Shown: piece after piece, positions 1 through 61,339 of the stretch
How the letters are laid out: the number at the start of each line of letters is the position of its first letter
Numbering within the stretch: position 1 is the first letter of the stretch
Source: Leptolyngbya iicbica LK
GTDB lineage: Bacteria > Cyanobacteriota > Cyanobacteriia > Phormidesmidales > Phormidesmidaceae
Reading direction: 5' to 3'
Assembly: GCF_004212215.1 (NCBI RefSeq)
Contig: NZ_QVFV01000010.1
Span: 66,584-127,922 of the forward strand
Length of the DNA: 61,339 nucleotides
Notes under the pieces: generated by a model
Told to the model about the DNA's origin: nothing
Database searches by the model: none
Seen by the model: only the letters and a program-made list of their open reading frames with translations
Program-made: the position numbers and the translations under genes

Positions 1-45
1 GGAAGTTTCTTTGACAGACATTAAAAACTGGTTTACAAATTGCTG

Positions 46-352
46 CTACTGCACCTCACTAGAGTGAGAAATGCTGTATCCGTCTTTTAGCTCCGAATAA
101 AATGAGCTATAAATTTCAGAAAAGAAATGAATTGTATATCCATAAGAGTCTAGATTTATCAAGATTTTTTTTGGCGGTTGATTTGAATCCAATCTCGAAA
201 AGCGTGTTAGCTGAATCCCATTCTTCATCTTCTTCAGTTTTAACTTCAATACAGTAGGAACTATCACGGTCGAATAAAAATAACAAAAAACTTGGAATAT
301 CATGTCTCCAGTAATAATTTATGTTGTCGATATAAAGATCTGAAATTGTCAT
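46..352 (-). pseudogene. Orphan small protein split by a shift in an A8 tract
   Basis: Two overlapping minus-strand frames look like halves of one protein. The first runs from the ATG at 352 (MTISDLYIDNINYYW...) and the second ends at 46 (...YGYTIHFFSEIYSSF...). They join at a run of eight A on the coding strand (plus-strand T run 165-172). With seven A the gene would read through as about 101 residues without a stop. The sequence is rich in Y, F, I and D and visibly AT-richer than its neighbours. I do not recognise the family; small acidic, aromatic proteins of this kind are often immunity or antitoxin proteins, but that is only a guess. The break could be a real mutation, slippage during expression, or a sequencing error in the homopolymer. 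Confidence 0.5.
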
Positions 353-570
353 GTCTAATGATAGAAAAGTTTAAGAGCACGCTATAGAAAAAACATCCAA
401 TTCTAAGGGTCGAATTTTGTCATGGGCAGCGTTGAGCCAGATTGATCTTAGTTTAGCCTCTGTTTTCTGGGTGAGGACAAGAGTGTTTGAGTGGCAGAGT
501 GAGGGGAGGCGATCGCCCCACTACTGCAAGCAGCCTCAGTTAAGCTATTAGTATCAGCGAGGACGGGCCT

Positions 571-735
571 GTGATGCATGAATCCGTAACCTTTGAAATA
601 TCAGCCGATCTGCTGGCAGCACTCAAACTCGGAGCCGAAGACCTGGGTCGCAATATGCGCCTGATTGCGGCAATCGCTTACTTTCAAGATTACAAGCGTT
701 CTCCCGGAAAAGCGGCTAAATTAGCTGACGATAAG
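571..735 (+). pseudogene. N-terminal fragment of an UPF0175-family (antitoxin-like) protein
   Basis: Starting at GTG 571 or ATG 574, the first 55 residues resemble the UPF0175 family: an N-terminal strand (VTFEISADLLAALKL), an acidic turn, then the helix with AAIAYFQ and the GKAAKLA segment. In complete members this is followed by a helix-turn-helix-like 'GLSR..F' stretch and another 25-30 residues. Here the similarity stops at LAD, and the frame runs on into the 3' end of hetZ on the other strand, giving unrelated residues. I read it as a truncated remnant left when the hetZ end was joined to it. No partner toxin gene (PIN domain) is visible next to it. Confidence 0.5.
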
Positions 736-751
736 CGCTTTTCCCTTATTT

Positions 752-1891
752 TTAAGAGCTGCTGGCTTCTTGGCGGAGACTTTGGGCATCGAGGTAAATT
801 TGTGCCCACTCCCCCGTAATTTGCTTAGGTTTCAAGTTTGTTTCCTTGGCAATGTCATCAAAGCTACGCCCGGCTTTGAGGTCATTCAAAATGCGTCGCT
901 GGATGGGGCTGCGGCTCGACTGAAACGCCTCCCATTGCTCAGGAATCAGGCCCAGGTTGTGATCTTTCAGAGACGTTTTGAGCCAGCCCAACACCAAGTC
1001 AGGTTGTTCTTTGAGCGTAAAGACCCGAATGGCGTGATAGCGAATCTTTTCCCGCAGGCGATAGGCTTCCTTCGTCGATAAGTTGAGGCGTTGGGCGATC
1101 GCCTCTTGAGAAAACCCCTGAAGATGGAGTTCAAGCCAAGCGACGGCAGTCTCATCGAGGGAGTCTTGCAAGTAGGCAGCAAAACTGGTTTTCACCTGCT
1201 CGCGAGCGACTTGAGCCGCTTCAGCATCAGTCTGCATTTCGTACTTGGCGACGGCTTCCACATCCAACAGACTCATGGAAGAATCCGGTTCATCCGTGCC
1301 GACTTCTTCCGAAATCAGGCGAATCATCTCGCCCGAAGGAATGTTGGTCATGCCGCCCCGCTGCGATCGCCGCAAATAGTTCACAAAGCGGTAGACCAAC
1401 AACGGTTGATTGCGAATGGGGCGCAGGCAATATTCTTCCACCGTGGCGAGCATCAGCAAATTGCGAATTTGCGGTCGGGAAGAGCACTGCCCAATCCATT
1501 GCACCTGCGACTTGAGATAGCGATCGCTTTGCAGCATTTCTTGAATCACTTCTTGCAGCACGTCGGTCACCGTGCGACGGCGATCGCGGCTGAGGGCAAT
1601 CCACGTGCGGACTTTGCTTCGCACCAAAAACAGACTGCTCAAGCGCTTGATGAGATTTTTGTACGCGCGATCGGGGCCGACCTGCCAGTAGCGCTGACGC
1701 AAAATTTGATAGCGATATTCCAGCGCTTGCACCAGAATTTGGAGCTTCGCGGGGTCGGCCTCATTAAACCGTTCTGGGTCAGAACCGAGTAGCCACTCCA
1801 AAATGCTGTGGCGAGAATTGTCGCTTTCGTCCGCCAACTCTGTAGCCAATCTGGTGGACCATTGTTGAGTGATGTCGTCTAACGCCGTCAT
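752..1891 (-). CDS. hetZ: HetZ family protein (heterocyst-differentiation regulator family)
   Basis: Encodes about 379 residues from the ATG at 1891 (MTALDDITQQW). The long middle part (ATVEEYCLRPIRNQPLLVYRFVN and the RRSQRGGMT segment) and the helix-turn-helix-like block LQGFSQEAIAQRLNLSTKEA are what I associate with HetZ, a DNA-binding protein needed early in heterocyst differentiation in Anabaena and also found in non-heterocystous filamentous cyanobacteria. The start at 1891 is preferred because GAGGA lies about 11 bases upstream. The frame remains open up to 2047, but that extension runs through a clear terminator hairpin of the upstream gene (2011-2048), so it is not coding. A second helix-turn-helix-like segment (IAKETNLKPKQI) ends the protein. 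No other het or pat genes are nearby. Confidence 0.85.
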   Translation of the reverse strand: MTALDDITQQWSTRLATELADESDNSRHSILEWLLGSDPERFNEADPAKLQILVQALEYRYQILRQRYWQVGPDRAYKNLIKRLSSLFLVRSKVRTWIALSRDRRRTVTDVLQEVIQEMLQSDRYLKSQVQWIGQCSSRPQIRNLLMLATVEEYCLRPIRNQPLLVYRFVNYLRRSQRGGMTNIPSGEMIRLISEEVGTDEPDSSMSLLDVEAVAKYEMQTDAEAAQVAREQVKTSFAAYLQDSLDETAVAWLELHLQGFSQEAIAQRLNLSTKEAYRLREKIRYHAIRVFTLKEQPDLVLGWLKTSLKDHNLGLIPEQWEAFQSSRSPIQRRILNDLKAGRSFDDIAKETNLKPKQITGEWAQIYLDAQSLRQEASSS

Positions 1892-2010
1892 GCTTTTGGT
1901 CTTCCTCGTCCAGCCCATAGCTGATTGTAGGGTGTATCGGAAACCACTGCTGCGGTGAATAGACAAACTGTTCAGGAATCTCAAACCAACGAACTGGGTC
2001 ACCCAACGGG

Positions 2011-2048
2011 GCATATAAAAAGGTGGGGTTGCAAATTGCAACTCCACC
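2011..2048 (-). terminator. Rho-independent terminator of the small membrane-protein gene
   Basis: Two 13-base arms (2022-2034 and 2036-2048) form an almost perfect palindrome with one mismatch. On the minus strand it is followed at once by TTTTTAT. It lies downstream of the 2099-2275 gene and upstream of the hetZ start at 1891, so it separates the two transcription units. Confidence 0.8.
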
Positions 2049-2098
2049 CACCGTGACAGGTACCGAAACCGGACGTCAAACCATCATTGCCCACACAA

Positions 2099-2275
2099 TT
2101 AATCAGTCGCCTGACGAGGCGTGCCTGACTCAAACGATTGGCCAAACGCCCAAATCATGCGTGTAGTGAGCACTGAGAGGGAGATCGCGGCAGTAATGGT
2201 CAGGGTGGCATGGGGAGCCAGCACCACGAGTAGCAAACCGCTAATGACTAACAGCAGCAACAGGGTCCTATCCAT
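2099..2275 (-). CDS. Small hydrophobic membrane protein, hypothetical
   Basis: A 58-residue protein beginning MDRTLLLLLVISGLLLVVLA, with one strong hydrophobic helix and a second, weaker one (LTITAAISLSVLTTRMIWAF), then a short polar tail. The start at 2275 is supported by AGGAGGG five bases upstream, one of the best ribosome binding sites in the window. The longer frame up to 2329 has a polar N-terminus and no such site. A terminator hairpin follows the stop. The function is unknown; I know of no diagnostic motif. Confidence 0.65.
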   Translation of the reverse strand: MDRTLLLLLVISGLLLVVLAPHATLTITAAISLSVLTTRMIWAFGQSFESGTPRQATD

Positions 2276-2352
2276 ACTCGCCCTCCTGGACTTTCCCGAA
2301 CCAACACCTACATCGTAAACACTCAACAATTGAGGTTGGGGAACTCTTAGAA

Positions 2353-2604
2353 TTACTTGAGGTTTAGCCTGGCCGTCGCAATGTTTTGTTGCATTATGCG
2401 GTGATCTTGAGGGCCTTGACTGAGTCCCCTAAACGCAGCCAAGGGCGCTGAGCAAATAGCGCCTTTCAAATCATCAGATTCCGCCAAGAAAAACTCGATC
2501 TCATCGATTTCAGCGGTAATTTCACTGATCCCAAGCCAATGAAGTCTTGTTAAGCGATACATCGAGCCGTGAATTACCGTTGCCCTTGCTAGCCACTCGC
2601 TCAT
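2353..2604 (-). CDS. Hypothetical protein, 83 residues, uncertain
   Basis: A short minus-strand frame with balanced composition and a plausible acidic helix (EITAEIDEIEFFLAESDDLKG). There is no clear ribosome binding site before the ATG at 2604 and I do not recognise a family. It fills the gap between the small membrane protein and the ExoD-like gene on the same strand. It may be a real cyanobacterial orphan or chance. Confidence 0.3.
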   Translation of the reverse strand: MSEWLARATVIHGSMYRLTRLHWLGISEITAEIDEIEFFLAESDDLKGAICSAPLAAFRGLSQGPQDHRIMQQNIATARLNLK

Positions 2605-2654
2605 TTTAATAAAGGCAAACTGTCGTCGTGAATACAGTTCCGCGCAGCAGTGAA

Positions 2655-3290
2655 TTATTCAGCGATGGGCATAGAAAATCCGTTGAGAATAAATTTCACT
2701 GCGGCAGAGCCCCCTTGCACCCCAGCAAACAGAATGACGCTGACCAGCGCCAGCGCCAGCACACAAATTGTCAGCCCCGCCAGGCTGATAAAACCGTCAT
2801 CATCGAGCAAGCCAAACCCGGTGACAAAAATCCCGATCGCAGGCAGGGTGTTGGTGCCGGGAATGGGGATCATCATGCAGATCGACATCAACGCGATCGC
2901 CAGCCCTAAAACGATCCGCCCCGCTCGACTCGTACACACTGGCGTCAATCGCGGGCGCGACAGCACCTCAATGCGCCGCAGCCAGGGCAATCCCGCCTTT
3001 ACCACTTTTTGAATCTGCGCGAGGCCAAACCCTTTTTCCTTCCAACGGGCGGGCAACCAGGGGCGATGCCGTCCAGCAATCAGCTGCACCGCCAGCACAA
3101 ACATCAAAATCCCAAACGGAATCGAATAGCCCGGTGCCGGGATCGGCAACGCTGACGGCAAAGCCAATAACACAAACAAAAAGCCGAAGGTCCGCTCTTC
3201 GGCCAGATTTAAGATGTCAGCCAGGACTACCTGTTCTGAGCGCGATTCATCAAAAAAGAATTGCTCTAGCTCAACCGAAAGACGGGCCAT
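2655..3290 (-). CDS. ExoD-family integral membrane protein
   Basis: About 211 residues from the ATG at 3290 (MARLSVELEQFF). The pattern fits the ExoD family: a polar N-terminal helix with L.DIL.LAEERTFGFLFVLLALPSALP, the paired proline-rich turns PIPAPGYS and MMIPIPGTNTLPA, and three to four membrane helices. In rhizobia ExoD affects exopolysaccharide production and alkaline tolerance; the biochemical role is not established and cyanobacteria often carry a homolog. The frame could start three codons earlier (MWSMAR). It is transcribed in the same direction as the VTT protein upstream, with about 40 bases between them. Confidence 0.8.
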   Translation of the reverse strand: MARLSVELEQFFFDESRSEQVVLADILNLAEERTFGFLFVLLALPSALPIPAPGYSIPFGILMFVLAVQLIAGRHRPWLPARWKEKGFGLAQIQKVVKAGLPWLRRIEVLSRPRLTPVCTSRAGRIVLGLAIALMSICMMIPIPGTNTLPAIGIFVTGFGLLDDDGFISLAGLTICVLALALVSVILFAGVQGGSAAVKFILNGFSMPIAE

Positions 3291-3328
3291 TGACCACACT
3301 CATAACCACAGCTTCATCATTATCCGAC

Positions 3329-3910
3329 TCAGAGGAGCTTTAGCGCGACCAGGCCCAGCACGGCCACCCCTAACCCGACCCACAGCAGCCGCTCTGAGGA
3401 ATTTTGCACCCAGGTTTGCACGCGATCGCCACCATAAGCCATCAAGCCGCCCACCAAGAGAAATCGGGCATTACGGCCAATCACCGACGCCAAAACGAAC
3501 TGCCCAAAATCAAAGTGAAATACGCCTGAAGCTAGCGTGAAGATCTTGTAAGGAATCGGCGTCACCGCCGCCATCAACACGCCCCAGAAGCCCCATCGCT
3601 CATAAATGCCTTCCACTTGGCTGAAGGTCTTGAGCTCTGGGTCATAGAATTGCACGACCGCGCTGCCAATCGTATCGAAGGCATAATGACCGATCGCATA
3701 ACCCAACAGGCCGCCCAAGACTGAACCCACCCCACAAATCAGGGCAAACCGCAGCGATCGCTGCGGCGCACCGGTACAGAGCGCCAGTAACAGCGGGTCG
3801 GCTGGCACCGGCACCACACATGACTCCGCTAGGGCAAACCAAAACAAAATGTGCTCACCGTAAGGCTTTTCGCTCCAACTAGAGAGATGCGTATAGGCTT
3901 TTTGGAGCAT
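3329..3910 (-). CDS. VTT/DedA-type membrane protein (YqaA-like)
   Basis: 193 residues with four to five membrane helices. It carries the VTT-domain features: ESCVVPVPADPLLLALC near the N-terminus, a GSVLGGLLGYAIGHYAFD glycine-rich segment, then RWGFWGVLMAAVTPIPYKIFTLASGVFHF with the proline-containing re-entrant loop. YqaA/DedA proteins are inner-membrane proteins linked to lipid scrambling and membrane homeostasis; the substrate here cannot be told from sequence. The length is close to the short YqaA-like subgroup. It lies directly upstream of the ExoD-like gene on the same strand. Confidence 0.85.
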   Translation of the reverse strand: MLQKAYTHLSSWSEKPYGEHILFWFALAESCVVPVPADPLLLALCTGAPQRSLRFALICGVGSVLGGLLGYAIGHYAFDTIGSAVVQFYDPELKTFSQVEGIYERWGFWGVLMAAVTPIPYKIFTLASGVFHFDFGQFVLASVIGRNARFLLVGGLMAYGGDRVQTWVQNSSERLLWVGLGVAVLGLVALKLL

Positions 3911-4119
3911 AAATTCAAAAATATTACGGAATATAAAACGTATTCACCATAGCAGGTCAAACCTAGCGGTGTGGCATCGGCCTCAGCCGCTCCTGCGCCC
4001 AGTCCCGTGGCCTCAGTCACTTGCGCCAGAGGCACAGTGCTTGTGCACCCAATCGATCACCATCGCAACCAGGCATCGGGGGCAGGCTAGACGTCTGCTG
4101 AGACTCCAGCGGCATTGGT

Positions 4120-4737
4120 TTAGAACTGTTTTGGCGATCGCGGCGGCAAAGCTTCGACCCGGGTGCCCAACGTACATTCGCCATCCCAAACCAGCGCGAG
4201 TCGTTGCCAGCCGGCCTCTGTGAGCCATAGCTCCCCGGCATGAGTCTCGTAATCTTGGGACGTTGCGCCCGCCGCCTGCAACAAATCTTGCAAGCACAAC
4301 TCACCAGGAATCGCGATCGCAGTCTGACGCAGCAGCCACTCTAAGCGGGCTTGGCCCGCCCAATCTAGCGCCGCTTGCAAAAAAGGAAAAATGGCAATGC
4401 CAGTGGCGCTTTCTACCCCGACTAAAATAGCCTGCACATAGCCCGCTGCCTCGTCATCCGCCAATGCCGTCAAACGCGACACCATCAGCGCCACCAGCTG
4501 ATCAACAAAATGACTACCCAAAGCCTCATGTAGCGCCTCAATTTGGTGCTGTACCCCAGCTTGCGGGGCCCCCAGCACATCCGACCAATCAACCTGAGGG
4601 AAAGCCGCCTGCAACAAGTCATAGCAGCGTTCGTTCAGATGAAATGCAGCCTGCTCGGCATCACAAGAAAAATCTTGCCCCGGCACGGCACCAGCTTCTA
4701 CCAAAAGCTGAAAAAGATCGACGGCTGTTTGACGCAT
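4120..4737 (-). CDS. Conserved-looking cyanobacterial hypothetical protein
   Basis: 205 residues, acidic and alanine/leucine-rich, without a signal peptide or membrane helix. Predicted all-helical, with regular segments such as LVALMVSRLTALADDEAAGYVQAIL and a C-terminal strand-rich end (HAGELWLTEAGWQRLALVWDG). I do not recognise a domain. The start MRQTAVDLFQLLVEAG at 4737 fits the composition. It is flanked by the VTT gene downstream on the same strand and by a repeat-bearing intergenic region upstream. Confidence 0.6.
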   Translation of the reverse strand: MRQTAVDLFQLLVEAGAVPGQDFSCDAEQAAFHLNERCYDLLQAAFPQVDWSDVLGAPQAGVQHQIEALHEALGSHFVDQLVALMVSRLTALADDEAAGYVQAILVGVESATGIAIFPFLQAALDWAGQARLEWLLRQTAIAIPGELCLQDLLQAAGATSQDYETHAGELWLTEAGWQRLALVWDGECTLGTRVEALPPRSPKQF

Positions 4738-4974
4738 AAAACGACACCAATAAAAGCGACTTTTACAAAAATTAAAGATTAGCTTTCACCTTAGCGTAGC
4801 CAACGTCAGACAGCCTGTTTGTAGCTTTGGGCACCAGTTGGATGAATTGGGTCTGGGGACTGATACTTTGGGGCGTCCAAGGTTTGGGATAGCCGCTTTA
4901 ACGAAAGAGGAGCGATCATGAGCCATTGGCTGTCAGAGGACGTGGAGATCAAGGTCAAAATCTTTATATAGTCG

Positions 4975-5158
4975 GCAGTCAGGCGCCGAGAGCCCAACAG
5001 CTTCAAGCATGGACATTTAATCGAAGTGTGGGCAGCCGAGACAGCTGTCCCGAAACAGGCAAGCTGTCTGCCTGACAATATCTGGATTTGCTAAAACCTG
5101 CCCTCAATCCCTCGTTTTTCTGCCAAAGAGATGCACGGAGCTATCTACGCAACGCTAT
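4975..5158 (+). repeat. Structured dispersed repeat, copy A
   Basis: About 184 bp similar over its whole length to 13406-13589 in the same orientation. Shared blocks include the start (GCAGTCAGG.GCCGAGAGCCC), AAGTGTGG.CAGC, TGGATTTG.TAAAACC and the end (CGGAGCTATCT.CGCAAC.CTAT). It contains two hairpins: 5030-5050 (7-bp arms, 7-base loop) and 5056-5074 (6-bp arms, 7-base loop). The loop of the first hairpin is the reverse complement of the loop in copy B. Confidence 0.8.
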
Positions 5159-5186
5159 GTCGGCCCTGAATTGGAAAACAAACGAT

Positions 5187-5228
5187 CCCCCCATGCTTGC
5201 TCTTACATTTGCGAGCAAACATGGGGGG
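5187..5228. repeat. Strong 16-bp stem-loop
   Basis: Arms 5187-5202 and 5213-5228 pair over 16 bases with one mismatch (C6 ATG ... CATG G6), with a 10-base loop. No T tract follows on either strand, so it is not a classical terminator. It lies about 200 bases downstream of the repeat-protein gene on that gene's strand and next to repeat copy A. Confidence 0.7.
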
Positions 5229-5427
5229 ACGTGAGACTTGGCACGACCCTAGAGAGGGCAGCATCAGTGAGGCATGTGAGTACCCTTGGCGAAGGGCAAC
5301 AACCGTTAGGAACGGGATCCCGCATTAACATTCACCGCCTGCACTCATGGAATTGATTCACAACCACTCTCAACCCTCTATGAAGGACCGTGATATTCAA
5401 GATTTCCTGAGGCATATCATGCCGTCG

Positions 5428-6108
5428 CTAGCGGACTCCGTTAGGCACCGCGCGATTATTGGGTTCCAAATCGTTGGGTGCAATGATGCCATCGGTGGGT
5501 GCAGCGTCATCCACCATGGTCTCTTGGTTCGTCGTCGCTGGCTCTCGGTCAACTTCGACCCGATTGCTCGGCTCATTAGAGTTCGGAACGATGATGCCAT
5601 CGGTGGGCGCTGCCGTGTCCGGTTCAGACATGGGCTCGTCAAATTCTAGGGCGCCGTCCTGAGGCACTGCCCGATTATTCGGAGAGTTGCTGTTTGGAGA
5701 AATGACACCTTCGATTTCCTCAGGGGTTGACGAATTGGGCTCACTAGACAATTCGTTGGTTGTCGGTTCTCGATACTCTTCATAGACGTCGTCGTAGCCG
5801 TTGTCAGCCTCAGTTGGGGTCCCTTCATCCGGCACGGCGCGATTATTAGGAGAGTTGCTATCAGGCACGATAATGCCATCGATGAGATCAGCGTTTTCTA
5901 CTTCTCCGGTTGCTTCGTCAGCTTCAACACCAGCATCGGGGATCGCTCGATTATTGGGAGACTGACTATCAGGAGAAATGACACCTTCTGTGGGGGAAGG
6001 ATGAGTTTCCATCATTTCTGACCCATCTTCGTGCATGTCAGCCCGAGCGATCGCACCCATAGTGAGGGCAACCGTTGCGGAAAGAGAGCATAAGATAAAG
6101 CGTTTCAT
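5428..6108 (-). CDS. Secreted repeat protein with five SPNNRAVP-type motifs
   Basis: About 226 residues starting at the ATG at 6108 (MKRFILCSLSATVALTMGAI), which gives a clean signal peptide ending near ARADMH and has AGAGGT just upstream. The longer frame to 6204 hides this signal. The mature protein is acidic and low in complexity. It carries five copies of a motif close to DGIIVPNSNSPNNRAVP, separated by acidic, T/E-rich linkers of 20-45 residues (SPDSQSPNNRAIP, VPDSNSPNNRAVP, SPNSNSPNNRAVP, VPNSNEPSNRVEV, APNDLEPNNRAVP). I do not know this repeat. Export and a regular short motif suggest an extracellular, periplasmic or envelope-binding role, but this is inference. Confidence 0.7.
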   Translation of the reverse strand: MKRFILCSLSATVALTMGAIARADMHEDGSEMMETHPSPTEGVISPDSQSPNNRAIPDAGVEADEATGEVENADLIDGIIVPDSNSPNNRAVPDEGTPTEADNGYDDVYEEYREPTTNELSSEPNSSTPEEIEGVISPNSNSPNNRAVPQDGALEFDEPMSEPDTAAPTDGIIVPNSNEPSNRVEVDREPATTNQETMVDDAAPTDGIIAPNDLEPNNRAVPNGVR

Positions 6109-6645
6109 AGATACCTCTGCGTAACAAAATGCAGATTGGCTGTTCACAATATCGCTATAGACTCCAATGAGTTTTGCGCTATAGCGGTGGAAATGATTTT
6201 TCAAATTTCAACCAACCAATCAGCTATTAACACCCTAAAAGGTATCCAGGGCAGTTTTGATGGATCGAACGACAGGTTATATCTCATTCCAAGGTGACAG
6301 AATGAAGCATCATCCCAAGCGAACAACGAGGATACTTCCACACTCTCCATGCATCTTGCCTATGATTTTGGAAAGTCGTTGCAGCCATCTCTGAGCAGTC
6401 GTTAAACCCAGGACTGGGTTGACCGCCAATACCGTCTGCCAACCATGGCCACACCAAGTTTACGCACGTTATCGGACCCAGTTGGCTCACCCGACAGTAG
6501 AGCAGAGGTGGCCTCAGGCAGCCTTGACGTTTTCGCTAGCAATGCAGTCGAGGCTGGGGATCATTCACCGTAACGATCGCACGCCCTATTTCTGCCAAGA
6601 ATCCGCTAGGGTAGGGGATGCCACGCCATCACTGCGGAGAGGGGA
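6109..6645. other. 537-bp intergenic region between divergent genes
   Basis: It separates the repeat-protein gene (minus) from dnaB (plus), so both promoters should lie here. The part near 6180-6300 is AT-rich. I see no gene, RNA or clear operator. Confidence 0.5.
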
Positions 6646-7995
6646 ATGGTTCAGAATCTGGATTTTCAGGGCTATAGCGATCGCCTGCCGCCCCAAAACG
6701 TTGATGCAGAAGAAGCCATTCTCGGCGGTGTGCTGCTCGATCCGGAAGCGATCGGGCGGGTCATGGAAATTCTTAACCCCGACGCCTTTTACATCAGCGC
6801 CCACAAAACCATTTATCGCGCCGCAATGGATCTTCATAGTCGGGGCTTGCCCGCCGACCTGATGACCGTCACCAACTGGCTCAAAGACCGCGAGCTCTTG
6901 GAAAAAGTCGGCGGCACCAGCCGCATTGCCCAACTCGTCGATCGCACCCTCAGCGCGGCCAACATCGACCAATACGCCCAGCTCGTCATGGAGAAATTCA
7001 TGCGGCGGCGGCTCATTCAAATTGGCGGCGAAATCTCCCAGCTCGGCTTTGAGGCTGACCAACCTCTCGAACTGTCCCTCGATGAAGCGGAACAAAAACT
7101 CTTTGCTATTACCCAAGATCGGCCCCAGCAAGCCCTCACCTCCACCGCTGACATCCTGATCGAGACCTTCGCCGAAATCGAAGAGCGGGCTGAAGGCATC
7201 GTCCTCCCTGGCGTGCCCTGCGGCTTCTATGATTTGGACGCGATGACCCAGGGCTTTCAGCGATCGGACCTCATCATCGCCGCTGGCAGGCCGTCCATGG
7301 GGAAGACCGCCTTCGTTTTGAACATTGCGCGGAACATCGCCAGCACCCAAAAACTCCCTGTCGCCATCTTTAGCTTGGAGATGTCGAAGCAGCAGTTGGT
7401 GTATCGTCTACTCTCCAGCGAACTCGCCCTCGAAACCAGTCGCCTGCGCACCGGACGATTGAATCCCAACGAGTGGACGATTCTCGGACAGGGGATCAAC
7501 CAACTCTCGGAAATGCCCGTTTTCATTGACGATACGCCCAACATTTCAGTCAACGAAATGCGCTCTAAGGCGCGACGGCTTCAGGCAGAACAGGGCGGTG
7601 CATTGGGGCTAATCCTGATCGACTACCTGCAGTTGATGGAGGGCAGCAGCGATAACCGGGTGCAGGAATTGTCGAAAATCACGCGATCGCTCAAAGGGCT
7701 TGCCCGTGAACTCAACGTGCCGATCATCTCTCTCTCGCAGCTCAGCCGGGGCGTCGAATCCCGCACCAACAAGCGGCCCATGATGTCTGACCTGAGGGAA
7801 TCTGGGAGTATTGAGCAGGATGCCGACGTGATTATGATGCTGTATCGGGAGGAATACTACGATCCGGATACGCCCGATCGCGGTATTGCCGAAATCATCA
7901 TCACCAAACACCGGAATGGCCCGACCGGAACCGTGAAGCTGCTGTTTGAGCCGCAGTACACTCGTTTTCGGAATTTGGCGCAACCGCCGGGTTAA
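6646..7995 (+). CDS. dnaB: Replicative DNA helicase DnaB
   Basis: 449 residues, normal length and without an intein, which many cyanobacterial dnaB genes carry. The N-terminal DnaB domain (PPQNVDAEEAILGGVLLDPEA onward) is followed by the RecA-like ATPase with Walker A GRPSMGKT at residues 214-221, Walker B-type LILIDYLQLM near 320, and the LSQLSRGVESR.NKRP.MSDLRESG block. It is the hexameric 5'-3' helicase that unwinds DNA at the fork. The start at 6646 has GGAGAGGGG just upstream. It stands alone rather than in the rplI-dnaB arrangement. No dnaA or dnaN is in the window. Confidence 0.97.
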   Translation: MVQNLDFQGYSDRLPPQNVDAEEAILGGVLLDPEAIGRVMEILNPDAFYISAHKTIYRAAMDLHSRGLPADLMTVTNWLKDRELLEKVGGTSRIAQLVDRTLSAANIDQYAQLVMEKFMRRRLIQIGGEISQLGFEADQPLELSLDEAEQKLFAITQDRPQQALTSTADILIETFAEIEERAEGIVLPGVPCGFYDLDAMTQGFQRSDLIIAAGRPSMGKTAFVLNIARNIASTQKLPVAIFSLEMSKQQLVYRLLSSELALETSRLRTGRLNPNEWTILGQGINQLSEMPVFIDDTPNISVNEMRSKARRLQAEQGGALGLILIDYLQLMEGSSDNRVQELSKITRSLKGLARELNVPIISLSQLSRGVESRTNKRPMMSDLRESGSIEQDADVIMMLYREEYYDPDTPDRGIAEIIITKHRNGPTGTVKLLFEPQYTRFRNLAQPPG

Positions 7996-8094
7996 GCATG
8001 TGAGGGTAGCTGGGTGGCTGGGTGGCTGGGTGAATGGGTCGTCCGAGGAAGAGAGTTTAGAATAACCTCAACCTGCAGAGTCCGGTAATGACCT
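7996..8094. repeat. Short GGGTGGCT simple repeat between dnaB and the Uma2 gene
   Basis: About 8010-8040 is a run of GGGTGGCT-type units. A related CCCACC-rich low-complexity stretch on the other strand sense lies at 56930-57018. Such tracts are common in cyanobacterial spacers; no function can be assigned. Confidence 0.5.
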
Positions 8095-8775
8095 ATGACG
8101 ATCGCTTCTGCTCAGCCCCAATCCACGCTCCAGACTTGGCCCGAAACGGAAACGCGCATCCTACTAGACGGGGTCAGTTGGGAGACCTTTGAACAGTTAC
8201 TGGTAGAAACAGGCGACAACCGCAACAAACGCTTTGCCTACTGTGATGGGGTGCTGGAAATTATGGCTCCGCTGGAGGGACACGAAGAATCCACTAGATT
8301 GTTTGATGATTTTGTAGTCGTTTTTATTGATGCGTTAGGACTAGAAGTCCGAAAACTCGGCTCGCTGACGATGAAAAATCCCGCACAAAAGAAAGGGCTC
8401 GAACCAGACTGTTGCTTTTACATCCAAAATGAGTCGGTGGTACGTGGAGTTGAGACACTGGACTTCAATATTCATCCGCCACCAGATTTAGCGATCGAAG
8501 TGGATAACAGCAGCTCGTCGCTGAATAAATTCCCTATCTATCTAGCGCTGAAAATCCCAGAACTGTGGCGGCTGCGACGGGGAACGCTGACCATCTATCA
8601 ACTGAATACTGATGAGTCAGCCTATGTTGAAGTCGAGCAGAGCTTGGCGTTTCCGCACATGCCTGTGCAAGCTTTGCCACAGTTTATGGAAACGGCAAAA
8701 GTGATCGGCCAACGAGCCGCTGTGCGGGAGTTAGCGAAGCAAGTGGAAGAGCTGCTAACTGACGCAGATGAGTAG
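8095..8775 (+). CDS. Uma2 family (DUF820) putative restriction-endonuclease-fold protein
   Basis: 226 residues with the Uma2 pattern: an N-terminal SWETFEQLLVETGDN.NKRFAYCDGVLEIM block, then EPDCCFYI and LAIEVDNSSSS, which supply the acidic and E.D parts of a PD-(D/E)XK-like core, a short ...PELWRLRRGTLTIYQL strand pair, and a helical C-terminus. Uma2 proteins occur in large families in cyanobacteria and are predicted nucleases, but no biological role is proven. The length is at the upper end of the family. A ribosome binding site is weak. It stands alone after dnaB. Confidence 0.85.
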   Translation: MTIASAQPQSTLQTWPETETRILLDGVSWETFEQLLVETGDNRNKRFAYCDGVLEIMAPLEGHEESTRLFDDFVVVFIDALGLEVRKLGSLTMKNPAQKKGLEPDCCFYIQNESVVRGVETLDFNIHPPPDLAIEVDNSSSSLNKFPIYLALKIPELWRLRRGTLTIYQLNTDESAYVEVEQSLAFPHMPVQALPQFMETAKVIGQRAAVRELAKQVEELLTDADE

Positions 8776-8831
8776 TTGGACAAGGGGGCGATCGCCCCAC
8801 TGATTCTCGCCCGCGGCAAGGCGATTCTCCC

Positions 8832-9020
8832 TCAATGGGTCAAGTTGGGACGGGCAGCAGTGACGTCTTGCTGAGCCATCAGGTTGATTGCCAAGCGTTC
8901 CCAGGAGCTTTCTAGCAAACCAGTAGACAGGCTGGGGTGCGGGGCGGTGTCGGCAATCAGCACGGTGACAGAGATCGCGAGCATGAGGCGACCAATTTTG
9001 ATGTTCTGCAGGGCTGGCAT
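8832..9020 (-). CDS. Small hypothetical protein with one hydrophobic segment
   Basis: 62 residues from the ATG at 9020 (MPALQNIKIGRLMLAISVT), with GGAG 11 bases upstream. It has a hydrophobic stretch (LMLAISVTVLIADTA) followed by a polar tail with SWERLAINLM. This looks like a small anchored protein; I have no family name. Longer upstream starts give an unlikely basic extension. Confidence 0.4.
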   Translation of the reverse strand: MPALQNIKIGRLMLAISVTVLIADTAPHPSLSTGLLESSWERLAINLMAQQDVTAARPNLTH

Positions 9021-9192
9021 GGTGGCAACTCCGGGGGCGAGAGAACGGGGGACTGACTGATTTATGGCCAAGATAACCAGCATTTCTGGCTCGGAGTAGG
9101 GGGAAAGTCGCCAACGACTTGGCTGCTTTCGGCAAGGTTGCGCCGCTCTCAACGAGATCGCGGCTACACCGCACCGTCAAACGCCACTAAAC

Positions 9193-9513
9193 TCACACGA
9201 TGAATTGCCAAAGCAGGAAGGCCGCCATGCTCACGACAATGGTGAGCAATAGATTTTGTCGCCAGAGACCGATCGCGAGAGCGACGATCGCCCCGATTAA
9301 TCGCGGATTTTGCCAACTGATCCACAGATTATCGGCTTCGACCAAAACCGCTGGCACCACGATCGCCGTCAGCACCGCCGGGGGCACATAGTGCAGCGCT
9401 TGCAACAGTCGCGGCGGCAGCTTGAGCCGACCACTCAGCGCCAACACGGGGTACCGAATGCCGAAGGTCACGAGCGCCATCCCGCCCACCAGGAGCCATT
9501 CTGCTTCATTCAT
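9193..9513 (-). CDS. azlD: AzlD-like branched-chain amino acid exporter small subunit
   Basis: 106 residues with four hydrophobic helices and the AzlD pattern ([54 protein letters not shown]). With AzlC it forms a two-component exporter of branched-chain amino acids or related compounds in the cytoplasmic membrane. Its ATG overlaps the azlC stop by 4 bases (9510-9513), showing translational coupling. Confidence 0.88.
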
Positions 9514-10247
9514 GGGTGGGAACTCTCCGGTTTTTGCATGGTTTCGACCAGTACCCCAGTGCCGATGCCCGCGATCGCCGCGACCATGATACCGAGTTGA
9601 TGGGGTAGCGATCGCGCCCCCAGCGCCGTGATCCCCGCTACGAGCACAGTCGCCACCATGGGCCGCGTTTTGAGATACGGGATCGTCATGCCAATAAACG
9701 TGGCGACCATCGCAAAATCGAGTCCCCAGTTAGCAGCATTGGGCATCGCTTGTCCTAATGTCAGACCGAGCCAGGTGCAGAGTTGCCAGTTGCCATACAT
9801 CGCCAGCGCTGAACCCAGTTGAAACCAATGCTTGTAGGGGGAGGCGTCCGGCGCTTGATACCGCTGAATTGCCACCATAAAGGTTTCATCGGTGAGCCAA
9901 AAGGCCAAAGCCGCTTTCCAGGCAGGGCTAAGCGGTTGCAAATAGGGCACCAGCCCCACGGCATAGAGCAGATGGCGCAGATTCACCACCAACGTCGTGA
10001 GCACGATGATGCCAACGGGGGAGCCGGTCGCGAGCAAACCCAAGGCAATAAACTGTGAAGACCCGGCAAAGACGAACGCTGACATGGCCGCCGCCCCAGC
10101 AAACGATAAGCCACTGGTTTGCGCCAGAGTGCCGAAGATGATGCCAAAGGGAATGGCTCCGATAATCAACGGAATAGTTTGTCGGGCACCGGCACCAAAC
10201 TCGCGCCAGGGAGTGCTTTTGTGATCAATATCGGGCGCGATCGCCAT
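9510..10247 (-). CDS. azlC: AzlC-like branched-chain amino acid exporter large subunit
   Basis: 245 residues with seven to eight membrane helices. Diagnostic pieces are [18 protein letters not shown] near the N-terminus, [17 protein letters not shown], the [17 protein letters not shown] block and a TDETFMVA segment. It pairs with AzlD directly downstream (4-base overlap). The start at 10247 gives a short polar N-terminus normal for the family. The promoter should be in 10248-10495. Confidence 0.9.
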
Positions 10248-10495
10248 GCCCCGCCTCCGGAGTCAAACGGTTAAGCTTCCAGACTATCGAAGGAGCGGTC
10301 GTCCTGTCTTGAATATGGTTTCCCAATAGATCAAAGAAGCGATCGATTAACAAGCAATTTGCCGATCTTGGCCTGACATCATCCTCAATCACCCTGACCG
10401 CAACCGTTTCATCGCTGCATATACCGTCATCCCGCCCTCGTTGAACTTGGTAGGATGAAACCATTCAAATAAGGACGCAATGAGGATTTGTCATT

Positions 10496-11083
10496 ATGGT
10501 CATGGTCAGCTCCACCATGTTGGAACTTGGCACCCCCGCCCCCGATTTTGCGCTGCCGGATGTGGTCAGTGGCGACACCATTGCCCTCTCCACGTTTGCG
10601 GGCAAGTCGGCTTTGGTGGTGATGTTTATCTGTCAGCACTGCCCCTTCGTCAAGCATGTGCAAGATGAACTCGCCCGCCTCGGCCATGATTATGTACCCA
10701 AAAATGTGGGAATTGTCGCCATCAGCTCTAACAGTATCGAAACGCATCCGCAGGATGGCCCCGAGCATTTAAAGGAAATGGCCGAAACGCTGGGCTTCAA
10801 TTTCCCCTATTGTTTTGACGAATCCCAAGCCGTGGCGAAGGCTTACACCGCTGCCTGTACCCCGGATTTTTATGTGTTTGATGGCGATCGCAAACTGGTC
10901 TATCGGGGCCAGCTCGACGACAGCCGTCCCGGCATGGATGAACAACCCGTCACCGGCAAAGATCTGCGGGCGGCGATTGATACCGTACTGGCTGGCGGCA
11001 CCTTGAGCCCGGATCAAAAGCCCAGCATTGGCTGCAACATCAAATGGACACCGGGCAACGAACCCGAATACTTCGGCGCTTAA
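10496..11083 (+). CDS. Thioredoxin-fold (AhpC/TSA-type) redox protein with CQHCPF motif
   Basis: 195 residues of the peroxiredoxin/thioredoxin-like fold: LGTPAPDFALPDV at the start, then ALVVMFICQHCPFVKHV, a CxxC site in the thioredoxin position followed by proline, the PYCFDESQAVAKAYTAACTPDFYVFD core with the cis-proline region, and LVYRGQLDDSRP. Cyanobacteria carry this family as 'thioredoxin family protein'; it is likely a cytosolic disulfide reductase or peroxiredoxin-like enzyme, exact substrate unknown. GAGGA lies 10 bases before the ATG at 10496; a second ATG two codons on is possible. Confidence 0.85.
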   Translation: MVMVSSTMLELGTPAPDFALPDVVSGDTIALSTFAGKSALVVMFICQHCPFVKHVQDELARLGHDYVPKNVGIVAISSNSIETHPQDGPEHLKEMAETLGFNFPYCFDESQAVAKAYTAACTPDFYVFDGDRKLVYRGQLDDSRPGMDEQPVTGKDLRAAIDTVLAGGTLSPDQKPSIGCNIKWTPGNEPEYFGA

Positions 11084-11093
11084 TCGACCGCTA

Positions 11094-11157
11094 GGGGACG
11101 CACCCTTTTGAAAGGGTGCGTCCCCTTTGTCCTTGAAAGGGTGCGTCCCCTTTGTCC
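11094..11157. repeat. Perfect palindrome plus 25-bp tandem repeat
   Basis: Arms 11094-11108 and 11111-11125 are perfectly complementary over 15 bases with a 2-base centre. The right half (25 bp, 11108-11132) is repeated exactly at 11133-11157. The hairpin can also fold with the second copy. It follows the thioredoxin-like gene by 10 bases and may stop its transcription. The outer AGGGGACG...CGTCCCCT ends resemble the 63-bp elements at 39128 and 55679. Confidence 0.8.
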
Positions 11158-11171
11158 AGTCACCGTTCTGC

Positions 11172-11672
11172 ATGATGGCCGCGCGATCGCTCCATTCTCC
11201 TCAACGTCACCCCCTGACGCTCTGTGCCAGCTTGGTGCAAAATCCAATGAATTTGGGAGCATTGTGCCGCACAGCGGAAGTCTGGCGCCTGCAAGAACTG
11301 GTGTTGTCCAACGCAGATATCCTGACCGATCGCGAGTTTCGCAAGGTGGCAGTCTCAGCAGACCAATGGCAACCCATCGGCATTTGCCCCAGCGATCGCC
11401 TCCCGCACTGGATCACGCACCAACAACAACAGGGGATCATCGTCATCGCCCTGACCCGCCATCCCCGCGCGATCGCCCTGCCACAGTTCACCTTCCCCGT
11501 GCAATCGGCGTTGCTGCTGGGTCGCGAGCTCACGGGCATTCCAGATCATCTGGTACAGCAATGCGACGCCATGCTTGAAATTCCCCAATGGGGACAGGTG
11601 GAATCCTTGAATGTCGCTACAGCGGGCGCGATCGCCGCTTATGAGTACCTCCGTCAATACTCGCGAGCCTAA
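11172..11672 (+). CDS. TrmH/SpoU-family RNA 2'-O-methyltransferase
   Basis: About 166 residues with the three SPOUT motifs: QNPMNLGALCRTAEV (motif 1), LLLGRELTGIP (motif 2) and ESLNVATAGAIAAYEYL (motif 3, the SAM-binding knot). It lacks an N-terminal RNA-binding domain, so it resembles compact TrmH/TrmL enzymes acting on tRNA or rRNA ribose; the target cannot be named. The start is ATG 11172 or 11175, because the longer frame from 11127 runs through the repeat at 11094-11157. No strong ribosome binding site is visible. It begins 15 bases after that repeat. Confidence 0.85.
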   Translation: MMAARSLHSPQRHPLTLCASLVQNPMNLGALCRTAEVWRLQELVLSNADILTDREFRKVAVSADQWQPIGICPSDRLPHWITHQQQQGIIVIALTRHPRAIALPQFTFPVQSALLLGRELTGIPDHLVQQCDAMLEIPQWGQVESLNVATAGAIAAYEYLRQYSRA

Positions 11673-11695
11673 TGCATAGAAATCCTTATGTTTGG

Positions 11696-12227
11696 TTACC
11701 TAAACATACTTGTTAGCCATGCAGTAATTTCTCTAAAGTAAGCACCTAAAGCTGCGCCAAGAATCAATGTAATGAACCAAAGCAGAAACGACGCGGCTAG
11801 CCTAGTAAACTTACCCTTCTCAGATTGTCTTCTCAATTCTTGGCGCAGAGCTTCTTCCATTTCCATTTCCATTCTGAAAGCCGACAATTTTTCTGCACTT
11901 GTTTGTGCCAAGTTTGTGTAGCGCTCTGCCAATTGCTTTTTTTCGTCTATTGCTTCTAGAAGCTGATCAAGCTCGGCGGATTGGTTGACTAGTTCAGCTT
12001 GCATAGAAGAGATTATGAGACTGGCCTCATTGATATGCTGCCTAGCTATCTCCACCCTCTCTCTGGCTCTAATCTCCAATTCTGGTTCTGGAAACCAATC
12101 TTGCAGATGTTTGCCTACAGCATGTGAGGTTAATGGAGCGAATTTGCTTTTCTGTAAACAGGCGACCAGTAATGAAACGCGTTAATTCATTGAAGGTCAC
12201 CAGCGCGAGATTAGTGAAAGGATCCAT
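11696..12227 (-). pseudogene. Coiled-coil protein with C-terminal membrane anchor, apparently frameshifted
   Basis: The downstream frame (stop at 11696) encodes a long coiled coil (ARQHINEASLIISSMQAELV, QLLEAIDEKKQLAERY, MEMEEALRQELRRQSEKG) and one membrane helix (FLLWFITLILGAALGAYF). It has no good start: the first candidate is TTG at 12079, and the frame is open further up to about 12185. An ATG at 12227 opens another frame (MDPFTNLALVTFNELTRF...TEKQIRSI) that reads naturally into the first if one base is skipped around 12130-12140. I therefore see one gene of about 175 residues with a +1 shift. Family unknown. It could be a sequencing error, a mutation, or programmed shifting. Confidence 0.55.
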
Positions 12228-12350
12228 GCCTACTGGAAATCAAAGTCCTTCTCCGTATTGTAGGCTGAATGACTTTTCTGACTTTCAGGCTTTGGCTTAG
12301 TTGATTTATTCTGACAAAAAGCCAGCTACTGTTTTTTCTTACTATCACTT

Positions 12351-13316
12351 ATGACTGCCACCGTCTCGCTAGTCAAAGCTCAGAGCTACGCCATCGACGA
12401 GTTGATGCCGCAAATCGAGCAAACGCTTCAGCCCTTCGGTGGCATGAGTGCCATCGTCAAACCGGGCGATCGCGTGCTGCTGAAACCGAATCTGCTGACC
12501 GGGTCGCGACCGACGAAGGAATGCGTTACCCGCCCCGAAATTGTCTACTGCGTGGCGGAGCTGGTGAAAGCAGCGGGGGGAAAGCCGTTTTTGGGCGATA
12601 GTCCCGCCTTTGGCAGTGCCCATGGCGTGGCCGAGGCCAATGGTTATTTACCCTGGCTTGAGAAAGCGGGCGTTCCGGTGCAAGAACTGCATGGTCACCG
12701 CTATGCCACCGAAGCCAGTGGTGAACTGGCCCACCTGCGGTTGTCGAAAGAGGCGATGAATGCCGATGTGGTGATTAACTTGCCCAAAGTGAAATCCCAC
12801 ATTCAGCTGACGCTGACCCTGGGGGTCAAAAATCTGTTTGGCTGCGTGCCGGGCAAAATGAAGGCCTGGTGGCACATGGAAGCTGGGAAGGATCGCGATC
12901 GCTTTGGCACCATGCTGGTCGAAACGGCCCGCACCATTGCGCCCCAACTCACCATTGTGGACGGCATTATTGGGCACGGCGGCAATGGCCCCAGCGGCGG
13001 CGAGCCCGAGCCCTTGGGCGTGTTGGGAGCTTCCACCGACGTCTTTGCGCTAGATCGAGCCCTGGTAGAAATTTTGGGGGCGAACCCCGCTGACATTCCC
13101 ACAGTGGCCCAGTCAATGCGGTTGGGCTATTGTCCCGAGTGGTCAGAAATTCACTTTCCCCTGGCCCGTCCGGAAGCGTTAGCGATCGCCGACTGGCCGT
13201 TTCCCACGCAGCTCATGCCCATCGACTTTGGCATGCCCCGCGTGGTGCGATCGACCTTCAAACACCTCTACATTCGCTTCATCAAAGAGCCGATGACCGT
13301 CTACGCCAACCGCTAA
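12351..13316 (+). CDS. DUF362 domain-containing protein
   Basis: 321 residues of the DUF362 family: IVKPGDRVLLKPNLLTGSRP near the N-terminus, the G.SPAFGS segment, then NLPKVKSHIQLTLTLGVKNLFGCVPG, which is the most conserved block, and VDGIIGHGGNGPSGGEP. Members are often fused to ferredoxin domains; this one has no 4Fe-4S cysteine motif. Biochemical function is not established. It stands alone, followed by repeat copy B. Confidence 0.9.
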   Translation: MTATVSLVKAQSYAIDELMPQIEQTLQPFGGMSAIVKPGDRVLLKPNLLTGSRPTKECVTRPEIVYCVAELVKAAGGKPFLGDSPAFGSAHGVAEANGYLPWLEKAGVPVQELHGHRYATEASGELAHLRLSKEAMNADVVINLPKVKSHIQLTLTLGVKNLFGCVPGKMKAWWHMEAGKDRDRFGTMLVETARTIAPQLTIVDGIIGHGGNGPSGGEPEPLGVLGASTDVFALDRALVEILGANPADIPTVAQSMRLGYCPEWSEIHFPLARPEALAIADWPFPTQLMPIDFGMPRVVRSTFKHLYIRFIKEPMTVYANR

Positions 13317-13646
13317 GCATCATGCGCTGCAATCATCGCCTCAGGCCAGCTAAGGATCTGCACGGGTTAGGCAGTACCTAACCCCAAAAATTGAGAATGC
13401 AATCCGCAGTCAGGTGCCGAGAGCCCGAAAGTTTAAATTGAATCTAAGTGTGGACAGCTGTCTCGGCTGTCCTGGTGCAGGCAAGATGCCTGCTCAACAA
13501 AACTTGGATTTGATAAAACCCTGCTTTCTAATCTAAGCCCTTCATTTTTCTGTCCAAGCGATGAACGGAGCTATCTGCGCAACACTATATTTTCAAGCAA
13601 CTCCCTCATCCAATCACCTGATCAAAGATGGGAAATTTCCCTGCCA
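13317..13646. other. 330-bp intergenic region carrying repeat copy B
   Basis: It lies between the convergent DUF362 and 13647-14258 genes. It holds the structured repeat at 13406-13589; the rest shows nothing I can name. Confidence 0.6.
13406..13589 (+). repeat. Structured dispersed repeat, copy B
   Basis: 184 bp matching 4975-5158. Its hairpins are at 13452-13472 (perfect 7-bp arms, loop TGTCTCG) and 13477-13493 (perfect 7-bp arms, 3-base loop). In copy A the first hairpin has the loop CGAGACA, the reverse complement, so that hairpin is inverted relative to its flanks. Confidence 0.8.
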
Positions 13647-14258
13647 CTATTCAGAATGATGAGCCACCGCCTGCAATCGCTGATAAAACTCCGACGCTTC
13701 TGACCGGGGTTGGAATTTTTGAATCGGGGCGGGCTGACTAAACAAATCTTGCTGCTGTGGCTCCCTCTCAGCTGCGGGCGCTTCAGTTAGCTTAGTTGCA
13801 TCATCTGTCGTGGTATTCGGCTCTGAAGGAGTCGTCGTCGCTCCCTCGACAGTGGCTGCTGCCGGCTCTTCATCGGGGCTGCCGACCACGGACTGAGAAC
13901 TTTCCGACTGGGGAGATAGCAGCTCCGATGGACTGAGGGAGGTGAGCGCAGCATACTTACTCGCAATGGGATCAATGGGGCCAAAGACGATGCGCTCAAA
14001 TTCGCTATTAAAGTGACGTACCGGGTGACCGCGACGCTTCCAACCTTGCAAAATCTGCTCCACAGAAAAGGCTTTGTAGCGTCCCAAATACAGCGCCTCT
14101 AAGACCGCAGCCCGAATCCAACTGGGCTCAGCTTCCAGCCGTTCATGCCAAATGGCGACCAGCTCTCCCGCTTCAAAACCGCGCAAATCAAAACAGTACT
14201 CTTGCATCAAGAGCGTGGCCTGTTCAAAGTCGCGATCGGAGCCAGTGGACGCAATCAT
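13647..14258 (-). CDS. Cyanobacterial hypothetical protein with disordered C-terminal half
   Basis: About 203 residues from the ATG at 14258 (MIASTGSDRDFEQATLLMQE). The first 110 residues form a compact helical part (EYCFDLRGFEAGELVAIWHE, WIRAAVLEALYLGRYKAFSV EQILQGWKRRG.P..HFN.EFER) of the kind I associate with a conserved cyanobacterial family of unknown function. The second half is T/S/P/E-rich and probably disordered, ending in a short helix (SEFYQRLQAVAHH). The frame stays open to 14867, but that extension is antisense to the aldolase gene and arginine-rich, so it is not coding. It is transcribed divergently from the aldolase gene. Confidence 0.7.
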   Translation of the reverse strand: MIASTGSDRDFEQATLLMQEYCFDLRGFEAGELVAIWHERLEAEPSWIRAAVLEALYLGRYKAFSVEQILQGWKRRGHPVRHFNSEFERIVFGPIDPIASKYAALTSLSPSELLSPQSESSQSVVGSPDEEPAAATVEGATTTPSEPNTTTDDATKLTEAPAAEREPQQQDLFSQPAPIQKFQPRSEASEFYQRLQAVAHHSE

Positions 14259-14492
14259 GGCAATCGTACAGTCATAAACATGGTCAGTGAGCGAATGAAC
14301 CGTGGGCCAACAGACTGATGCGCGGTCAACGGCAGCCCCTTGGAGCCGGGTTGGCCGATTTACCTCTGTATTAGCCCAATTATGGGTGAATCTTAGCGAA
14401 ACTTGAGCGTTTCGACACTGTGGGCGCAAAAATCTGCACCAGTTCACAAAACATCGCGATAGAGTGAACAGTCGCGGCAGGGGATAGCGGTG

Positions 14493-15131
14493 ATGAAGCA
14501 AGCGCAATGGTTGACAATACTCCGGCAGCACCGGGCGATCGCCATTATCCGCGCCCCCAGTGTGTCTGTCGGGCGATCCATGGCGCAAGCGGTGGTCGCA
14601 GCAGGCTTTCGGCTGATTGAAATTACCTGGAACAGCGATCGCCCAGCCGTCCTCGTTCAGCAGCTCCGATCGACCTTGCCGACTTACTGCTACGTCGGTG
14701 TCGGCACTGTCTTGACCCCGGCGGACATGCAGACGGCGATCGCGGCGGGGGCTCAGTTTTGCTTCATGCCCCACACTGATGCTGCGCTGCTTGCGATCGC
14801 CCAAGCGGAGGAAATTCCAGCGATCCCAGGTGCCCTCACCCCCACCGAAATCATGACCGCCTGGCAACTCGGTGCCGATAGCGTCAAGGTGTTTCCTTGC
14901 CAGTCAGTCGGGGGACCAGCCTACATTCGCCACTTGCAAGGTCCGCTTGGCCACATTCCCCTGATTCCCACCGGGGGCATTACCGTCGAGAGGGGTCGAG
15001 ACTATCTGCAACAGGGCGCGATCGCGATCGGGATCGCCAGTGATCTCTTTCCATCCCCCTTGGTTGCTCGTCAAGACTGGGATGCAATTCGGCAGCGATC
15101 GCAACTGGCAATACAAAACCTGCAACTCTGA
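14493..15131 (+). CDS. eda: KDPG/KHG aldolase (2-dehydro-3-deoxy-phosphogluconate aldolase)
   Basis: 212 residues of the class I aldolase family. The catalytic glutamate lies in LIEITWNSD (residue 43) and the Schiff-base lysine in ADSVKVFPC (residue 132), positions matching the known enzyme; the phosphate-binding IPTGGI segment follows. It splits KDPG into pyruvate and glyceraldehyde-3-phosphate (Entner-Doudoroff pathway) and can act on 4-hydroxy-2-oxoglutarate. GTG at 14490 directly precedes ATG 14493; AGGGG lies upstream, and I prefer the ATG. No edd or zwf gene is adjacent. Confidence 0.92.
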   Translation: MKQAQWLTILRQHRAIAIIRAPSVSVGRSMAQAVVAAGFRLIEITWNSDRPAVLVQQLRSTLPTYCYVGVGTVLTPADMQTAIAAGAQFCFMPHTDAALLAIAQAEEIPAIPGALTPTEIMTAWQLGADSVKVFPCQSVGGPAYIRHLQGPLGHIPLIPTGGITVERGRDYLQQGAIAIGIASDLFPSPLVARQDWDAIRQRSQLAIQNLQL

Positions 15132-15236
15132 TGGATCGCTCAAGCCACTTTGACCCCGAAGCTAGTGACCCCGCCCCCATGCTCCCTAGCCCCCCAGCTT
15201 CCCTGGCCCAATGCCGCTGCCAGCCACCATCACCAC

Positions 15237-15869
15237 CTACGTCGCTTGACTCAACCAGGCGATCGCTTCCCGAATCCAGTCTTCGGCGTTGTCATTTTTC
15301 GCCAGCGTGCTGCTACGACCAATCACCTGTAGCGCTTTCACAATTTCGCCATTGGTGTAGCCCAAAGCCAGCAGCGTCATTTCGACCTCTTCTTGCACAT
15401 TGGCCATGGGACCACCACCCGGAGCAATCGTCAGCCCAGATTGCTGTCGCCATTCCGCCAGCTTGGTCTTGAGTTCTAAAATCAGGCGCTCAGCGGTTTT
15501 ATTGCCCACACCTTTGGTGCGCGAGATCAACCGCGTATTGCCCGACACCACCGCCTGAATCAGCTCTTGAAAGCCCAGGGTATCCAACAGAGCCATCGCC
15601 ATTTGGGGACCGATGCCGCTAACGCTCACCAGTTGGCGGAAGACATCCCGCTCAGACCGACTGGCAAAGCCAAAGACCACCGGCAACTCTTCCCGAATTT
15701 GCAGATGGCAAAACACCTGCAGCGACTCGCCCAAGGGCGGCAACTCGGCCAAAAAGCGACTGGTAACCTGTAGGTCGTAACCCACTTGGTGAACATCGAC
15801 CGTGATCATCACGCGGTGCCCCCCTGGCTTTTGCACATCAACCAGGGTGCCTTTTAAATAACTCAGCAT
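15237..15869 (-). CDS. ruvA: Holliday junction branch migration protein RuvA
   Basis: 210 residues with the RuvA layout: an OB-fold N-terminal domain (MLSYLKGTLVDVQ...VGYDLQVT), helix-hairpin-helix motifs (LVSVSGIGPQMAMALLD and LISRTKGVGNKTAERLILEL), a flexible linker, and the C-terminal RuvB-contacting helices (EEVEMTLLALGYTNGEI). It binds four-way junctions and loads RuvB. It is the last gene of a run with coaD and the coiled-coil gene, 26 bases after the latter. ruvB and ruvC are not nearby. Confidence 0.96.
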   Translation of the reverse strand: MLSYLKGTLVDVQKPGGHRVMITVDVHQVGYDLQVTSRFLAELPPLGESLQVFCHLQIREELPVVFGFASRSERDVFRQLVSVSGIGPQMAMALLDTLGFQELIQAVVSGNTRLISRTKGVGNKTAERLILELKTKLAEWRQQSGLTIAPGGGPMANVQEEVEMTLLALGYTNGEIVKALQVIGRSSTLAKNDNAEDWIREAIAWLSQAT

Positions 15870-15895
15870 GGACGTTCTTTAATGATGGCGATCGC

Positions 15896-16675
15896 TCAAG
15901 ACGGGGGCAGATTGCGACGCGATCGCCCAGTCCGGGACCCATCGGCCTGAGTCGGCAAGGCGGTACCTTGACTTTTCGCATTGGTCGTTTCTTGCGCCCG
16001 GGCGGTGGTATCCACAGTGCCAACCCCCGGTGGGAGGGACGATCGCCCATTCCGCACAATGCGCATCATGTCCGAGAGTTTGTGCTCTAGCGACTGCAAC
16101 ACATCGGCCGCATAGGCATCGGCATCCTGACGTAGCGCCAAACACTCATCTTCGGTACTGCGCCGGGTTTCTTCCCAATATTGCTCCGCCGCGTTTTGCC
16201 ACTGCTCAATCTCGGTACGGGTTTGCGATCGCAGCGCCTCGCAATCTTGCTCTAGCTGCTGCTTTACTTGCCGCGCCTGATTTTCGGCTTGCTGCACAAT
16301 GCCCAGATCATCCACCCGCCGCGCCGCTTCTTGTTCTGCCGCTTCCATCATTTCTTGGGCATATTGATTGGCCTGACTGATGATGCGATCGTGCTGCTGC
16401 ACAATCTGAATCGCCTCTTGAAACACCGTCGGCAGGTTCAGACGAATGCGATCGAGCTGTTCGAGCAGTTGGTCTTCATCCACCAACGTCCGTCCCGAAA
16501 ACGGCACCCGAGGACTTTCTAAAATCAGCTCTTCGAGCACATTCAACGATTGTTGAATATCTAAACGCTTAACCGTGTCATGATGAGGAGCGGCTTCCTG
16601 AGGCGCTCCAGCCATTTCAGCAGCGTTGTTCGCGCCGTTATGATTATTCGTAGAATTTAGGTCTTGGCGTAGCAT
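15896..16675 (-). CDS. Coiled-coil protein (DivIVA/V-type-subunit-like), hypothetical
   Basis: 259 residues. After a polar, N-rich start, residues about 40-200 are one long heptad-like helix ([20 protein letters not shown], then [40 protein letters not shown] and so on) and the last 50 residues are polar. There is no membrane segment. It resembles the coiled-coil proteins found beside coaD in many cyanobacteria; a role in cell shape or division is possible but unproven. Its start overlaps the end of coaD by 19 bases, so the two are co-translated. Confidence 0.7.
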
Positions 16676-17136
16676 CGGTATATGTCCCGGGCAACGTGAG
16701 GAGGCACCAGATGATCCACCGAGCCTCCATATTGGGCAATTTCTTTCACTAGACTACTGCTTACAAAGCCGTACTCAGTTGAAGTCGCTAAAAAGACAGT
16801 CTCCAAATCGTCTGCCAGAGTCTTGTTGGTGTGAGCCATCTGTAACTCTTTTTCAAAGTCCGATAGCACCCGCAAGCCCCGCAGCAACACTTTGGCCTGC
16901 TTCATTCTGGCATAGGTTACCGTCAGACCATCAAAACTGTCGATTTCCACATTGGGCAACGGCTGCACCGCCGTCTGGATTTGCTCAATCCGTTTGGCTG
17001 AGCCGAAGAGCGATCGCTTGTTGGGGTTAGCCGCCACCACCACAATCACCTGTTCAAACAGCTGGCTCCCCCGTTTGATGATGTCTAGATGGCCAAACGT
17101 AATCGGGTCAAAACTTCCGGGATAGATGGCAATCAC
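16657..17136 (-). CDS. coaD: Phosphopantetheine adenylyltransferase
   Basis: 159 residues, the normal length. It has the nucleotidyltransferase signature [17 protein letters not shown] at the N-terminus, [20 protein letters not shown] in the middle, and the [16 protein letters not shown] segment (ISSS-type ATP site). It transfers AMP from ATP to 4'-phosphopantetheine, the penultimate step of coenzyme A synthesis, in the cytosol. First gene of the coaD / coiled-coil / ruvA set. Confidence 0.97.
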
Positions 17137-17396
17137 ACAACCGCCTTGCAGAGCTTGATTTCACAGCACAATCTCAGAGGTAGTTTATCCCACCAATCAC
17201 GATGCTTTCAGCCCATTCACCTGACCAGAACTCGCTAACATTAGTTGCGACCCCACACGACTCATTCGTCAATGTAGGTTTGACATTGCCCTGGTACTCT
17301 GCGGCAGAAATCATGGCCCCTTCTGGTTGCTATCTCCCTTGCTCCCCCTTTCCCCCGGCCCGAGATGAACGGTTCGCAAATTGATGCCATCCGGTC

Positions 17397-18302
17397 CTAG
17401 CAGCCCTGCGGATCAAACCAGATAAGGGCACCTTGCTCCTCATTGCGCCACCGCATCCAGCCCTCTTGGGTGGAAGCACCCGGAAACGCAGAGCAACCGT
17501 CTGTCGGCTGCGTCACGGTGACTAGCATCCAATCGCCCTCAAAGGCCAGCGGTTGAATCAAGCTGTTTGGCCCTACCAACCCCAAAATACTCGCTCGTTC
17601 ACTACCGGGCACTGAATAGAGAGATTTGGATAACCCATGTTGCCGAAACGCCACTTGCTCAACTTCGGCAAAGCGACCTTCCCACGGCTCAATCACCAAA
17701 TCTATCGCCCCCAGATCCAGATGGTCAACATGGGCCCAAGCGGTGCCGGCTGGGGTGTATTGAAACTGAAACCAGCCATCCTCGCGCAGCTGTTTCACCG
17801 GAAACGACATGAGATCGGGATAAGTCTGCCACATCAAAAAGCTGGCATCTTGCCCCAGAGCGATGGGGGCCTGACCATTGGGCACCAGCCAGCCATTGAT
17901 AATCCAGCCCCAATGATTGCCGTTGGGCTCGATATAAATCGGGATAGCCGCTGACTGCAACCAGCCAGCCCCAAGGAGCGAACGATTATCATCACTGTCG
18001 GGATTCGCCAAAAACGACAGGTCTTCAGGACGCAGATGCCCGACACCGAGATCATCTTCTATTGCCGGAGTGAGGCCCATGATTCCCGTTGTCGGCACTC
18101 GGGAGGCGGGCACTGGATCTGGCTGGGGCGGCACCGGCGGCGGTGTTTGCGCTTGGGCTAGCCGATCGCGACTAACGCCCGATGACGAGGGCAGAGATGC
18201 GCTGGGCACCTCGCCAGCTCTTGCAAAGGAGCTTGCCAGACCACTAAGGGCACAGACCCCTATCACCACTGAAGCACTGATTTGCGTAACTGTTTGTCTC
18301 AT
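17397..18302 (-). CDS. Secreted hypothetical protein, SH3-like C-terminal repeats
   Basis: About 301 residues from the ATG at 18302 (MRQTVTQISASVVIGVCALS), giving a signal peptide that ends near SFARAGE; AGGTG lies just upstream. A TTG start at 18323 is the alternative. A proline-rich linker (QTPPPVPPQPDPVP) follows, then two or three strand-rich modules containing GWLQSAAIPIYIEPNG, GWIINGWLVP, and the C-terminal GWMRWRNEEQGALIWF, which look like bacterial SH3-type folds. Six tryptophans in short repeats support that. Probably periplasmic or surface located. Function unknown. Confidence 0.65.
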   Translation of the reverse strand: MRQTVTQISASVVIGVCALSGLASSFARAGEVPSASLPSSSGVSRDRLAQAQTPPPVPPQPDPVPASRVPTTGIMGLTPAIEDDLGVGHLRPEDLSFLANPDSDDNRSLLGAGWLQSAAIPIYIEPNGNHWGWIINGWLVPNGQAPIALGQDASFLMWQTYPDLMSFPVKQLREDGWFQFQYTPAGTAWAHVDHLDLGAIDLVIEPWEGRFAEVEQVAFRQHGLSKSLYSVPGSERASILGLVGPNSLIQPLAFEGDWMLVTVTQPTDGCSAFPGASTQEGWMRWRNEEQGALIWFDPQGC

Positions 18303-19067
18303 CACACCTGCGATCGCATTCAATCATCCAAAGAGCGGTAGGAAGTCAGTCAACTGCGGGCGGGCCTCAAACCACGAGTACTGGCCAGCGACTCAGTCAG
18401 CGGCGCTTCCCCATAACATGACGACCCAACTCTCCAAAACGTTTCATCGCTTCCTACTTCACTTAGAGTGACCAAAATCCGGTCAACCCGTAACCGAATC
18501 CGGCAGCTGGTTACGTAAATACACAGAGTCGGTCAACGAATCATAACAAACCAACTGGCAGTCATATGTCGTAACCACCAGCAATCTTACAAAAGCCTAC
18601 GCTGCCTTGCAGCTGTTCAGCCAGTCGCCCAAGCGCTCAGCTAACGGAGCGAAGTCCAGTCAGGATGGGCAATCAAGGCGTGTGATGGCGCAACCACCGC
18701 GATCGCAGCCCTTCGCTCAGCCACTCATGCCCCCTCTAAATGGGCCGAATATTGCGCTGTATGAAGGAATGTGCCCTGGGAGGGTGATCAGCGTACTTGA
18801 GCTTCTCCGTAGGAGTACCCAGGCTACCTCGTATTTTTCCGCCGATATTGACAGCAGTGTGTGAGGCGTGATGCATCATTTAGTCCCCATATCCTGCCTG
18901 AGCAATCAGAAGAATTAACAACTTTTGGCCGATCTATTAATGGGTTCGGATATATCTAGTGCAGGTGTCGATTTAAGTGACCAACTTTATAAATTGTTTA
19001 GAAAGTAGTTGCCAATCTCACCTTTGGGGTATGGCATCAACCATTGCTCTTCACACGAGGTTCTCAC
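18303..19067. other. 765-bp intergenic region
   Basis: No convincing gene: one 85-codon frame at 18607-18864 has a random, basic composition. The last 170 bases become AT-rich (around 18900-19020) and probably hold the promoter and leader of the secreted protein gene at 19068. A weak dyad (GTAACC/GGTTAC) lies near 18490-18515. Confidence 0.5.
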
Positions 19068-19424
19068 ATGCGTACTCTTTCTAAGATTCAACTTTTAGTG
19101 GCGGCCACCTGTGTCGCGACGCTTTCAATGACGTTGTCAGCGCAAGCAGATGACAGTCTTGAAAAGACAAATGTTGCGAACAGTTTATTGCCCTTAGAAG
19201 GACGCAGCGTCGCCGCCCAAACGGATGAAACCTTGCTCGATTCAGTGGCTAATCGCATCAATAATCCTGAGACGACCCAAGACAGTTCTGAGACAACGGA
19301 GGTCTTGGGCGAGGGGTTGATTGATGATTTGGTGAATGAGAATGGTGACATTGACCTCCCGCTAGGACTGACTGTTTTTGACGCTATGGGTACCACGTCC
19401 ATTGGGGTTGGCAGCAGTTTCTAA
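19068..19424 (+). CDS. Small secreted acidic protein, hypothetical
   Basis: 118 residues from the ATG at 19068, with GAGG seven bases upstream. The signal peptide (MRTLSKIQLLVAATCVATLS) ends near SAQADD. The mature part is acidic and T/S/E-rich with GEGLIDDLVNENGDIDLPLG and a glycine-rich end. No cysteine in the mature part and no known domain. It stands alone between two long spacers. Confidence 0.6.
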   Translation: MRTLSKIQLLVAATCVATLSMTLSAQADDSLEKTNVANSLLPLEGRSVAAQTDETLLDSVANRINNPETTQDSSETTEVLGEGLIDDLVNENGDIDLPLGLTVFDAMGTTSIGVGSSF

Positions 19425-19801
19425 ACTTTCGTACGTTAGACATTGATGGCGGTATCAAGACTAAAATCTTCACGAAAAATTGTGCAACTACTTGCCGTAT
19501 GAATCGTGTATTTGGGGCGGGATTATGAGGGATTGCTGTTGCACATGCAACGGGAATGACGATCGCTATAACCACCCCCATCATGAGCGATCGCTTGACT
19601 GAAAAAGTCGTTTATTGGTGCTGTTCATGGATGGCTTGGACGCAAGTCAGCAACGGCCATCGCCCGGTTATCAGTACCCACAGTATCGATCAGAGCGTGG
19701 CTGACGGTCGCTATGCTGTGATTAACAGCAAACGTACTTAAGTGAGAACATTTGTGCGCTGAGCTCCTGCGAGTGCTGAAGCGTCAAGTGCGTCCGTCCG
19801 T
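19425..19801. other. 377-bp intergenic region
   Basis: It separates the secreted protein gene from the phosphoribosyltransferase. A 61-codon frame at 19556-19741 has no ribosome binding site and an atypical composition. I see no RNA or repeat. Confidence 0.45.
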
Positions 19802-20455
19802 ATGGATTTATCAAAACTCTACGATCGCACCCAAACTGGGCAGCTACTTGCCGACCAGCTAGCCGCTCAATCCTTTGCCATGCCGGGCTGGGTGATTGCG
19901 CTACCGCGTGGGGGCGTCCCGGTAGGCGCAGAGATTGCACGGCGGCTCGGTTGGCCGCTAGATATTTGGCTGGTGCGTAAGCTCGGAGTTCCCAACCAGC
20001 CCGAACTCGCGATGGGGGCGATCGCGGCCCCCAACATCCAGATTCTGAGTCAAGACTTGATTCAGCGATTAAAGATTTCGTCGGCGCAAATTCAGGCGAC
20101 CGTGCAGGCCGAGCAGCAAGAGTTACAGCGCCGCGACCAGTGTTATCGGGGTGGGCGATCGCGACCCAACATTCAAGGTCGTCCCGTGATTGTGGTCGAT
20201 GATGGCGTCGCAACAGGGGCGACTTTTCAAGCGGCGATCGCGGCCATCAAGACCTTTCAGCCCCTCAGCATAACCGCCGTTGCCCCCGTCGTCGCTCCCA
20301 GCAGTTGGCAAACCATTAGCGCTAAAGTGGATGCCAGTTTTTGCATAATAGCGCCTCCCTCCCTCGGTTCGATTAGTCAATGGTACGAACACTTTGAGGC
20401 GGTTGATGACGCCACCGTGAGCCAATATTTAGAACACTATCGAGACGCTGAATAG
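19802..20455 (+). CDS. Phosphoribosyltransferase family protein
   Basis: 217 residues of the type I PRTase fold. The PRPP-binding loop is VIVVDDGVATGATF near residue 130; an N-terminal VIALPRGGVPVGAEIA segment and DIWLVRKLGVPNQPELAMGA precede it. This is the stand-alone family commonly annotated 'phosphoribosyltransferase' in cyanobacteria and actinobacteria; it is not a clear match to Hpt, Apt or PyrE and its base is unknown. It converges with the oxidase gene downstream. Confidence 0.85.
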   Translation: MDLSKLYDRTQTGQLLADQLAAQSFAMPGWVIALPRGGVPVGAEIARRLGWPLDIWLVRKLGVPNQPELAMGAIAAPNIQILSQDLIQRLKISSAQIQATVQAEQQELQRRDQCYRGGRSRPNIQGRPVIVVDDGVATGATFQAAIAAIKTFQPLSITAVAPVVAPSSWQTISAKVDASFCIIAPPSLGSISQWYEHFEAVDDATVSQYLEHYRDAE

Positions 20456-20494
20456 CCCAGGGTTCTCATCTCTGGATTCAGCGTTTTATGACGA

Positions 20495-21613
20495 CTATCG
20501 ACTAGGGGACATAGAGCTGTCGTTGTCTAATATTGCTTGCAGCAATTCTTGAACCTTGAGCGCCGTCGCGGGAGCCAGCAGGACTCCGTTACGGTAGTGT
20601 CCGGTTGCCAAAATGCCATTGCGAATGCCCTCCATCGGCTGAATCACGGGAGCCGCCTGCCCCTGGGGACGGGGACGCAAGCCGTACCAGGTAGAGAGAA
20701 TGTTCCCCGCTTTGAGTGCCGGACAATATTCGATCGCGGCTTGCCAGACGGCCTCGATCGCTGCCGCCTCGGGCAACGGCGATCGCTCCCCATCGGGCGG
20801 AAACTCCACCGTGGCAGCGACTCCGTAGACGCGATCGCCCATCGGCACCAAATGCACATCATCCCCATTGATTACCGGTTGAAAGGAGGCATCTCCCAAC
20901 CCCTCAGGCATTTGGATGCGTAAGCCTTGGCCCAACACCGGCATCATTGGCAGCATCTGGTCTAACTTGCCTGCCAATCGCTCGCTGCCCAGGCCAGCCG
21001 TCACGATCACGACATCGGCGGGGTAGGTTTGAGACGCGGTTTGAACGGCTTGCACGCGATCGCCCTCTTGCTCAAAGCCGACCACCGCAGTGTCAGTCTG
21101 CAACTCCGCGCCCTGCTGTTGCGCAGCGTTGATCAAAGCTTGAGTGAACGCTGCCGGCATAATTTGCAGATCTTGCGGCGAGTAAATACCCGCCACGACC
21201 TGATCTAGCGATAAGTGGGGGCAAGCGGCGGCCACCTGATCGGGCGACCAGATTTCCAACGGCCAGCCCTGACGCTGACGAATGGCTTGCAACGATTGCC
21301 AGCGAGGCAGGCTTTCCGCCTCAAAACACAGACTGAGAATCCCTTGAGAATTGTGGGGAACGGGCTGCCCTAACTCGGCCAGTTCGGATAAAAGCGTGGG
21401 GTAACGGCGCAGGCTAGCTTCCCGTAGCCGCCAGTTGCGTCCTTTGACCTTGTGGCTAATCACGCCCATCGCAATGCCGAGGGCGGCCCCGGTCGCGCCC
21501 TCAGCGGGAGAATGTTGTTCTAACACAGTGAGGGTGTGAGAGGTGGTGCGACTGAGCTCATAGGCGATCGCCGCCCCCACGACCCCACACCCAATGATGA
21601 CAATGCGAGCCAT
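20495..21613 (-). CDS. FAD-dependent oxidoreductase of the glycine/D-amino acid oxidase family (ThiO-like)
   Basis: 372 residues. The dinucleotide-binding motif is IVIIGCGVVGAAIAYELS at the N-terminus, followed by EQHSPAEGATGAALGI. The C-terminal FAD end reads WYGLRPRPQGQAAPVIQP and GHYRNGVLLAPATA, typical of DAO/ThiO enzymes (GLRP and GHYRNG). These oxidise glycine or D-amino acids to imines; ThiO makes dehydroglycine for thiamine thiazole. No thiG/thiS neighbour is present, so the exact substrate is open. The gene begins 6 bases after psbQ and is likely co-transcribed with it. Confidence 0.85.
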   Translation of the reverse strand: MARIVIIGCGVVGAAIAYELSRTTSHTLTVLEQHSPAEGATGAALGIAMGVISHKVKGRNWRLREASLRRYPTLLSELAELGQPVPHNSQGILSLCFEAESLPRWQSLQAIRQRQGWPLEIWSPDQVAAACPHLSLDQVVAGIYSPQDLQIMPAAFTQALINAAQQQGAELQTDTAVVGFEQEGDRVQAVQTASQTYPADVVIVTAGLGSERLAGKLDQMLPMMPVLGQGLRIQMPEGLGDASFQPVINGDDVHLVPMGDRVYGVAATVEFPPDGERSPLPEAAAIEAVWQAAIEYCPALKAGNILSTWYGLRPRPQGQAAPVIQPMEGIRNGILATGHYRNGVLLAPATALKVQELLQAILDNDSSMSPSR

Positions 21614-21619
21614 CAGCGC

Positions 21620-22087
21620 TTACACCGAGAGATCAGGCACAAGTTCAACAAATGCGTTGAAATCATCCAAGGCTTCACGATACTGTTTGCCTGCTTCGAT
21701 CTGGTTGTAGTCTTCAGCGGCGGCATCCAGTTTTTCTAAATGCGTGCCAATCTCTTCCGCGTAGTATTTCGCTTGTTTGGCATCCTGAGGTAATAACCGC
21801 ACGGCGACCCGATCCAGGCGGACCCGCAATTCGCCCATGGGGCCGTGAATGAAGGAACTGATATCGACCCAATTTTTATTCTGAATGTAGTCTTCTAACT
21901 CGGGGAAGCGATCGCGCAGCTCGATTACCCGGGGCGCAAAAATCTCTAACTGAGCAATCTGGTCGCTCGAGTAAGTCGTGGGCTGCGCGACCTCGGCCCC
22001 TCCACAGCCGACGATACAGGTCGCGACCACCGCGAGCACCACACTGAGAACGGGGCGTAATCGAAACCACTTCATCTTGCTAAACAT
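21620..22087 (-). CDS. psbQ: Photosystem II protein PsbQ (CyanoQ), lipoprotein
   Basis: About 155 residues from the ATG at 22087 (or 22075). A basic start and hydrophobic stretch lead to the lipobox ending in CIVGCGGAE, so the mature protein is lipid-anchored at the lumenal face of the thylakoid. The rest is a four-helix bundle with the segments FPELEDYIQNKNWVDISSFI, GPMGELRVRLDRVAVRLLPQ and YREALDDFNAFVELVP. It stabilises the oxygen-evolving complex of photosystem II. The longer frame to 22135 lacks a start signal. The ThiO-like gene follows. Confidence 0.9.
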   Translation of the reverse strand: MFSKMKWFRLRPVLSVVLAVVATCIVGCGGAEVAQPTTYSSDQIAQLEIFAPRVIELRDRFPELEDYIQNKNWVDISSFIHGPMGELRVRLDRVAVRLLPQDAKQAKYYAEEIGTHLEKLDAAAEDYNQIEAGKQYREALDDFNAFVELVPDLSV

Positions 22088-22272
22088 AGTTTTGGTGCAT
22101 CTTGCGTAACTTTGCGTGAGCCAATTTATACTCACACTTCATATATTAGAGGGTCACTTCCGCCCGCATATCTACCCTCTAGCGATAGACATGCCCGCCC
22201 GCTGGCCCACACTGTCGAACGGCTAGCTTCGTGTTTCAATGGAACACAGCTAAGGATGGAACGAACGATCGC

Positions 22273-23052
22273 ATGTTGCCCAAAGCAGACCTCCTCAAAT
22301 CAGTGGAAAACCCGGCAGCGGTGACGCGGGTTCTAGACCTGGCCGAGCAGTCAATCCGCACGTGGGAGATCGGCTTTACCGATTTTCTTTCGCCGCCAGA
22401 GTTGGTGGAATGCCAGGAAATCTTTCAGCGACTGACCGAAGTCCATTTAAAGGCTAGCGGCGGATATCCCCAGGCCGAGCGTCAGCGGGCCGCGATCGCC
22501 CGCACTGACTTGCCGTTGGACGAAGTCGAGCCGCCGTTGGCGTTGTTGGATATTGCTGGCAACTTTTTGTTTGACACCGCTACCCATCGCGACTTTTTGG
22601 GAGCGCTGCTGGGCGCGGGCATTGTGCGCGAAAAAGTCGGCGACATCATCGTCTTGGGGGAGCGAGGGGCGCAGGCGATCGTTGCGCCTGACTTGGTCGA
22701 GTTTTTGGAAATGAGTCTGACTCAGGTGCGATCGGTGCCCGTGAAGACGCGGCAAATCGACTGGAGTGAACTGCGCGTTCGCCAACCGAAGAAAAAAGAA
22801 ATGACCACGGTGGAAGCTTCCCTGCGGTTAGATGCGGTGGCTTCTGCCGGATTTGGCATGTCGCGCAGCAAAATGGTGGATCTGATCAACACGGGAGACG
22901 TGCGCATCAACTGGAAGTCAGCCAAACAAGCCAGCCAAACCATAAATGCGGGTGATCTGATTTCGATTCGGGGCAAAGGTCGGCTCGAAATCGGCGACAT
23001 CGCCATCACCAAGAAAGAGCGCTATCGCATCCAGCTAACCCGCTACGTCTAA
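22273..23052 (+). CDS. Photosystem II S4 domain protein
   Basis: 259 residues from the ATG at 22273 (MLPKADLLKS). The N-terminal part has the family blocks LDLAEQSIRTWEIGFTDFLS, ERQRAAIARTDLP and LLDIAGNFLFDTATHRDFLG; the C-terminal S4 RNA-binding domain spans ASLRLDAVASAGFGMSRSK to RKGRLE-like (SIRGKGRLEIGDI). This is the cyanobacterial/plastid YlmH-like family named for its link to photosystem II. An RNA-binding role is inferred from S4. It is divergent from psbQ across 185 bases. Confidence 0.9.
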   Translation: MLPKADLLKSVENPAAVTRVLDLAEQSIRTWEIGFTDFLSPPELVECQEIFQRLTEVHLKASGGYPQAERQRAAIARTDLPLDEVEPPLALLDIAGNFLFDTATHRDFLGALLGAGIVREKVGDIIVLGERGAQAIVAPDLVEFLEMSLTQVRSVPVKTRQIDWSELRVRQPKKKEMTTVEASLRLDAVASAGFGMSRSKMVDLINTGDVRINWKSAKQASQTINAGDLISIRGKGRLEIGDIAITKKERYRIQLTRYV

Positions 23053-23167
23053 GCCGCGCTAGCCATAGTTTGAGAAACGATGGAAATGGTCTTGTGCGCA
23101 TTAGTGGTCGTTGTCATCCCATGCCCCGGAGACGCGCTATCGCTCCTCAAACTCCCCGCGAGCCCCG

Positions 23168-23749
23168 CTACGATCGCATCTGACGCTTCAGGTCTTCCAG
23201 TTCAGCCTCCGTTTCCCACCGCTGAAAGGTCTCTTCGAGCGGATCTAGCGGTTGCTTATAGCTATGGGGCACGCTTTGCTGCCAGCCTGCCGTTTGTTCA
23301 CTCCGACTGGTGGCTGTAGCGGCCGCGCGGTTAGCTTCCGCCGTCGCAATTTTAACCTTGAGTTCTCGACGGCGATCGTGAATCTGGCGCTGCAATTGGC
23401 GAGTCTTTTCGATCTGGTCTTTAACGCCCTGCATTTGTCCCCATAGGTGGTTGCCCTCGCGCAGTAGCGCCGCTTCTCGGGCCTGGGCAGGCTGCGCTAA
23501 ATCTTCCCGGTTAGCGGCTTGGGCTTTTTTGGTGCGCTCGTGCCAGCGCTGAATTTCTTGGGCGGTTTCCAAAATGCCGTCTTCAAGCTGCTGCTGCCGC
23601 CGCTTCAGCGTCCCCAGTAAGTTAATGGTGTCTTCTTCTTGCCCCCGGAGTTGCTCTTCTAAAGCCATGAGCTCCAGGTGAGGATTGGCCTTCAAAAACT
23701 CATCTAAGCGATTTTCTAAAAATCGGCTTAAATCATCAAACAGTCCCAT
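23168..23749 (-). CDS. TIGR04376-type cyanobacterial coiled-coil protein
   Basis: 193 residues starting MGLFDDLSRFLENRLDEFLK, followed by PHLELMALEEQLRGQEEDT and a long coiled coil up to about residue 140; the tail ends PLDPLEETFQRWETEAELED. The start and tail blocks match what I recall for the TIGR04376 family, found only in cyanobacteria and of unknown function. Cytosolic, no signal peptide. Confidence 0.8.
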   Translation of the reverse strand: MGLFDDLSRFLENRLDEFLKANPHLELMALEEQLRGQEEDTINLLGTLKRRQQQLEDGILETAQEIQRWHERTKKAQAANREDLAQPAQAREAALLREGNHLWGQMQGVKDQIEKTRQLQRQIHDRRRELKVKIATAEANRAAATATSRSEQTAGWQQSVPHSYKQPLDPLEETFQRWETEAELEDLKRQMRS

Positions 23750-24147
23750 GTCGCCGACTCCTTGGGTGAACTGTTTTCACTGTAAGCGATGATTGGTAAC
23801 AGGTTGGCGCGATCGCCCACAATGGCGCGTTTCATCCTAAGCGGCTCAGGTGACGCAACCGCTCCAGACTCGCACCCCGATCTGCGCACTGCCAAAAAGT
23901 CATGACAGCCTTATACCTGTTCTGGGCTTTACCGCTAAACTTGGCCCTCACCCCAACCCCTCTCCCAAGCTTAGGAGAGGGGCTTTGAAGAGATGGGTTT
24001 TGTCATCCTGCTTCAGAGAATTAGTATGACCTGTCCAGATATTTGCCCCACCCTCAATTCCTTGTTCCAAAATTTGGGATGAGGGCTGAGCTAATGCCGC
24101 AAGGACGAGAAACCTACTAACCTGTGTGATACGGCGGATAACCGTGC
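23750..24147. other. 398-bp intergenic region with a common cyanobacterial hairpin
   Basis: Contains the CCCTCACCCC...CCCCTCTCC/GGAGAGGGG hairpin (arms 23957-23965 and 23974-23982), a dispersed element frequent in many bacterial genomes. No gene seen. Confidence 0.55.
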
Positions 24148-25200
24148 CTAAAATTCTTGGCCGATGTACAAAGTGCGCACCTCACCATTGCGGCGGACGA
24201 CGGCTTCTTCGTTGGCGACTGACACGAGCAACCAGCCGCTATTGCCAATCCGCTCGCCAATGTAAACCCGCTGCGGTACGCCCGCAATTTCAAACAGCGC
24301 GGCGGAGCGATCGCCCAGTTCCAACACGCCTAAGAGCGTTTGGGTATTGACTGCGGCGGCAGCCGGGGCACTGGTCGTTCCGCTCGGCGTGGGGAGATAG
24401 GCACTATTGGGCGCAGTGGGAGTCGGCATCACAGCTGCTGACTGAGAGGCAGGATAGGGCACATACACCCGCTCAATCACGTTGACCTGGCCAGGAACGC
24501 CGGGGACACCATTCGGTGCGCCGGGGGGCAGCATATTGTTAGCCATTGGCGGTAGGCCCGCCCCGTTGCCACCATTGAGCGCAACGGTCACCTCTCCCAC
24601 ATTGCTAGCAGCGGTCGGAGTGGCCGTTGCATTTTGGGCAATCACCTCTAGCGATCGCCGCAAATACTCTAAAAACTCAGCATTGGCATTCACCACGGGC
24701 ACTTCCGTCGGCACTGTCGCGGGGGCCACTGCGGCTAACTCTGCCGTTTGCCGCTGCTGCATCCAGACCCCCAACGTCGCGAGCATCATCAAGCCCGCAG
24801 CGCCGAGCAAAGCTCGATTGACCGTCCAAAAGCTTTTGACTGGCGTTGGGGGCGTCGGCGTAGTTGACGGAGCCTTCCCCGCCTCATCGTCAGTTACGGG
24901 AACCAATGGGGTTGAGACCGTCGCCAGGTCAGTCGCGATCGCGGCTGTCGCCGGGTCCAACAGCTCTGACGCCGAATCGCTAACAGCAAAGCTCAGGGGC
25001 ATCTCGGCAGCTGGCGGGGGTTCCGTCACCGTGGGCTGAGCCAGCTTTGCTAAGGCTTCTTCATCACCGTCTAAAGCGCGCTCAACATCGCCAAATAACT
25101 CGCTCATCAATTGATCAGCCGAAGCATCCGCCATCTGAATCGGATGCGACGACTCAGGTAAAGATTGAGAATCGATTGGGGGAACTTTGCTATCAATCAT
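24148..25200 (-). CDS. Single-pass membrane protein with a PilP/GspC-like C-terminal domain
   Basis: About 350 residues from the ATG at 25200. Residues 1-115 are acidic and cytosolic, one membrane helix follows (ALLGAAGLMMLATLGVWM), then a low-complexity P/G/N/A-rich linker and a final 60-residue strand-rich domain (LLGVLELGDRSAALFEIAGV, YIGERIGNSGWLLVSVANEE, VVRRNGEVRTLYIGQEF). That domain has the shape of the periplasmic HR domain of GspC/PilP, which links inner-membrane assembly proteins to the secretin. A role in type IV pilus or secretion assembly is inference; no pil genes are adjacent. Confidence 0.6.
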   Translation of the reverse strand: MIDSKVPPIDSQSLPESSHPIQMADASADQLMSELFGDVERALDGDEEALAKLAQPTVTEPPPAAEMPLSFAVSDSASELLDPATAAIATDLATVSTPLVPVTDDEAGKAPSTTPTPPTPVKSFWTVNRALLGAAGLMMLATLGVWMQQRQTAELAAVAPATVPTEVPVVNANAEFLEYLRRSLEVIAQNATATPTAASNVGEVTVALNGGNGAGLPPMANNMLPPGAPNGVPGVPGQVNVIERVYVPYPASQSAAVMPTPTAPNSAYLPTPSGTTSAPAAAAVNTQTLLGVLELGDRSAALFEIAGVPQRVYIGERIGNSGWLLVSVANEEAVVRRNGEVRTLYIGQEF

Positions 25201-25541
25201 GCTGTGATTCCGCAGAATAACCGTGCTTAATATCGTCAATTATGGTAGAGACCACCCAAAGCATTTAAAAGCCTGCATAGACGTTAACAAGCCAGTTGCA
25301 GATGCCACACATCCACGGCAAATTGCTAAGAAAGTTAACAAGTTTGCGCCGGGGGTTGACGACTGAAAGAACGCCGCTGTGTTTTTTAGATGCCGAGGCT
25401 ACGGCTCAATATTAATCGCGGTTGGCAGAAACGGAACTGTTGAGACGATTTTCTTACAGGACGGATCAGCCAATCGAGAGCAATGCAGCGGCACGACGCG
25501 ATCGCTGAGCCCACTGTGTTAGTATGCAGGATGTCGATCAA
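25201..25541. other. 341-bp spacer upstream of tRNA-Pro
   Basis: It should contain the promoters of the PilP-like gene (minus) and of tRNA-Pro (plus). No gene is visible; a 74-codon minus-strand frame at 25386-25610 is the antisense of the tRNA. Confidence 0.45.
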
Positions 25542-25615
25542 CGGGATGTAGCGCAGCTTGGTAGCGCGCCTGCTTTGGGAGCAGGATGTCGCAGGTTCGA
25601 ATCCTGTCATCCCGA
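25542..25615 (+). tRNA. tRNA-Pro (anticodon TGG)
   Basis: A complete cloverleaf: acceptor CGGGATG pairs with CATCCCG, D arm GCGC...GCGC, anticodon stem CCTGC/GCAGG around loop TTTGGGA (anticodon TGG), T arm GCAGG-TTCGAAT-CCTGT, discriminator A. The CCA end is not encoded. Confidence 0.97.
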
Positions 25616-25952
25616 TTCAACTAAATGTATGGCCGATTTGCTCAGTGGACTAGGGGCTCATCGTAAGGTGACTGAAAATTGCTAGCATTGCTCGCAATAG
25701 AGCGATCGCTCAGCTATGACTCAACGGTGGCTTTAGTCAGTTGAGTGCGGGGCAGTTGGTATGGTGTTGGGACGGGCAGCCGCGATCGTGCATTAGCACG
25801 AAGTCAAACGTCGCTATGGGATATCGCTCAGTCATCTGGCACGAGGGCGATTGCATGATGAGCAGTGAGACGGCAATGGCAGACGCACCCCGATCCTGAT
25901 ACCCCGACTAGCCCCCGCAATTGTTGTTTTTAAGGATGGATTTAGAGGCTTT
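25616..25952. other. 337-bp spacer between tRNA-Pro and the Tic22 gene
   Basis: No gene or repeat recognised; it probably holds the promoter of the Tic22-like gene. Confidence 0.4.
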
Positions 25953-26681
25953 ATGCAAGGGATTTTTCGCCGATTAGCTTCCACAGGTTTGACCGGACTG
26001 GCGATCGCCAGCTGTGCGTTGATGGCGCCAGATCCGGCATTGGCCTTGTCAGAACAGGAAATTCTGGAAAAGTTAGAGTCTGTCCCAGTCTTTCTCATCG
26101 TGAACGGGGATGGCCAATCGCTGACGGCCAGTGTCGGCGAAACTGAAGAAGAGCAAGTCCAAGTGCCGTTAGTCTTCATCAATTCCATTGAGGCAGAGAA
26201 TTTTTTGGCGGCGGCAGCCGAAGAAAATTCGCCCATCGTTGAGGGGGCCCAGCTCGCCGTCTTGCCTTTGAACGAGGTGTATTCCGAAGCGAGTTCTCAG
26301 CTCGACAGCCCCGATACACTGGTTTACGTGCCCAGTACTCAGTCGGTGCAGCAGGCCTCGCAAATTGCCCAGCAAGAATTTCAAGGGGTGCCCCTTTACG
26401 CGGCGGTTGATCTGGAACAAGGTCAATATTTGCTTACCAGCGACAATACCTTGCCGATGTTCTTTTCGTTAGCCGACCTCCAATCGCAGGTTTCCGTATT
26501 GTTGGAGAATAACCCGGCCATGGAAGAGGTCATCGGGGTTGAAGTCACCACCTTTGAGGGCATTTTGCGCAATATGGCAGCCAATGATCCAGATATCGAC
26601 GACTTTTTAGAACTGGTGCAGTTCGTGCCGGCTTCTGAGACCTTGCAATACCTGGAGTCGTTATCCAATGGGGGCAACTAA
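25953..26681 (+). CDS. Tic22-like family protein
   Basis: 242 residues. A signal peptide (MQGIFRRLASTGLTGLAIAS, ending near ALALSEQ) is followed by KLESVPVFLIVNGDGQSLTA, VPLVFINSIEAENFLAAAAE, VQQASQIAQQEFQGVPLYAA and PMFFSLADLQSQVSVLLENN. These are the paired repeats of the Tic22 fold. In cyanobacteria Tic22 is a periplasmic or thylakoid-lumen protein linked to outer-membrane biogenesis; in chloroplasts it works in protein import. The length is normal. Confidence 0.88.
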   Translation: MQGIFRRLASTGLTGLAIASCALMAPDPALALSEQEILEKLESVPVFLIVNGDGQSLTASVGETEEEQVQVPLVFINSIEAENFLAAAAEENSPIVEGAQLAVLPLNEVYSEASSQLDSPDTLVYVPSTQSVQQASQIAQQEFQGVPLYAAVDLEQGQYLLTSDNTLPMFFSLADLQSQVSVLLENNPAMEEVIGVEVTTFEGILRNMAANDPDIDDFLELVQFVPASETLQYLESLSNGGN

Positions 26682-26716
26682 GGGAACTGCTAGCAAATAG
26701 CGTTCCTGTCCGGTGG

Positions 26717-26735
26717 GGTTTGGCACTGCCAAACC
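26717..26735. repeat. Short perfect palindrome after the Tic22 gene
   Basis: Nine-base arms (GGTTTGGCA and TGCCAAACC) around one base, 35 bases after the Tic22 stop. No T tract follows, so it is a weak terminator candidate or a protein-binding dyad. Confidence 0.45.
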
Positions 26736-26900
26736 TCTCCAACAACGTCGCTGCTTTGGGGATGTTTGGCAGGGTCATGCTCTGATTACCTGCCAAAGGT
26801 CAACAGCATCTGCTGGCAATGAACGCCCAGATCACCAGGACACCGCGATCGCAACCAGTCACGGCATCAGAGCACGATCGCGGTTAACCCACATGGAGCG

Positions 26901-27320
26901 TTATTCGTTGGCATGTTCAATGATGGGGCAATAGTCAGCATCCATTTTTTGGCGCTGGTCAGCTTCCCGAATCAGCACTTGTAGCTGCTGCTTCAACGCT
27001 TGGAGTTGTTGAATGCGATCGTCAATTTCGACGACCTTTTCTTGAAATTTGTGGCGCACGTTTTGACAAGGCCGCTGCCCCGAATCAGCAATGCCCAAAA
27101 TATCTTGAATGTCATTGAGACTCAGCCCCAGCGCCTGCGACTGGCGAATAAAACTCAAACGCGGCAGCACAGATGGCGCAAACAAGCGAAATCCTCCCGA
27201 CGTTCGCTTGGCAGCTTGAATCAGGCCGCGTTCTTCATAGAAACGAATTGTTTTGACGGGTAATTGACTCTGGGAACTGACCTGGCCAATTTTGAGTAAT
27301 TCGGGTTGGGTGTTTGACAT
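26901..27320 (-). CDS. MerR family transcriptional regulator, probably metal-sensing
   Basis: About 139 residues from the ATG at 27320, preceded by GGGGGGGAAG. Residues 10-80 are the winged helix (LKIGQVSSQSQLPVKTIRFY, the YEERGLI turn, GGFRLFAPSVLPRLSFI). A coiled dimerisation helix follows (KVVEIDDRIQQLQALKQQLQ). Two cysteines stand out: one at the start of that helix (RPCQNVRHKF) and one in the C-terminal DYCPIIEH, the layout of ZntR/CueR/CadR-type sensors. The metal cannot be named. A candidate operator lies about 50 bases upstream, and cobT lies upstream on the same strand. No metal transporter is in view. Confidence 0.85.
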   Translation of the reverse strand: MSNTQPELLKIGQVSSQSQLPVKTIRFYEERGLIQAAKRTSGGFRLFAPSVLPRLSFIRQSQALGLSLNDIQDILGIADSGQRPCQNVRHKFQEKVVEIDDRIQQLQALKQQLQVLIREADQRQKMDADYCPIIEHANE

Positions 27321-27365
27321 TTCGCTTCCCCCCCATAACCTGCGTTCGTTCACTAAGCCTACCTT

Positions 27366-27390
27366 CTATCTCTAGTTAGCTGGAGGGTGT
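27366..27390 (-). promoter_or_regulatory. Candidate MerR-type operator dyad
   Basis: CTCTAG-TTAG-CTGGAG (27371-27386) is an imperfect dyad of the size and sequence style of MerR-family operators, about 50 bases upstream of the merR start on its coding strand. The -35 and -10 hexamers are not convincing, so this is a suggestion for autoregulation only. Confidence 0.35.
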
Positions 27391-27416
27391 GTGGTTTTTT
27401 GTAACGTCATCGGAAG

Positions 27417-27446
27417 AAACCACGGAGGTAACACGCAGTGGTTTCA
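27417..27446. terminator. Hairpin between cobT and merR
   Basis: Perfect 8-base arms (GAAACCAC 27417-27424 and GTGGTTTC 27439-27446) with a 14-base loop, 28 bases past the cobT stop. No immediate T tract, so termination is possible but unproven; it separates cobT from the merR promoter region. Confidence 0.4.
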
Positions 27447-27473
27447 ACGCCCACCTGTTCTGTCCAGGTGCGA

Positions 27474-28607
27474 TCAAGACGGGACGGGCGCGGGGTGCTG
27501 CTGTTGTTGTAGTTGCTCGTATTGGGCTTCGATGATGTGCAACAGTTGGGGCTGTTGCCAGTGCTGATAGAGGTGGGCGGCGATCGCGCAACCCCCAGCA
27601 GCGACCCCCTCTTTCACAAATCCGGCTTCGTAGCGCTGCAGCGCCTCATAGCGCGAGGTGGCAAACGATAGCTCAGTCGCAATCAACGGCACCTCGCCCA
27701 CCAGTGCTGCCACGCCGACGGTATCGCAAGTGGGGTCTTCGGCTACCCAGCGGGTGGTGCCCACCACGATGCGCTCGGGCTGCCACGACAGCCGATAGGT
27801 GTGCACAAGCGATCGCGCCAGGGCGTAAACGGCCAGCATCTGTGTGCCCCCGGCGAGCATCACCCCACCGTGACAGCTCGCGCCAATGGCCATCGCGGCC
27901 ACAACGATTTGCATGGGGTCACCCACAGCCGCGACGAGAGCGAGAGGCGATGCCGCCATGGTCGCCGCCGTGACAGCAGCCCGCCAATGGGTGAGTCCTT
28001 GGTTGGCGATCGCCTGCTTTTGGGCATGGTTGCAGGTCACGTGGCTACTGCCCATTTTGTCGCTGACGGGCAAGTCTAGCCCTAACAATACAGATAAGGC
28101 CGTCGTGGTGCCCCCCACGACACATTCCCCCAAAATGACGTAGTCCGCATCGGGTAGTTGGCCCAAATGGTGTCCCCACGCGAGTCCTTGCCGAAACAGA
28201 TGCTCAACCACGGTGAGTGGCAAAGCTTGACCACTACTCACGCAGGCTGCTGGCTGGCCCTGCAAATCAATATGGGGCACTGACGGCGCGAGGGGCAGCC
28301 CAGCGTTAAAAATCATCACGGGAATGAGCTGCGTCGCCACAATGGCTCGCGCAATCAGGACCGGCGATACGCCCTCAACCAGCGGTGGCAGAGGATACTG
28401 GGAAGGTTCTTTGAGGCCCTGCCACAAAAACTCAGCGTCAGCGATCGCAGTGAAGCGGCGATCGTCGGGGGTCGCTCCGGCGGCCGAGATACCCGGTAAC
28501 AATCCCGTCTCGGTAAAGCCCAGCACACAGGCCAGTCGGGGACGATGGCCACGATAGCGCCGGAGCCAGCGTTGTCCTTGAACGGTCTGGGTATAGACGC
28601 GATTCAT
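27474..28607 (-). CDS. cobT: Nicotinate-nucleotide:dimethylbenzimidazole phosphoribosyltransferase-type protein (CobT, cyanobacterial form)
   Basis: About 377 residues from the ATG at 28607, with AGGGTGG upstream; the frame to 28694 would overlap DUF2232. The sequence has the blocks of the cyanobacterial/archaeal CobT family: GFTETGLLPGISAAGATPDD, DYVILGECVVGGTTTALSVL, SVLLGLDLPVSDKMGSSHV, VGDPMQIVVAAMAIGASCHG and VMLAGGTQMLAVYALA. It activates the lower base for cobamide assembly; cyanobacteria often use adenine and make pseudocobalamin. It is the third gene of a CRP-family / DUF2232 / cobT operon, 11 bases after DUF2232. Confidence 0.9.
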   Translation of the reverse strand: MNRVYTQTVQGQRWLRRYRGHRPRLACVLGFTETGLLPGISAAGATPDDRRFTAIADAEFLWQGLKEPSQYPLPPLVEGVSPVLIARAIVATQLIPVMIFNAGLPLAPSVPHIDLQGQPAACVSSGQALPLTVVEHLFRQGLAWGHHLGQLPDADYVILGECVVGGTTTALSVLLGLDLPVSDKMGSSHVTCNHAQKQAIANQGLTHWRAAVTAATMAASPLALVAAVGDPMQIVVAAMAIGASCHGGVMLAGGTQMLAVYALARSLVHTYRLSWQPERIVVGTTRWVAEDPTCDTVGVAALVGEVPLIATELSFATSRYEALQRYEAGFVKEGVAAGGCAIAAHLYQHWQQPQLLHIIEAQYEQLQQQQHPAPVPS

Positions 28608-28618
28608 GGGGCACCACC

Positions 28619-29416
28619 CTAAGTTTCGAGGAGTCGCTGCACCCAGGGCGGCGGCGAAGGCATTTTTTCGCCCAAACGTTCGAGCAAGAGCCACGACGCC
28701 AAATGCACGGTGAATAGATAGACCAGAGAACTCACGATGACAATTAATAAGGCGACTAACTGTACCAGAGTCGTGTTGGATTGACTCAGGCTGCCCACTG
28801 ATAATAGACCAAAGCTCACCAGGCGAGAGAGTACCCAGTTAATCATTTGAGTGGCCTGGTTGATCAAATACACCCAGAGATCTTCGCCCAACATGAGGGA
28901 CAACAACCAGAGCCGCACAAAAAAGCCCAAGCTGTTGAGCAGGGTGCCGATGCCAATCGAGATATACCAGGAGGCGCGGCGATACCAGAGCCACCCAAGC
29001 TGCACCCCCAAGAGGCCATAGGGCATGAGGTAGAGCAAGCTGCGAGGCGGCCCCATCAGCACCGCCAGCAGCATGGTGGACACCAGCGCGCCCATCCAGG
29101 CAGCTCGGTTACCCCAGCGTAAATACACCAGCGCGATCGGCAGGGGAAAGACAATCCGCAGCAGTGGCCCCGGCGGAAAGTAGGCATTGACCAACCAAAT
29201 CAGACTAGCGGCACTGGCGAGGAATGCCGTTTCAACCATGGCCGCAGGCCCCACGGTGGGCCGCCGCAGCGGGCGATCGCTTTCCACAATTGCCCCAGGT
29301 CGATAGTCCAGGTAAGATTCGACCGCCTCAAACTCATCGGGATGCGACGGCGGCGCGGTGTCGCCCCATTGGGGATTTGTGGGATCGGGAGTTGCGTCTG
29401 AAGCCGACTCAGCCAT
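28619..29416 (-). CDS. DUF2232 multi-pass membrane protein
   Basis: 265 residues with an acidic N-terminal tail of about 55 residues, then six to seven membrane helices (VETAFLASAASLIWLVNAYF, IVFPLPIALVYLRWG.RAAW, GALVSTMLLAVLMGPPRSLL, YLMPYGLLGVQLGWLWYR). The order and PPRS/MPYGLLG segment fit DUF2232, a family distantly related to ECF-transporter S components. It lies 9 bases after the CRP-family gene and 11 bases before cobT, so the three are probably one operon. A link to cobamide or vitamin uptake is inference from position. Confidence 0.85.
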   Translation of the reverse strand: MAESASDATPDPTNPQWGDTAPPSHPDEFEAVESYLDYRPGAIVESDRPLRRPTVGPAAMVETAFLASAASLIWLVNAYFPPGPLLRIVFPLPIALVYLRWGNRAAWMGALVSTMLLAVLMGPPRSLLYLMPYGLLGVQLGWLWYRRASWYISIGIGTLLNSLGFFVRLWLLSLMLGEDLWVYLINQATQMINWVLSRLVSFGLLSVGSLSQSNTTLVQLVALLIVIVSSLVYLFTVHLASWLLLERLGEKMPSPPPWVQRLLET

Positions 29417-29425
29417 GCCAAACAG

Positions 29426-30133
29426 TTACACCAAGAGCTTTTCCAGGGCCACGATATCAGGGATACGCATGATATCGCGATCGCGTTTTAACAGGTCTTT
29501 CTTTTCTAGCTTATTCAATACCCGAGTGACGGTTTCTCGGGCCAGGCCACTGAGGCTACTGAGCTCACGATGGGGCAAGTTCGGGATTTCGGTCCCCTCA
29601 GCCGATACCACCCCCTGACCATCGGCCAAGAACAACAAAATGTCGATCACGCGCGAGGTGCTGTCTGATTCGCGCAAACGTAGCCGCCGATTGACCTGCC
29701 GCAACCGTCGCGCCATCAATTGCGAGAGTCGAATTCCTGCTTGCGGCTCCGTCTGAATCAGCTGCACAAAATCTTGGGCCGGGAGATTGCAAATGACGGT
29801 TGGCACCAGGGTCATCACATCTGTTGATCGGGGCACCTCATCCAGGGGAGCCATTTCCCCAAACAATTCCCCCTTACCCAAAATGTTGAGAGTGATTTCC
29901 TTACCGTCTAAGTTATAAGTGCGGATTTTGACCCAGCCATCCAAAATAAAGTAGACAGAACTGCCCCAATCATTTTCTAGCAACAGGACTTGATTAGCCG
30001 GATGACGACGTGTTACCGCCTGTGCCGTGGCCTGTTGCACAGCGGCTTCGGGCAAGCCAGCAAAAAATGGGGTAGTGCTGAGCGCTGAGCCCTCAGCATC
30101 ATAGTCGCGGGATCCATAGCGGCTGCTATCCAT
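29426..30133 (-). CDS. Crp/Fnr family transcriptional regulator
   Basis: 235 residues. Residues 20-140 form the cyclic-nucleotide-binding domain (PFFAGLPEAAVQQATAQAV, VYFILDGWVKIRTYNLDGKE) with the phosphate-binding cassette GELFGEMAPLDEVPRSTDV, which keeps the E and R-S/T residues expected for cNMP binding. The C-terminal winged helix has LPHRELSSLSGLARETVTRVLNKLE as the recognition region. It may respond to cAMP like SyCRP1, but it is not clearly that ortholog or NtcA. First gene of the operon with DUF2232 and cobT. Confidence 0.88.
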   Translation of the reverse strand: MDSSRYGSRDYDAEGSALSTTPFFAGLPEAAVQQATAQAVTRRHPANQVLLLENDWGSSVYFILDGWVKIRTYNLDGKEITLNILGKGELFGEMAPLDEVPRSTDVMTLVPTVICNLPAQDFVQLIQTEPQAGIRLSQLMARRLRQVNRRLRLRESDSTSRVIDILLFLADGQGVVSAEGTEIPNLPHRELSSLSGLARETVTRVLNKLEKKDLLKRDRDIMRIPDIVALEKLLV

Positions 30134-30683
30134 GAACTTTGACTATCTACGATAAAGTGACACGACTTTCATCCAAACTCCTGGCTTGGTCGAGACAATG
30201 CGGATTCGAGTTTGACCTGTCGTGCAAGATGCTTTGATGCCAAGTTGGACTCAACTGCGAGCGGCGATCGCCCTCATCAATGCACTCCATAGACCAAAAT
30301 TGATACTACTGACGCTCGGAAAAGTATTGTCCCACAGTCCTTCTAAAAGATCACTCCCACCATCAATGCGTCATCACCTCATAGGGCCATCGAGCCCGGG
30401 CGCCCCCATCACACAACTGCGATAGCCAAGACAGAATTCGGCAATTGCGAAGAATTCATTGCTGAGCCATAACAATTCCTCACAGATTTCGGCTGACTGT
30501 CCTACACTTTGGGCAAACCACCAGGGTTTTTGGAGGGAAAACTCACGTCATGAGTATGCTAGTGAGCAATTGCCGCAGATACTGGCCCCCATTTCAGGGC
30601 GCAGCGTCCGGCGAGCCTGTGACCAAGGCATACCCTCGATGAGCTTGAGGGCGATTGAGTCAGTCGGTTTTTAGGAGTTCGCG
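30134..30683. other. 550-bp region upstream of the giant gene
   Basis: It contains the divergent promoters of the CRP-family gene and the giant gene. I see no CRP-like TGTGA-N6-TCACA site, RNA or repeat. AGGAG at 30674-30678 is the ribosome binding site of the GTG start at 30684. Confidence 0.5.
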
Positions 30684-33600
30684 GTGGCTTCGCAACAAGG
30701 GCAACTACAAGCACTGATTACTGAAATTGAAGCGCTGCTGGGCCGGGCAGCGCCTAAGTTGCCGTGGATGGGATCGGGCGAAGTCAGTGAGCAGCGTCGC
30801 GTCATGGGGCAGGCGCTGAATTATCTGAAGGAATTGCAGTCGACGCCGGACGGTGCCGGTTGGGGGTTGGTGGCGAGTCAGGGGCAGGCGATCGCCCCCA
30901 CTGCAACCTCCTCGGATCCCGGCGCGGGGTATGATGCTGCCGATAGTCAGCAAGTATTGCAGGCACTCTTGCAAGAGATGCAGTATTTGCGGGCGCAGAT
31001 GGTGCAACCGCTAACCAGTGAAGTGATTGCCCTACAGCAGCAGCGCGAAACCCTCAAAAACGAAGTCCGGCAACTCGAACAGGAACGCTTACAACGAGCC
31101 GCCGCCGCGCAGCAGCCGAGCCCCGATTGGGTCAATGAAATCGTGACCCAGCTGCGATCGTCCCTCATCGCTGACTTAACCCCCAAGCTCCAGGCTTTGC
31201 CCAGCCATGGCTCAGACGATTTTCTGCTCTCCGGTATCCCGCCAGAACAAAATTTGCTGGCCGGGGCCGAGCCGCTACCACAGCTGAGCCCCCAGCAGCG
31301 CCTTGAGCAGTTGCGCCAAATTCAATCACAAACCGATGGCATGTTGCTCAAGCTTGATGCCAATTTGCGGGCCGTGTTTGAGTCCCTCGACCAAAGCATC
31401 CAAAGCTATTGCGACACACTGAACCAGGGCCTGGATGCCATGCATGGGCTAGGTCAACAGGGAGAATTTATTTTTCGCACATTTATCAACCATCTTGCTG
31501 AACAGCTGCAAGAAGAAGGCAGTGCCCTGGCCGAGCAGCTTGCCAGTCAGCAAGAACTGGCGCGGCTCCGGGGAGACATCGATGACTCGATGGATGTCAT
31601 GGAGGACTCTGAAACCGACGCCCCGAATGACTTGATGGACGCGGTCGTTGATTTGGACGACGTTGAGTTAGACGATCTCAGCGAATTTGATGGGGATGAT
31701 GACTTGGCGCTGGATGAAGAAGTCACGTTGTTTCAGCTCGATGAAGAGTTTGAAGACTGGTCAGACGAAGAGGAAGACGAGGCGTGGTCGGAGCTAGAGG
31801 GCGATCGCGATGAGGAAAAAACCATTCTCCAAACTGAGCCGATTGCTTGGGAGGCGGTAATGGGCCAGCCCACCAGTGGCACGACATCAGAAGAGATTGC
31901 CGACGATGAGCCCACCGTCGCTTATACCGAAGAAATTGACGCGCTGTATGACAACCTATTTGGGATGACAGCAGCGCCCGAGGCTGCTGCGGCAACAGGG
32001 AGTGATGACGTAGAAGCGACGGTGGATGAGCAATTGCGGCAGGCTGATACATCCGCGTTTGACGTCAGCCCCCCAGAGGCAGTCATGGAACCCGCGATCG
32101 CGGATCCATCTCCCTTGCCCGAGACGAACGACACATCATTAGATCTCGATTTCTTATTAGAGGCATCCGAGCCCAGCGACGATATTGCAATCTCGGAAAG
32201 CACCCCAGACGAACCGGAACCGCCCCTGGAAGCGTTACTCGGCCCAGAGCTAGCTGCCGAGCTATCGCCAGAGGCCAGGGCTGGCGTCACACCCAGCGAC
32301 ACCATCACTTCTCTTACGGAACTGTTGCCGGACTCAGAGCAACAGCGCCAACCGGATCCCTTTGCCACCTTTGATGAAACCGCCGATACGTTCATCCCCG
32401 CTTCCCCCGACGAAAACCTCTTGGACACGGAACGGGAAGTTGCGCGACCGCAGGTAGACCTCGACTTAGACGACGACACCTTTGGCATGTTGTCGAGCGA
32501 CTTATCGCGACTAGAAGGCAGCACACCGGATGAAAAGCTGGCCGCCCCCCGCCTTAGCGATGCTTTGGAGCTGGATGATTTTGCTCAAGATGTGGTCGAG
32601 CCAGAGCGTCCAGCCTCAGGGCTAGACGAGCTCGACGCGGCACCGCCCGCCGAGCCCACGCTCGATGAGGTCGAGGCATCATCCTTGGACTTCACCGCCT
32701 TAGAGATGGATGAGGAGACCGATGAGGATGCCGATCAGCTAGAAGCAGATGAGGAAGCATTATTCGCTGAGTTATTTGACGATGGGGCCGCATCCCCATC
32801 TTCAGAGGATATGGAAGCTGATGCTACGCCCACAGCGGCCAGTCGGCCAAGCATTGACGAGGTCGGAGAGCCGACAGCGATCGCTGAGGCGCTCACATCC
32901 CCAACAGAGGACGACTTGCCGATCGAGATCCCCCAGGAGCCGACGGATGATGCAGACCTTGAGGCCGATGCTGAGCTGGAATTGACGCAATTATTTGACG
33001 AGTCGGACATGAGCGCCGAGTCAGACGCGCTTGAATGGCGTGATGAAGACTTGCCCGCGATCGCGGACAGCCTCTCCATCGCCGAAAGTCTGAGCGACAC
33101 CCCCACGGCCCCACCCTCCGACCGTGTTAGTGATGCCGAAATCGCGGCAGCGGACGACGACGCAGCGACTGACGACAGCCCGATGACATTTGAGTTAGAC
33201 GCCACCAGCGACGCACTCGCAGAGGACGAGGGATCAGAAGCCGATGACAGCGAAGACGATATTCTGCCGCGCCTCGATTTAGACGAATTGGAGCTGTTTG
33301 ACGAACCGACCCTGGGGACGGGGAGACCCCGCGATCGCCCAGAGGCGTCCCAGCCGTCAGATGACTTCCTGGACTTATCCGACACACCAGCCACAGATGC
33401 CGATACCACCGATACGGAGGCTTCACTAGAGGATTTTTTTAGCAGTCCTAGCCCTAGCAGCGCCGCCCCATCAGCGGTGACCGAGCCGCCAGCTGACGCT
33501 GAGTCCCTGTCTCTCGACAGTTTCTTTGATGAGGCAGATGAGGAACTCAGCGATGAGGACTTCGAGGAGAGCGGTGACGACACCTCTGACCCAGCGGATT

Positions 33601-36600
33601 TTCCCGCCGCTCCAGAATCAGTCGCGGCCACCCTGTCCACATTATTTGGCGCGGCCACCGACCGTCCCCCATCGGACTCCGAGTTGGAAGATGAAACGAG
33701 CGATCGCGATACCGATCTCACCCTCGACGATGCGTTTGGTGACCCCGAAATACCCCAAGAGCAAGACTCCAGCTTCACCCTCGACGATGCCTTCGGCGAA
33801 GCCGAATCAGACGTAGACGATGAAGACACTAGTTTTACCCTCGACGACGCTTTTGGGGTCGAGGAATCGTCTGCAACTACGGCCTTTTTAGACTCGCCCA
33901 GTGATGATGAATCTGGCTTTACCCTCGACGATGCTTTCGGCGGGGCCGAAGCCGAAGCAAGCGATGACGATAACGACACTAGTTTCACCCTCGACGACGC
34001 TTTTGGGGTCGAGGAATCGTCTGCGACTACAGCCTTTTTAGACTCGCCCAGTGATGATGAATCTGGCTTCACCCTCGACGATGCTTTCGGCGAGGCAGAT
34101 GACGCTGGCGATCGCGACGCCAACTTCACCTTAGAGGATGCCTTTGGCGACGCCGAAGACCTGAACAGCACCTCTGGCTTCACTTTAGAGAATGCTTTTG
34201 GTGATGACAGTGAAGTGGCTGAAGACGCGCCAAACTTGACCCTGGATGACGTATTTGGAGAGGTTGGCGACTTGAGTGCGCCCGCTGCCGATAACGCCAC
34301 TGACTTCACGCTCGACGATGCTTTTGGTGATCCCGAAGAACCCGATACAGCGCCGGACAGTGACCGCGACTTTACGCTCGACAATGCTTTTGATGAGCCG
34401 GAGCCGTCAGCCTCGCCTGAGGCAACTGCCCCCAACACGACTTTGGAAGATTTTGCTGCGGCTGTTTCCAGTGGACCCGAAGATTCGGTGCCCCCCGTCA
34501 CGGAGTCTTCTTTGACGATGGATGACATTGGCTTTGACTTGGGGGCCGCGATCGCAGATGAAGCTAACGAGCCCGCGTTAACCCTCGATGCTGACCTGTT
34601 TGGGGAGACCGCCGAAACGACCACCGCCTCAACCGAGGAGGCGATCGCCCCTGATCAGCTGGTTGATGCGTTAGAGCTGGGGGATGTCCCCGACGAGATC
34701 GCTCCCATCGCCGATGACGTTTCTTTAGAAACCTGGGGTGACACGCTGGACGACGCCCCTAGCAGCGCTTCTCCAGAGGACGATCGCTTGGATTTTGGCA
34801 ATCTGGGCGCAGATTTGGGCGATGCACCCGAGACCGAGCTCCCTAGCACCAGTCCAGAGGCGACAGACACCACAAGTGTCGAAGATTTATTCGGTGACGC
34901 GCCTGACTTGGTGTCGCCGACCGTTGATGAAACGAGTGCTCCACCAGAAGATGACAGTTTGGATTTTGGCAATCTGGGCGCAGATTTGGGCGATGCACCC
35001 GAGGCCGAGCTCCCTACCACCAGTCCGGAAACGGTAGACACTTCATCCGTCGAAGATTTATTCGGCGACGCACCTGATTTGGTGTTGCCGACAATTGACG
35101 AACCTCGCGATCGCCAGTCCGATGCAGCCTTCGATAACGCTGACTTACTGGGAGCCGACGACTCTCCAGCAGATGCGGAATTGCCCATGATGGCAGAGGA
35201 TCTCTTTGCCGAGGGTACCGATGACCTGGCGGCCCCGCCTGAATCCACCGCGCCTAGCGAGAGTCCGACCTCTGCCACATCAGCATCAGGGGAATCGGGC
35301 TTAGGCATTACCGCCACCGCAGATGACGGCTTGCAAATCGTCTCTGACGCCCCCAGTGAAGCGCTGATGCAGTCATTAGCGACGTTGCCAGACTCGGCGG
35401 TCGCCGCTGACCTCCCCGTCGCGCCATCTGCGGACTCTATCGACGCCTCCTTACCACAGCCCGAAAGCACGGTGAGTGGCTCGATCGCCGATGGCTATCA
35501 GCTCAGCTTTGCCACCGCGCCATCTGACGCAGCGATTAATCGCGCGTTGATCGGGGCGCCAGAAATCACCGCTGTGGGGTTTGCGCCTGATGCCGACGCT
35601 CCATCAAGCAGTCAGCAACAACGCGACTATGGGCGGCGGCTGACCTCATGGCAGGGCATGGTAGCCGCGACTTCGTTGCCTTTTTCCACCGGGGTGGATT
35701 TGTCTAATCTGGCAATTCCCGACCCAGGCACCCCCGTCTCTCCCGCCTCCACCCAGCGACCCGCAACCGACCTGACCTCCCCAGCCATGCTCCCGGAGTC
35801 GGAGTTGACGCTGACCGGGTCAGCCGAGACCGGGTTTGCGATCGCCCAACCCGATCCTCCCTCCCTCGTTGAAACGCTATGGCCTGAGCTCGCCGCAGAC
35901 GAGGCCCCTGAAACCGACGCGGAGCCTGAGACAACAGCGACAACCAGCTCAGATGCTGAGTTAGCGGTGGCACCGGAATCAGCTAATGCGCCCCTCACCG
36001 ATGACGAACTGGCGACCCTGTTTCCCCCTGAGGCGAACGTAGTCGATGTGGGCAGCACCGACGAGCCAGACAACCGCGAATTGTCGGAGTCAGTGGACGC
36101 TGATGAGACCGGATCCGCCACCGCTGAGCTAGCCGAGCCCGAGTCTCCCAGTGACGATACACCGCCAGACGACACAGACTTAGCTGCCGCATCCCGCACG
36201 GACGAGCCCGCCGCGCCCGCCACCGATCGCACCTCTACAGAAACCGAAGAGGTCCCGCCGCCTGAGGCAATGAGTCCAGATGCGCAGGAACTCAGCCAGA
36301 CTCTAGAGGCGTTAGATCTCTCGATGGAAGAAATTCCGGCGGAGGAGATTGCCGCTGATGAGGCGTTTCAGTTTGCCTTTGACGATGAGGGGGCGGCGGT
36401 CGATCGCCCCGAAGTTGACGACGAGTTTTTGTCAGCGGAGGCGATCGCCGATCTGGATGCCCTCACGACCGACCAAGAAATTCTCCCCACGGCGCGGGAA
36501 ACGACCCCTGCCGAGTCTCCAGAGTCCACGCCGGAAGCGCCAGCAGCGCCGGAAACCACTGATTTCACCGCCGACACCGACAACACCGTATTTGCCTCTT

Positions 36601-38510
36601 CGGGCAGGTTGGCTACCTTGGGCGACGAACCTGAGACGCCCCTGCCAGACGACGAAGAACCCGCCGCCCCTGCTGAAGAGTGGTTTCTCGGCATTGACCT
36701 GGGCACCAGTGGCCTGTCCGCCGTGCTGATGGAGCATCACAGCGGCTCGGCCCATCCCCTCTGTTGGCTACCGATCGACGCTCCCACTGAGACCGCTGCC
36801 ACCTTCCGCATTCCCACGGTGGCGACAGTGCCCACCGCGACCCTCGCTGGCGAGGCCCCCTTTGAGCTGCTCACGGTGGGGCCAGCCACCACGTCACAAC
36901 CCGCTGCCAACCCAGACCAACGGCTGTTGCATACCTTGCGACCGCTCTTGCGCGTCGGCATACCGCACCACGACAGCAGCGGCATGGCGATTCCTGGGGT
37001 GCAATGGTCCGACACTGAGACCCTGCCCCTGCAACAGGTGCTCTCGACCGTCACGGCCCTATTACAGTTAGTCAGCCACCCCGAGAGTGCCGGACTGCAC
37101 TGCTCGGCGATCGGGCTCGAAGCCGATACCCTCACAGACGTGTTGGCCAACTTGCAAGGCGTGGTCATGGGCCTGCCGACTCATTGGTCAGACACCTATT
37201 GCTTCAACGTGCGAGAAGCCATCCTAACGACGGGCTTAGTCGAGACTGCCGATCAGGTCTTCTTTGTGGAAGAGGCGATCGCGGCCCTGCTCTCCGGGTT
37301 ACCCGACCCCAGCGAACCCGCTCCCCCCAGCAATCGGCCTGCTCAAGCGCTGTATCAGTGTCATTGGCAAGGGGGCACCGTCGTGATTGGCAGTGGTGCC
37401 GCTTGCACCGAGGTGGGCATCGTCGATTTGCCCCAACCCCTCGATACCGTCAGCCGCGAAGACTGGAAGCTCCGCAATTTGGCCTACGGTGGCGATGCCT
37501 TAGATTTAGACATCATCTGCCAGTTGCTGATCCCGTCGGAGCGTCGCCAACCGTTAACCCCCAACAGTCGGCGATCGCCCAATCGCGGTTGGGGTTGGCA
37601 AGCCGCCTTGCCCGAAGTCGCCAATGCCCACTGGGCCGATTTAGAGCTCGATGGCATCGACTTGCCCCGCCTGGCCGAGCCCGATGCGGGCCTCCGGCAG
37701 CAATTACGCCAGCACCTCGAATCTTCCCCTTTGGGACAGAGCCTGCTCGAAGCCGCCCGCTATTTGAAATTGATTTTGCAGCATCAAAATCACTACCAAC
37801 TAGAACTGGCCGATCAGTCTTGGCGCGTGCTGCGCCGCGACCTCGAAAGTCGGGTGCTCGTGCCCTATATTCAACGCATTAACCAACAGGTGAACGCGCT
37901 GCTGAGCCAAACGGGACTCGCCTCCCAGGGCATCAACCAGGTAATCTGCACCGGGGGGAATGCCTCCTTCAGCACCATTGCCAAGTGGCTCCGGCAAAAG
38001 TTCCCCAATGCCACCATCATTCAAGACACCTATCCCAGCAATCGGCCCCAAACCTGTAGCCGCGTCGCCTACGGGTTAGTCAATCTGTGCCGCTATCCGC
38101 AGGTTTTGGATATGCCCCGGCACCAATACAGCGACTACTTTTTGCTGCACGAAATGATGCGGGTCATTCCCGATGCGCCGCTGCCGCTGGATGGCATTTT
38201 GCACCTGCTCGAAGAACAGGGCATTAACGTTGCGGCCTGTCAGTCGCGCATTGTCGCCATTCTCGAAGGGCACTTGCCCCCCGGCTTGCTGCCCGATATG
38301 GCGACACGGGAATTGCTGAGCCGCGACACCCGCACCAGCCGCACCTATCAAGACCTCGCAGCGGGGAGCCTCTTTACCCAGCAAACCCGCAATATCTATA
38401 TGGTGAATGCCGCCCAGCGCGATCGCTTGCAACCCCATCTCGCCCTGCTGATGCAAGACAAGCAGCAATCATGGACCGAACCCTTGATTGCTCAATTGGT
38501 CGCCGTTTGA
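30684..38510 (+). CDS. Giant acidic repeat protein with C-terminal Hsp70/actin-like ATPase domain
   Basis: 2608 residues from GTG 30684 (AGGAG upstream). Residues 1-300 are helical, with a coiled coil near 110-145 and a conserved-looking block near 200-297 (QRLEQLRQIQSQTDGMLLKL, YCDTLNQGLDAMHGLGQQGE). Residues about 300-1995 are strongly acidic (D/E/S/T/A/P) and probably disordered. They carry 11 clear FTLDDAFG motifs at 1012-1240, two copies of a 57-residue unit near 1366-1480, and many isolated acidic LF motifs (VEDLFGDAP, TLSTLFGAA, SLDSFFDEA). From about 1998 to the end is an ATPase of the Hsp70/actin superfamily: GIDLGTSGLSAVLME (phosphate 1, residue 2003), EEAIAALLSGL (connect 1), VVIGSGAACTEVGIVD (phosphate 2) and VICTGGNASFS (adenosine). 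There is no peptide-binding domain. Cyanobacteria have shorter proteins with this N- and C-terminal pair; the swollen middle is unusual. Function unknown. Confidence 0.85.
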   Translation: MASQQGQLQALITEIEALLGRAAPKLPWMGSGEVSEQRRVMGQALNYLKELQSTPDGAGWGLVASQGQAIAPTATSSDPGAGYDAADSQQVLQALLQEMQYLRAQMVQPLTSEVIALQQQRETLKNEVRQLEQERLQRAAAAQQPSPDWVNEIVTQLRSSLIADLTPKLQALPSHGSDDFLLSGIPPEQNLLAGAEPLPQLSPQQRLEQLRQIQSQTDGMLLKLDANLRAVFESLDQSIQSYCDTLNQGLDAMHGLGQQGEFIFRTFINHLAEQLQEEGSALAEQLASQQELARLRGDIDDSMDVMEDSETDAPNDLMDAVVDLDDVELDDLSEFDGDDDLALDEEVTLFQLDEEFEDWSDEEEDEAWSELEGDRDEEKTILQTEPIAWEAVMGQPTSGTTSEEIADDEPTVAYTEEIDALYDNLFGMTAAPEAAAATGSDDVEATVDEQLRQADTSAFDVSPPEAVMEPAIADPSPLPETNDTSLDLDFLLEASEPSDDIAISESTPDEPEPPLEALLGPELAAELSPEARAGVTPSDTITSLTELLPDSEQQRQPDPFATFDETADTFIPASPDENLLDTEREVARPQVDLDLDDDTFGMLSSDLSRLEGSTPDEKLAAPRLSDALELDDFAQDVVEPERPASGLDELDAAPPAEPTLDEVEASSLDFTALEMDEETDEDADQLEADEEALFAELFDDGAASPSSEDMEADATPTAASRPSIDEVGEPTAIAEALTSPTEDDLPIEIPQEPTDDADLEADAELELTQLFDESDMSAESDALEWRDEDLPAIADSLSIAESLSDTPTAPPSDRVSDAEIAAADDDAATDDSPMTFELDATSDALAEDEGSEADDSEDDILPRLDLDELELFDEPTLGTGRPRDRPEASQPSDDFLDLSDTPATDADTTDTEASLEDFFSSPSPSSAAPSAVTEPPADAESLSLDSFFDEADEELSDEDFEESGDDTSDPADFPAAPESVAATLSTLFGAATDRPPSDSELEDETSDRDTDLTLDDAFGDPEIPQEQDSSFTLDDAFGEAESDVDDEDTSFTLDDAFGVEESSATTAFLDSPSDDESGFTLDDAFGGAEAEASDDDNDTSFTLDDAFGVEESSATTAFLDSPSDDESGFTLDDAFGEADDAGDRDANFTLEDAFGDAEDLNSTSGFTLENAFGDDSEVAEDAPNLTLDDVFGEVGDLSAPAADNATDFTLDDAFGDPEEPDTAPDSDRDFTLDNAFDEPEPSASPEATAPNTTLEDFAAAVSSGPEDSVPPVTESSLTMDDIGFDLGAAIADEANEPALTLDADLFGETAETTTASTEEAIAPDQLVDALELGDVPDEIAPIADDVSLETWGDTLDDAPSSASPEDDRLDFGNLGADLGDAPETELPSTSPEATDTTSVEDLFGDAPDLVSPTVDETSAPPEDDSLDFGNLGADLGDAPEAELPTTSPETVDTSSVEDLFGDAPDLVLPTIDEPRDRQSDAAFDNADLLGADDSPADAELPMMAEDLFAEGTDDLAAPPESTAPSESPTSATSASGESGLGITATADDGLQIVSDAPSEALMQSLATLPDSAVAADLPVAPSADSIDASLPQPESTVSGSIADGYQLSFATAPSDAAINRALIGAPEITAVGFAPDADAPSSSQQQRDYGRRLTSWQGMVAATSLPFSTGVDLSNLAIPDPGTPVSPASTQRPATDLTSPAMLPESELTLTGSAETGFAIAQPDPPSLVETLWPELAADEAPETDAEPETTATTSSDAELAVAPESANAPLTDDELATLFPPEANVVDVGSTDEPDNRELSESVDADETGSATAELAEPESPSDDTPPDDTDLAAASRTDEPAAPATDRTSTETEEVPPPEAMSPDAQELSQTLEALDLSMEEIPAEEIAADEAFQFAFDDEGAAVDRPEVDDEFLSAEAIADLDALTTDQEILPTARETTPAESPESTPEAPAAPETTDFTADTDNTVFASSGRLATLGDEPETPLPDDEEPAAPAEEWFLGIDLGTSGLSAVLMEHHSGSAHPLCWLPIDAPTETAATFRIPTVATVPTATLAGEAPFELLTVGPATTSQPAANPDQRLLHTLRPLLRVGIPHHDSSGMAIPGVQWSDTETLPLQQVLSTVTALLQLVSHPESAGLHCSAIGLEADTLTDVLANLQGVVMGLPTHWSDTYCFNVREAILTTGLVETADQVFFVEEAIAALLSGLPDPSEPAPPSNRPAQALYQCHWQGGTVVIGSGAACTEVGIVDLPQPLDTVSREDWKLRNLAYGGDALDLDIICQLLIPSERRQPLTPNSRRSPNRGWGWQAALPEVANAHWADLELDGIDLPRLAEPDAGLRQQLRQHLESSPLGQSLLEAARYLKLILQHQNHYQLELADQSWRVLRRDLESRVLVPYIQRINQQVNALLSQTGLASQGINQVICTGGNASFSTIAKWLRQKFPNATIIQDTYPSNRPQTCSRVAYGLVNLCRYPQVLDMPRHQYSDYFLLHEMMRVIPDAPLPLDGILHLLEEQGINVAACQSRIVAILEGHLPPGLLPDMATRELLSRDTRTSRTYQDLAAGSLFTQQTRNIYMVNAAQRDRLQPHLALLMQDKQQSWTEPLIAQLVAV
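33831..34092 (+). repeat. Internal direct repeat in the giant gene (150-bp period)
   Basis: 112 bases at 33831-33942 recur at 33981-34092 with only a few silent differences, encoding SFTLDDAFGVEESSATTAFL and what follows. The near-identity shows a recent in-frame duplication within the FTLDDAFG array. Confidence 0.9.
34779..35121 (+). repeat. 57-residue tandem repeat in the giant gene
   Basis: Two units starting at 34779 and 34950 (171-bp period) share LDFGNLGADLGDAPE, then SVEDLFGDAPDLV and a T(V/I)DE end. Parts are identical at DNA level, so this is another recent duplication. Confidence 0.85.
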
Positions 38511-38588
38511 CCCCTCGCCTACCCAGGCGCATGTGAGAAAATTTAGATTCTCGCATTCCATGGGCCAGACCGATTGGAGGACACAAGC

Positions 38589-39101
38589 ATGGGCAAACTG
38601 TCGGATTGGGGGTTTTCCAAAGAGAGTTGGAAAGGCACCCGTGGCGAATATTGGGTACTCGCGCAGGGGCTCATTCTGGTGGGCTTTGCGCTGTTGCCCC
38701 AATGGCACCCCGCCGCCTGGGACAACTGGCCAGTCGTCGTTACGTATGGCCGGGAAGCGATCGCCGTCGGCTGTGCCCTCTTTGCCGCCATTTTGCTGGG
38801 CAAAGGACTGCTCGACCTGGGCGAAAACCTGACCCCGTTGCCCTATCCCCGTGAAGACAGCAGTCTGGTGCAAACGGGCATTTACGGCTGGGTGCGACAC
38901 TGCCTCTATAGCGGTCTGATTTTTGCCACCGCCGCCTACAGCCTGTGGACCCTCAGCCTGCCCCATGCTGCCGCCACCGTCTTGCTCTTCGTCGTTCTGG
39001 ATCTCAAAGCCCGCAAGGAAGAAGCGTGGCTGCGCGATCGCTTTCCCGAATATGCCGATTACCAGCAGCGGGTCAGCAAATTCATCCCCTGGCTGTATTA
39101 A
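38589..39101 (+). CDS. Isoprenylcysteine carboxyl methyltransferase-like (ICMT/PEMT-type) membrane protein
   Basis: 170 residues from the ATG at 38589, with GGAGGA upstream. Four membrane helices and the family end: REDSSLVQTGIYGWVRHCLY, SGLIFATAAYSL, then KARKEEAWLRDRFPEYADYQ near the C-terminus, with the E-E pair and Y-YQ signature of the ICMT/PEMT superfamily. These are SAM-dependent membrane methyltransferases; in bacteria the substrate is usually unknown. It converges with the prolyl oligopeptidase gene across a repeat element. Confidence 0.85.
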   Translation: MGKLSDWGFSKESWKGTRGEYWVLAQGLILVGFALLPQWHPAAWDNWPVVVTYGREAIAVGCALFAAILLGKGLLDLGENLTPLPYPREDSSLVQTGIYGWVRHCLYSGLIFATAAYSLWTLSLPHAAATVLLFVVLDLKARKEEAWLRDRFPEYADYQQRVSKFIPWLY

Positions 39102-39127
39102 TGCGATCGCCGACATAGGGCCGACAC

Positions 39128-39190
39128 AGGGGACGGGCCCCTTGATCTAATCCTTACTGTATTGGTGGAGCCGACAGGGACCCGTCCCCT
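39128..39190. repeat. 63-bp inverted-repeat element, copy 1
   Basis: 15-base terminal arms (39128-39142 AGGGGACGGGCCCCT and 39176-39190 AGGGACCCGTCCCCT, one mismatch) surround a 33-base core. The element at 55679-55741 has the same arms and the same core length, and its core matches at about 20 of 33 positions when reversed and complemented. It sits between two convergent genes and may act as a bidirectional terminator or a small mobile element. Confidence 0.75.
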
Positions 39191-39218
39191 CCTGCCAAGG
39201 AAAGCCCCGCCACTCATC

Positions 39219-41294
<2,076 letters not shown>

Positions 41295-41477
41295 GGGGCG
41301 TGGCTCCGTTGGGGCGATCGCTCTTCATTGTGCCGAAGTATTTGGCCCGTGAGCAGCGTTAGCAAAATTATCCTCGGGTTGTATCCCATCCAGACACCAA
41401 CAGCTAAATCAGGACTGCAAAACAGTTGCGATAAGATTTTAGTGGCGGCATTGCTGATTATCCTGACGTGTGGCTGT

Positions 41478-41792
41478 ATGATTGACCACCGCTTGCCCAT
41501 TCCAATTTCACGACCCAAGATTGCAAGATTCTGTCAACACAATGCCATTCGCAAGTTGTCCTTGTTTGGCTCTGTGCTGCGCGACGACTTTTCCCCGCAG
41601 AGCGATGTCGATGTCTTGGTCGAGTTCGAGCCTGGGCAAACTCCAGGTCTAGCCATTGTGCGGATGGCCCAAGAACTCTCTGACCTGTTTGACCAGCGCC
41701 CTGTAGATCTCCGCACACCCAATGAGTTGAGTCACTATTTTCGCGATCGCGTGCTAACAGAGGCTGTGCCCTTGTACGAACATGCTCGATGA
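41478..41792 (+). CDS. MNT-type nucleotidyltransferase (MntA-like antitoxin)
   Basis: 104 residues from the ATG at 41478. The nucleotidyltransferase motif is LSLFGSVLRDDFSPQSDVDV, the GS-X10-DxD pattern of minimal nucleotidyltransferases, with a third acidic position in VDLRTPNEL. Such MNT proteins neutralise HEPN toxins by adding AMP to the toxin. The frame overlaps the HEPN gene start by 11 bases. Frames reaching further upstream cross the prolyl oligopeptidase start and are not credible. Confidence 0.85.
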   Translation: MIDHRLPIPISRPKIARFCQHNAIRKLSLFGSVLRDDFSPQSDVDVLVEFEPGQTPGLAIVRMAQELSDLFDQRPVDLRTPNELSHYFRDRVLTEAVPLYEHAR

Positions 41793-42131
41793 TGTGACTC
41801 GCTTAAAACATATGCGAGACGCCGCGCAAGAAGCGATCGCTTTCCTCGATGGCCATGACTGCCAAGACCTGGAAGCAAACCGCCTCGTACTACTAGCCGT
41901 GGTCAAAGATATCGAAATTATCGGAGAAGCTGCCAATCAGCTGTCGAGTAATTGTCGTGCTCAGGCTGCTCACCTCCCGTGGCAAGAGATTATCGGTATG
42001 CGCAATCGTCTAGTCCACCCTATTTTGAGATTGATGTCGAGATTGTGTGGGCCGTCGTCACCCAAGATCTGCCATCGCTGCTGCCCGATATAGAGCGACT
42101 CATTACTGCCAAGACACTCGATACCCCCTAA
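41782..42131 (+). pseudogene. HEPN (DUF86) toxin gene with a one-base deletion at its catalytic motif
   Basis: From ATG 41782 the frame encodes a typical HEPN/DUF86 protein (DDVTRLKHMRDAAQEAIAFL, VVKDIEIIGEAANQLS, WQEIIGMRNRLVH) up to the RX4H catalytic motif RNRLVH. Directly after it the frame is lost and ends in an unrelated tail at 42093. In another frame the expected family end continues (YFEIDVEIVWAVVTQDLPSL to a stop at 42131). One missing base at CACCCTATTTT (near 42020) explains this. The toxin is therefore probably inactive or altered, unless it is a sequencing error. The intact frame would overlap the pcxA end by a few bases. Confidence 0.8.
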
Positions 42132-43432
42132 GTGTTCATGCGCTCGTAAATCGCGGAAGTGGCGGGTGAGTAACGAGTCAGGAAGTTGAAGATCCAAAAC
42201 TTAATGCAGGCATCGATAATCACGGGCACGGTGGCGATGAACCCGTTGATGAAAAACTGATTTTCTGGCACGCCAAAGTGTTGGAACGTGGCGACCAAAA
42301 TCACTTCCCAGCCTTCCGCCGAGTGGAAGCCGACAAAAATATCGGTAACCAAAATGAACAGAAATACCTTGACCGGATCGCGCAGGCTCAGAAACGTGCG
42401 ATTGGCGACCGTGCGGATCAACGCCACCTGGCGTCTGCCAATGAGTAACAGAACCACTACCGATAAAAAGGCCATCAAGTCCGCTAGCAGGTTCTTTAAA
42501 CCGTTCAGTTCCTCTTCTCGGGCTTCGCGCCACAGATCAAACGCCGCCTCTTGCAAATATTCGGTGCGCTGTTCCTCGTCCATGTTGTCGTGGTAGCCGA
42601 GCAGGGTCGCGACCTCTAGCTTTTCTTTGGCAAACAGATAGTCGCGGGCAAACTCATCGCGAATTTCTTCGTTGAGCTGGATTTCGGTGGGGTTGCGATC
42701 GCTATACGTTCCCAACAGCGGCTCAAAAATCAGATTTTTCGTCAAAATCTGCACCGATAGTGGCACGATGAGCAGCACCGCCAACCAGCGCACCGCGACC
42801 TGAGCTTGTTTGCGCTGGAGCCGTAAGGTGTCAATAATCTGCTGTTCGTATTCCGCCGTCGATTCTTTGCTGGAGGAGCGCAACCGAGGCAGCAGTTGCT
42901 CGCGCTGGCGCTCACTGTCCATTTCTAATGCCGGTATGTCGAGGGTGCGATCGCGGGCCGGGCGCGTCTCCACCTTCTCTTGGGGCGGCATGAGCGCCTC
43001 ATCCCCCGTGAAGAACGCCGCTAAATTACCTTCCCCTCGATATTTCGCAATCACCGACTCAATAAATTCCAGCTTGGTGAGAATGGGTTGACGCTCGGAC
43101 GACTCAGTCACCTGAGCTGGCGGTGTTACCGGGTCTGGATCAGGGGCATCTGGCGGTTCTGAAGGGGCGTCTTGAGCGTCGAACCAAAAGCTGTTGGCCT
43201 TGAACTGAGTGAGACTGACCCGAATTTTGAGCAGTTGGCGATCGCGCAGACTACAGGCATAATCAACGACCGTCTTACTTTTGTCAGCACTCGGCCCGAT
43301 TTTTTGTCCGGCAAACAGCTCATCTTCCAGTTTTCGGATCGTCAGGGCGCCCTCGTAGGCAGTGTTGAGCGCTTTTTCCCGTCGTTGAGAAAACCACTTC
43401 AAAACTTGAGCTGACGCCTCTCGAAATTCCAT
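42128..43432 (-). CDS. pcxA: Proton extrusion protein PcxA (CotA/CemA family)
   Basis: 434 residues. A long cytosolic N-terminal part (EFREASAQVLKWFSQRREKA, AYEGALTIRKLEDELF, DYACSLRDRQLLKIRVSLTQ) is followed by four membrane helices, among them VRWLAVLLIVPLSVQILTK, LMAFLSVVVLLLIGRRQVAL and VKVFLFILVTDIFVGFHSAE GWE. These match PcxA, the cyanobacterial relative of chloroplast CemA. It is needed for light-induced proton release at the cytoplasmic membrane and so for pH control and carbon uptake. The length is normal. Confidence 0.94.
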   Translation of the reverse strand: MEFREASAQVLKWFSQRREKALNTAYEGALTIRKLEDELFAGQKIGPSADKSKTVVDYACSLRDRQLLKIRVSLTQFKANSFWFDAQDAPSEPPDAPDPDPVTPPAQVTESSERQPILTKLEFIESVIAKYRGEGNLAAFFTGDEALMPPQEKVETRPARDRTLDIPALEMDSERQREQLLPRLRSSSKESTAEYEQQIIDTLRLQRKQAQVAVRWLAVLLIVPLSVQILTKNLIFEPLLGTYSDRNPTEIQLNEEIRDEFARDYLFAKEKLEVATLLGYHDNMDEEQRTEYLQEAAFDLWREAREEELNGLKNLLADLMAFLSVVVLLLIGRRQVALIRTVANRTFLSLRDPVKVFLFILVTDIFVGFHSAEGWEVILVATFQHFGVPENQFFINGFIATVPVIIDACIKFWIFNFLTRYSPATSAIYERMNT

Positions 43433-43758
43433 AGTCTGCCTGCTCTGCGCTCAGTCGCGCAACCGATACGAAATGGTCTCCTCAAAATATAGGCACTGAC
43501 CGCTCATCCAGATCACAAACGCAACATCATTATTGCGATTTTCGTTTAGTGACCATCGTGACGCTGCTGCCATGAGAGGTGCAGCGGCCAGTGATCGCTA
43601 AAACTGAGGCCAAAATGGCGATCGCCGCTTAATTTTTTATGCAGTTCTTAAAGTCCACAGGCAAAGATACGGTTTACTGTTATGGGTCCAGCCCAGCCGA
43701 GTACAACGGCTAACCATAACCAACCTTTGTAGTCAATTACGAAAGGATATCGAGCACT
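43433..43758. other. 326-bp intergenic region between pcxA and the DUF1269 gene
   Basis: Divergent promoters are expected here. No gene, RNA or repeat is recognised. Confidence 0.45.
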
Positions 43759-44250
43759 ATGGCTGATTTAACAGTTTGGAAATTTGCCAGTCCAACCGGG
43801 GCTGAGAGCGTTTTGACTACGCTCGCTGATTTACAAAAGCAGCATTTGATCACCATCAAGGACGCAGCGATCGTGACTTGGGTCGAAGGCAAGAAAAAGC
43901 CCAAGACCAAGCAAGCCTTACCGCTCACCAGCTTAGGCGCGTTGGATGGCGCGTTTTGGGGCATGTTGTTTGGGTTAATTTTCTTTGTGCCCTTATTTGG
44001 TGCTGCCGTGGGTGCCATCACTGGCGCATTGTCCGGTCATTTTCGGGACTATGGCATCAACGATGACTTCATCAAAGAGGTGCGCGACAAAGTCACCGAA
44101 GGCACATCGGCCCTGTTTTTGCTGACTGAAAGTGTCACCCTCGACAAAGTTGAAGATGCCGTCAAATCTTTTGGTCCTGAACTCATTCAATCCAATTTGA
44201 CAAAAGAGCAGGAAAGCAGGCTCAAAGAGCATTTCAGCGTCGCTGAATAA
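43759..44250 (+). CDS. DUF1269 domain-containing protein
   Basis: 163 residues. The pattern is that of DUF1269: VWKFASPTGAESVLTTLADL, DAAIVTWVEGKKKPKTKQAL, a glycine-rich hydrophobic hairpin (GAFWGMLFGLIFFVPLFGAA VGAITGALSG), then GINDDFIKEVRDKVTEGTSA and a C-terminal helix. Such proteins are predicted membrane-associated and often stress-induced; no function is proven. A hairpin at 44295-44322 follows. Confidence 0.88.
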   Translation: MADLTVWKFASPTGAESVLTTLADLQKQHLITIKDAAIVTWVEGKKKPKTKQALPLTSLGALDGAFWGMLFGLIFFVPLFGAAVGAITGALSGHFRDYGINDDFIKEVRDKVTEGTSALFLLTESVTLDKVEDAVKSFGPELIQSNLTKEQESRLKEHFSVAE

Positions 44251-44668
44251 TGCTTCAGAGAGGCGTCTAGATCCCCGCTCATCGCCACTCAAACCTTGGC
44301 TGTCGCAATAGCGGCAGCCAGGTTCCCTCCACACTCCATTCGCTAGCTGCTACGGGAAAATCGTCCGCCTGAGCTTCTGTAGAGGTTCGTGAGACTGCCA
44401 ACTCGAACAGCTAGGAACTGCGATCTGAGACCGGGTCGCGACTGGCTGAACTATATAGTTGCGTCTGGCTGTAGCGGCGATCTGCAACAGTCCGAGGTAT
44501 TGCTTTAACCCTCGATGCCAACGTTGACAACACCTGGCCCCACCAAGCATGGCGCTTTTCAGAGTCATGAATTGGCTGCGGGGTCAGGGCAACAGCGTTA
44601 ATCGTCTGGACTCGCAATTTCCACGCTATGTTAGGTAGCAGAAGTAAATCCGTAGCCGAGAGTTGTCG
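44251..44668. other. 418-bp intergenic region with a hairpin
   Basis: Holds the stem-loop at 44295-44322 near its left end. No gene seen in the rest. Confidence 0.45.
44295..44322 (+). terminator. Hairpin downstream of the DUF1269 gene
   Basis: Arms of about 12 bases (GGCTGTCGC/GCGGCAGCC core with one G-T pair) around a 4-base AATA loop, 45 bases after the DUF1269 stop. No strong T tract follows, so it is a possible but not certain terminator. Confidence 0.5.
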
Positions 44669-45448
44669 ATGGTGAGCTGTTGCAAAACTTTGATGGTTGT
44701 CGCTGGCGCGAGCGTCATGATGGGCGGAGTGATCGGTGTCCCGGCCCAAGCCGCCTCCCCAGAAACAGCCCCCGCCGAGTTAGTGGATGCCATTACCGCG
44801 ATCGAAACTGCCGCTAACGATCAAGATTTGGCGCAGTTAATGACCCTTTACAGCCCTGACTTTATCGGTCCAGACGGCTTTACCCGTGACCAATACGAGA
44901 CGACGCTCGGCAGCTTTTGGGAACAACACACTGACCTGACCTATGATGTCGAACTCTTGGCTTGGGAGCGTGAGGGCACAGCATTCGTCGCCGAAACGCT
45001 GACCACCGTCGAGGGTACGCGCATGATCGCGGGCCGGGCCATGACTTTGACTGCTACAGTGCGATCGCAGCAGCGCTACGAAAATGGTCAACTCGCATCC
45101 CAAGCAATTTTGTCAGAGGAAAACCAGTTGATTTCAGGTGTGATGCCCCCAGAAATCATGGTTCAACTGCCTCAGACCGTCACTCCCGGCAGCCAATTTG
45201 CTTATGACGCGATCGTCAGCACACCGCTGGGCGATCGCCTCTTGTTGGGCCTCGCTTTTGATGAAGGCGTCACGGCCACCGATTTTTTGGCCCCGCGCCC
45301 CGTCAACCTCGAATCCTTGGCCGCTGGCGGCTTGTTCAAAATTGGTACAGCTCCTGAAAAGCCTGATCAACGTTGGATTTCAGCCGTAATTGTCAGAGAA
45401 GACGGCATCGTCATCGATACTCGACGACTAAACGTTGAGGCAGAATAA
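44669..45448 (+). CDS. Secreted NTF2-like (SnoaL-type) hypothetical protein
   Basis: About 259 residues from the ATG at 44669. A signal peptide (MVSCCKTLMVVAGASVMMGG) ends near AQAASPE. Residues 35-150 resemble an NTF2-like domain: LVDAITAIETAANDQDLAQL, MTLYSPDFIGPDGFTRDQYE, a strand-rich middle (FVAETLTTVEGTRMIAGRAM). The second half (MPPEIMVQLPQTVTPGSQFA, LLLGLAFDEGVTATDFLAPR) is a separate strand-rich module I cannot name. Probably periplasmic. Function unknown. Confidence 0.7.
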   Translation: MVSCCKTLMVVAGASVMMGGVIGVPAQAASPETAPAELVDAITAIETAANDQDLAQLMTLYSPDFIGPDGFTRDQYETTLGSFWEQHTDLTYDVELLAWEREGTAFVAETLTTVEGTRMIAGRAMTLTATVRSQQRYENGQLASQAILSEENQLISGVMPPEIMVQLPQTVTPGSQFAYDAIVSTPLGDRLLLGLAFDEGVTATDFLAPRPVNLESLAAGGLFKIGTAPEKPDQRWISAVIVREDGIVIDTRRLNVEAE

Positions 45449-46046
45449 CACCCATCCTCTGAAATCAGACTGCAGATTTTCCCTATGCCCTCGGGGCAGG
45501 CTCGCCAATGACTTCGCTCAGGAGACACGAGCTGAACGGAGTCGAAGTTGGTATTTGTAACGGTAGTCGAGAGCATCGGGATCAATAACGCCATCTCCAC
45601 CACACTTTGGGTGAGTAGGGCGATCGCGCTAAAAACCAACCTGAGTTTGACATCGTTGACAATTCACTGACGTTGTTGCTTCTAAGCACAAGTCAATCCA
45701 GCATAACTACGCCAATGCTTCGGATTGGAGCAACAACGTCAATGACCAAAATTAAACCTCATCCAGATTCAGCAGGGAGGTTTTCCCGAATATGCAAAAC
45801 TCCAGTTTTCAAATTGGACTTGGTTTAATAAATAACTCTCTTGAGAAACCATGACCAGCCTCCGTAGGGTAGTCAGAGACTCTGCCGTAGCGCACGTGGG
45901 TAATCTTAAAGGTCAGATGCGACAACAATTCGTCAGTCGGATCGATCATCCAGATAAGTCAAAAATTTTAGCCAACCACGCCTTAAATTTGGCACTTTGA
46001 AGGCAGTCGCTTGCGATACCTGGCGAGTGAGTGATTGCAGTTCCGT
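45449..46046. other. 598-bp intergenic region, AT-richer
   Basis: No credible gene. A 13-base inverted repeat (45668-45680 and 45729-45741, TGACGTTGTTGCT/AGCAACAACGTCA, 48-base spacer) is the only structure I see; it could be ends of a small decayed element. Confidence 0.5.
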
Positions 46047-47033
46047 CTAATCCAGCCTTGCCTTCGGGTCTTGATTGACCGCACCTTCTGCCTGTCCACT
46101 GTTGCCAAACTTAGCCGCGAACCAGTCTTGTATATCTGGCAACACCATAAACTCAATACAGCCTTGCGATTGCCCTAATCGAATGGCAAAACCTGTAATA
46201 AGTGCAAATAATCCGGCTCTGCTCCGAACTTTTATGATTTCTAGAGGCAAAGACCACCAACCGCCAAAAACGTAACTTATTTTCTTTCTGAGACTTGTAG
46301 GTGGCCCGTACTTTCTAGGAATTAACATAACCCATTTTCCCCAATCACGAAATTGGGAAAAAGTGTCACGCAGACTCAATCTATACCGATATTCCACAAT
46401 AGCCTGAGGTGCAAAATGCAGCTTATAGCCTTTGAGCTGCGCTCGAATACAGTAATCGCCATCCTGATATCTCAGAAATTCTTCATCAAATCCACCAATA
46501 TCCTGGTGAATCGATTTTAGGATTCCCATATTGCATGTTCCTCCATTTCTAAAATATCCTCCATCCTTAGGGAATGGCGGGAAATAGTGATCCGATAAAT
46601 CGCTGGCGTGAAATAGTTCGTCACCGACTCTTACTCCGATCGGTTCTTGAATACGCCATCCAGGGTTCAAAGCAGCAATGCTCATGGGGCCACAAACAAA
46701 TCCATGCTGCTCGATTGCCGCCGCAATTTCAGCGATCCAGTTATCGCGCACAATATCATCGGCGTCGCAAAAGGCGATCATGCTTGCTTGGGCTACCTCA
46801 ACTCCTTTATTTCTAGCGTATGAGGCCCCCTTACGTTGAGATGCGTCAATAATTTTCAGATTCGCAATTTTTGAAGAAAAACTCTCAACTATTGCCTGAG
46901 TCTGATCTTTAGAACCATTGTTGGCGACGATCAATTCCCACGGCTCATCCCAAGTTTGTCGGGCAAGTGCTTCTAATTGCTCGCTGATGGTGTCTTCCGC
47001 ATTGTAGACGGCAAGAACGACCGAAAGTTTCAT
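46047..47033 (-). CDS. Glycosyltransferase family 2 protein
   Basis: 328 residues of the GT-A fold: KLSVVLAVYNAEDTISEQLE at the N-terminus, ELIVANNGSKDQTQAIVESF, ASYARNKGVEVAQASMIAFC, the DxD-type CDADDIV metal site, and the acceptor region GGFDEEFLRYQDGDYCIRAQ. A hydrophobic C-terminal part may sit at the membrane. It would add a sugar to a polysaccharide, lipid or protein; the acceptor is unknown. The gene stands alone in an AT-richer, gene-poor stretch, which suggests horizontal acquisition. Confidence 0.9.
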   Translation of the reverse strand: MKLSVVLAVYNAEDTISEQLEALARQTWDEPWELIVANNGSKDQTQAIVESFSSKIANLKIIDASQRKGASYARNKGVEVAQASMIAFCDADDIVRDNWIAEIAAAIEQHGFVCGPMSIAALNPGWRIQEPIGVRVGDELFHASDLSDHYFPPFPKDGGYFRNGGTCNMGILKSIHQDIGGFDEEFLRYQDGDYCIRAQLKGYKLHFAPQAIVEYRYRLSLRDTFSQFRDWGKWVMLIPRKYGPPTSLRKKISYVFGGWWSLPLEIIKVRSRAGLFALITGFAIRLGQSQGCIEFMVLPDIQDWFAAKFGNSGQAEGAVNQDPKARLD

Positions 47034-48022
47034 ACCTTATCCTAGTAAAACTACCCTGCTTCAAGTTCTTATTGACTATGTTTGAATACCTGATGGCTAT
47101 ACAAGGTTGATCTGCTTTAAACTCAAAGCTCAAATCATGGGAAAAAATTATTTTAGACAAATTCCAGACTAGATTTCACAAAAACAGACAAGTTATTGAT
47201 GGACTGATTCAGCGCCTTGATATCCGTTTTCGACAACATCCAACCTGGCCAATACCGATACTTTATTACATAAATTTGGAACTTACATTTCAGCTAACCG
47301 GGTGTGGTTGGCACTGTTAAATATCATCATCATGGATAGCACGTGAGCTTTTCACACTGAGACAAAACGTCCGGCTTATCATAGCAAGTTGGTTGCTGTT
47401 TTCCAATTCAGAGAGAATTTAAGAGCTAGCTTGAAGCTTTGAGCGCGATCGCCATACCATGAGCAGAACGATGCACTACAAAGATGCATCGATCTAATGT
47501 AACGGAGTTTGTGGAGTAGACATGGCTGTCGATGTGACAAACCAGCAAGCTGCATAGTGCCTGCAAGTGGCAATTTTCAGACAATTTCCGGTGATCACAC
47601 AGCCTGAAACTGGGAGCATGAAGATTTCGTCATTCGCCCCAGCGACCCAACGAGGCTTGAGTCAACCAAGGCCAGTGAGCCACTCTGACCTGTCTCAATT
47701 TATGCCACCTGACAAAACCTGGGGGATGGGACCGAGGCTCATGAGTCAGGGTCACCATTCTGCAACACAATATTTGTCGACCCAATTTCGATGGCATGCA
47801 TAAGTGACGAGAGACGAAGCGCACAGACTCATGAGATTCTGATAGGCGGGGGACAGGGTGAGCCCGGATCACATGCGCCCTACTGGATGAGTTGTCAATG
47901 TCTCAGCATGTCTCCATCCCAACGATGGGAGGATGGATGCGCCCGCAGGGCCGCCACTGGCTTTGCTGAGGCAGGCACGCTCCCCTAGCTACAGCACACC
48001 AGAACTTAATATCGTCACGCTA
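47034..48022. other. 989-bp gene-poor, AT-richer region
   Basis: Longest spacer in the window. Small frames (for example 47567-47803) lack a good ribosome binding site and typical composition. No RNA, repeat or transposase fragment is recognised. Confidence 0.45.
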
Positions 48023-48748
48023 ATGTCATCGAATTGGTCTTATGCTTTTCCGCCACTTTATCCAGGCAAGTTACTCAAGCGCTACAAACGATTCCTGGCT
48101 GATATTGAATTAGAGAGCGGCGAAATCATTACTGCTCACTGCCCCAATACTGGCCCGATGACGGGCGTTTGCCACGTGGGGAGCCGGGTCATGGTGTCGC
48201 GAAGTGATAATCCCAAACGCAAGCTAGCCTACACCTGGGAACTGACTGAGGTGCAGGACAATGAACCTACCTGGGTGGGGACGAATACGGCTTTGCCTAA
48301 TCGCGTGATCAAATCAGCCTTAGAAGCTCACTTGTTTGCTGAGCTGGGTGACTACGGCAAGGTGCGGTCAGAAGTGAAATATGGCACGGACGGTAAAAGT
48401 CGCATCGATTTTTTGCTGGAAGGTGAGGGCGATCGCCCCATCTACGTTGAGGTCAAAAACACAACTTGGGCAAAAGAACGGTTGGCTTTATTTCCGGATA
48501 CCGTCACGACCCGTGGACAAAAGCATCTGCGAGAGATGACTCAGCTGCTGCCTGATGCGCGATCGGTCATGCTGTATTTCATCAATCGTGGTGACTGCAC
48601 AGAATTTGCCCCAGGCGACGATGCGGATCCAGAGTATGGTCAGCTGCTGCGACAAGCTTATGCTGCGGGCCTGGAAATTTTGCCGTGCCGATTTGAGATC
48701 ACCCCTGACAAAATTCAATACCTTGGATTGGCTAAACTCGCTTTATAA
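48023..48748 (+). CDS. sfsA: DNA/RNA nuclease SfsA
   Basis: About 241 residues from the ATG at 48023 (MSSNWSYAFPPLYPGKLLKR). It shows the SfsA layout: RYKRFLADIELESGEIITAH, CPNTGPMTGVCHVGSRVMVS, LPNRVIKSALEAHLFAELGD, and the PD-(D/E)XK-like core SRIDFLLEGE...PIYVEVKNTTWA, then FPDTVTTRGQKHLREM. SfsA was first described as 'sugar fermentation stimulation protein' and is now regarded as a nuclease-fold protein. Upstream frame extension to 47933 is unlikely. Length normal. Confidence 0.93.
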   Translation: MSSNWSYAFPPLYPGKLLKRYKRFLADIELESGEIITAHCPNTGPMTGVCHVGSRVMVSRSDNPKRKLAYTWELTEVQDNEPTWVGTNTALPNRVIKSALEAHLFAELGDYGKVRSEVKYGTDGKSRIDFLLEGEGDRPIYVEVKNTTWAKERLALFPDTVTTRGQKHLREMTQLLPDARSVMLYFINRGDCTEFAPGDDADPEYGQLLRQAYAAGLEILPCRFEITPDKIQYLGLAKLAL

Positions 48749-49406
48749 CAGGGTTCCAGGCAGAATTCTGGATCCGTGCTCACAGCAGTGCAGCCAGCGA
48801 TCGCCCCCCGCATCAACAAAACTTTACATTGTTTTTTTTTTGGCCAGCGAGCTCAAAAAAATTGACAGCAGGGAGATTGGCAACATGATTTCCACAATAA
48901 AAACTGACTTTTCCCCAGAATGGACTATTTTTCCACAAGCCGTCTTCCGGCATCCTTGAGTTCAGTCGACGGCTTGGCGAAATCCCCTAAAGTTTTCCAC
49001 AACCTTGTTCGGCATGAACAGCAGTTTGATCCCGCTCAAAATTCTTCAAAAAACTGAGCAAAGTCGCTTGACTTGGTAAACCTTAAGAAAAACAAAAGCT
49101 CCAGCAATACAAATGTTTCGTTGACACTCCTACCCCCTCTTGGCGCACAATGTAGCGACTAGCAAATACACGCCTGGCAGTTCACCTACATTGCAGAGAT
49201 ACCTGGGCTCTCTGAGTGGGTTGAGATCGATAGTTTGATGATGCAGCTCGAAGAATTCGAGAAGGATTCTAGGAGTGCATTGCAAAAGTTTTTTGGGACA
49301 TCTACAACACAGGTTAATGACAGCGATCGTCTTTCGCTGTTCAAATAGTGCTAGCAAATTTTTCGTTTTCAAGAAATACTTGTTTTTGATAATTAGGAGT
49401 TATAAG
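48749..49406. other. 658-bp AT-rich region with DnaA-box-like sites
   Basis: Non-coding. It holds the DnaA-box cluster (48888-49001), a 9-bp hairpin (48936-48976), T- and A-rich tracts near 48830-48860, and the leader of the DUF2811 gene, with a possible -35 hexamer TTGACA at 49121. Confidence 0.55.
48888..49001 (+). other. Cluster of DnaA-box-like 9-mers (candidate replication origin or DnaA-binding locus)
   Basis: Within 114 bases on one strand are two exact TTTTCCACA sites (48929-48937, 48993-49001) and two one-mismatch sites (ATTTCCACA 48888-48896, TTTTCCCCA 48909-48917). TTTTCCACA is the DnaA box described for Synechococcus elongatus. Two more exact copies lie at 49941-49949 and 49953-49961. 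A 9-bp hairpin joins boxes three and four. dnaA and dnaN are not in the window, so origin function is only a hypothesis. Confidence 0.45.
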
Positions 49407-49607
49407 ATGTATCGTCGCGTTAGTATGCTTTCCGAAATACCCGAAGATTTGCACAACTCCTTAGCTGTTTTCCTGGAAAAGCATCCAGACTGGGATCAGG
49501 ATCGTGTATTTTCAGCAGCTATTTCTCTGTTCCTGTTACAGAATGGCAGACGTGATAGCGCAACTTCACGCACATATCTGGACACTTTATTTGACACTGC
49601 AGCGTGA
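49407..49607 (+). CDS. DUF2811 domain-containing protein
   Basis: 66 residues from the ATG at 49407, with AGGAG eight bases upstream. The text SMLSEIPEDLHNSLAVFLEK and HPDWDQDRVFSAAISLFLLQ is diagnostic of DUF2811, a small cyanobacterial family that looks like a short ribbon-helix-helix or helical adaptor. Function unknown. Upstream extension to 49275 is in the non-coding leader. It has its own leader beside the DnaA-box cluster. Confidence 0.85.
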   Translation: MYRRVSMLSEIPEDLHNSLAVFLEKHPDWDQDRVFSAAISLFLLQNGRRDSATSRTYLDTLFDTAA

Positions 49608-49747
49608 TTACGTCTTCAGATCAATGATCGTGCTCTCAGTATTTTTAACGCCCAAATCAATGTGCTGGTAATACTGAGAGTCGAGTCAGATTGCCGACAA
49701 CATGCTTATGCTAATTATTAGATGCTCTGATGTCAGAGAATGGCGGA

Positions 49748-50677
49748 TTACTCAGCTGGAGTTTTGAGAGATTGCAAGATTACAGCGGCGATACCAGTTA
49801 GGTCTTTGACGGGATAAAAATGCTGTGCCTGGGTACCGATCGCGATCAAAGGGACTGGATTCAGCGTATGTCGTTTAGTGGATATATCTTCGACGTTGCC
49901 GTGGTCACTGGAGATGATCAGGGTGACGTTCGAAGGCAGGTTTTCCACAATGTTTTCCACAAACTGATCGACCCGATTGAGGACGGCGATCGCTGCAACT
50001 TTATCCTGTCGATGTCCCGCATAGTCCGGCAAAAAACATTCAAAGAGCGTGAAGGTATGATGCGCTCCCAAACGAGCCAATCGCTGTCCCGCTTCCTGGG
50101 CCGAGATCGCCGGGGCGGCAACACCACGGGCATGGGCCAGGTCTCCGGTGATGTCCCAAAAAATGGCCTGCCCCTGCTCATACTCGCTTTGCATGCGAAA
50201 GGGGAGCTGGGCGGTGAGATTTACCAGAGTCCCGACGGCATAGCGAATACGACGTTGAGCGATCGCTTCAAAATAGGCGGGAGAGTACAGGTTTGCTAGA
50301 GTCGCGGTGCCGCCTAACTCCATCACCTGCCGGAATAAACTGTGGGCGGCAATCACCTGGCGCAGGGAACCATTGGCAAAGCCAGACTGGTGTCGTCCCC
50401 GAAACTGGGCGGCATTAATGCCTGTGTAAAGAGTCGTTTGGCCTGTGGCACTTTGCGGCAAGCCAGGAATCCCTAAGCAGGCGTCGATGGGGGTTGCGGA
50501 TACAGACGGTTGAGCCACGGACAAACCGCGCACTAGCGGCCCCCCGAGCAACTGGCTCAGAAAAGGGGTGTGCTCGGGGTGGGCTAGGGGATTATCCGGA
50601 TGGCGATCGCCCAACCCCACCCCATCCAAAAACAGCAGGATGAATTGGGGGCGATCGCGCGGCAGCGAAAACATCAT
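49748..50677 (-). CDS. Alkaline-phosphatase-superfamily metalloenzyme domain protein
   Basis: About 309 residues from the ATG at 50677 (MMFSLPRDRPQFILLFLDGV). The motifs fit the phosphoglycerate mutase/phosphopentomutase-type metalloenzyme fold: FILLFLDGVGLGDRHPDNPL, the nucleophile region LPQSATGQTTLYTG, and the C-terminal metal site LIISSDHGNVEDISTKRHTL NPVPLI. It lacks the inserted transferase domain of full-length iPGM. Substrate unknown. Two exact TTTTCCACA sites fall inside the gene (49941-49961). Confidence 0.85.
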   Translation of the reverse strand: MMFSLPRDRPQFILLFLDGVGLGDRHPDNPLAHPEHTPFLSQLLGGPLVRGLSVAQPSVSATPIDACLGIPGLPQSATGQTTLYTGINAAQFRGRHQSGFANGSLRQVIAAHSLFRQVMELGGTATLANLYSPAYFEAIAQRRIRYAVGTLVNLTAQLPFRMQSEYEQGQAIFWDITGDLAHARGVAAPAISAQEAGQRLARLGAHHTFTLFECFLPDYAGHRQDKVAAIAVLNRVDQFVENIVENLPSNVTLIISSDHGNVEDISTKRHTLNPVPLIAIGTQAQHFYPVKDLTGIAAVILQSLKTPAE

Positions 50678-50812
50678 AGGCTCTCGGCGTCTCGATGCGA
50701 TGGGCGGCAAATGCCCCCATCAATAGCTCATCGGTGGCTGGCCTCCAGGCATCATGGGCGTTGTGCAAATAGAATTTCGAGTCTAGCAGGCAAGTGCTGC
50801 GGCTTGGCCTAG

Positions 50813-52345
50813 TCAACCATCTTCATCGGGGGCAGTCGAGATAGTTTGGGCCAGCGATCGCGGCGTCTTGTCCAGTGTCTCGACGGATTCTAGTTCGTCG
50901 CCAGCGGCGGCACCCAAGTCTTTGAACTTGCGGGCGGTGACCAGCACTCGCGACTCCAGGGAACCGACGACTTTATTGAAGGCATCCACACTGCTGTCTA
51001 GCCCTCGGCGTAGTTTCGCCACATGGGTAATCAGGGTTTGGGTGCGATCGTACATTTCCTTGCCCAGATTGCTGATTTGCTGGGCATTTTCGGCGAGTTT
51101 CTCTTGTCGCCAGCCATAGGCCACCGCTTTCAGCAAAGCAATCAGCGTGGTGGGGGTAGCGAGAATCACCCGCTGATCGACGCCAAATTCGATCAGCCCT
51201 GGATCTTGTTCGAGCGCCGCGCTGAAGAAGGTTTCCCCTGGCAAAAAGAGCACCACAAATTCCGGCACGGTTTGAAACTGATCCCAATAGCTTTTGCTGC
51301 CGAGTTGGGTCAGGTGGGTGCGAATCTGACGAGCGTGGTGTTGCAGGCGATCGCGTTTGGCGGCCCCGTCCGTCACCTCCAGCGCTTCCAGGTAAGCCTG
51401 CAACGGCGCTTTGGAATCCACAATAATGTGACGCTGATTCGGCAATTGGATGACCATATCGGGCCGCAGCCGACCGTTTTCGGTCTCCACCGACGCCTGC
51501 TGATAAAAGTCGCAGTATTCCACCATGCCCGCCATCTCCACCACCCGCTGCAGCTGAATTTCGCCCCAGCGACCGCGCACCGTGGGCGATCGCAGCGCTT
51601 TCACCAAATTGGCGGTTTCGCCCTGGAGCTGAGTTTGGGCCACCGCCAGAGACTTCACCTGTTCCGTCAGCGTGCTGTAGGCGGCAGTGCGGGCAGTTTC
51701 CAGTTCCTTGAGGTGGGTGCTGACCTGCTGGAGCGAGCTGTGGAGCGGACTCACCAGGGCCGCAATCGCCGCTTGCCGCTGCCCCAAGTCCCCCTGCGCC
51801 TGACTCTGAAACTTGGCGAGCAACGTTTCCGCCAACTGCATGAAGGATTGCGAATTTTGCTGGAGGGCTTCGGCAGACAAGGCTTTGAAGGTATCACCTA
51901 AGCGCTGCTGCGCTTGATCAAGCAGGGCTTGCTTTTCTTGAGACAACGCCTGCTCTTGCTGGAGTCGGGATTGGACTTCGGCCAGGTGCGATCGCGCCGT
52001 GACGTATTGCCCCTGAAGCTGCTGGAGTTGCGTCTCGCGTTCCAGAAGCTGCTGTTTAATTTGCACAACTTGCTCTAGCTGGGCTTCGGCAGTGGCCCGT
52101 TGAGTCGCTTCCTGTTGCCAGCTGCGCTGCACCGCGTCTAGCTGACGTTCCCGGTCTTGCAGCCGAGTTTGCAAATCCTGAATTTGGCGGTCTTGCTGTT
52201 GTAGCCGCTCGTAGGTGCTGGCGCGATCGGCGACAACGTCGGCCTTGGCTTGGGCACGAATCGCCTGGATGCGCGTTTGCCACCAGAGAGCCGCGATCGC
52301 CCCGCCCACAACCAGTCCCACCAGTCCCCATAGCAAGTCCTGCAC
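50813..52345 (-). CDS. rmuC: DNA recombination protein RmuC
   Basis: 510 residues. An N-terminal membrane helix ([19 protein letters not shown]) is followed by a coiled coil of about 180 residues and the RmuC nuclease-like domain: [42 protein letters not shown] (PD-(D/E)XK core), [20 protein letters not shown] and [20 protein letters not shown]. It limits DNA inversions and rearrangements. Normal length, stands alone. Confidence 0.94.
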
Positions 52346-52556
52346 TGCCTACTTCCCAGAATCCAGTGCCCCCAAGGTAACAACATTTGTACTAATTCTC
52401 AACGAGCGGGGAGATCGCGACCGAACCTGCCTAATTTGGCAAAGTCGTATGCGATTGCGGCACTGATGCCAGCAAATCAACCACAAGCTGATGGAAGCTG
52501 ACGGGTTCTTTGCCGCAAACATTACAATGGGAGCACTTGAACGGGTAAAAAGTACG

Positions 52557-52799
52557 ATGTCTCCACTGCCAATTGATGAGGCGCAAACCCAACTGCAGCA
52601 GCTCATTGACGCTGTGAGTCAGTCACATCAACCAGTGGTCATTACAGGCGCGAGTGGCAACGCAGTACTCTTGTCCGAAGAAGATTGGGCCAGCATTCAA
52701 GAGACGCTATACCTGCTATCAGTACCCGGTATGCGCGAGTCGATTAAAGCGGGGATGGCGACCCCCCTCGAAGACTGTGACGGAGCGTTGGACTGGTGA
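52557..52799 (+). CDS. Phd/YefM-family antitoxin
   Basis: 80 residues. The N-terminal DNA-binding part reads PIDEAQTQLQQLIDAVSQSH QPVVITGASGNAVLLSEEDW, typical of Phd/YefM; the C-terminal helix binds toxin (GMRESIKAGMATPLEDCDGA). Upstream frame extension to 52491 is less likely. It overlaps the toxin start by four bases, so antitoxin is translated first. It normally represses its own operon. Confidence 0.9.
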   Translation: MSPLPIDEAQTQLQQLIDAVSQSHQPVVITGASGNAVLLSEEDWASIQETLYLLSVPGMRESIKAGMATPLEDCDGALDW

Positions 52800-53062
52800 A
52801 CTGGCAACTGGTCTACACCAAACAAGCGCAAAAAGATGCGAAGAAACTTGCTGCCAGCAATTTGAAGAAAAAGGCCCAGGGATTACTCGATATCTTGGCC
52901 GAGAATCCTTTTCAAACTCCGCCCCCCTACGAAAAACTGGTGGGTGATTTGGCTGGAGCCTATTCGCGACGCATCAACATCCAGCATCGACTGGTTTATC
53001 AAGTGCTGGAATCCGAGCGAACGATCAAAATTATTCGCATGTGGACTCATTACGATATTTAG
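52796..53062 (+). CDS. YoeB/Txe-family mRNA interferase toxin
   Basis: 88 residues from GTG 52796, overlapping the antitoxin stop by four bases. It has the YoeB pattern (WQLVYTKQAQKDAKKLAASN, NPFQTPPPYEKLVGDLAGAY SRRINIQHRLVYQV) with the catalytic set present: Glu46, Arg65 and His85-Tyr86 near the C-terminus (MWTHYDI). It cleaves mRNA at the ribosome when free. The pair looks intact and functional, unlike the MNT/HEPN pair 11 kb away. Confidence 0.93.
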   Translation: MNWQLVYTKQAQKDAKKLAASNLKKKAQGLLDILAENPFQTPPPYEKLVGDLAGAYSRRINIQHRLVYQVLESERTIKIIRMWTHYDI

Positions 53063-53095
53063 TCCACCACTGCCGCTGGGGAGTACAGCCCCGAT

Positions 53096-53953
53096 TTACT
53101 GGGCGCTTCTGGAATGGAGAGTGGAGCCCACGCTGGCTAAGCTCACCAGGGCGATCGCGACCACCATTCGGAAGCTCAACTGCTCGCCCAAAATGATCAA
53201 GCCAATACAGGAGGCGACAGCTGGTTCCACACTCATCAAGACCCCAAAGACCTTGACGGGCAACTGGCGCAACGCGGCCATTTCGAGGGAGTAGGGGAGC
53301 GCTGAGGACAAAATCGCCACCAGCAAGCCCATCATCAACACGTAGGGATTCAGCAGATTCGTCCCTTCTGCCACGATGCCAAAGGGCACGATCGCGATCG
53401 CCCCCGCCGTCATCGCCATGGCTACCCCTTCCGTTCCCGGAAACACCTTGCCCACTCTGGCGGATAGCAGAATGTAAGCCGCCCAGCAACCGCCTGCCAT
53501 TAATGCCAGGCAGACGCCAAGGGGATGCAAGGTGCCGCCGAATGGAGCTAGCAGCATCACTCCCGCTGCCGCCATGGCCACCCACATCCAGTCAGCCCCG
53601 CGCCGCGAATGGGCTAACGCGACCCCCAGCGGCCCCACAAACTCTAGGGTGACAGCCACGCCAATGGGAATGTAGGAAATCGCGTGATACAAAGCGGCAT
53701 TCATGACCCCCATGGAAAGGCCGAGTAAGCCCAGCAGTCGATAATCTTGCCAGGAATGGTGTCGCCACCGGGGCCGAAAGAGCACCACTAGCACTAACGC
53801 CCCCAGTCCCAAGCGCAAGCTCACCATGCCAAAGGGACTGACCTGATCAAAGAGTCCTTTGGCGATCGCGGCCCCAGAGTGAATCGACGCCATCGCCAGA
53901 AACAGCATCAAAATGGGCGATCGCCAGTTTTGTTGAGTCGTCAGTTGAGCCAC
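53096..53953 (-). CDS. EamA/RhtA-type transporter (DMT superfamily)
   Basis: 285 residues with ten membrane helices in two EamA repeats: FLAMASIHSGAAIAKGLFDQ, SPFGMVSLRLGLGALVLVVL, LYHAISYIPIGVAVTLEFVG PLGVALA, then AAYILLSARVGKVFPGTEGV and KVFGVLMSVEPAVASCIGLI ILGEQLS. The IPIGVAVTLEFVGPL block is typical of RhtA-like threonine/homoserine exporters; the substrate here is not certain. Convergent with the yoeB gene. Confidence 0.9.
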   Translation of the reverse strand: MAQLTTQQNWRSPILMLFLAMASIHSGAAIAKGLFDQVSPFGMVSLRLGLGALVLVVLFRPRWRHHSWQDYRLLGLLGLSMGVMNAALYHAISYIPIGVAVTLEFVGPLGVALAHSRRGADWMWVAMAAAGVMLLAPFGGTLHPLGVCLALMAGGCWAAYILLSARVGKVFPGTEGVAMAMTAGAIAIVPFGIVAEGTNLLNPYVLMMGLLVAILSSALPYSLEMAALRQLPVKVFGVLMSVEPAVASCIGLIILGEQLSFRMVVAIALVSLASVGSTLHSRSAQ

Positions 53954-54160
53954 ACAGTCCTCCGCAAATCAGGTTGAGGCGTCTCTGCACAGTACCGCAC
54001 CCCTTCCGGCACATCTAGCAATGGCCCCTATAGCGCCCATGAGCAGCTTTCATAATGCGCGATCGCGGTGGCGATTTCGCCTGCAGCAACCCGCATAGCC
54101 ACACTGTAAACTTATCTAAAGGCGCAGCTGGCGCTCATGATTCCTCAGAGGTTGCTGTTC

Positions 54161-55081
54161 ATGTCTGTTGCGACTGCTGTCACCATCACCGATTGCACCT
54201 GGCCCTGGCAGGGGTTTCCCATCCGCTATCAAAAAGCGGGGACAACGGGTGCGCCGATGGTGCTGATCCACGGGTTTGGGGCCTCTAGTGACCACTGGCG
54301 CAAAAATATTCCTGAGTTGGCAGCGACGAACCGGGTGTACGCGATCGACCTCATCGGCTTTGGCAAATCGGTGAAGCCCTATCCCGGCGATCCCGTCCCC
54401 TATACCTTCGAAACCTGGGGCCAATTGGTGGTGGATTTTTGTCGCGAGGTCATTGGTGAACCCGCCTTTTTGGTTGGCAACTCCATTGGCTGTGTGGTGG
54501 CGCTGCAAGCGGCAACCATGGCTCCCGACCAAGCGCGGGGCGTGGCAATGCTCGACTGCTCTCTACGGCTGCTGCACGATCGCAAACGCGCCACCCTGCC
54601 CTGGTATCGCAGCGCCCCCACGCCTCTGTTTCAAGGCCTGCTGGGATTTCGCCCCTTTGGCCACTTTTTCTTTTCCCGACTGGCGCGCCCCAAGTTTGTG
54701 CGCAATGTGTTGAAACAGGCCTACGGTCGCGAAGAGGCTGTCACCGACGAACTGATCAACTTCTTGATTGGACCGTCGAAGGACGAAGGCGCAGCGGATG
54801 TCTTTCTTTCGTTTGTCCGCTATTCCCAGGGACCGCTGGCAGAAGATTTGCTGCCGCAAATGCAATGCCCAGTATTGGTCATTTGGGGCAATGCTGACCC
54901 CTGGGAACCGATTGAACTCGGTCGCGCCTACGCCGATTATCCCGCCGTCGAAGACTTCATCGAGTTAGACGGCGTCGGGCATTGCCCCCAGGATGAGGCT
55001 CCCGAACTGGTCAATCCACTGCTGCGGGATTGGGTCGCCAAGCATACGGCGAGTGAGGCTGCAATAGCCGAATCCCACTGA
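54161..55081 (+). CDS. Alpha/beta fold hydrolase
   Basis: About 306 residues from the ATG at 54161 (MSVATAVTITDCTWPWQGFP), with AGAGG nine bases upstream; the ATG at 54137 is an alternative. The fold is clear: MVLIHGFGASSDHWRKNIPE (oxyanion), VYAIDLIGFGKSVKP, nucleophile Ser in FLVGNSIGCVVALQAA, acid in VIWGNADPWEP, and His in DGVGHCPQDEAPELV. Cyanobacteria keep several such enzymes; this one resembles the chloroplast pheophytinase-like group, but the substrate is unknown. Confidence 0.88.
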   Translation: MSVATAVTITDCTWPWQGFPIRYQKAGTTGAPMVLIHGFGASSDHWRKNIPELAATNRVYAIDLIGFGKSVKPYPGDPVPYTFETWGQLVVDFCREVIGEPAFLVGNSIGCVVALQAATMAPDQARGVAMLDCSLRLLHDRKRATLPWYRSAPTPLFQGLLGFRPFGHFFFSRLARPKFVRNVLKQAYGREEAVTDELINFLIGPSKDEGAADVFLSFVRYSQGPLAEDLLPQMQCPVLVIWGNADPWEPIELGRAYADYPAVEDFIELDGVGHCPQDEAPELVNPLLRDWVAKHTASEAAIAESH

Positions 55082-55137
55082 AGCGATCGCCAAAGTCTCG
55101 TGCCACAATCGACGTGCGTCGTTGTTGTGGACAGATC

Positions 55138-55641
55138 ATGATGAGTTTCATCTCCTATCGGCTGAAAGCTAGGCTGCGTCACGGTCTGTTGGCAGCGATC
55201 GCGATGGCATTGACGACCTCGGGGGGAGCGGCGATCGCGCAAGTCCCCGACCTGATTGAAAACAACCTGCTGGCTGAACTGATTCAGGTGGATTTGTACT
55301 TAGGCCGCCAAATGCCTGAGGGCGAAACCATTTCAGACGAAGACTTTGAAACCTTCATCGACACGGAAATCACCCCGCGCTTTCCCGATGGGCTGACTGT
55401 CTGGAACGCCAGCGGTCGCTATCAAAACGCCAGCGGCACCCTCATTGCCGAACCGTCCAACGTCGTCCGGCTCGTCTTCCTCGACACCCAAGCCAACGAA
55501 GCCGCCCTGATGGAGGTCATTCAGGCTTACATTACCCAGTTTGAGCAAGAAACCGTGATGGTGTTGGTTGACGAAGATGTGACGGTGGAATTTGTGCCCG
55601 CGATCGAAGCCACCCCTGTGCCTGCCATCTTCACCGAATAA
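55138..55641 (+). CDS. DUF3574 domain-containing secreted protein
   Basis: About 167 residues from the ATG at 55138. A signal peptide (ending near [10 protein letters not shown]) is followed by the DUF3574 pattern: [60 protein letters not shown]. Probably periplasmic; function unknown. An inverted-repeat element begins 38 bases after the stop. Confidence 0.85.
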
Positions 55642-55678
55642 TGGCCCCGCGCCCCTCCCCAAAAACCGAGAACGCGCT

Positions 55679-55741
55679 AGGGGACGGGTCCCTATCGGTT
55701 CAATCAGGATAGTCAGAAATCGTCCAAGGGACCCGTCCCCT
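55679..55741. repeat. 63-bp inverted-repeat element, copy 2
   Basis: Arms 55679-55693 and 55727-55741 (AGGGGACGGGTCCCT/AGGGACCCGTCCCCT) are perfectly complementary over 15 bases with a 33-base core. It matches the element at 39128-39190 in the opposite orientation. It lies between DUF3574 and bioB. Confidence 0.8.
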
Positions 55742-55879
55742 GAGAGAGCAATTTTCAGAACAACGGCGTCCCCCCGCAAAATCGCCTCACCCCCAGCCAA
55801 TCTCTCTTCATTACAATCTGTGGGTGGAAACGACGCCGCCGTATTAGCCTATAGTTTGGCCTGTTATCCATTGCGCGTT

Positions 55880-56929
55880 ATGACTTCATTGCTGACTGCC
55901 CCCGATTGGAACCAGCTGGCGGATCAATCCCTCGCCGGAGAACTCATCAGTCGGGAAGCAGCGCATCAGGTGCTCTCTGCCCCCGACACCGAACTGCTGG
56001 CCCAACTTCATGCCGCCTATCGAGTGCGTCACCACTACTGGCAGAATCGGGTGCGGCTGCACTTTTTGCTGAATGCGCAAAGTGGCCTCTGTCCCGAAGA
56101 TTGCCACTACTGCTCACAGTCAAAAATCTCCACCGCCGAAATCGACAAGTATCCCCTGATGGCGAAAGACCGGGTACTCGCCGCTGCCGAGCGCGCCCAT
56201 ACCCTCAAAGCCGGAACGTTTTGCATGGTAATTTCGGGGCGATCGCCCGCCGAACCCACCTTCAACCGTGTACTGGATTTGGTGCGCGAAGTCAAAGCCC
56301 AATACCCGATGAAAATCTGTGCCTGCCTGGGTTTGTTGGATGAAGATCAAGCCCAACGCCTTGCTGCGGCTGGGGTCGATCGCGTCAACCATAACCTCAA
56401 TACCGCTGAGGCCAACCACGAAAATATTTGCACCACCCACACCTTTCAAGATCGCGTCGGCACTGTCGAAGCCGTCAAAGCTGCCGGACTGACCACCTGC
56501 TCCGGTGGCATTCTCGGCATGGGCGAGTCGGCTGACGACGTAATTGACCTGGCCCTGTCGCTGCGGCAACTCGACGTGACCAGCGTTCCCATGAATTTCT
56601 TGATTCCAATCCCCGGCACACCCTTCGTCGATCGCGGCGATCTGACGCCCCGCCAGTGTTTGCGGATGCTCTGCCTCTTCCGCCTGCTCTTGCCCAGCCA
56701 AGAAATTCGCATCGCTGGCGGCCGTGAAGTGCAGTTGCGATCGCTGCAACCCCTGGGCCTCTACGCCGCCAACTCCATCTTCATCGGCGACTACCTCACC
56801 ACCCCCGGCCAAGCCGCCACCGCCGACTTCGAAATGATCCGCGATGCCGGATTCGTCCTCGAAGCCCCCGACGGCTCCGTCCTCCAAGGCGACCCCCTCG
56901 CCGAGTTACAAGCCCTCGCGATCGCCTAA
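55880..56929 (+). CDS. bioB: Biotin synthase
   Basis: 349 residues from the ATG at 55880. The radical-SAM cluster CPEDCHYC has Cys71, Cys75 and Cys78. Further BioB blocks are [76 protein letters not shown], and [12 protein letters not shown]. It inserts sulfur into dethiobiotin, the last step of biotin synthesis. The frame extends to 55592 in error. Other bio genes are not adjacent. Confidence 0.96.
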
Positions 56930-57019
56930 CCCCACCCACCTCACCCACTTCCCACCAACTCCACCCACTCCTCACACCCAACCACCCTGCTACCCAACTA
57001 CTCCCCACTCCCCCCTCCC
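56930..57019. repeat. CCCACC-rich low-complexity spacer
   Basis: The 90 bases between bioB and rlmD are almost only C, A and T in CCCACC-like units. It matches in style the GGGTGG tract at 8010-8040. No function assigned. Confidence 0.55.
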
Positions 57020-58390
57020 ATGACCCAATGGCAACAAGGCACCACCCTCGAACTGGACATCACTGACCTCAGCAGCGAGGGCGACGGCGTGGGCCGCTGG
57101 GACAATCGCGTCGTCTTTGTACCCGACACCGTGCCCGGCGATCGCATCCAGGCACGGCTCACCTTCGTGAAACCCAAATTTGGGCGCGGGCAAGTATTGC
57201 AAGTGCTGGAGCCGTCGAGCGATCGCGTGCGTCCGGCCTGCATCGTGGCGGATAAGTGTGGCGGCTGTCAGTGGCAGCACGTTGCCTATGCCGCCCAACT
57301 TGCCGCCAAGCAGCAACAGGTGGTGGATGCTCTGGAACGCATCGGTCACTTTACCGACGTGTCCATCAGCCCCATCATGGCAGCGGACAATCCCCTGAGC
57401 TATCGCAACAAAGCCACCTATCCCCTGGGAATCTCGGCGGAAGGCAAGGTCAAGGCGGGCTACTATCGCAAGGGCTCCCACCAAATCGTTAACCTCAACC
57501 AGTGCCCGGTGCAGGACGATCGCCTCGACCCGCTCTTGGCTGAGGTGAAGCAAGATATTCAAGCGCGGGACTGGTCTATCTACGATGAAGAGACGCAGAC
57601 CGGCGATCTGCGGCATTTGGCGCTGCGGGTCGGGCGGCGCACGGGACAGATTCTCCTCACACTGGTGAGTACGACGTGGGATTTGCCAGGTATCGAAGAC
57701 CAGAGTGCCGACTGGAAAACCCGCTTTCCTGATCTGGCCGGGGTGTGCGTCAATCTCAATACCAAACCCGGCAACGCGATTTGGGGATCAGAAACCCGCT
57801 TCGTGGTAGGGGAGCCGTATTTAGAAGAACGCTTTGCCAACCTGACCTTGCACATTTACCCCAATGCCTTTTTCCAGGTGCATACCGAGCAAGCAGAGCG
57901 GCTGCTGCGGGTGATTTTGGACGAGCTGCAACTGCAAGGCACCGAAACCGTAGTGGATGCTTACTGTGGCATCGGCACCTTGACGCTGCCGATCGCTCAA
58001 CGGGCGCAATATTGTCTGGGGTTGGAGGTGCAAACTGAAGCGGTAGAAATTGCGATCGAAAACGCGAAGCTAAATGGCATTGACAATGCCCATTTTGAAG
58101 CGGGCACGGTGGATAAACTGCTGCCCGAGGCGTCCCGATTTTTGCAAGATCAACCGCTCGATATTGTGGTGCTTGATCCGCCCCGCAAAGGCTGTAGCGA
58201 TCGCGTCCTGAGTGGCCTTTTATCCTTACACCCCCAGCGCATCGTGTATATGAGCTGCAATCCAGCGACGCTGGCTCGCGATCTCAAACGTCTGCGAGAC
58301 GAAGGGGGCTACCAGCTGCAGCGGGTGCAAGCGGCCGACTTTTTTCCGCAAACGGCCCATGTAGAGTGTGTCGCGTTTCTGGTAGCGTAA
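57020..58390 (+). CDS. rlmD: 23S rRNA (uracil-5-)-methyltransferase RlmD family
   Basis: 456 residues. An N-terminal TRAM domain (about 1-60) is followed by the iron-sulfur cysteines Cys74, Cys80 and Cys83 (ACIVADKCGGCQW) with a fourth in QCPVQDD. The SAM-binding part has VVDAYCGIGTLTLPIAQRAQ, VVLDPPRKGCSDRVLSGL and the catalytic Cys in YMSCNPATLARDL. It methylates a uracil of 23S rRNA (U1939 in E. coli; the exact position here could be another, as in RlmCD). It is followed by lpxD after 25 bases. Confidence 0.92.
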   Translation: MTQWQQGTTLELDITDLSSEGDGVGRWDNRVVFVPDTVPGDRIQARLTFVKPKFGRGQVLQVLEPSSDRVRPACIVADKCGGCQWQHVAYAAQLAAKQQQVVDALERIGHFTDVSISPIMAADNPLSYRNKATYPLGISAEGKVKAGYYRKGSHQIVNLNQCPVQDDRLDPLLAEVKQDIQARDWSIYDEETQTGDLRHLALRVGRRTGQILLTLVSTTWDLPGIEDQSADWKTRFPDLAGVCVNLNTKPGNAIWGSETRFVVGEPYLEERFANLTLHIYPNAFFQVHTEQAERLLRVILDELQLQGTETVVDAYCGIGTLTLPIAQRAQYCLGLEVQTEAVEIAIENAKLNGIDNAHFEAGTVDKLLPEASRFLQDQPLDIVVLDPPRKGCSDRVLSGLLSLHPQRIVYMSCNPATLARDLKRLRDEGGYQLQRVQAADFFPQTAHVECVAFLVA

Positions 58391-58415
58391 GAAGGCTTAT
58401 CCTTGTCACACGGTC

Positions 58416-59489
58416 ATGAAGTTCAGCGATATCGTCCAGCAGCTCGACTTAACGACGGAAAAGTCTAGCCTCAAACCCTTTCCGGAACGAGATCCAGAGA
58501 TCACTGCGGTGACGCCTGTACAAGCGGGGACAGCTGGAACGATTAGCTACATCGAGGGCCAAAAGTTTCAAGCTTATGTGGCCACGACTGAGTCAAGTGC
58601 GCTGATTTTGCCCGAAGATCCAGAGATGCAGGCCCAGGCCAGCGATCGCGGTCTCGCTTGGGTCAGCATGGCCGAACCCCGTTGGGGCTTTGCCCAAGCC
58701 CTGGCGTTGTTTTATCAACCCTATCAACCTCATCCTGGCATTCACCCCACAGCGGTGATAGACGAGTCGGTGCAGCTGGGCAAAAACGTCACGATTGGGG
58801 CCCATGTCGTCATCCATCCCGACGCCGTAATTGGGGATGATGTGTGCATTCACGCCAATGTGGTGATTTATCCCCAGACGGCAATTGGCGATCGCACCGT
58901 GCTGCACGCCAACTGTGTGATTCATGAACATACCCAAATCGGTGCGGACTGCGTGGTGCATAGCGGCGCAGTGATCGGCTCCGAAGGCTTCGGTTTTATT
59001 TTGCGCGAGGGCCGCTGGGTCAAAATTCCCCAGTCCGGTCGCACCATTTTGGAAGCCGAGGTCGAAGTGGGCTGCAACACCACTATTGATCGCCCCTCCG
59101 TCGGCGAAACCCGCATCCAGGCCAATACCAAACTCGACAACCTGGTCCATATCGGCCATAACTGCCAGATTGGCCCCAGCTGTGTCATGGCCGCTCAAGT
59201 CGGCCTGGCGGGACAGGTGGAAACGGCAGATCACGTAATTTTGGGGGGGCAAGTCGGCGCGGCCAATCAAACTTCGATTGGGGCCAACGTTCAAGCTGGG
59301 GCCAAAGCGGGCCTGCACGGCAAGATCGCCCCCGGCAGCATTGTCATGGGCAATCCGGCCAGCCCCTACCGCACTTTTTTGAAATCCTCTGCCATCTACA
59401 ATCGCCTACCCCAGATGCAGCACACCCTCAAGGAACTCCAACAGCAGGTGGCCACTCTACAACAGCAAATTGAAACCCTCAACCCTTAA
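58416..59489 (+). CDS. lpxD: LpxD-like UDP-3-O-acylglucosamine N-acyltransferase, copy 1
   Basis: 357 residues: an N-terminal uridine-binding domain (to about residue 100), then a left-handed beta-helix of hexapeptide repeats (IGAHVVIHPDAVIGDDV, DRTVLHANCVIHEHTQIG, SGAVIGSEGFGFIL). The catalytic His equivalent to E. coli H239 is in NLVHIGHNCQIG. At the position of the second conserved His (E. coli H276), this copy has AANQTSIG, so the His appears lost. A C-terminal helix with QQQVATLQQQIETL follows. Its role is lipid A synthesis at the membrane, but activity may differ from copy 2, which begins 45 bases downstream. Confidence 0.85.
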   Translation: MKFSDIVQQLDLTTEKSSLKPFPERDPEITAVTPVQAGTAGTISYIEGQKFQAYVATTESSALILPEDPEMQAQASDRGLAWVSMAEPRWGFAQALALFYQPYQPHPGIHPTAVIDESVQLGKNVTIGAHVVIHPDAVIGDDVCIHANVVIYPQTAIGDRTVLHANCVIHEHTQIGADCVVHSGAVIGSEGFGFILREGRWVKIPQSGRTILEAEVEVGCNTTIDRPSVGETRIQANTKLDNLVHIGHNCQIGPSCVMAAQVGLAGQVETADHVILGGQVGAANQTSIGANVQAGAKAGLHGKIAPGSIVMGNPASPYRTFLKSSAIYNRLPQMQHTLKELQQQVATLQQQIETLNP

Positions 59490-59534
59490 CTCTCAGGAAC
59501 ATTCGATTGTTCGCGCATCGCCAAGGACCCGGTC

Positions 59535-60578
59535 ATGAAGTTCAGTGAATTCATTCAGCAATTAGCCGTTTCGGTGCCCAATCCCCAGGTGCATTTGGCC
59601 AATGATCCTGAGTTGACGGGGCTATCCGCGATCGAAGACTCCCAAGCGCACACTTTGAGCTATATCGAAGGGGAAAAGTACGCCCATCACGTGCTTACGA
59701 CCCCAGCCTGTGCGCTGATTTTGCCGCGCCATGACGGCTTGCAAGCCCAGGCCAGCGATCGCCACTTGGCCTGGATTGCCGTTGACGAACCCCGAATCGC
59801 CCTCGCCCATGCGATTCGCTGCTTTTATCAGCCGGTCAGCCCCGAACCGGGCATTCATCCCTCGGCCCAGATTCATCCAACCGCTCACATCGGGACGGAT
59901 GTCGCGATCGCGGCCAACGTGGTCATTGGTGCCCACGTCACCCTCGGCGAGGGCGTCGCCATCCATCCCAACGTCGTGGTGTATGCCGGGGCTCAAGTGG
60001 GCGATCGCACTGTGCTCCATGCCAACTGCGTCATTCACGAGCGCTCCGAAATCGGGCCGGATTGTGTGATTCACTCTGGCGCAGTGATCGGCTCCGAAGG
60101 CTTTGGCTTTGTGCCAGTCGCGGAAGGCTGGGTCAAAATGCCGCAATCGGGCCATGTGGTGCTGGCCTCCGGGGTCGAAGTCGGCTGCAATGCCACCATC
60201 GATCGCCCGGCCCTGGGCACCACGCAGGTAGGCCGCAACACCAAAATCGACAATCTGGTGCAAGTGGCCCACGGCTGCAAAATTGGCGACAACTGCGCGA
60301 TCGCGGCCCAGACGGGCATGGCGGGGGGCGTCAAAATCGGCAATCGGGTCATTCTCGCGGGGCAGGTTGGCATCGTCGACCATGTAGAAGTTGGGGATGG
60401 CGCGATCGGGGCTGCCCAAGCTGGGATTCACAGCAACGTAAAACCAGGTGAAATTGTCACGGGCAGTCCTGCCCTGCCCCACAAAGTGTTTTTGAAAGCG
60501 TCAGCCGTCTTTCGGCGGTTGCCTGAAATGCACCGCACGCTCAAACAGCTGAGCCGCGACGCCGGGTTAAAAGAATGA
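59535..60578 (+). CDS. lpxD: LpxD UDP-3-O-acylglucosamine N-acyltransferase, copy 2
   Basis: 347 residues, the same fold and many identical stretches as copy 1 (both start MKFS..(I/V)QQL; both have DRTVLHANCVIHE, SGAVIGSEGFGF). The H239-type His is in NLVQVAHGCKIG and the H276-type His is kept in GIVDHVEVG. It transfers a 3-hydroxyacyl group from ACP to UDP-3-O-acylglucosamine. AAGGA lies eight bases before the ATG. Tandem duplication, with divergence. Likely the more standard enzyme of the two. Confidence 0.9.
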   Translation: MKFSEFIQQLAVSVPNPQVHLANDPELTGLSAIEDSQAHTLSYIEGEKYAHHVLTTPACALILPRHDGLQAQASDRHLAWIAVDEPRIALAHAIRCFYQPVSPEPGIHPSAQIHPTAHIGTDVAIAANVVIGAHVTLGEGVAIHPNVVVYAGAQVGDRTVLHANCVIHERSEIGPDCVIHSGAVIGSEGFGFVPVAEGWVKMPQSGHVVLASGVEVGCNATIDRPALGTTQVGRNTKIDNLVQVAHGCKIGDNCAIAAQTGMAGGVKIGNRVILAGQVGIVDHVEVGDGAIGAAQAGIHSNVKPGEIVTGSPALPHKVFLKASAVFRRLPEMHRTLKQLSRDAGLKE

Positions 60579-60728
60579 GTTGAGACCGATCAAGGCCATG
60601 ACTCATCCGCGCACGGGGATATCGTTAAGGAGATCTCTGGAACAGATTTTCCTGCTCGTAGGGTGTCATGAGCGCAGCCTAATGCACCACATATTGCCGG
60701 AGGTCTCCCTAACAACCGGGTGCTGTAC

Positions 60729-61118
60729 TCAAGCAGCACGAGCCAGCAAACGGGTCAAGGCTTGTCGCAGTTCTTGTGCATCAAACGGCTTAGTCATGTA
60801 GCCCGAAGCCCCCGCTGATTTTGCTTCCGCGCGATCGGCAGCGGAGCGATGCGAGGTCAGCATCATAATCGGCAGCTTTTGGAACCGGGGAACGCTCCGC
60901 ACCGTGCGACACAGTTCAAACCCATCAATGCCGGGCATGGTGATATCGAGCAACAGAGCCGAGATCGGCTGATGATAAATCACTGACAGCGCCTCAACCG
61001 CATTATCAGCCACCAAAACTTTGAAATCGCTATCTAGCGCCCGCTGCACCATTTGCTGAATAATCAGGCTATCATCCACCGCGAGCGCAATGGGTTTATT
61101 CGTAGCTGCAGCTGTCAT
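60729..61118 (-). CDS. CheY-like response regulator receiver protein
   Basis: 129 residues, a single receiver domain. Acidic pocket in ALAVDDSLIIQQMVQRAL, phosphorylated Asp in LLLDITMPGIDGFELC, conserved Thr/Ser in IMMLTSHRS, and Lys in SGYMTKPFDAQELRQAL. No output domain. Such proteins act in phototaxis and pilus motility or other phosphorelays; the kinase is not in view. Confidence 0.93.
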   Translation of the reverse strand: MTAAATNKPIALAVDDSLIIQQMVQRALDSDFKVLVADNAVEALSVIYHQPISALLLDITMPGIDGFELCRTVRSVPRFQKLPIMMLTSHRSAADRAEAKSAGASGYMTKPFDAQELRQALTRLLARAA

Positions 61119-61310
61119 ATCAACCCCTTGAGCAAACGATCACTCACCCTTAGGACCATCCGTATGTCTGTGGTTCTAAAGTACCCGTTAATAACAGGGG
61201 AAATGAGCCCCGATATTTTTTGTTACTCATTCCGGATAGACATAGCTAATGCAACGTCAACGCAAAGAATTAGGGTAGTCAATACTGTTGTAGAAGATGA
61301 AACTGAGACG

Positions 61311-61339
61311 ATGAAAGCCTTACCCCATGCCCAAGAAAT
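61311..61339 (+). CDS. Possible start of a gene cut by the window edge
   Basis: ATG at 61311 opens a frame (MKALPHAQE...) that is not closed before the edge; another ATG at 61327 is also possible. There is no strong ribosome binding site. Too short to judge. Confidence 0.15.

Follow-up and report, generated by a model that had tools for sequence, protein, structure and literature searches.

What can be built from a helical head, a long acidic chain and a C-terminal domain of the Hsp70/actin type is the question raised by a single gene of Leptolyngbya iicbica LK. The gene lies within the window, i.e. the whole analysed stretch of 61,339 nucleotides, and encodes a protein of 2608 residues, to which a Pfam scan assigned no family at its cut-off. 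With the limits applied, the gene also had no match among plasmid and phage records, in PADLOC or in PHROGs. Its start has a homologous counterpart (TSQQ/TSHQ.. LITEIE) in near relatives. The composition changes abruptly along the protein: residues 1–300 and 2001–2608 are ordinary, and everything between them is strongly acidic. The parts of the locus are as follows.

30684..38510, + strand: whole gene, 2608 aa, GTG start, TGA stop, uninterrupted reading frame
30673..30677, + strand: AGGAG, Shine-Dalgarno-like, 6 nt 5' of the GTG
30684..31553, + strand: head, residues 1–290 (end approximate), from a 55-row alignment and the helices in the L150 model
31554..32537, + strand: core arm, residues 291–618, acidic, with conserved islands; 76% identity to L031
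31935..31964, + strand: island M2, IDALYDNLFG, residues 418–427; pattern shared by 65 of 83 arms
32373..32537, + strand: island M4-M5, ..TFIPASPDENLL..LSSDLSRLEG.., residues 564–618; profile matches 73 of 83 arms
32538..36674, + strand: lineage-specific arm expansion by sequence comparison, residues 619–1997; 57% identity to L031, its length absent from short-armed orthologues
33708..34405, + strand: eleven [FL]TL[DE][DN][AV]F repeats, residues 1012–1236 (the first begins at 1012, the last at 1230)
33797–34096: 150-nt tandem duplication, 92% identical, inside the repeat region of the arm
34764..35102, + strand: arm segment duplicated in tandem; the two copies, each of 168 nt, lie 171 nt apart and are 84% identical
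36675..38099, + strand: Hsp70/actin-like nucleotide-binding module, residues 1998–2472, from the predicted model and structural matches
37389..37391, + strand: codon of G2236 at the phosphate-2 Asp position; S or N in most relatives
38100..38507, + strand: C-terminal extension of about 136 residues, conserved but without recognisable resemblance to an Hsp70 substrate domain
29426..30133, − strand: CRP-type regulator (cNMP_binding and HTH_Crp_2), divergent neighbour

With 88% and 89% identity, respectively, the head and the module are closer to their counterparts in L031 than the two portions of the arm.

The N-terminal part had been described, in a sequence-only reading of this DNA, as helical and conserved-looking, and comparison with relatives bears this out. 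Fifty-five heads from several cyanobacterial families were aligned over about 280 positions with a mean column identity of 35% and four invariant columns, and helices appear in the predicted model of L150, a shorter orthologue. The search for relatives among known families yielded for the head only generic helical and coiled-coil matches, the best one in PDB being ZapB (E 0.00044). The head is a helical, coiled-coil-like domain conserved in cyanobacteria, and it may self-assemble. At one locus (L065) a second reading frame of 650 aa (13706–15655, + strand) gave a partial head-like match (E 4e-15) and perhaps encodes a paralogue of the head; it lies on the opposite strand, past the CRP-type and DUF2232 genes.

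Behind the head the sequence-only reading placed about 1700 acidic and probably disordered residues. The arm indeed comprises 1707 residues (291–1997), with 28% of D+E and 2% of K+R, and its probable disorder agrees with the model predicted for L150 by AlphaFold (1200 residues, 35 sequences, without the first 52 residues; pTM 0.54), where pLDDT of the arm is mostly 22–29, the short helix of M2 stands at about 34 and the helix of M5 reaches 62. Intramolecular docking of these islands on the module was considered as well, and the same model gave no sign of it. The opinion that so long a linker is unusual for one protein had to be abandoned once linkers were compared. The arm of the window is the longest of the 83 measured, and among single-ORF members the lengths start from 360 residues (L150), while intact arms within the same genus have 1403, 1447 and 1691 residues. 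Relatives also carry long arms, a finding that the sequence-only reading had itself named as one that would weaken its claim, and the lengths vary freely; the long acidic arm thus belongs to the family as a whole and is not constant in length.

Two islands stand out in this chain. M2 (LYxSLFG-type) was found in 65 of 83 arms, while shuffled arms gave on average 0.0 of 83 in 20 rounds. In M4-M5, an island of about 50 residues, IPASPxENLL is followed by LxxDLxxLE. Its profile matched 73 of the 83 arms and none of the 83 when they were reversed; it was re-trained on its own matches, and the first pass, with patterns from 27 arms, had reached the same count. M2 precedes M4 in all 25 arms that contain both strict patterns. 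Both islands are absent from six arms (L045, L046, L051, L052, L106 and L120), and they are therefore not indispensable. The arms of L045, L046, L051 and L106 share T-V-x-S-L-x-E-I-L-P and I-R-x-D-G-T-I-D-L-D, perhaps replacement islands.

As to the short acidic-LF motifs, of which the linker was said to be full, the strict form [DE]LF occurs in the window arm only 6 times, but the relaxed form [DEN][LIVMA]F was registered 19 times against 6.1 ± 2.2 in shuffles. This excess comes in good part from the eleven [FL]TL[DE][DN][AV]F repeats located in duplicated DNA. Over all 83 arms DLFG was counted 82 times versus 1.3 expected and [DEN][LIVMA]F 439 times versus 189, in arms that are related and hence non-independent. 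Judging by sequence, the roughly 1380 residues from 619 to 1997 are a lineage-specific expansion with LDDAFG-type (Phe-Gly) repeats; such copies inside duplicated DNA can spread without selection, which weighs against a functional reading of them. The suggested multivalent docking finds some support in the conserved islands and in the enrichment of Phe-containing motifs, and condensate formation, as proposed initially, is possible.

The C-terminal part was expected to have an Hsp70/actin-like fold, and the predicted structure of residues 1999–2608 (610 residues, pLDDT 88.4, pTM 0.91) agrees with that. Foldseek ranked DnaK nucleotide-binding domains first (E 2.8e-14), and VIA-align gave Z 22.4 for DnaK (rmsd 4.0, 370 residues) and Z 20.5 for MreB (rmsd 3.2, 297 residues); the fold is common to the whole superfamily. 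Sequence profiles ranked the candidates in the order DnaK (E 0.00081), PilM (0.035), MreB (0.27). The HSP70 family of Pfam scored the window module alone at 10.7 bits, below its gathering score of 20.6; PilM_2 gave 16.3 bits with the whole protein and 18.7 with the module alone at a cut-off of 27. In the window protein both sub-threshold matches fall in the region of the adenosine motif, and weak matches to each of the two profiles were obtained for 27 of 34 members.

The nucleotide site was compared in 97 modules, all of them distinct and covered almost completely by the profile. The phosphate-1 Asp and the adenosine Gly are present in all 97 and the connect-motif Glu in 90. At the position of the phosphate-2 Asp (D194 in DnaK) there are S in 51, N in 35, D in 5, G in 2 (including the window), H in 2, E in 1 and V in 1, so that 92 of the 97 modules carry another residue there. 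The ATPase motifs reported as visible are therefore there as far as phosphate-1, connect and adenosine are concerned, while the phosphate-2 site is present but devoid of its Asp (G2236). Hsc70 mutants that lose this Asp are reported to have weakened hydrolysis. In DnaK, residues D8, E171 and D194 hold waters around Mg, according to PMC12406271. The conservation pattern suggests a module that would bind ATP and hydrolyse it poorly. The same loss makes an ATPase-driven system less likely. We presume a likeness of the phosphate-2 site to the D-x-G-x-x-x-T of MreB/actin and rely only on the position of the Asp; our own labels “T199-like”, “D201-like” and “K70-like” were set aside, as the site reads better against MreB/actin.

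The position behind the nucleotide domain, where Hsp70 proteins have the substrate-binding domain, is taken by a mainly helical extension of a different kind, and the absence of a recognisable substrate domain noted before is confirmed. In the alignment of 48 sequences 5 columns of this extension of about 136 residues are invariant and 20 nearly so, and it had no significant relative among PDB sequences and Pfam families. In the model, the window segment 38100–38507 has the order helix-helix-helix-hairpin-helix, which looks winged-helix-like by eye and was supported by no search.

Two rival explanations must be weighed against these data. The protein might be a diverged Hsp70 chaperone, with an ATP-hydrolysing module and with the acidic arm and the C-terminal extension holding clients in place of the substrate domain, as may be thought from the nearest folds, which are DnaK and other Hsp70-type nucleotide-binding domains, from the weak HSP70 matches in 27 of 34 members and from the retained connect-motif Glu and adenosine Gly. 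We consider it unlikely because of the missing phosphate-2 Asp, the unrecognisable substrate domain and the HSP70 score of the window module below the cut-off; moreover, the PF00012 search in the own genome returned two divergent places besides three complete DnaK genes, the window gene not being among them. A divergent Hsp70-like ORF of 576 aa was also seen in this genome (G000:C1:215900–216751) shortly 5' of a full DnaK gene.

The phosphate-2 motif of MreB is D-I-G-G-G-T-T-E, and the site of the module resembles it with the Asp changed. Together with the MreB score, which is within about 2 Z units of the best DnaK row, this is consistent with an actin-like filament protein of the MreB/FtsA kind, whose module would polymerise with ATP so that the arm and the head would hang off as a bottle-brush. 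However, an extra C-terminal domain on the module and the profile ranking, in which Hsp70 and PilM come ahead of MreB, make such an architecture rather unlikely.

We prefer to regard the protein as a cyanobacterial scaffold, to which we assign a probability of roughly 0.4. Its head would assemble, the multivalent arm, by means of islands and repeats, would catch one or few partner proteins at many points, and the module, as a nucleotide-binding gate, would bind ATP and hydrolyse it poorly, acting as a switch rather than as a chaperone motor. In architecture such a scaffold is similar to polar scaffolds of the PopZ type, which are acidic, disordered and multivalent: a helical part is combined with an acidic disordered arm in both cases, but PopZ is not known to have an ATP-binding module. 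With DnaK/Hsp70 (PF00012) the protein shares the nucleotide-binding fold and the phosphate-1 and adenosine motifs; it differs in the replaced Asp, in having no recognisable substrate-binding domain and in the C-terminal location of the module behind an acidic arm. MreB and the PilM/FtsA-type actin-like proteins have in common with it the superfamily fold and, as a weak match, PilM_2 (18.7 bits, below 27), whereas the additional C-terminal domain and the arm are distinct features of the protein studied here.

Genomic neighbourhood offers another point of view. A CRP-type gene stands divergently beside the head gene at 37 of 48 loci, with nothing called between them in 33, and this pairing hints at control by that regulator. 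For the place at the membrane or carboxysome considered in the sequence-only reading no support emerged, the conserved neighbour being this CRP-type gene. DUF2232 genes were found in 35 and CobT-like genes in 33 of the 48 loci; in the window a DUF2232 membrane protein and a CobT-like gene (28619–29416 and 27474–28694) come after the CRP-type regulator. Two adjoining ORFs at 41148–42093 of the window resemble, by eye, a nucleotidyltransferase/HEPN (MNT-DUF86) pair. In view of the head-to-head CRP-type gene and the weak PilM match, the protein could be a partner of the type IV pilus or of cAMP signalling, the more so as SyCRP1 is required for pilus biogenesis according to PMC2633013, the neighbour here being classed just as CRP-type. 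But in 38 shared intergenic regions no CRP consensus exceeded shuffles (mean fraction equally good 0.74), and the PilM_2 match, although sub-threshold ones are present in 27 of 34 members, is confined in the window to the stretch around the adenosine motif, so that we find this connection improbable.

The module is present in 49 of 59 related genomes. In a sample of the phylum matches with E ≤ 0.001 were obtained for 124 of 386 genomes, of which 81 are strong (E about 1e-30 or better, manual count); the remaining 43 are weaker, and many of them, spanning about 100 residues of 520–575 aa ORFs, may be other Hsp70-like proteins. When GTDB species genomes were scanned with the profile, the best 80 of 395 places were all cyanobacterial by title and included Halomicronema, Leptolyngbya, Nodosilinea, Phormidesmis and Nostocales. 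Where the upstream side of the locus is intact, head, arm and module mostly share one frame (70 of 82 tree rows). The literature searches gave no paper recognisable as being about this protein family, but a locus tag could conceal one. It occurs in many cyanobacterial families, apparently without a member that has been studied.

Not everywhere, though, is the protein encoded as a whole: in several families the head-arm and the module are separate overlapping frames. In 9 of 11 split members of the first set the M4-M5 island is on the head-arm side (L064 and L067 were without a match); fused in some members and split in others, the two parts are thereby linked to each other. Within the overlap of 17 out of 19 overlapping pairs there is a run of A9–A11 (10 of 11 in the first set and 7 of 8 in loci fetched later to test this idea), the pairs having no such run being L067 and L163. 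The 19 overlaps amount to 974 nt in total, and the remaining 250,746 nt of the same loci on that strand contain zero runs of at least 9 A. Relative to the head frame the module is in frame −1 in 14 and in frame +1 in 3 of the 17 run-bearing pairs, and in L054, L154, L155 and L157 no ATG, GTG or TTG codon precedes the module in its frame. In seven non-overlapping pairs, on the contrary, the module ORF has its own start codon and the gap is free from A-runs.

The proportion of 17/19 does not include L033, L112 and L128, which are interrupted without an A-run (with N at the break of L128) and would turn it into 17/22; situated inside single-ORF clades, they look like assembly or draft breaks. Out of the 20 later loci we excluded L159, L166 and L167 (no head ORF), L169 and L170 (single ORF) and pairs without overlap (L152, L158, L160, L161, L162, L164 and L168), and out of the first ones those that lack a head ORF nearby (L055, L057, L058, L119 and L134, for example) and L070 with its fragmented module.

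Runs were found in unbroken genes as well. An in-frame A9 or A10 is located within the arm of 15 of 69 distinct single-ORF members, the other 54 having none, and in single ORFs of Nostocales it is typically GAA AAA AAA AAG about 35 codons upstream of the module. The background outside the gene in the same loci is 3 runs in 489,432 nt of both strands. In 20 more junctions of family f28 (Nostocales by resemblance) the run was registered in 10, or in 8 of 17 if previously unseen ones are considered. The tree requires 7 switches between the single-frame and the two-frame state, and at least 5 of these fall on well supported branches; it includes the doubtful L033, L112 and L128, which are the source of three of the seven.

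Two mechanisms could read across such runs. Stimulators of ribosomal frameshifting common to the 27 run sites were not found: a Shine-Dalgarno-like stretch is upstream of 6, and downstream folding is the same as in simple shuffles (mean z 0.04). Polymerase slippage is therefore favoured over stimulated ribosomal frameshifting. For relatives with A9–A11 the sequence data suggest that slippage may yield the protein both with and without the module. In the window gene the longest A-run is 6 and the longest T-run 7, with no run of at least 9 at a frame junction; slippage is thus inapplicable here, and the fusion of head-arm and module is fixed in this organism.

Runs of this length are known from other bacteria. 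In tssM slippage on A11 lengthens the product of one gene (tssM1) and shortens that of another (tssM3), as described in PMC4256274, and the same is predicted here for out-of-frame and in-frame runs, respectively. An A9 slippage site operates in Thermus dnaX, and A8–A10 runs in IS elements of Nostoc PCC 7120 were read as productive (both from PMC1088944). Common to tssM, dnaX and our genes are A9 to A11 on the coding strand and two length forms; the difference is that here slippage is only predicted, in relatives of the window gene, and that the part gained or lost would be an Hsp70-like module. In the searched portions of two recoding surveys (PMC3711429 and PMC5009743) no Hsp70 or DnaK was encountered.

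PMC1088944 also reports that homopolymer runs are liable to slippage in replication, which makes a phase switch at the DNA level, between fused and split states, a live rival. Such a switch or, alternatively, sequencing errors or decaying genes behind the overlapping frames would mean that the A-run does not serve two simultaneous products. Genus g44 contains both states, L170 being in frame and L153, L154 and L157 out of frame, and the run-less interruptions of L033, L112 and L128 resemble breaks of assemblies or drafts. Yet what sets L170 apart from L153 is an additional C ahead of the run and not the run length, and L153, L154 and L157 are identical in run length and stop. Moreover, A9–A11 recurs in 17 of 19 overlaps from many families, including some one-contig genomes (G058, G040 and G150), and in L054, L154, L155 and L157 no start codon precedes the module in its own frame. 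Errors or phase switching are, in our opinion, a fairly unlikely origin of the pattern.

Returning to the scaffold, we can tentatively suppose, with odds somewhat against it, that the share of its pseudo-ATPase is set by programmed transcriptional slippage, so that head-arm and head-arm-switch forms would appear in a set ratio like gamma and tau of dnaX. Lineages would differ in having A9–A11 in frame or out of frame. Many relatives would thereby make the head-arm both with and without the switch, and in the lineage of the window the site would be replaced by a hard fusion of both parts, with the arm grown instead. If the slippage reading is true, it would represent cellular, non-transposon slippage across many cyanobacterial families and would show how an assembly fixes the proportion of its nucleotide switch.
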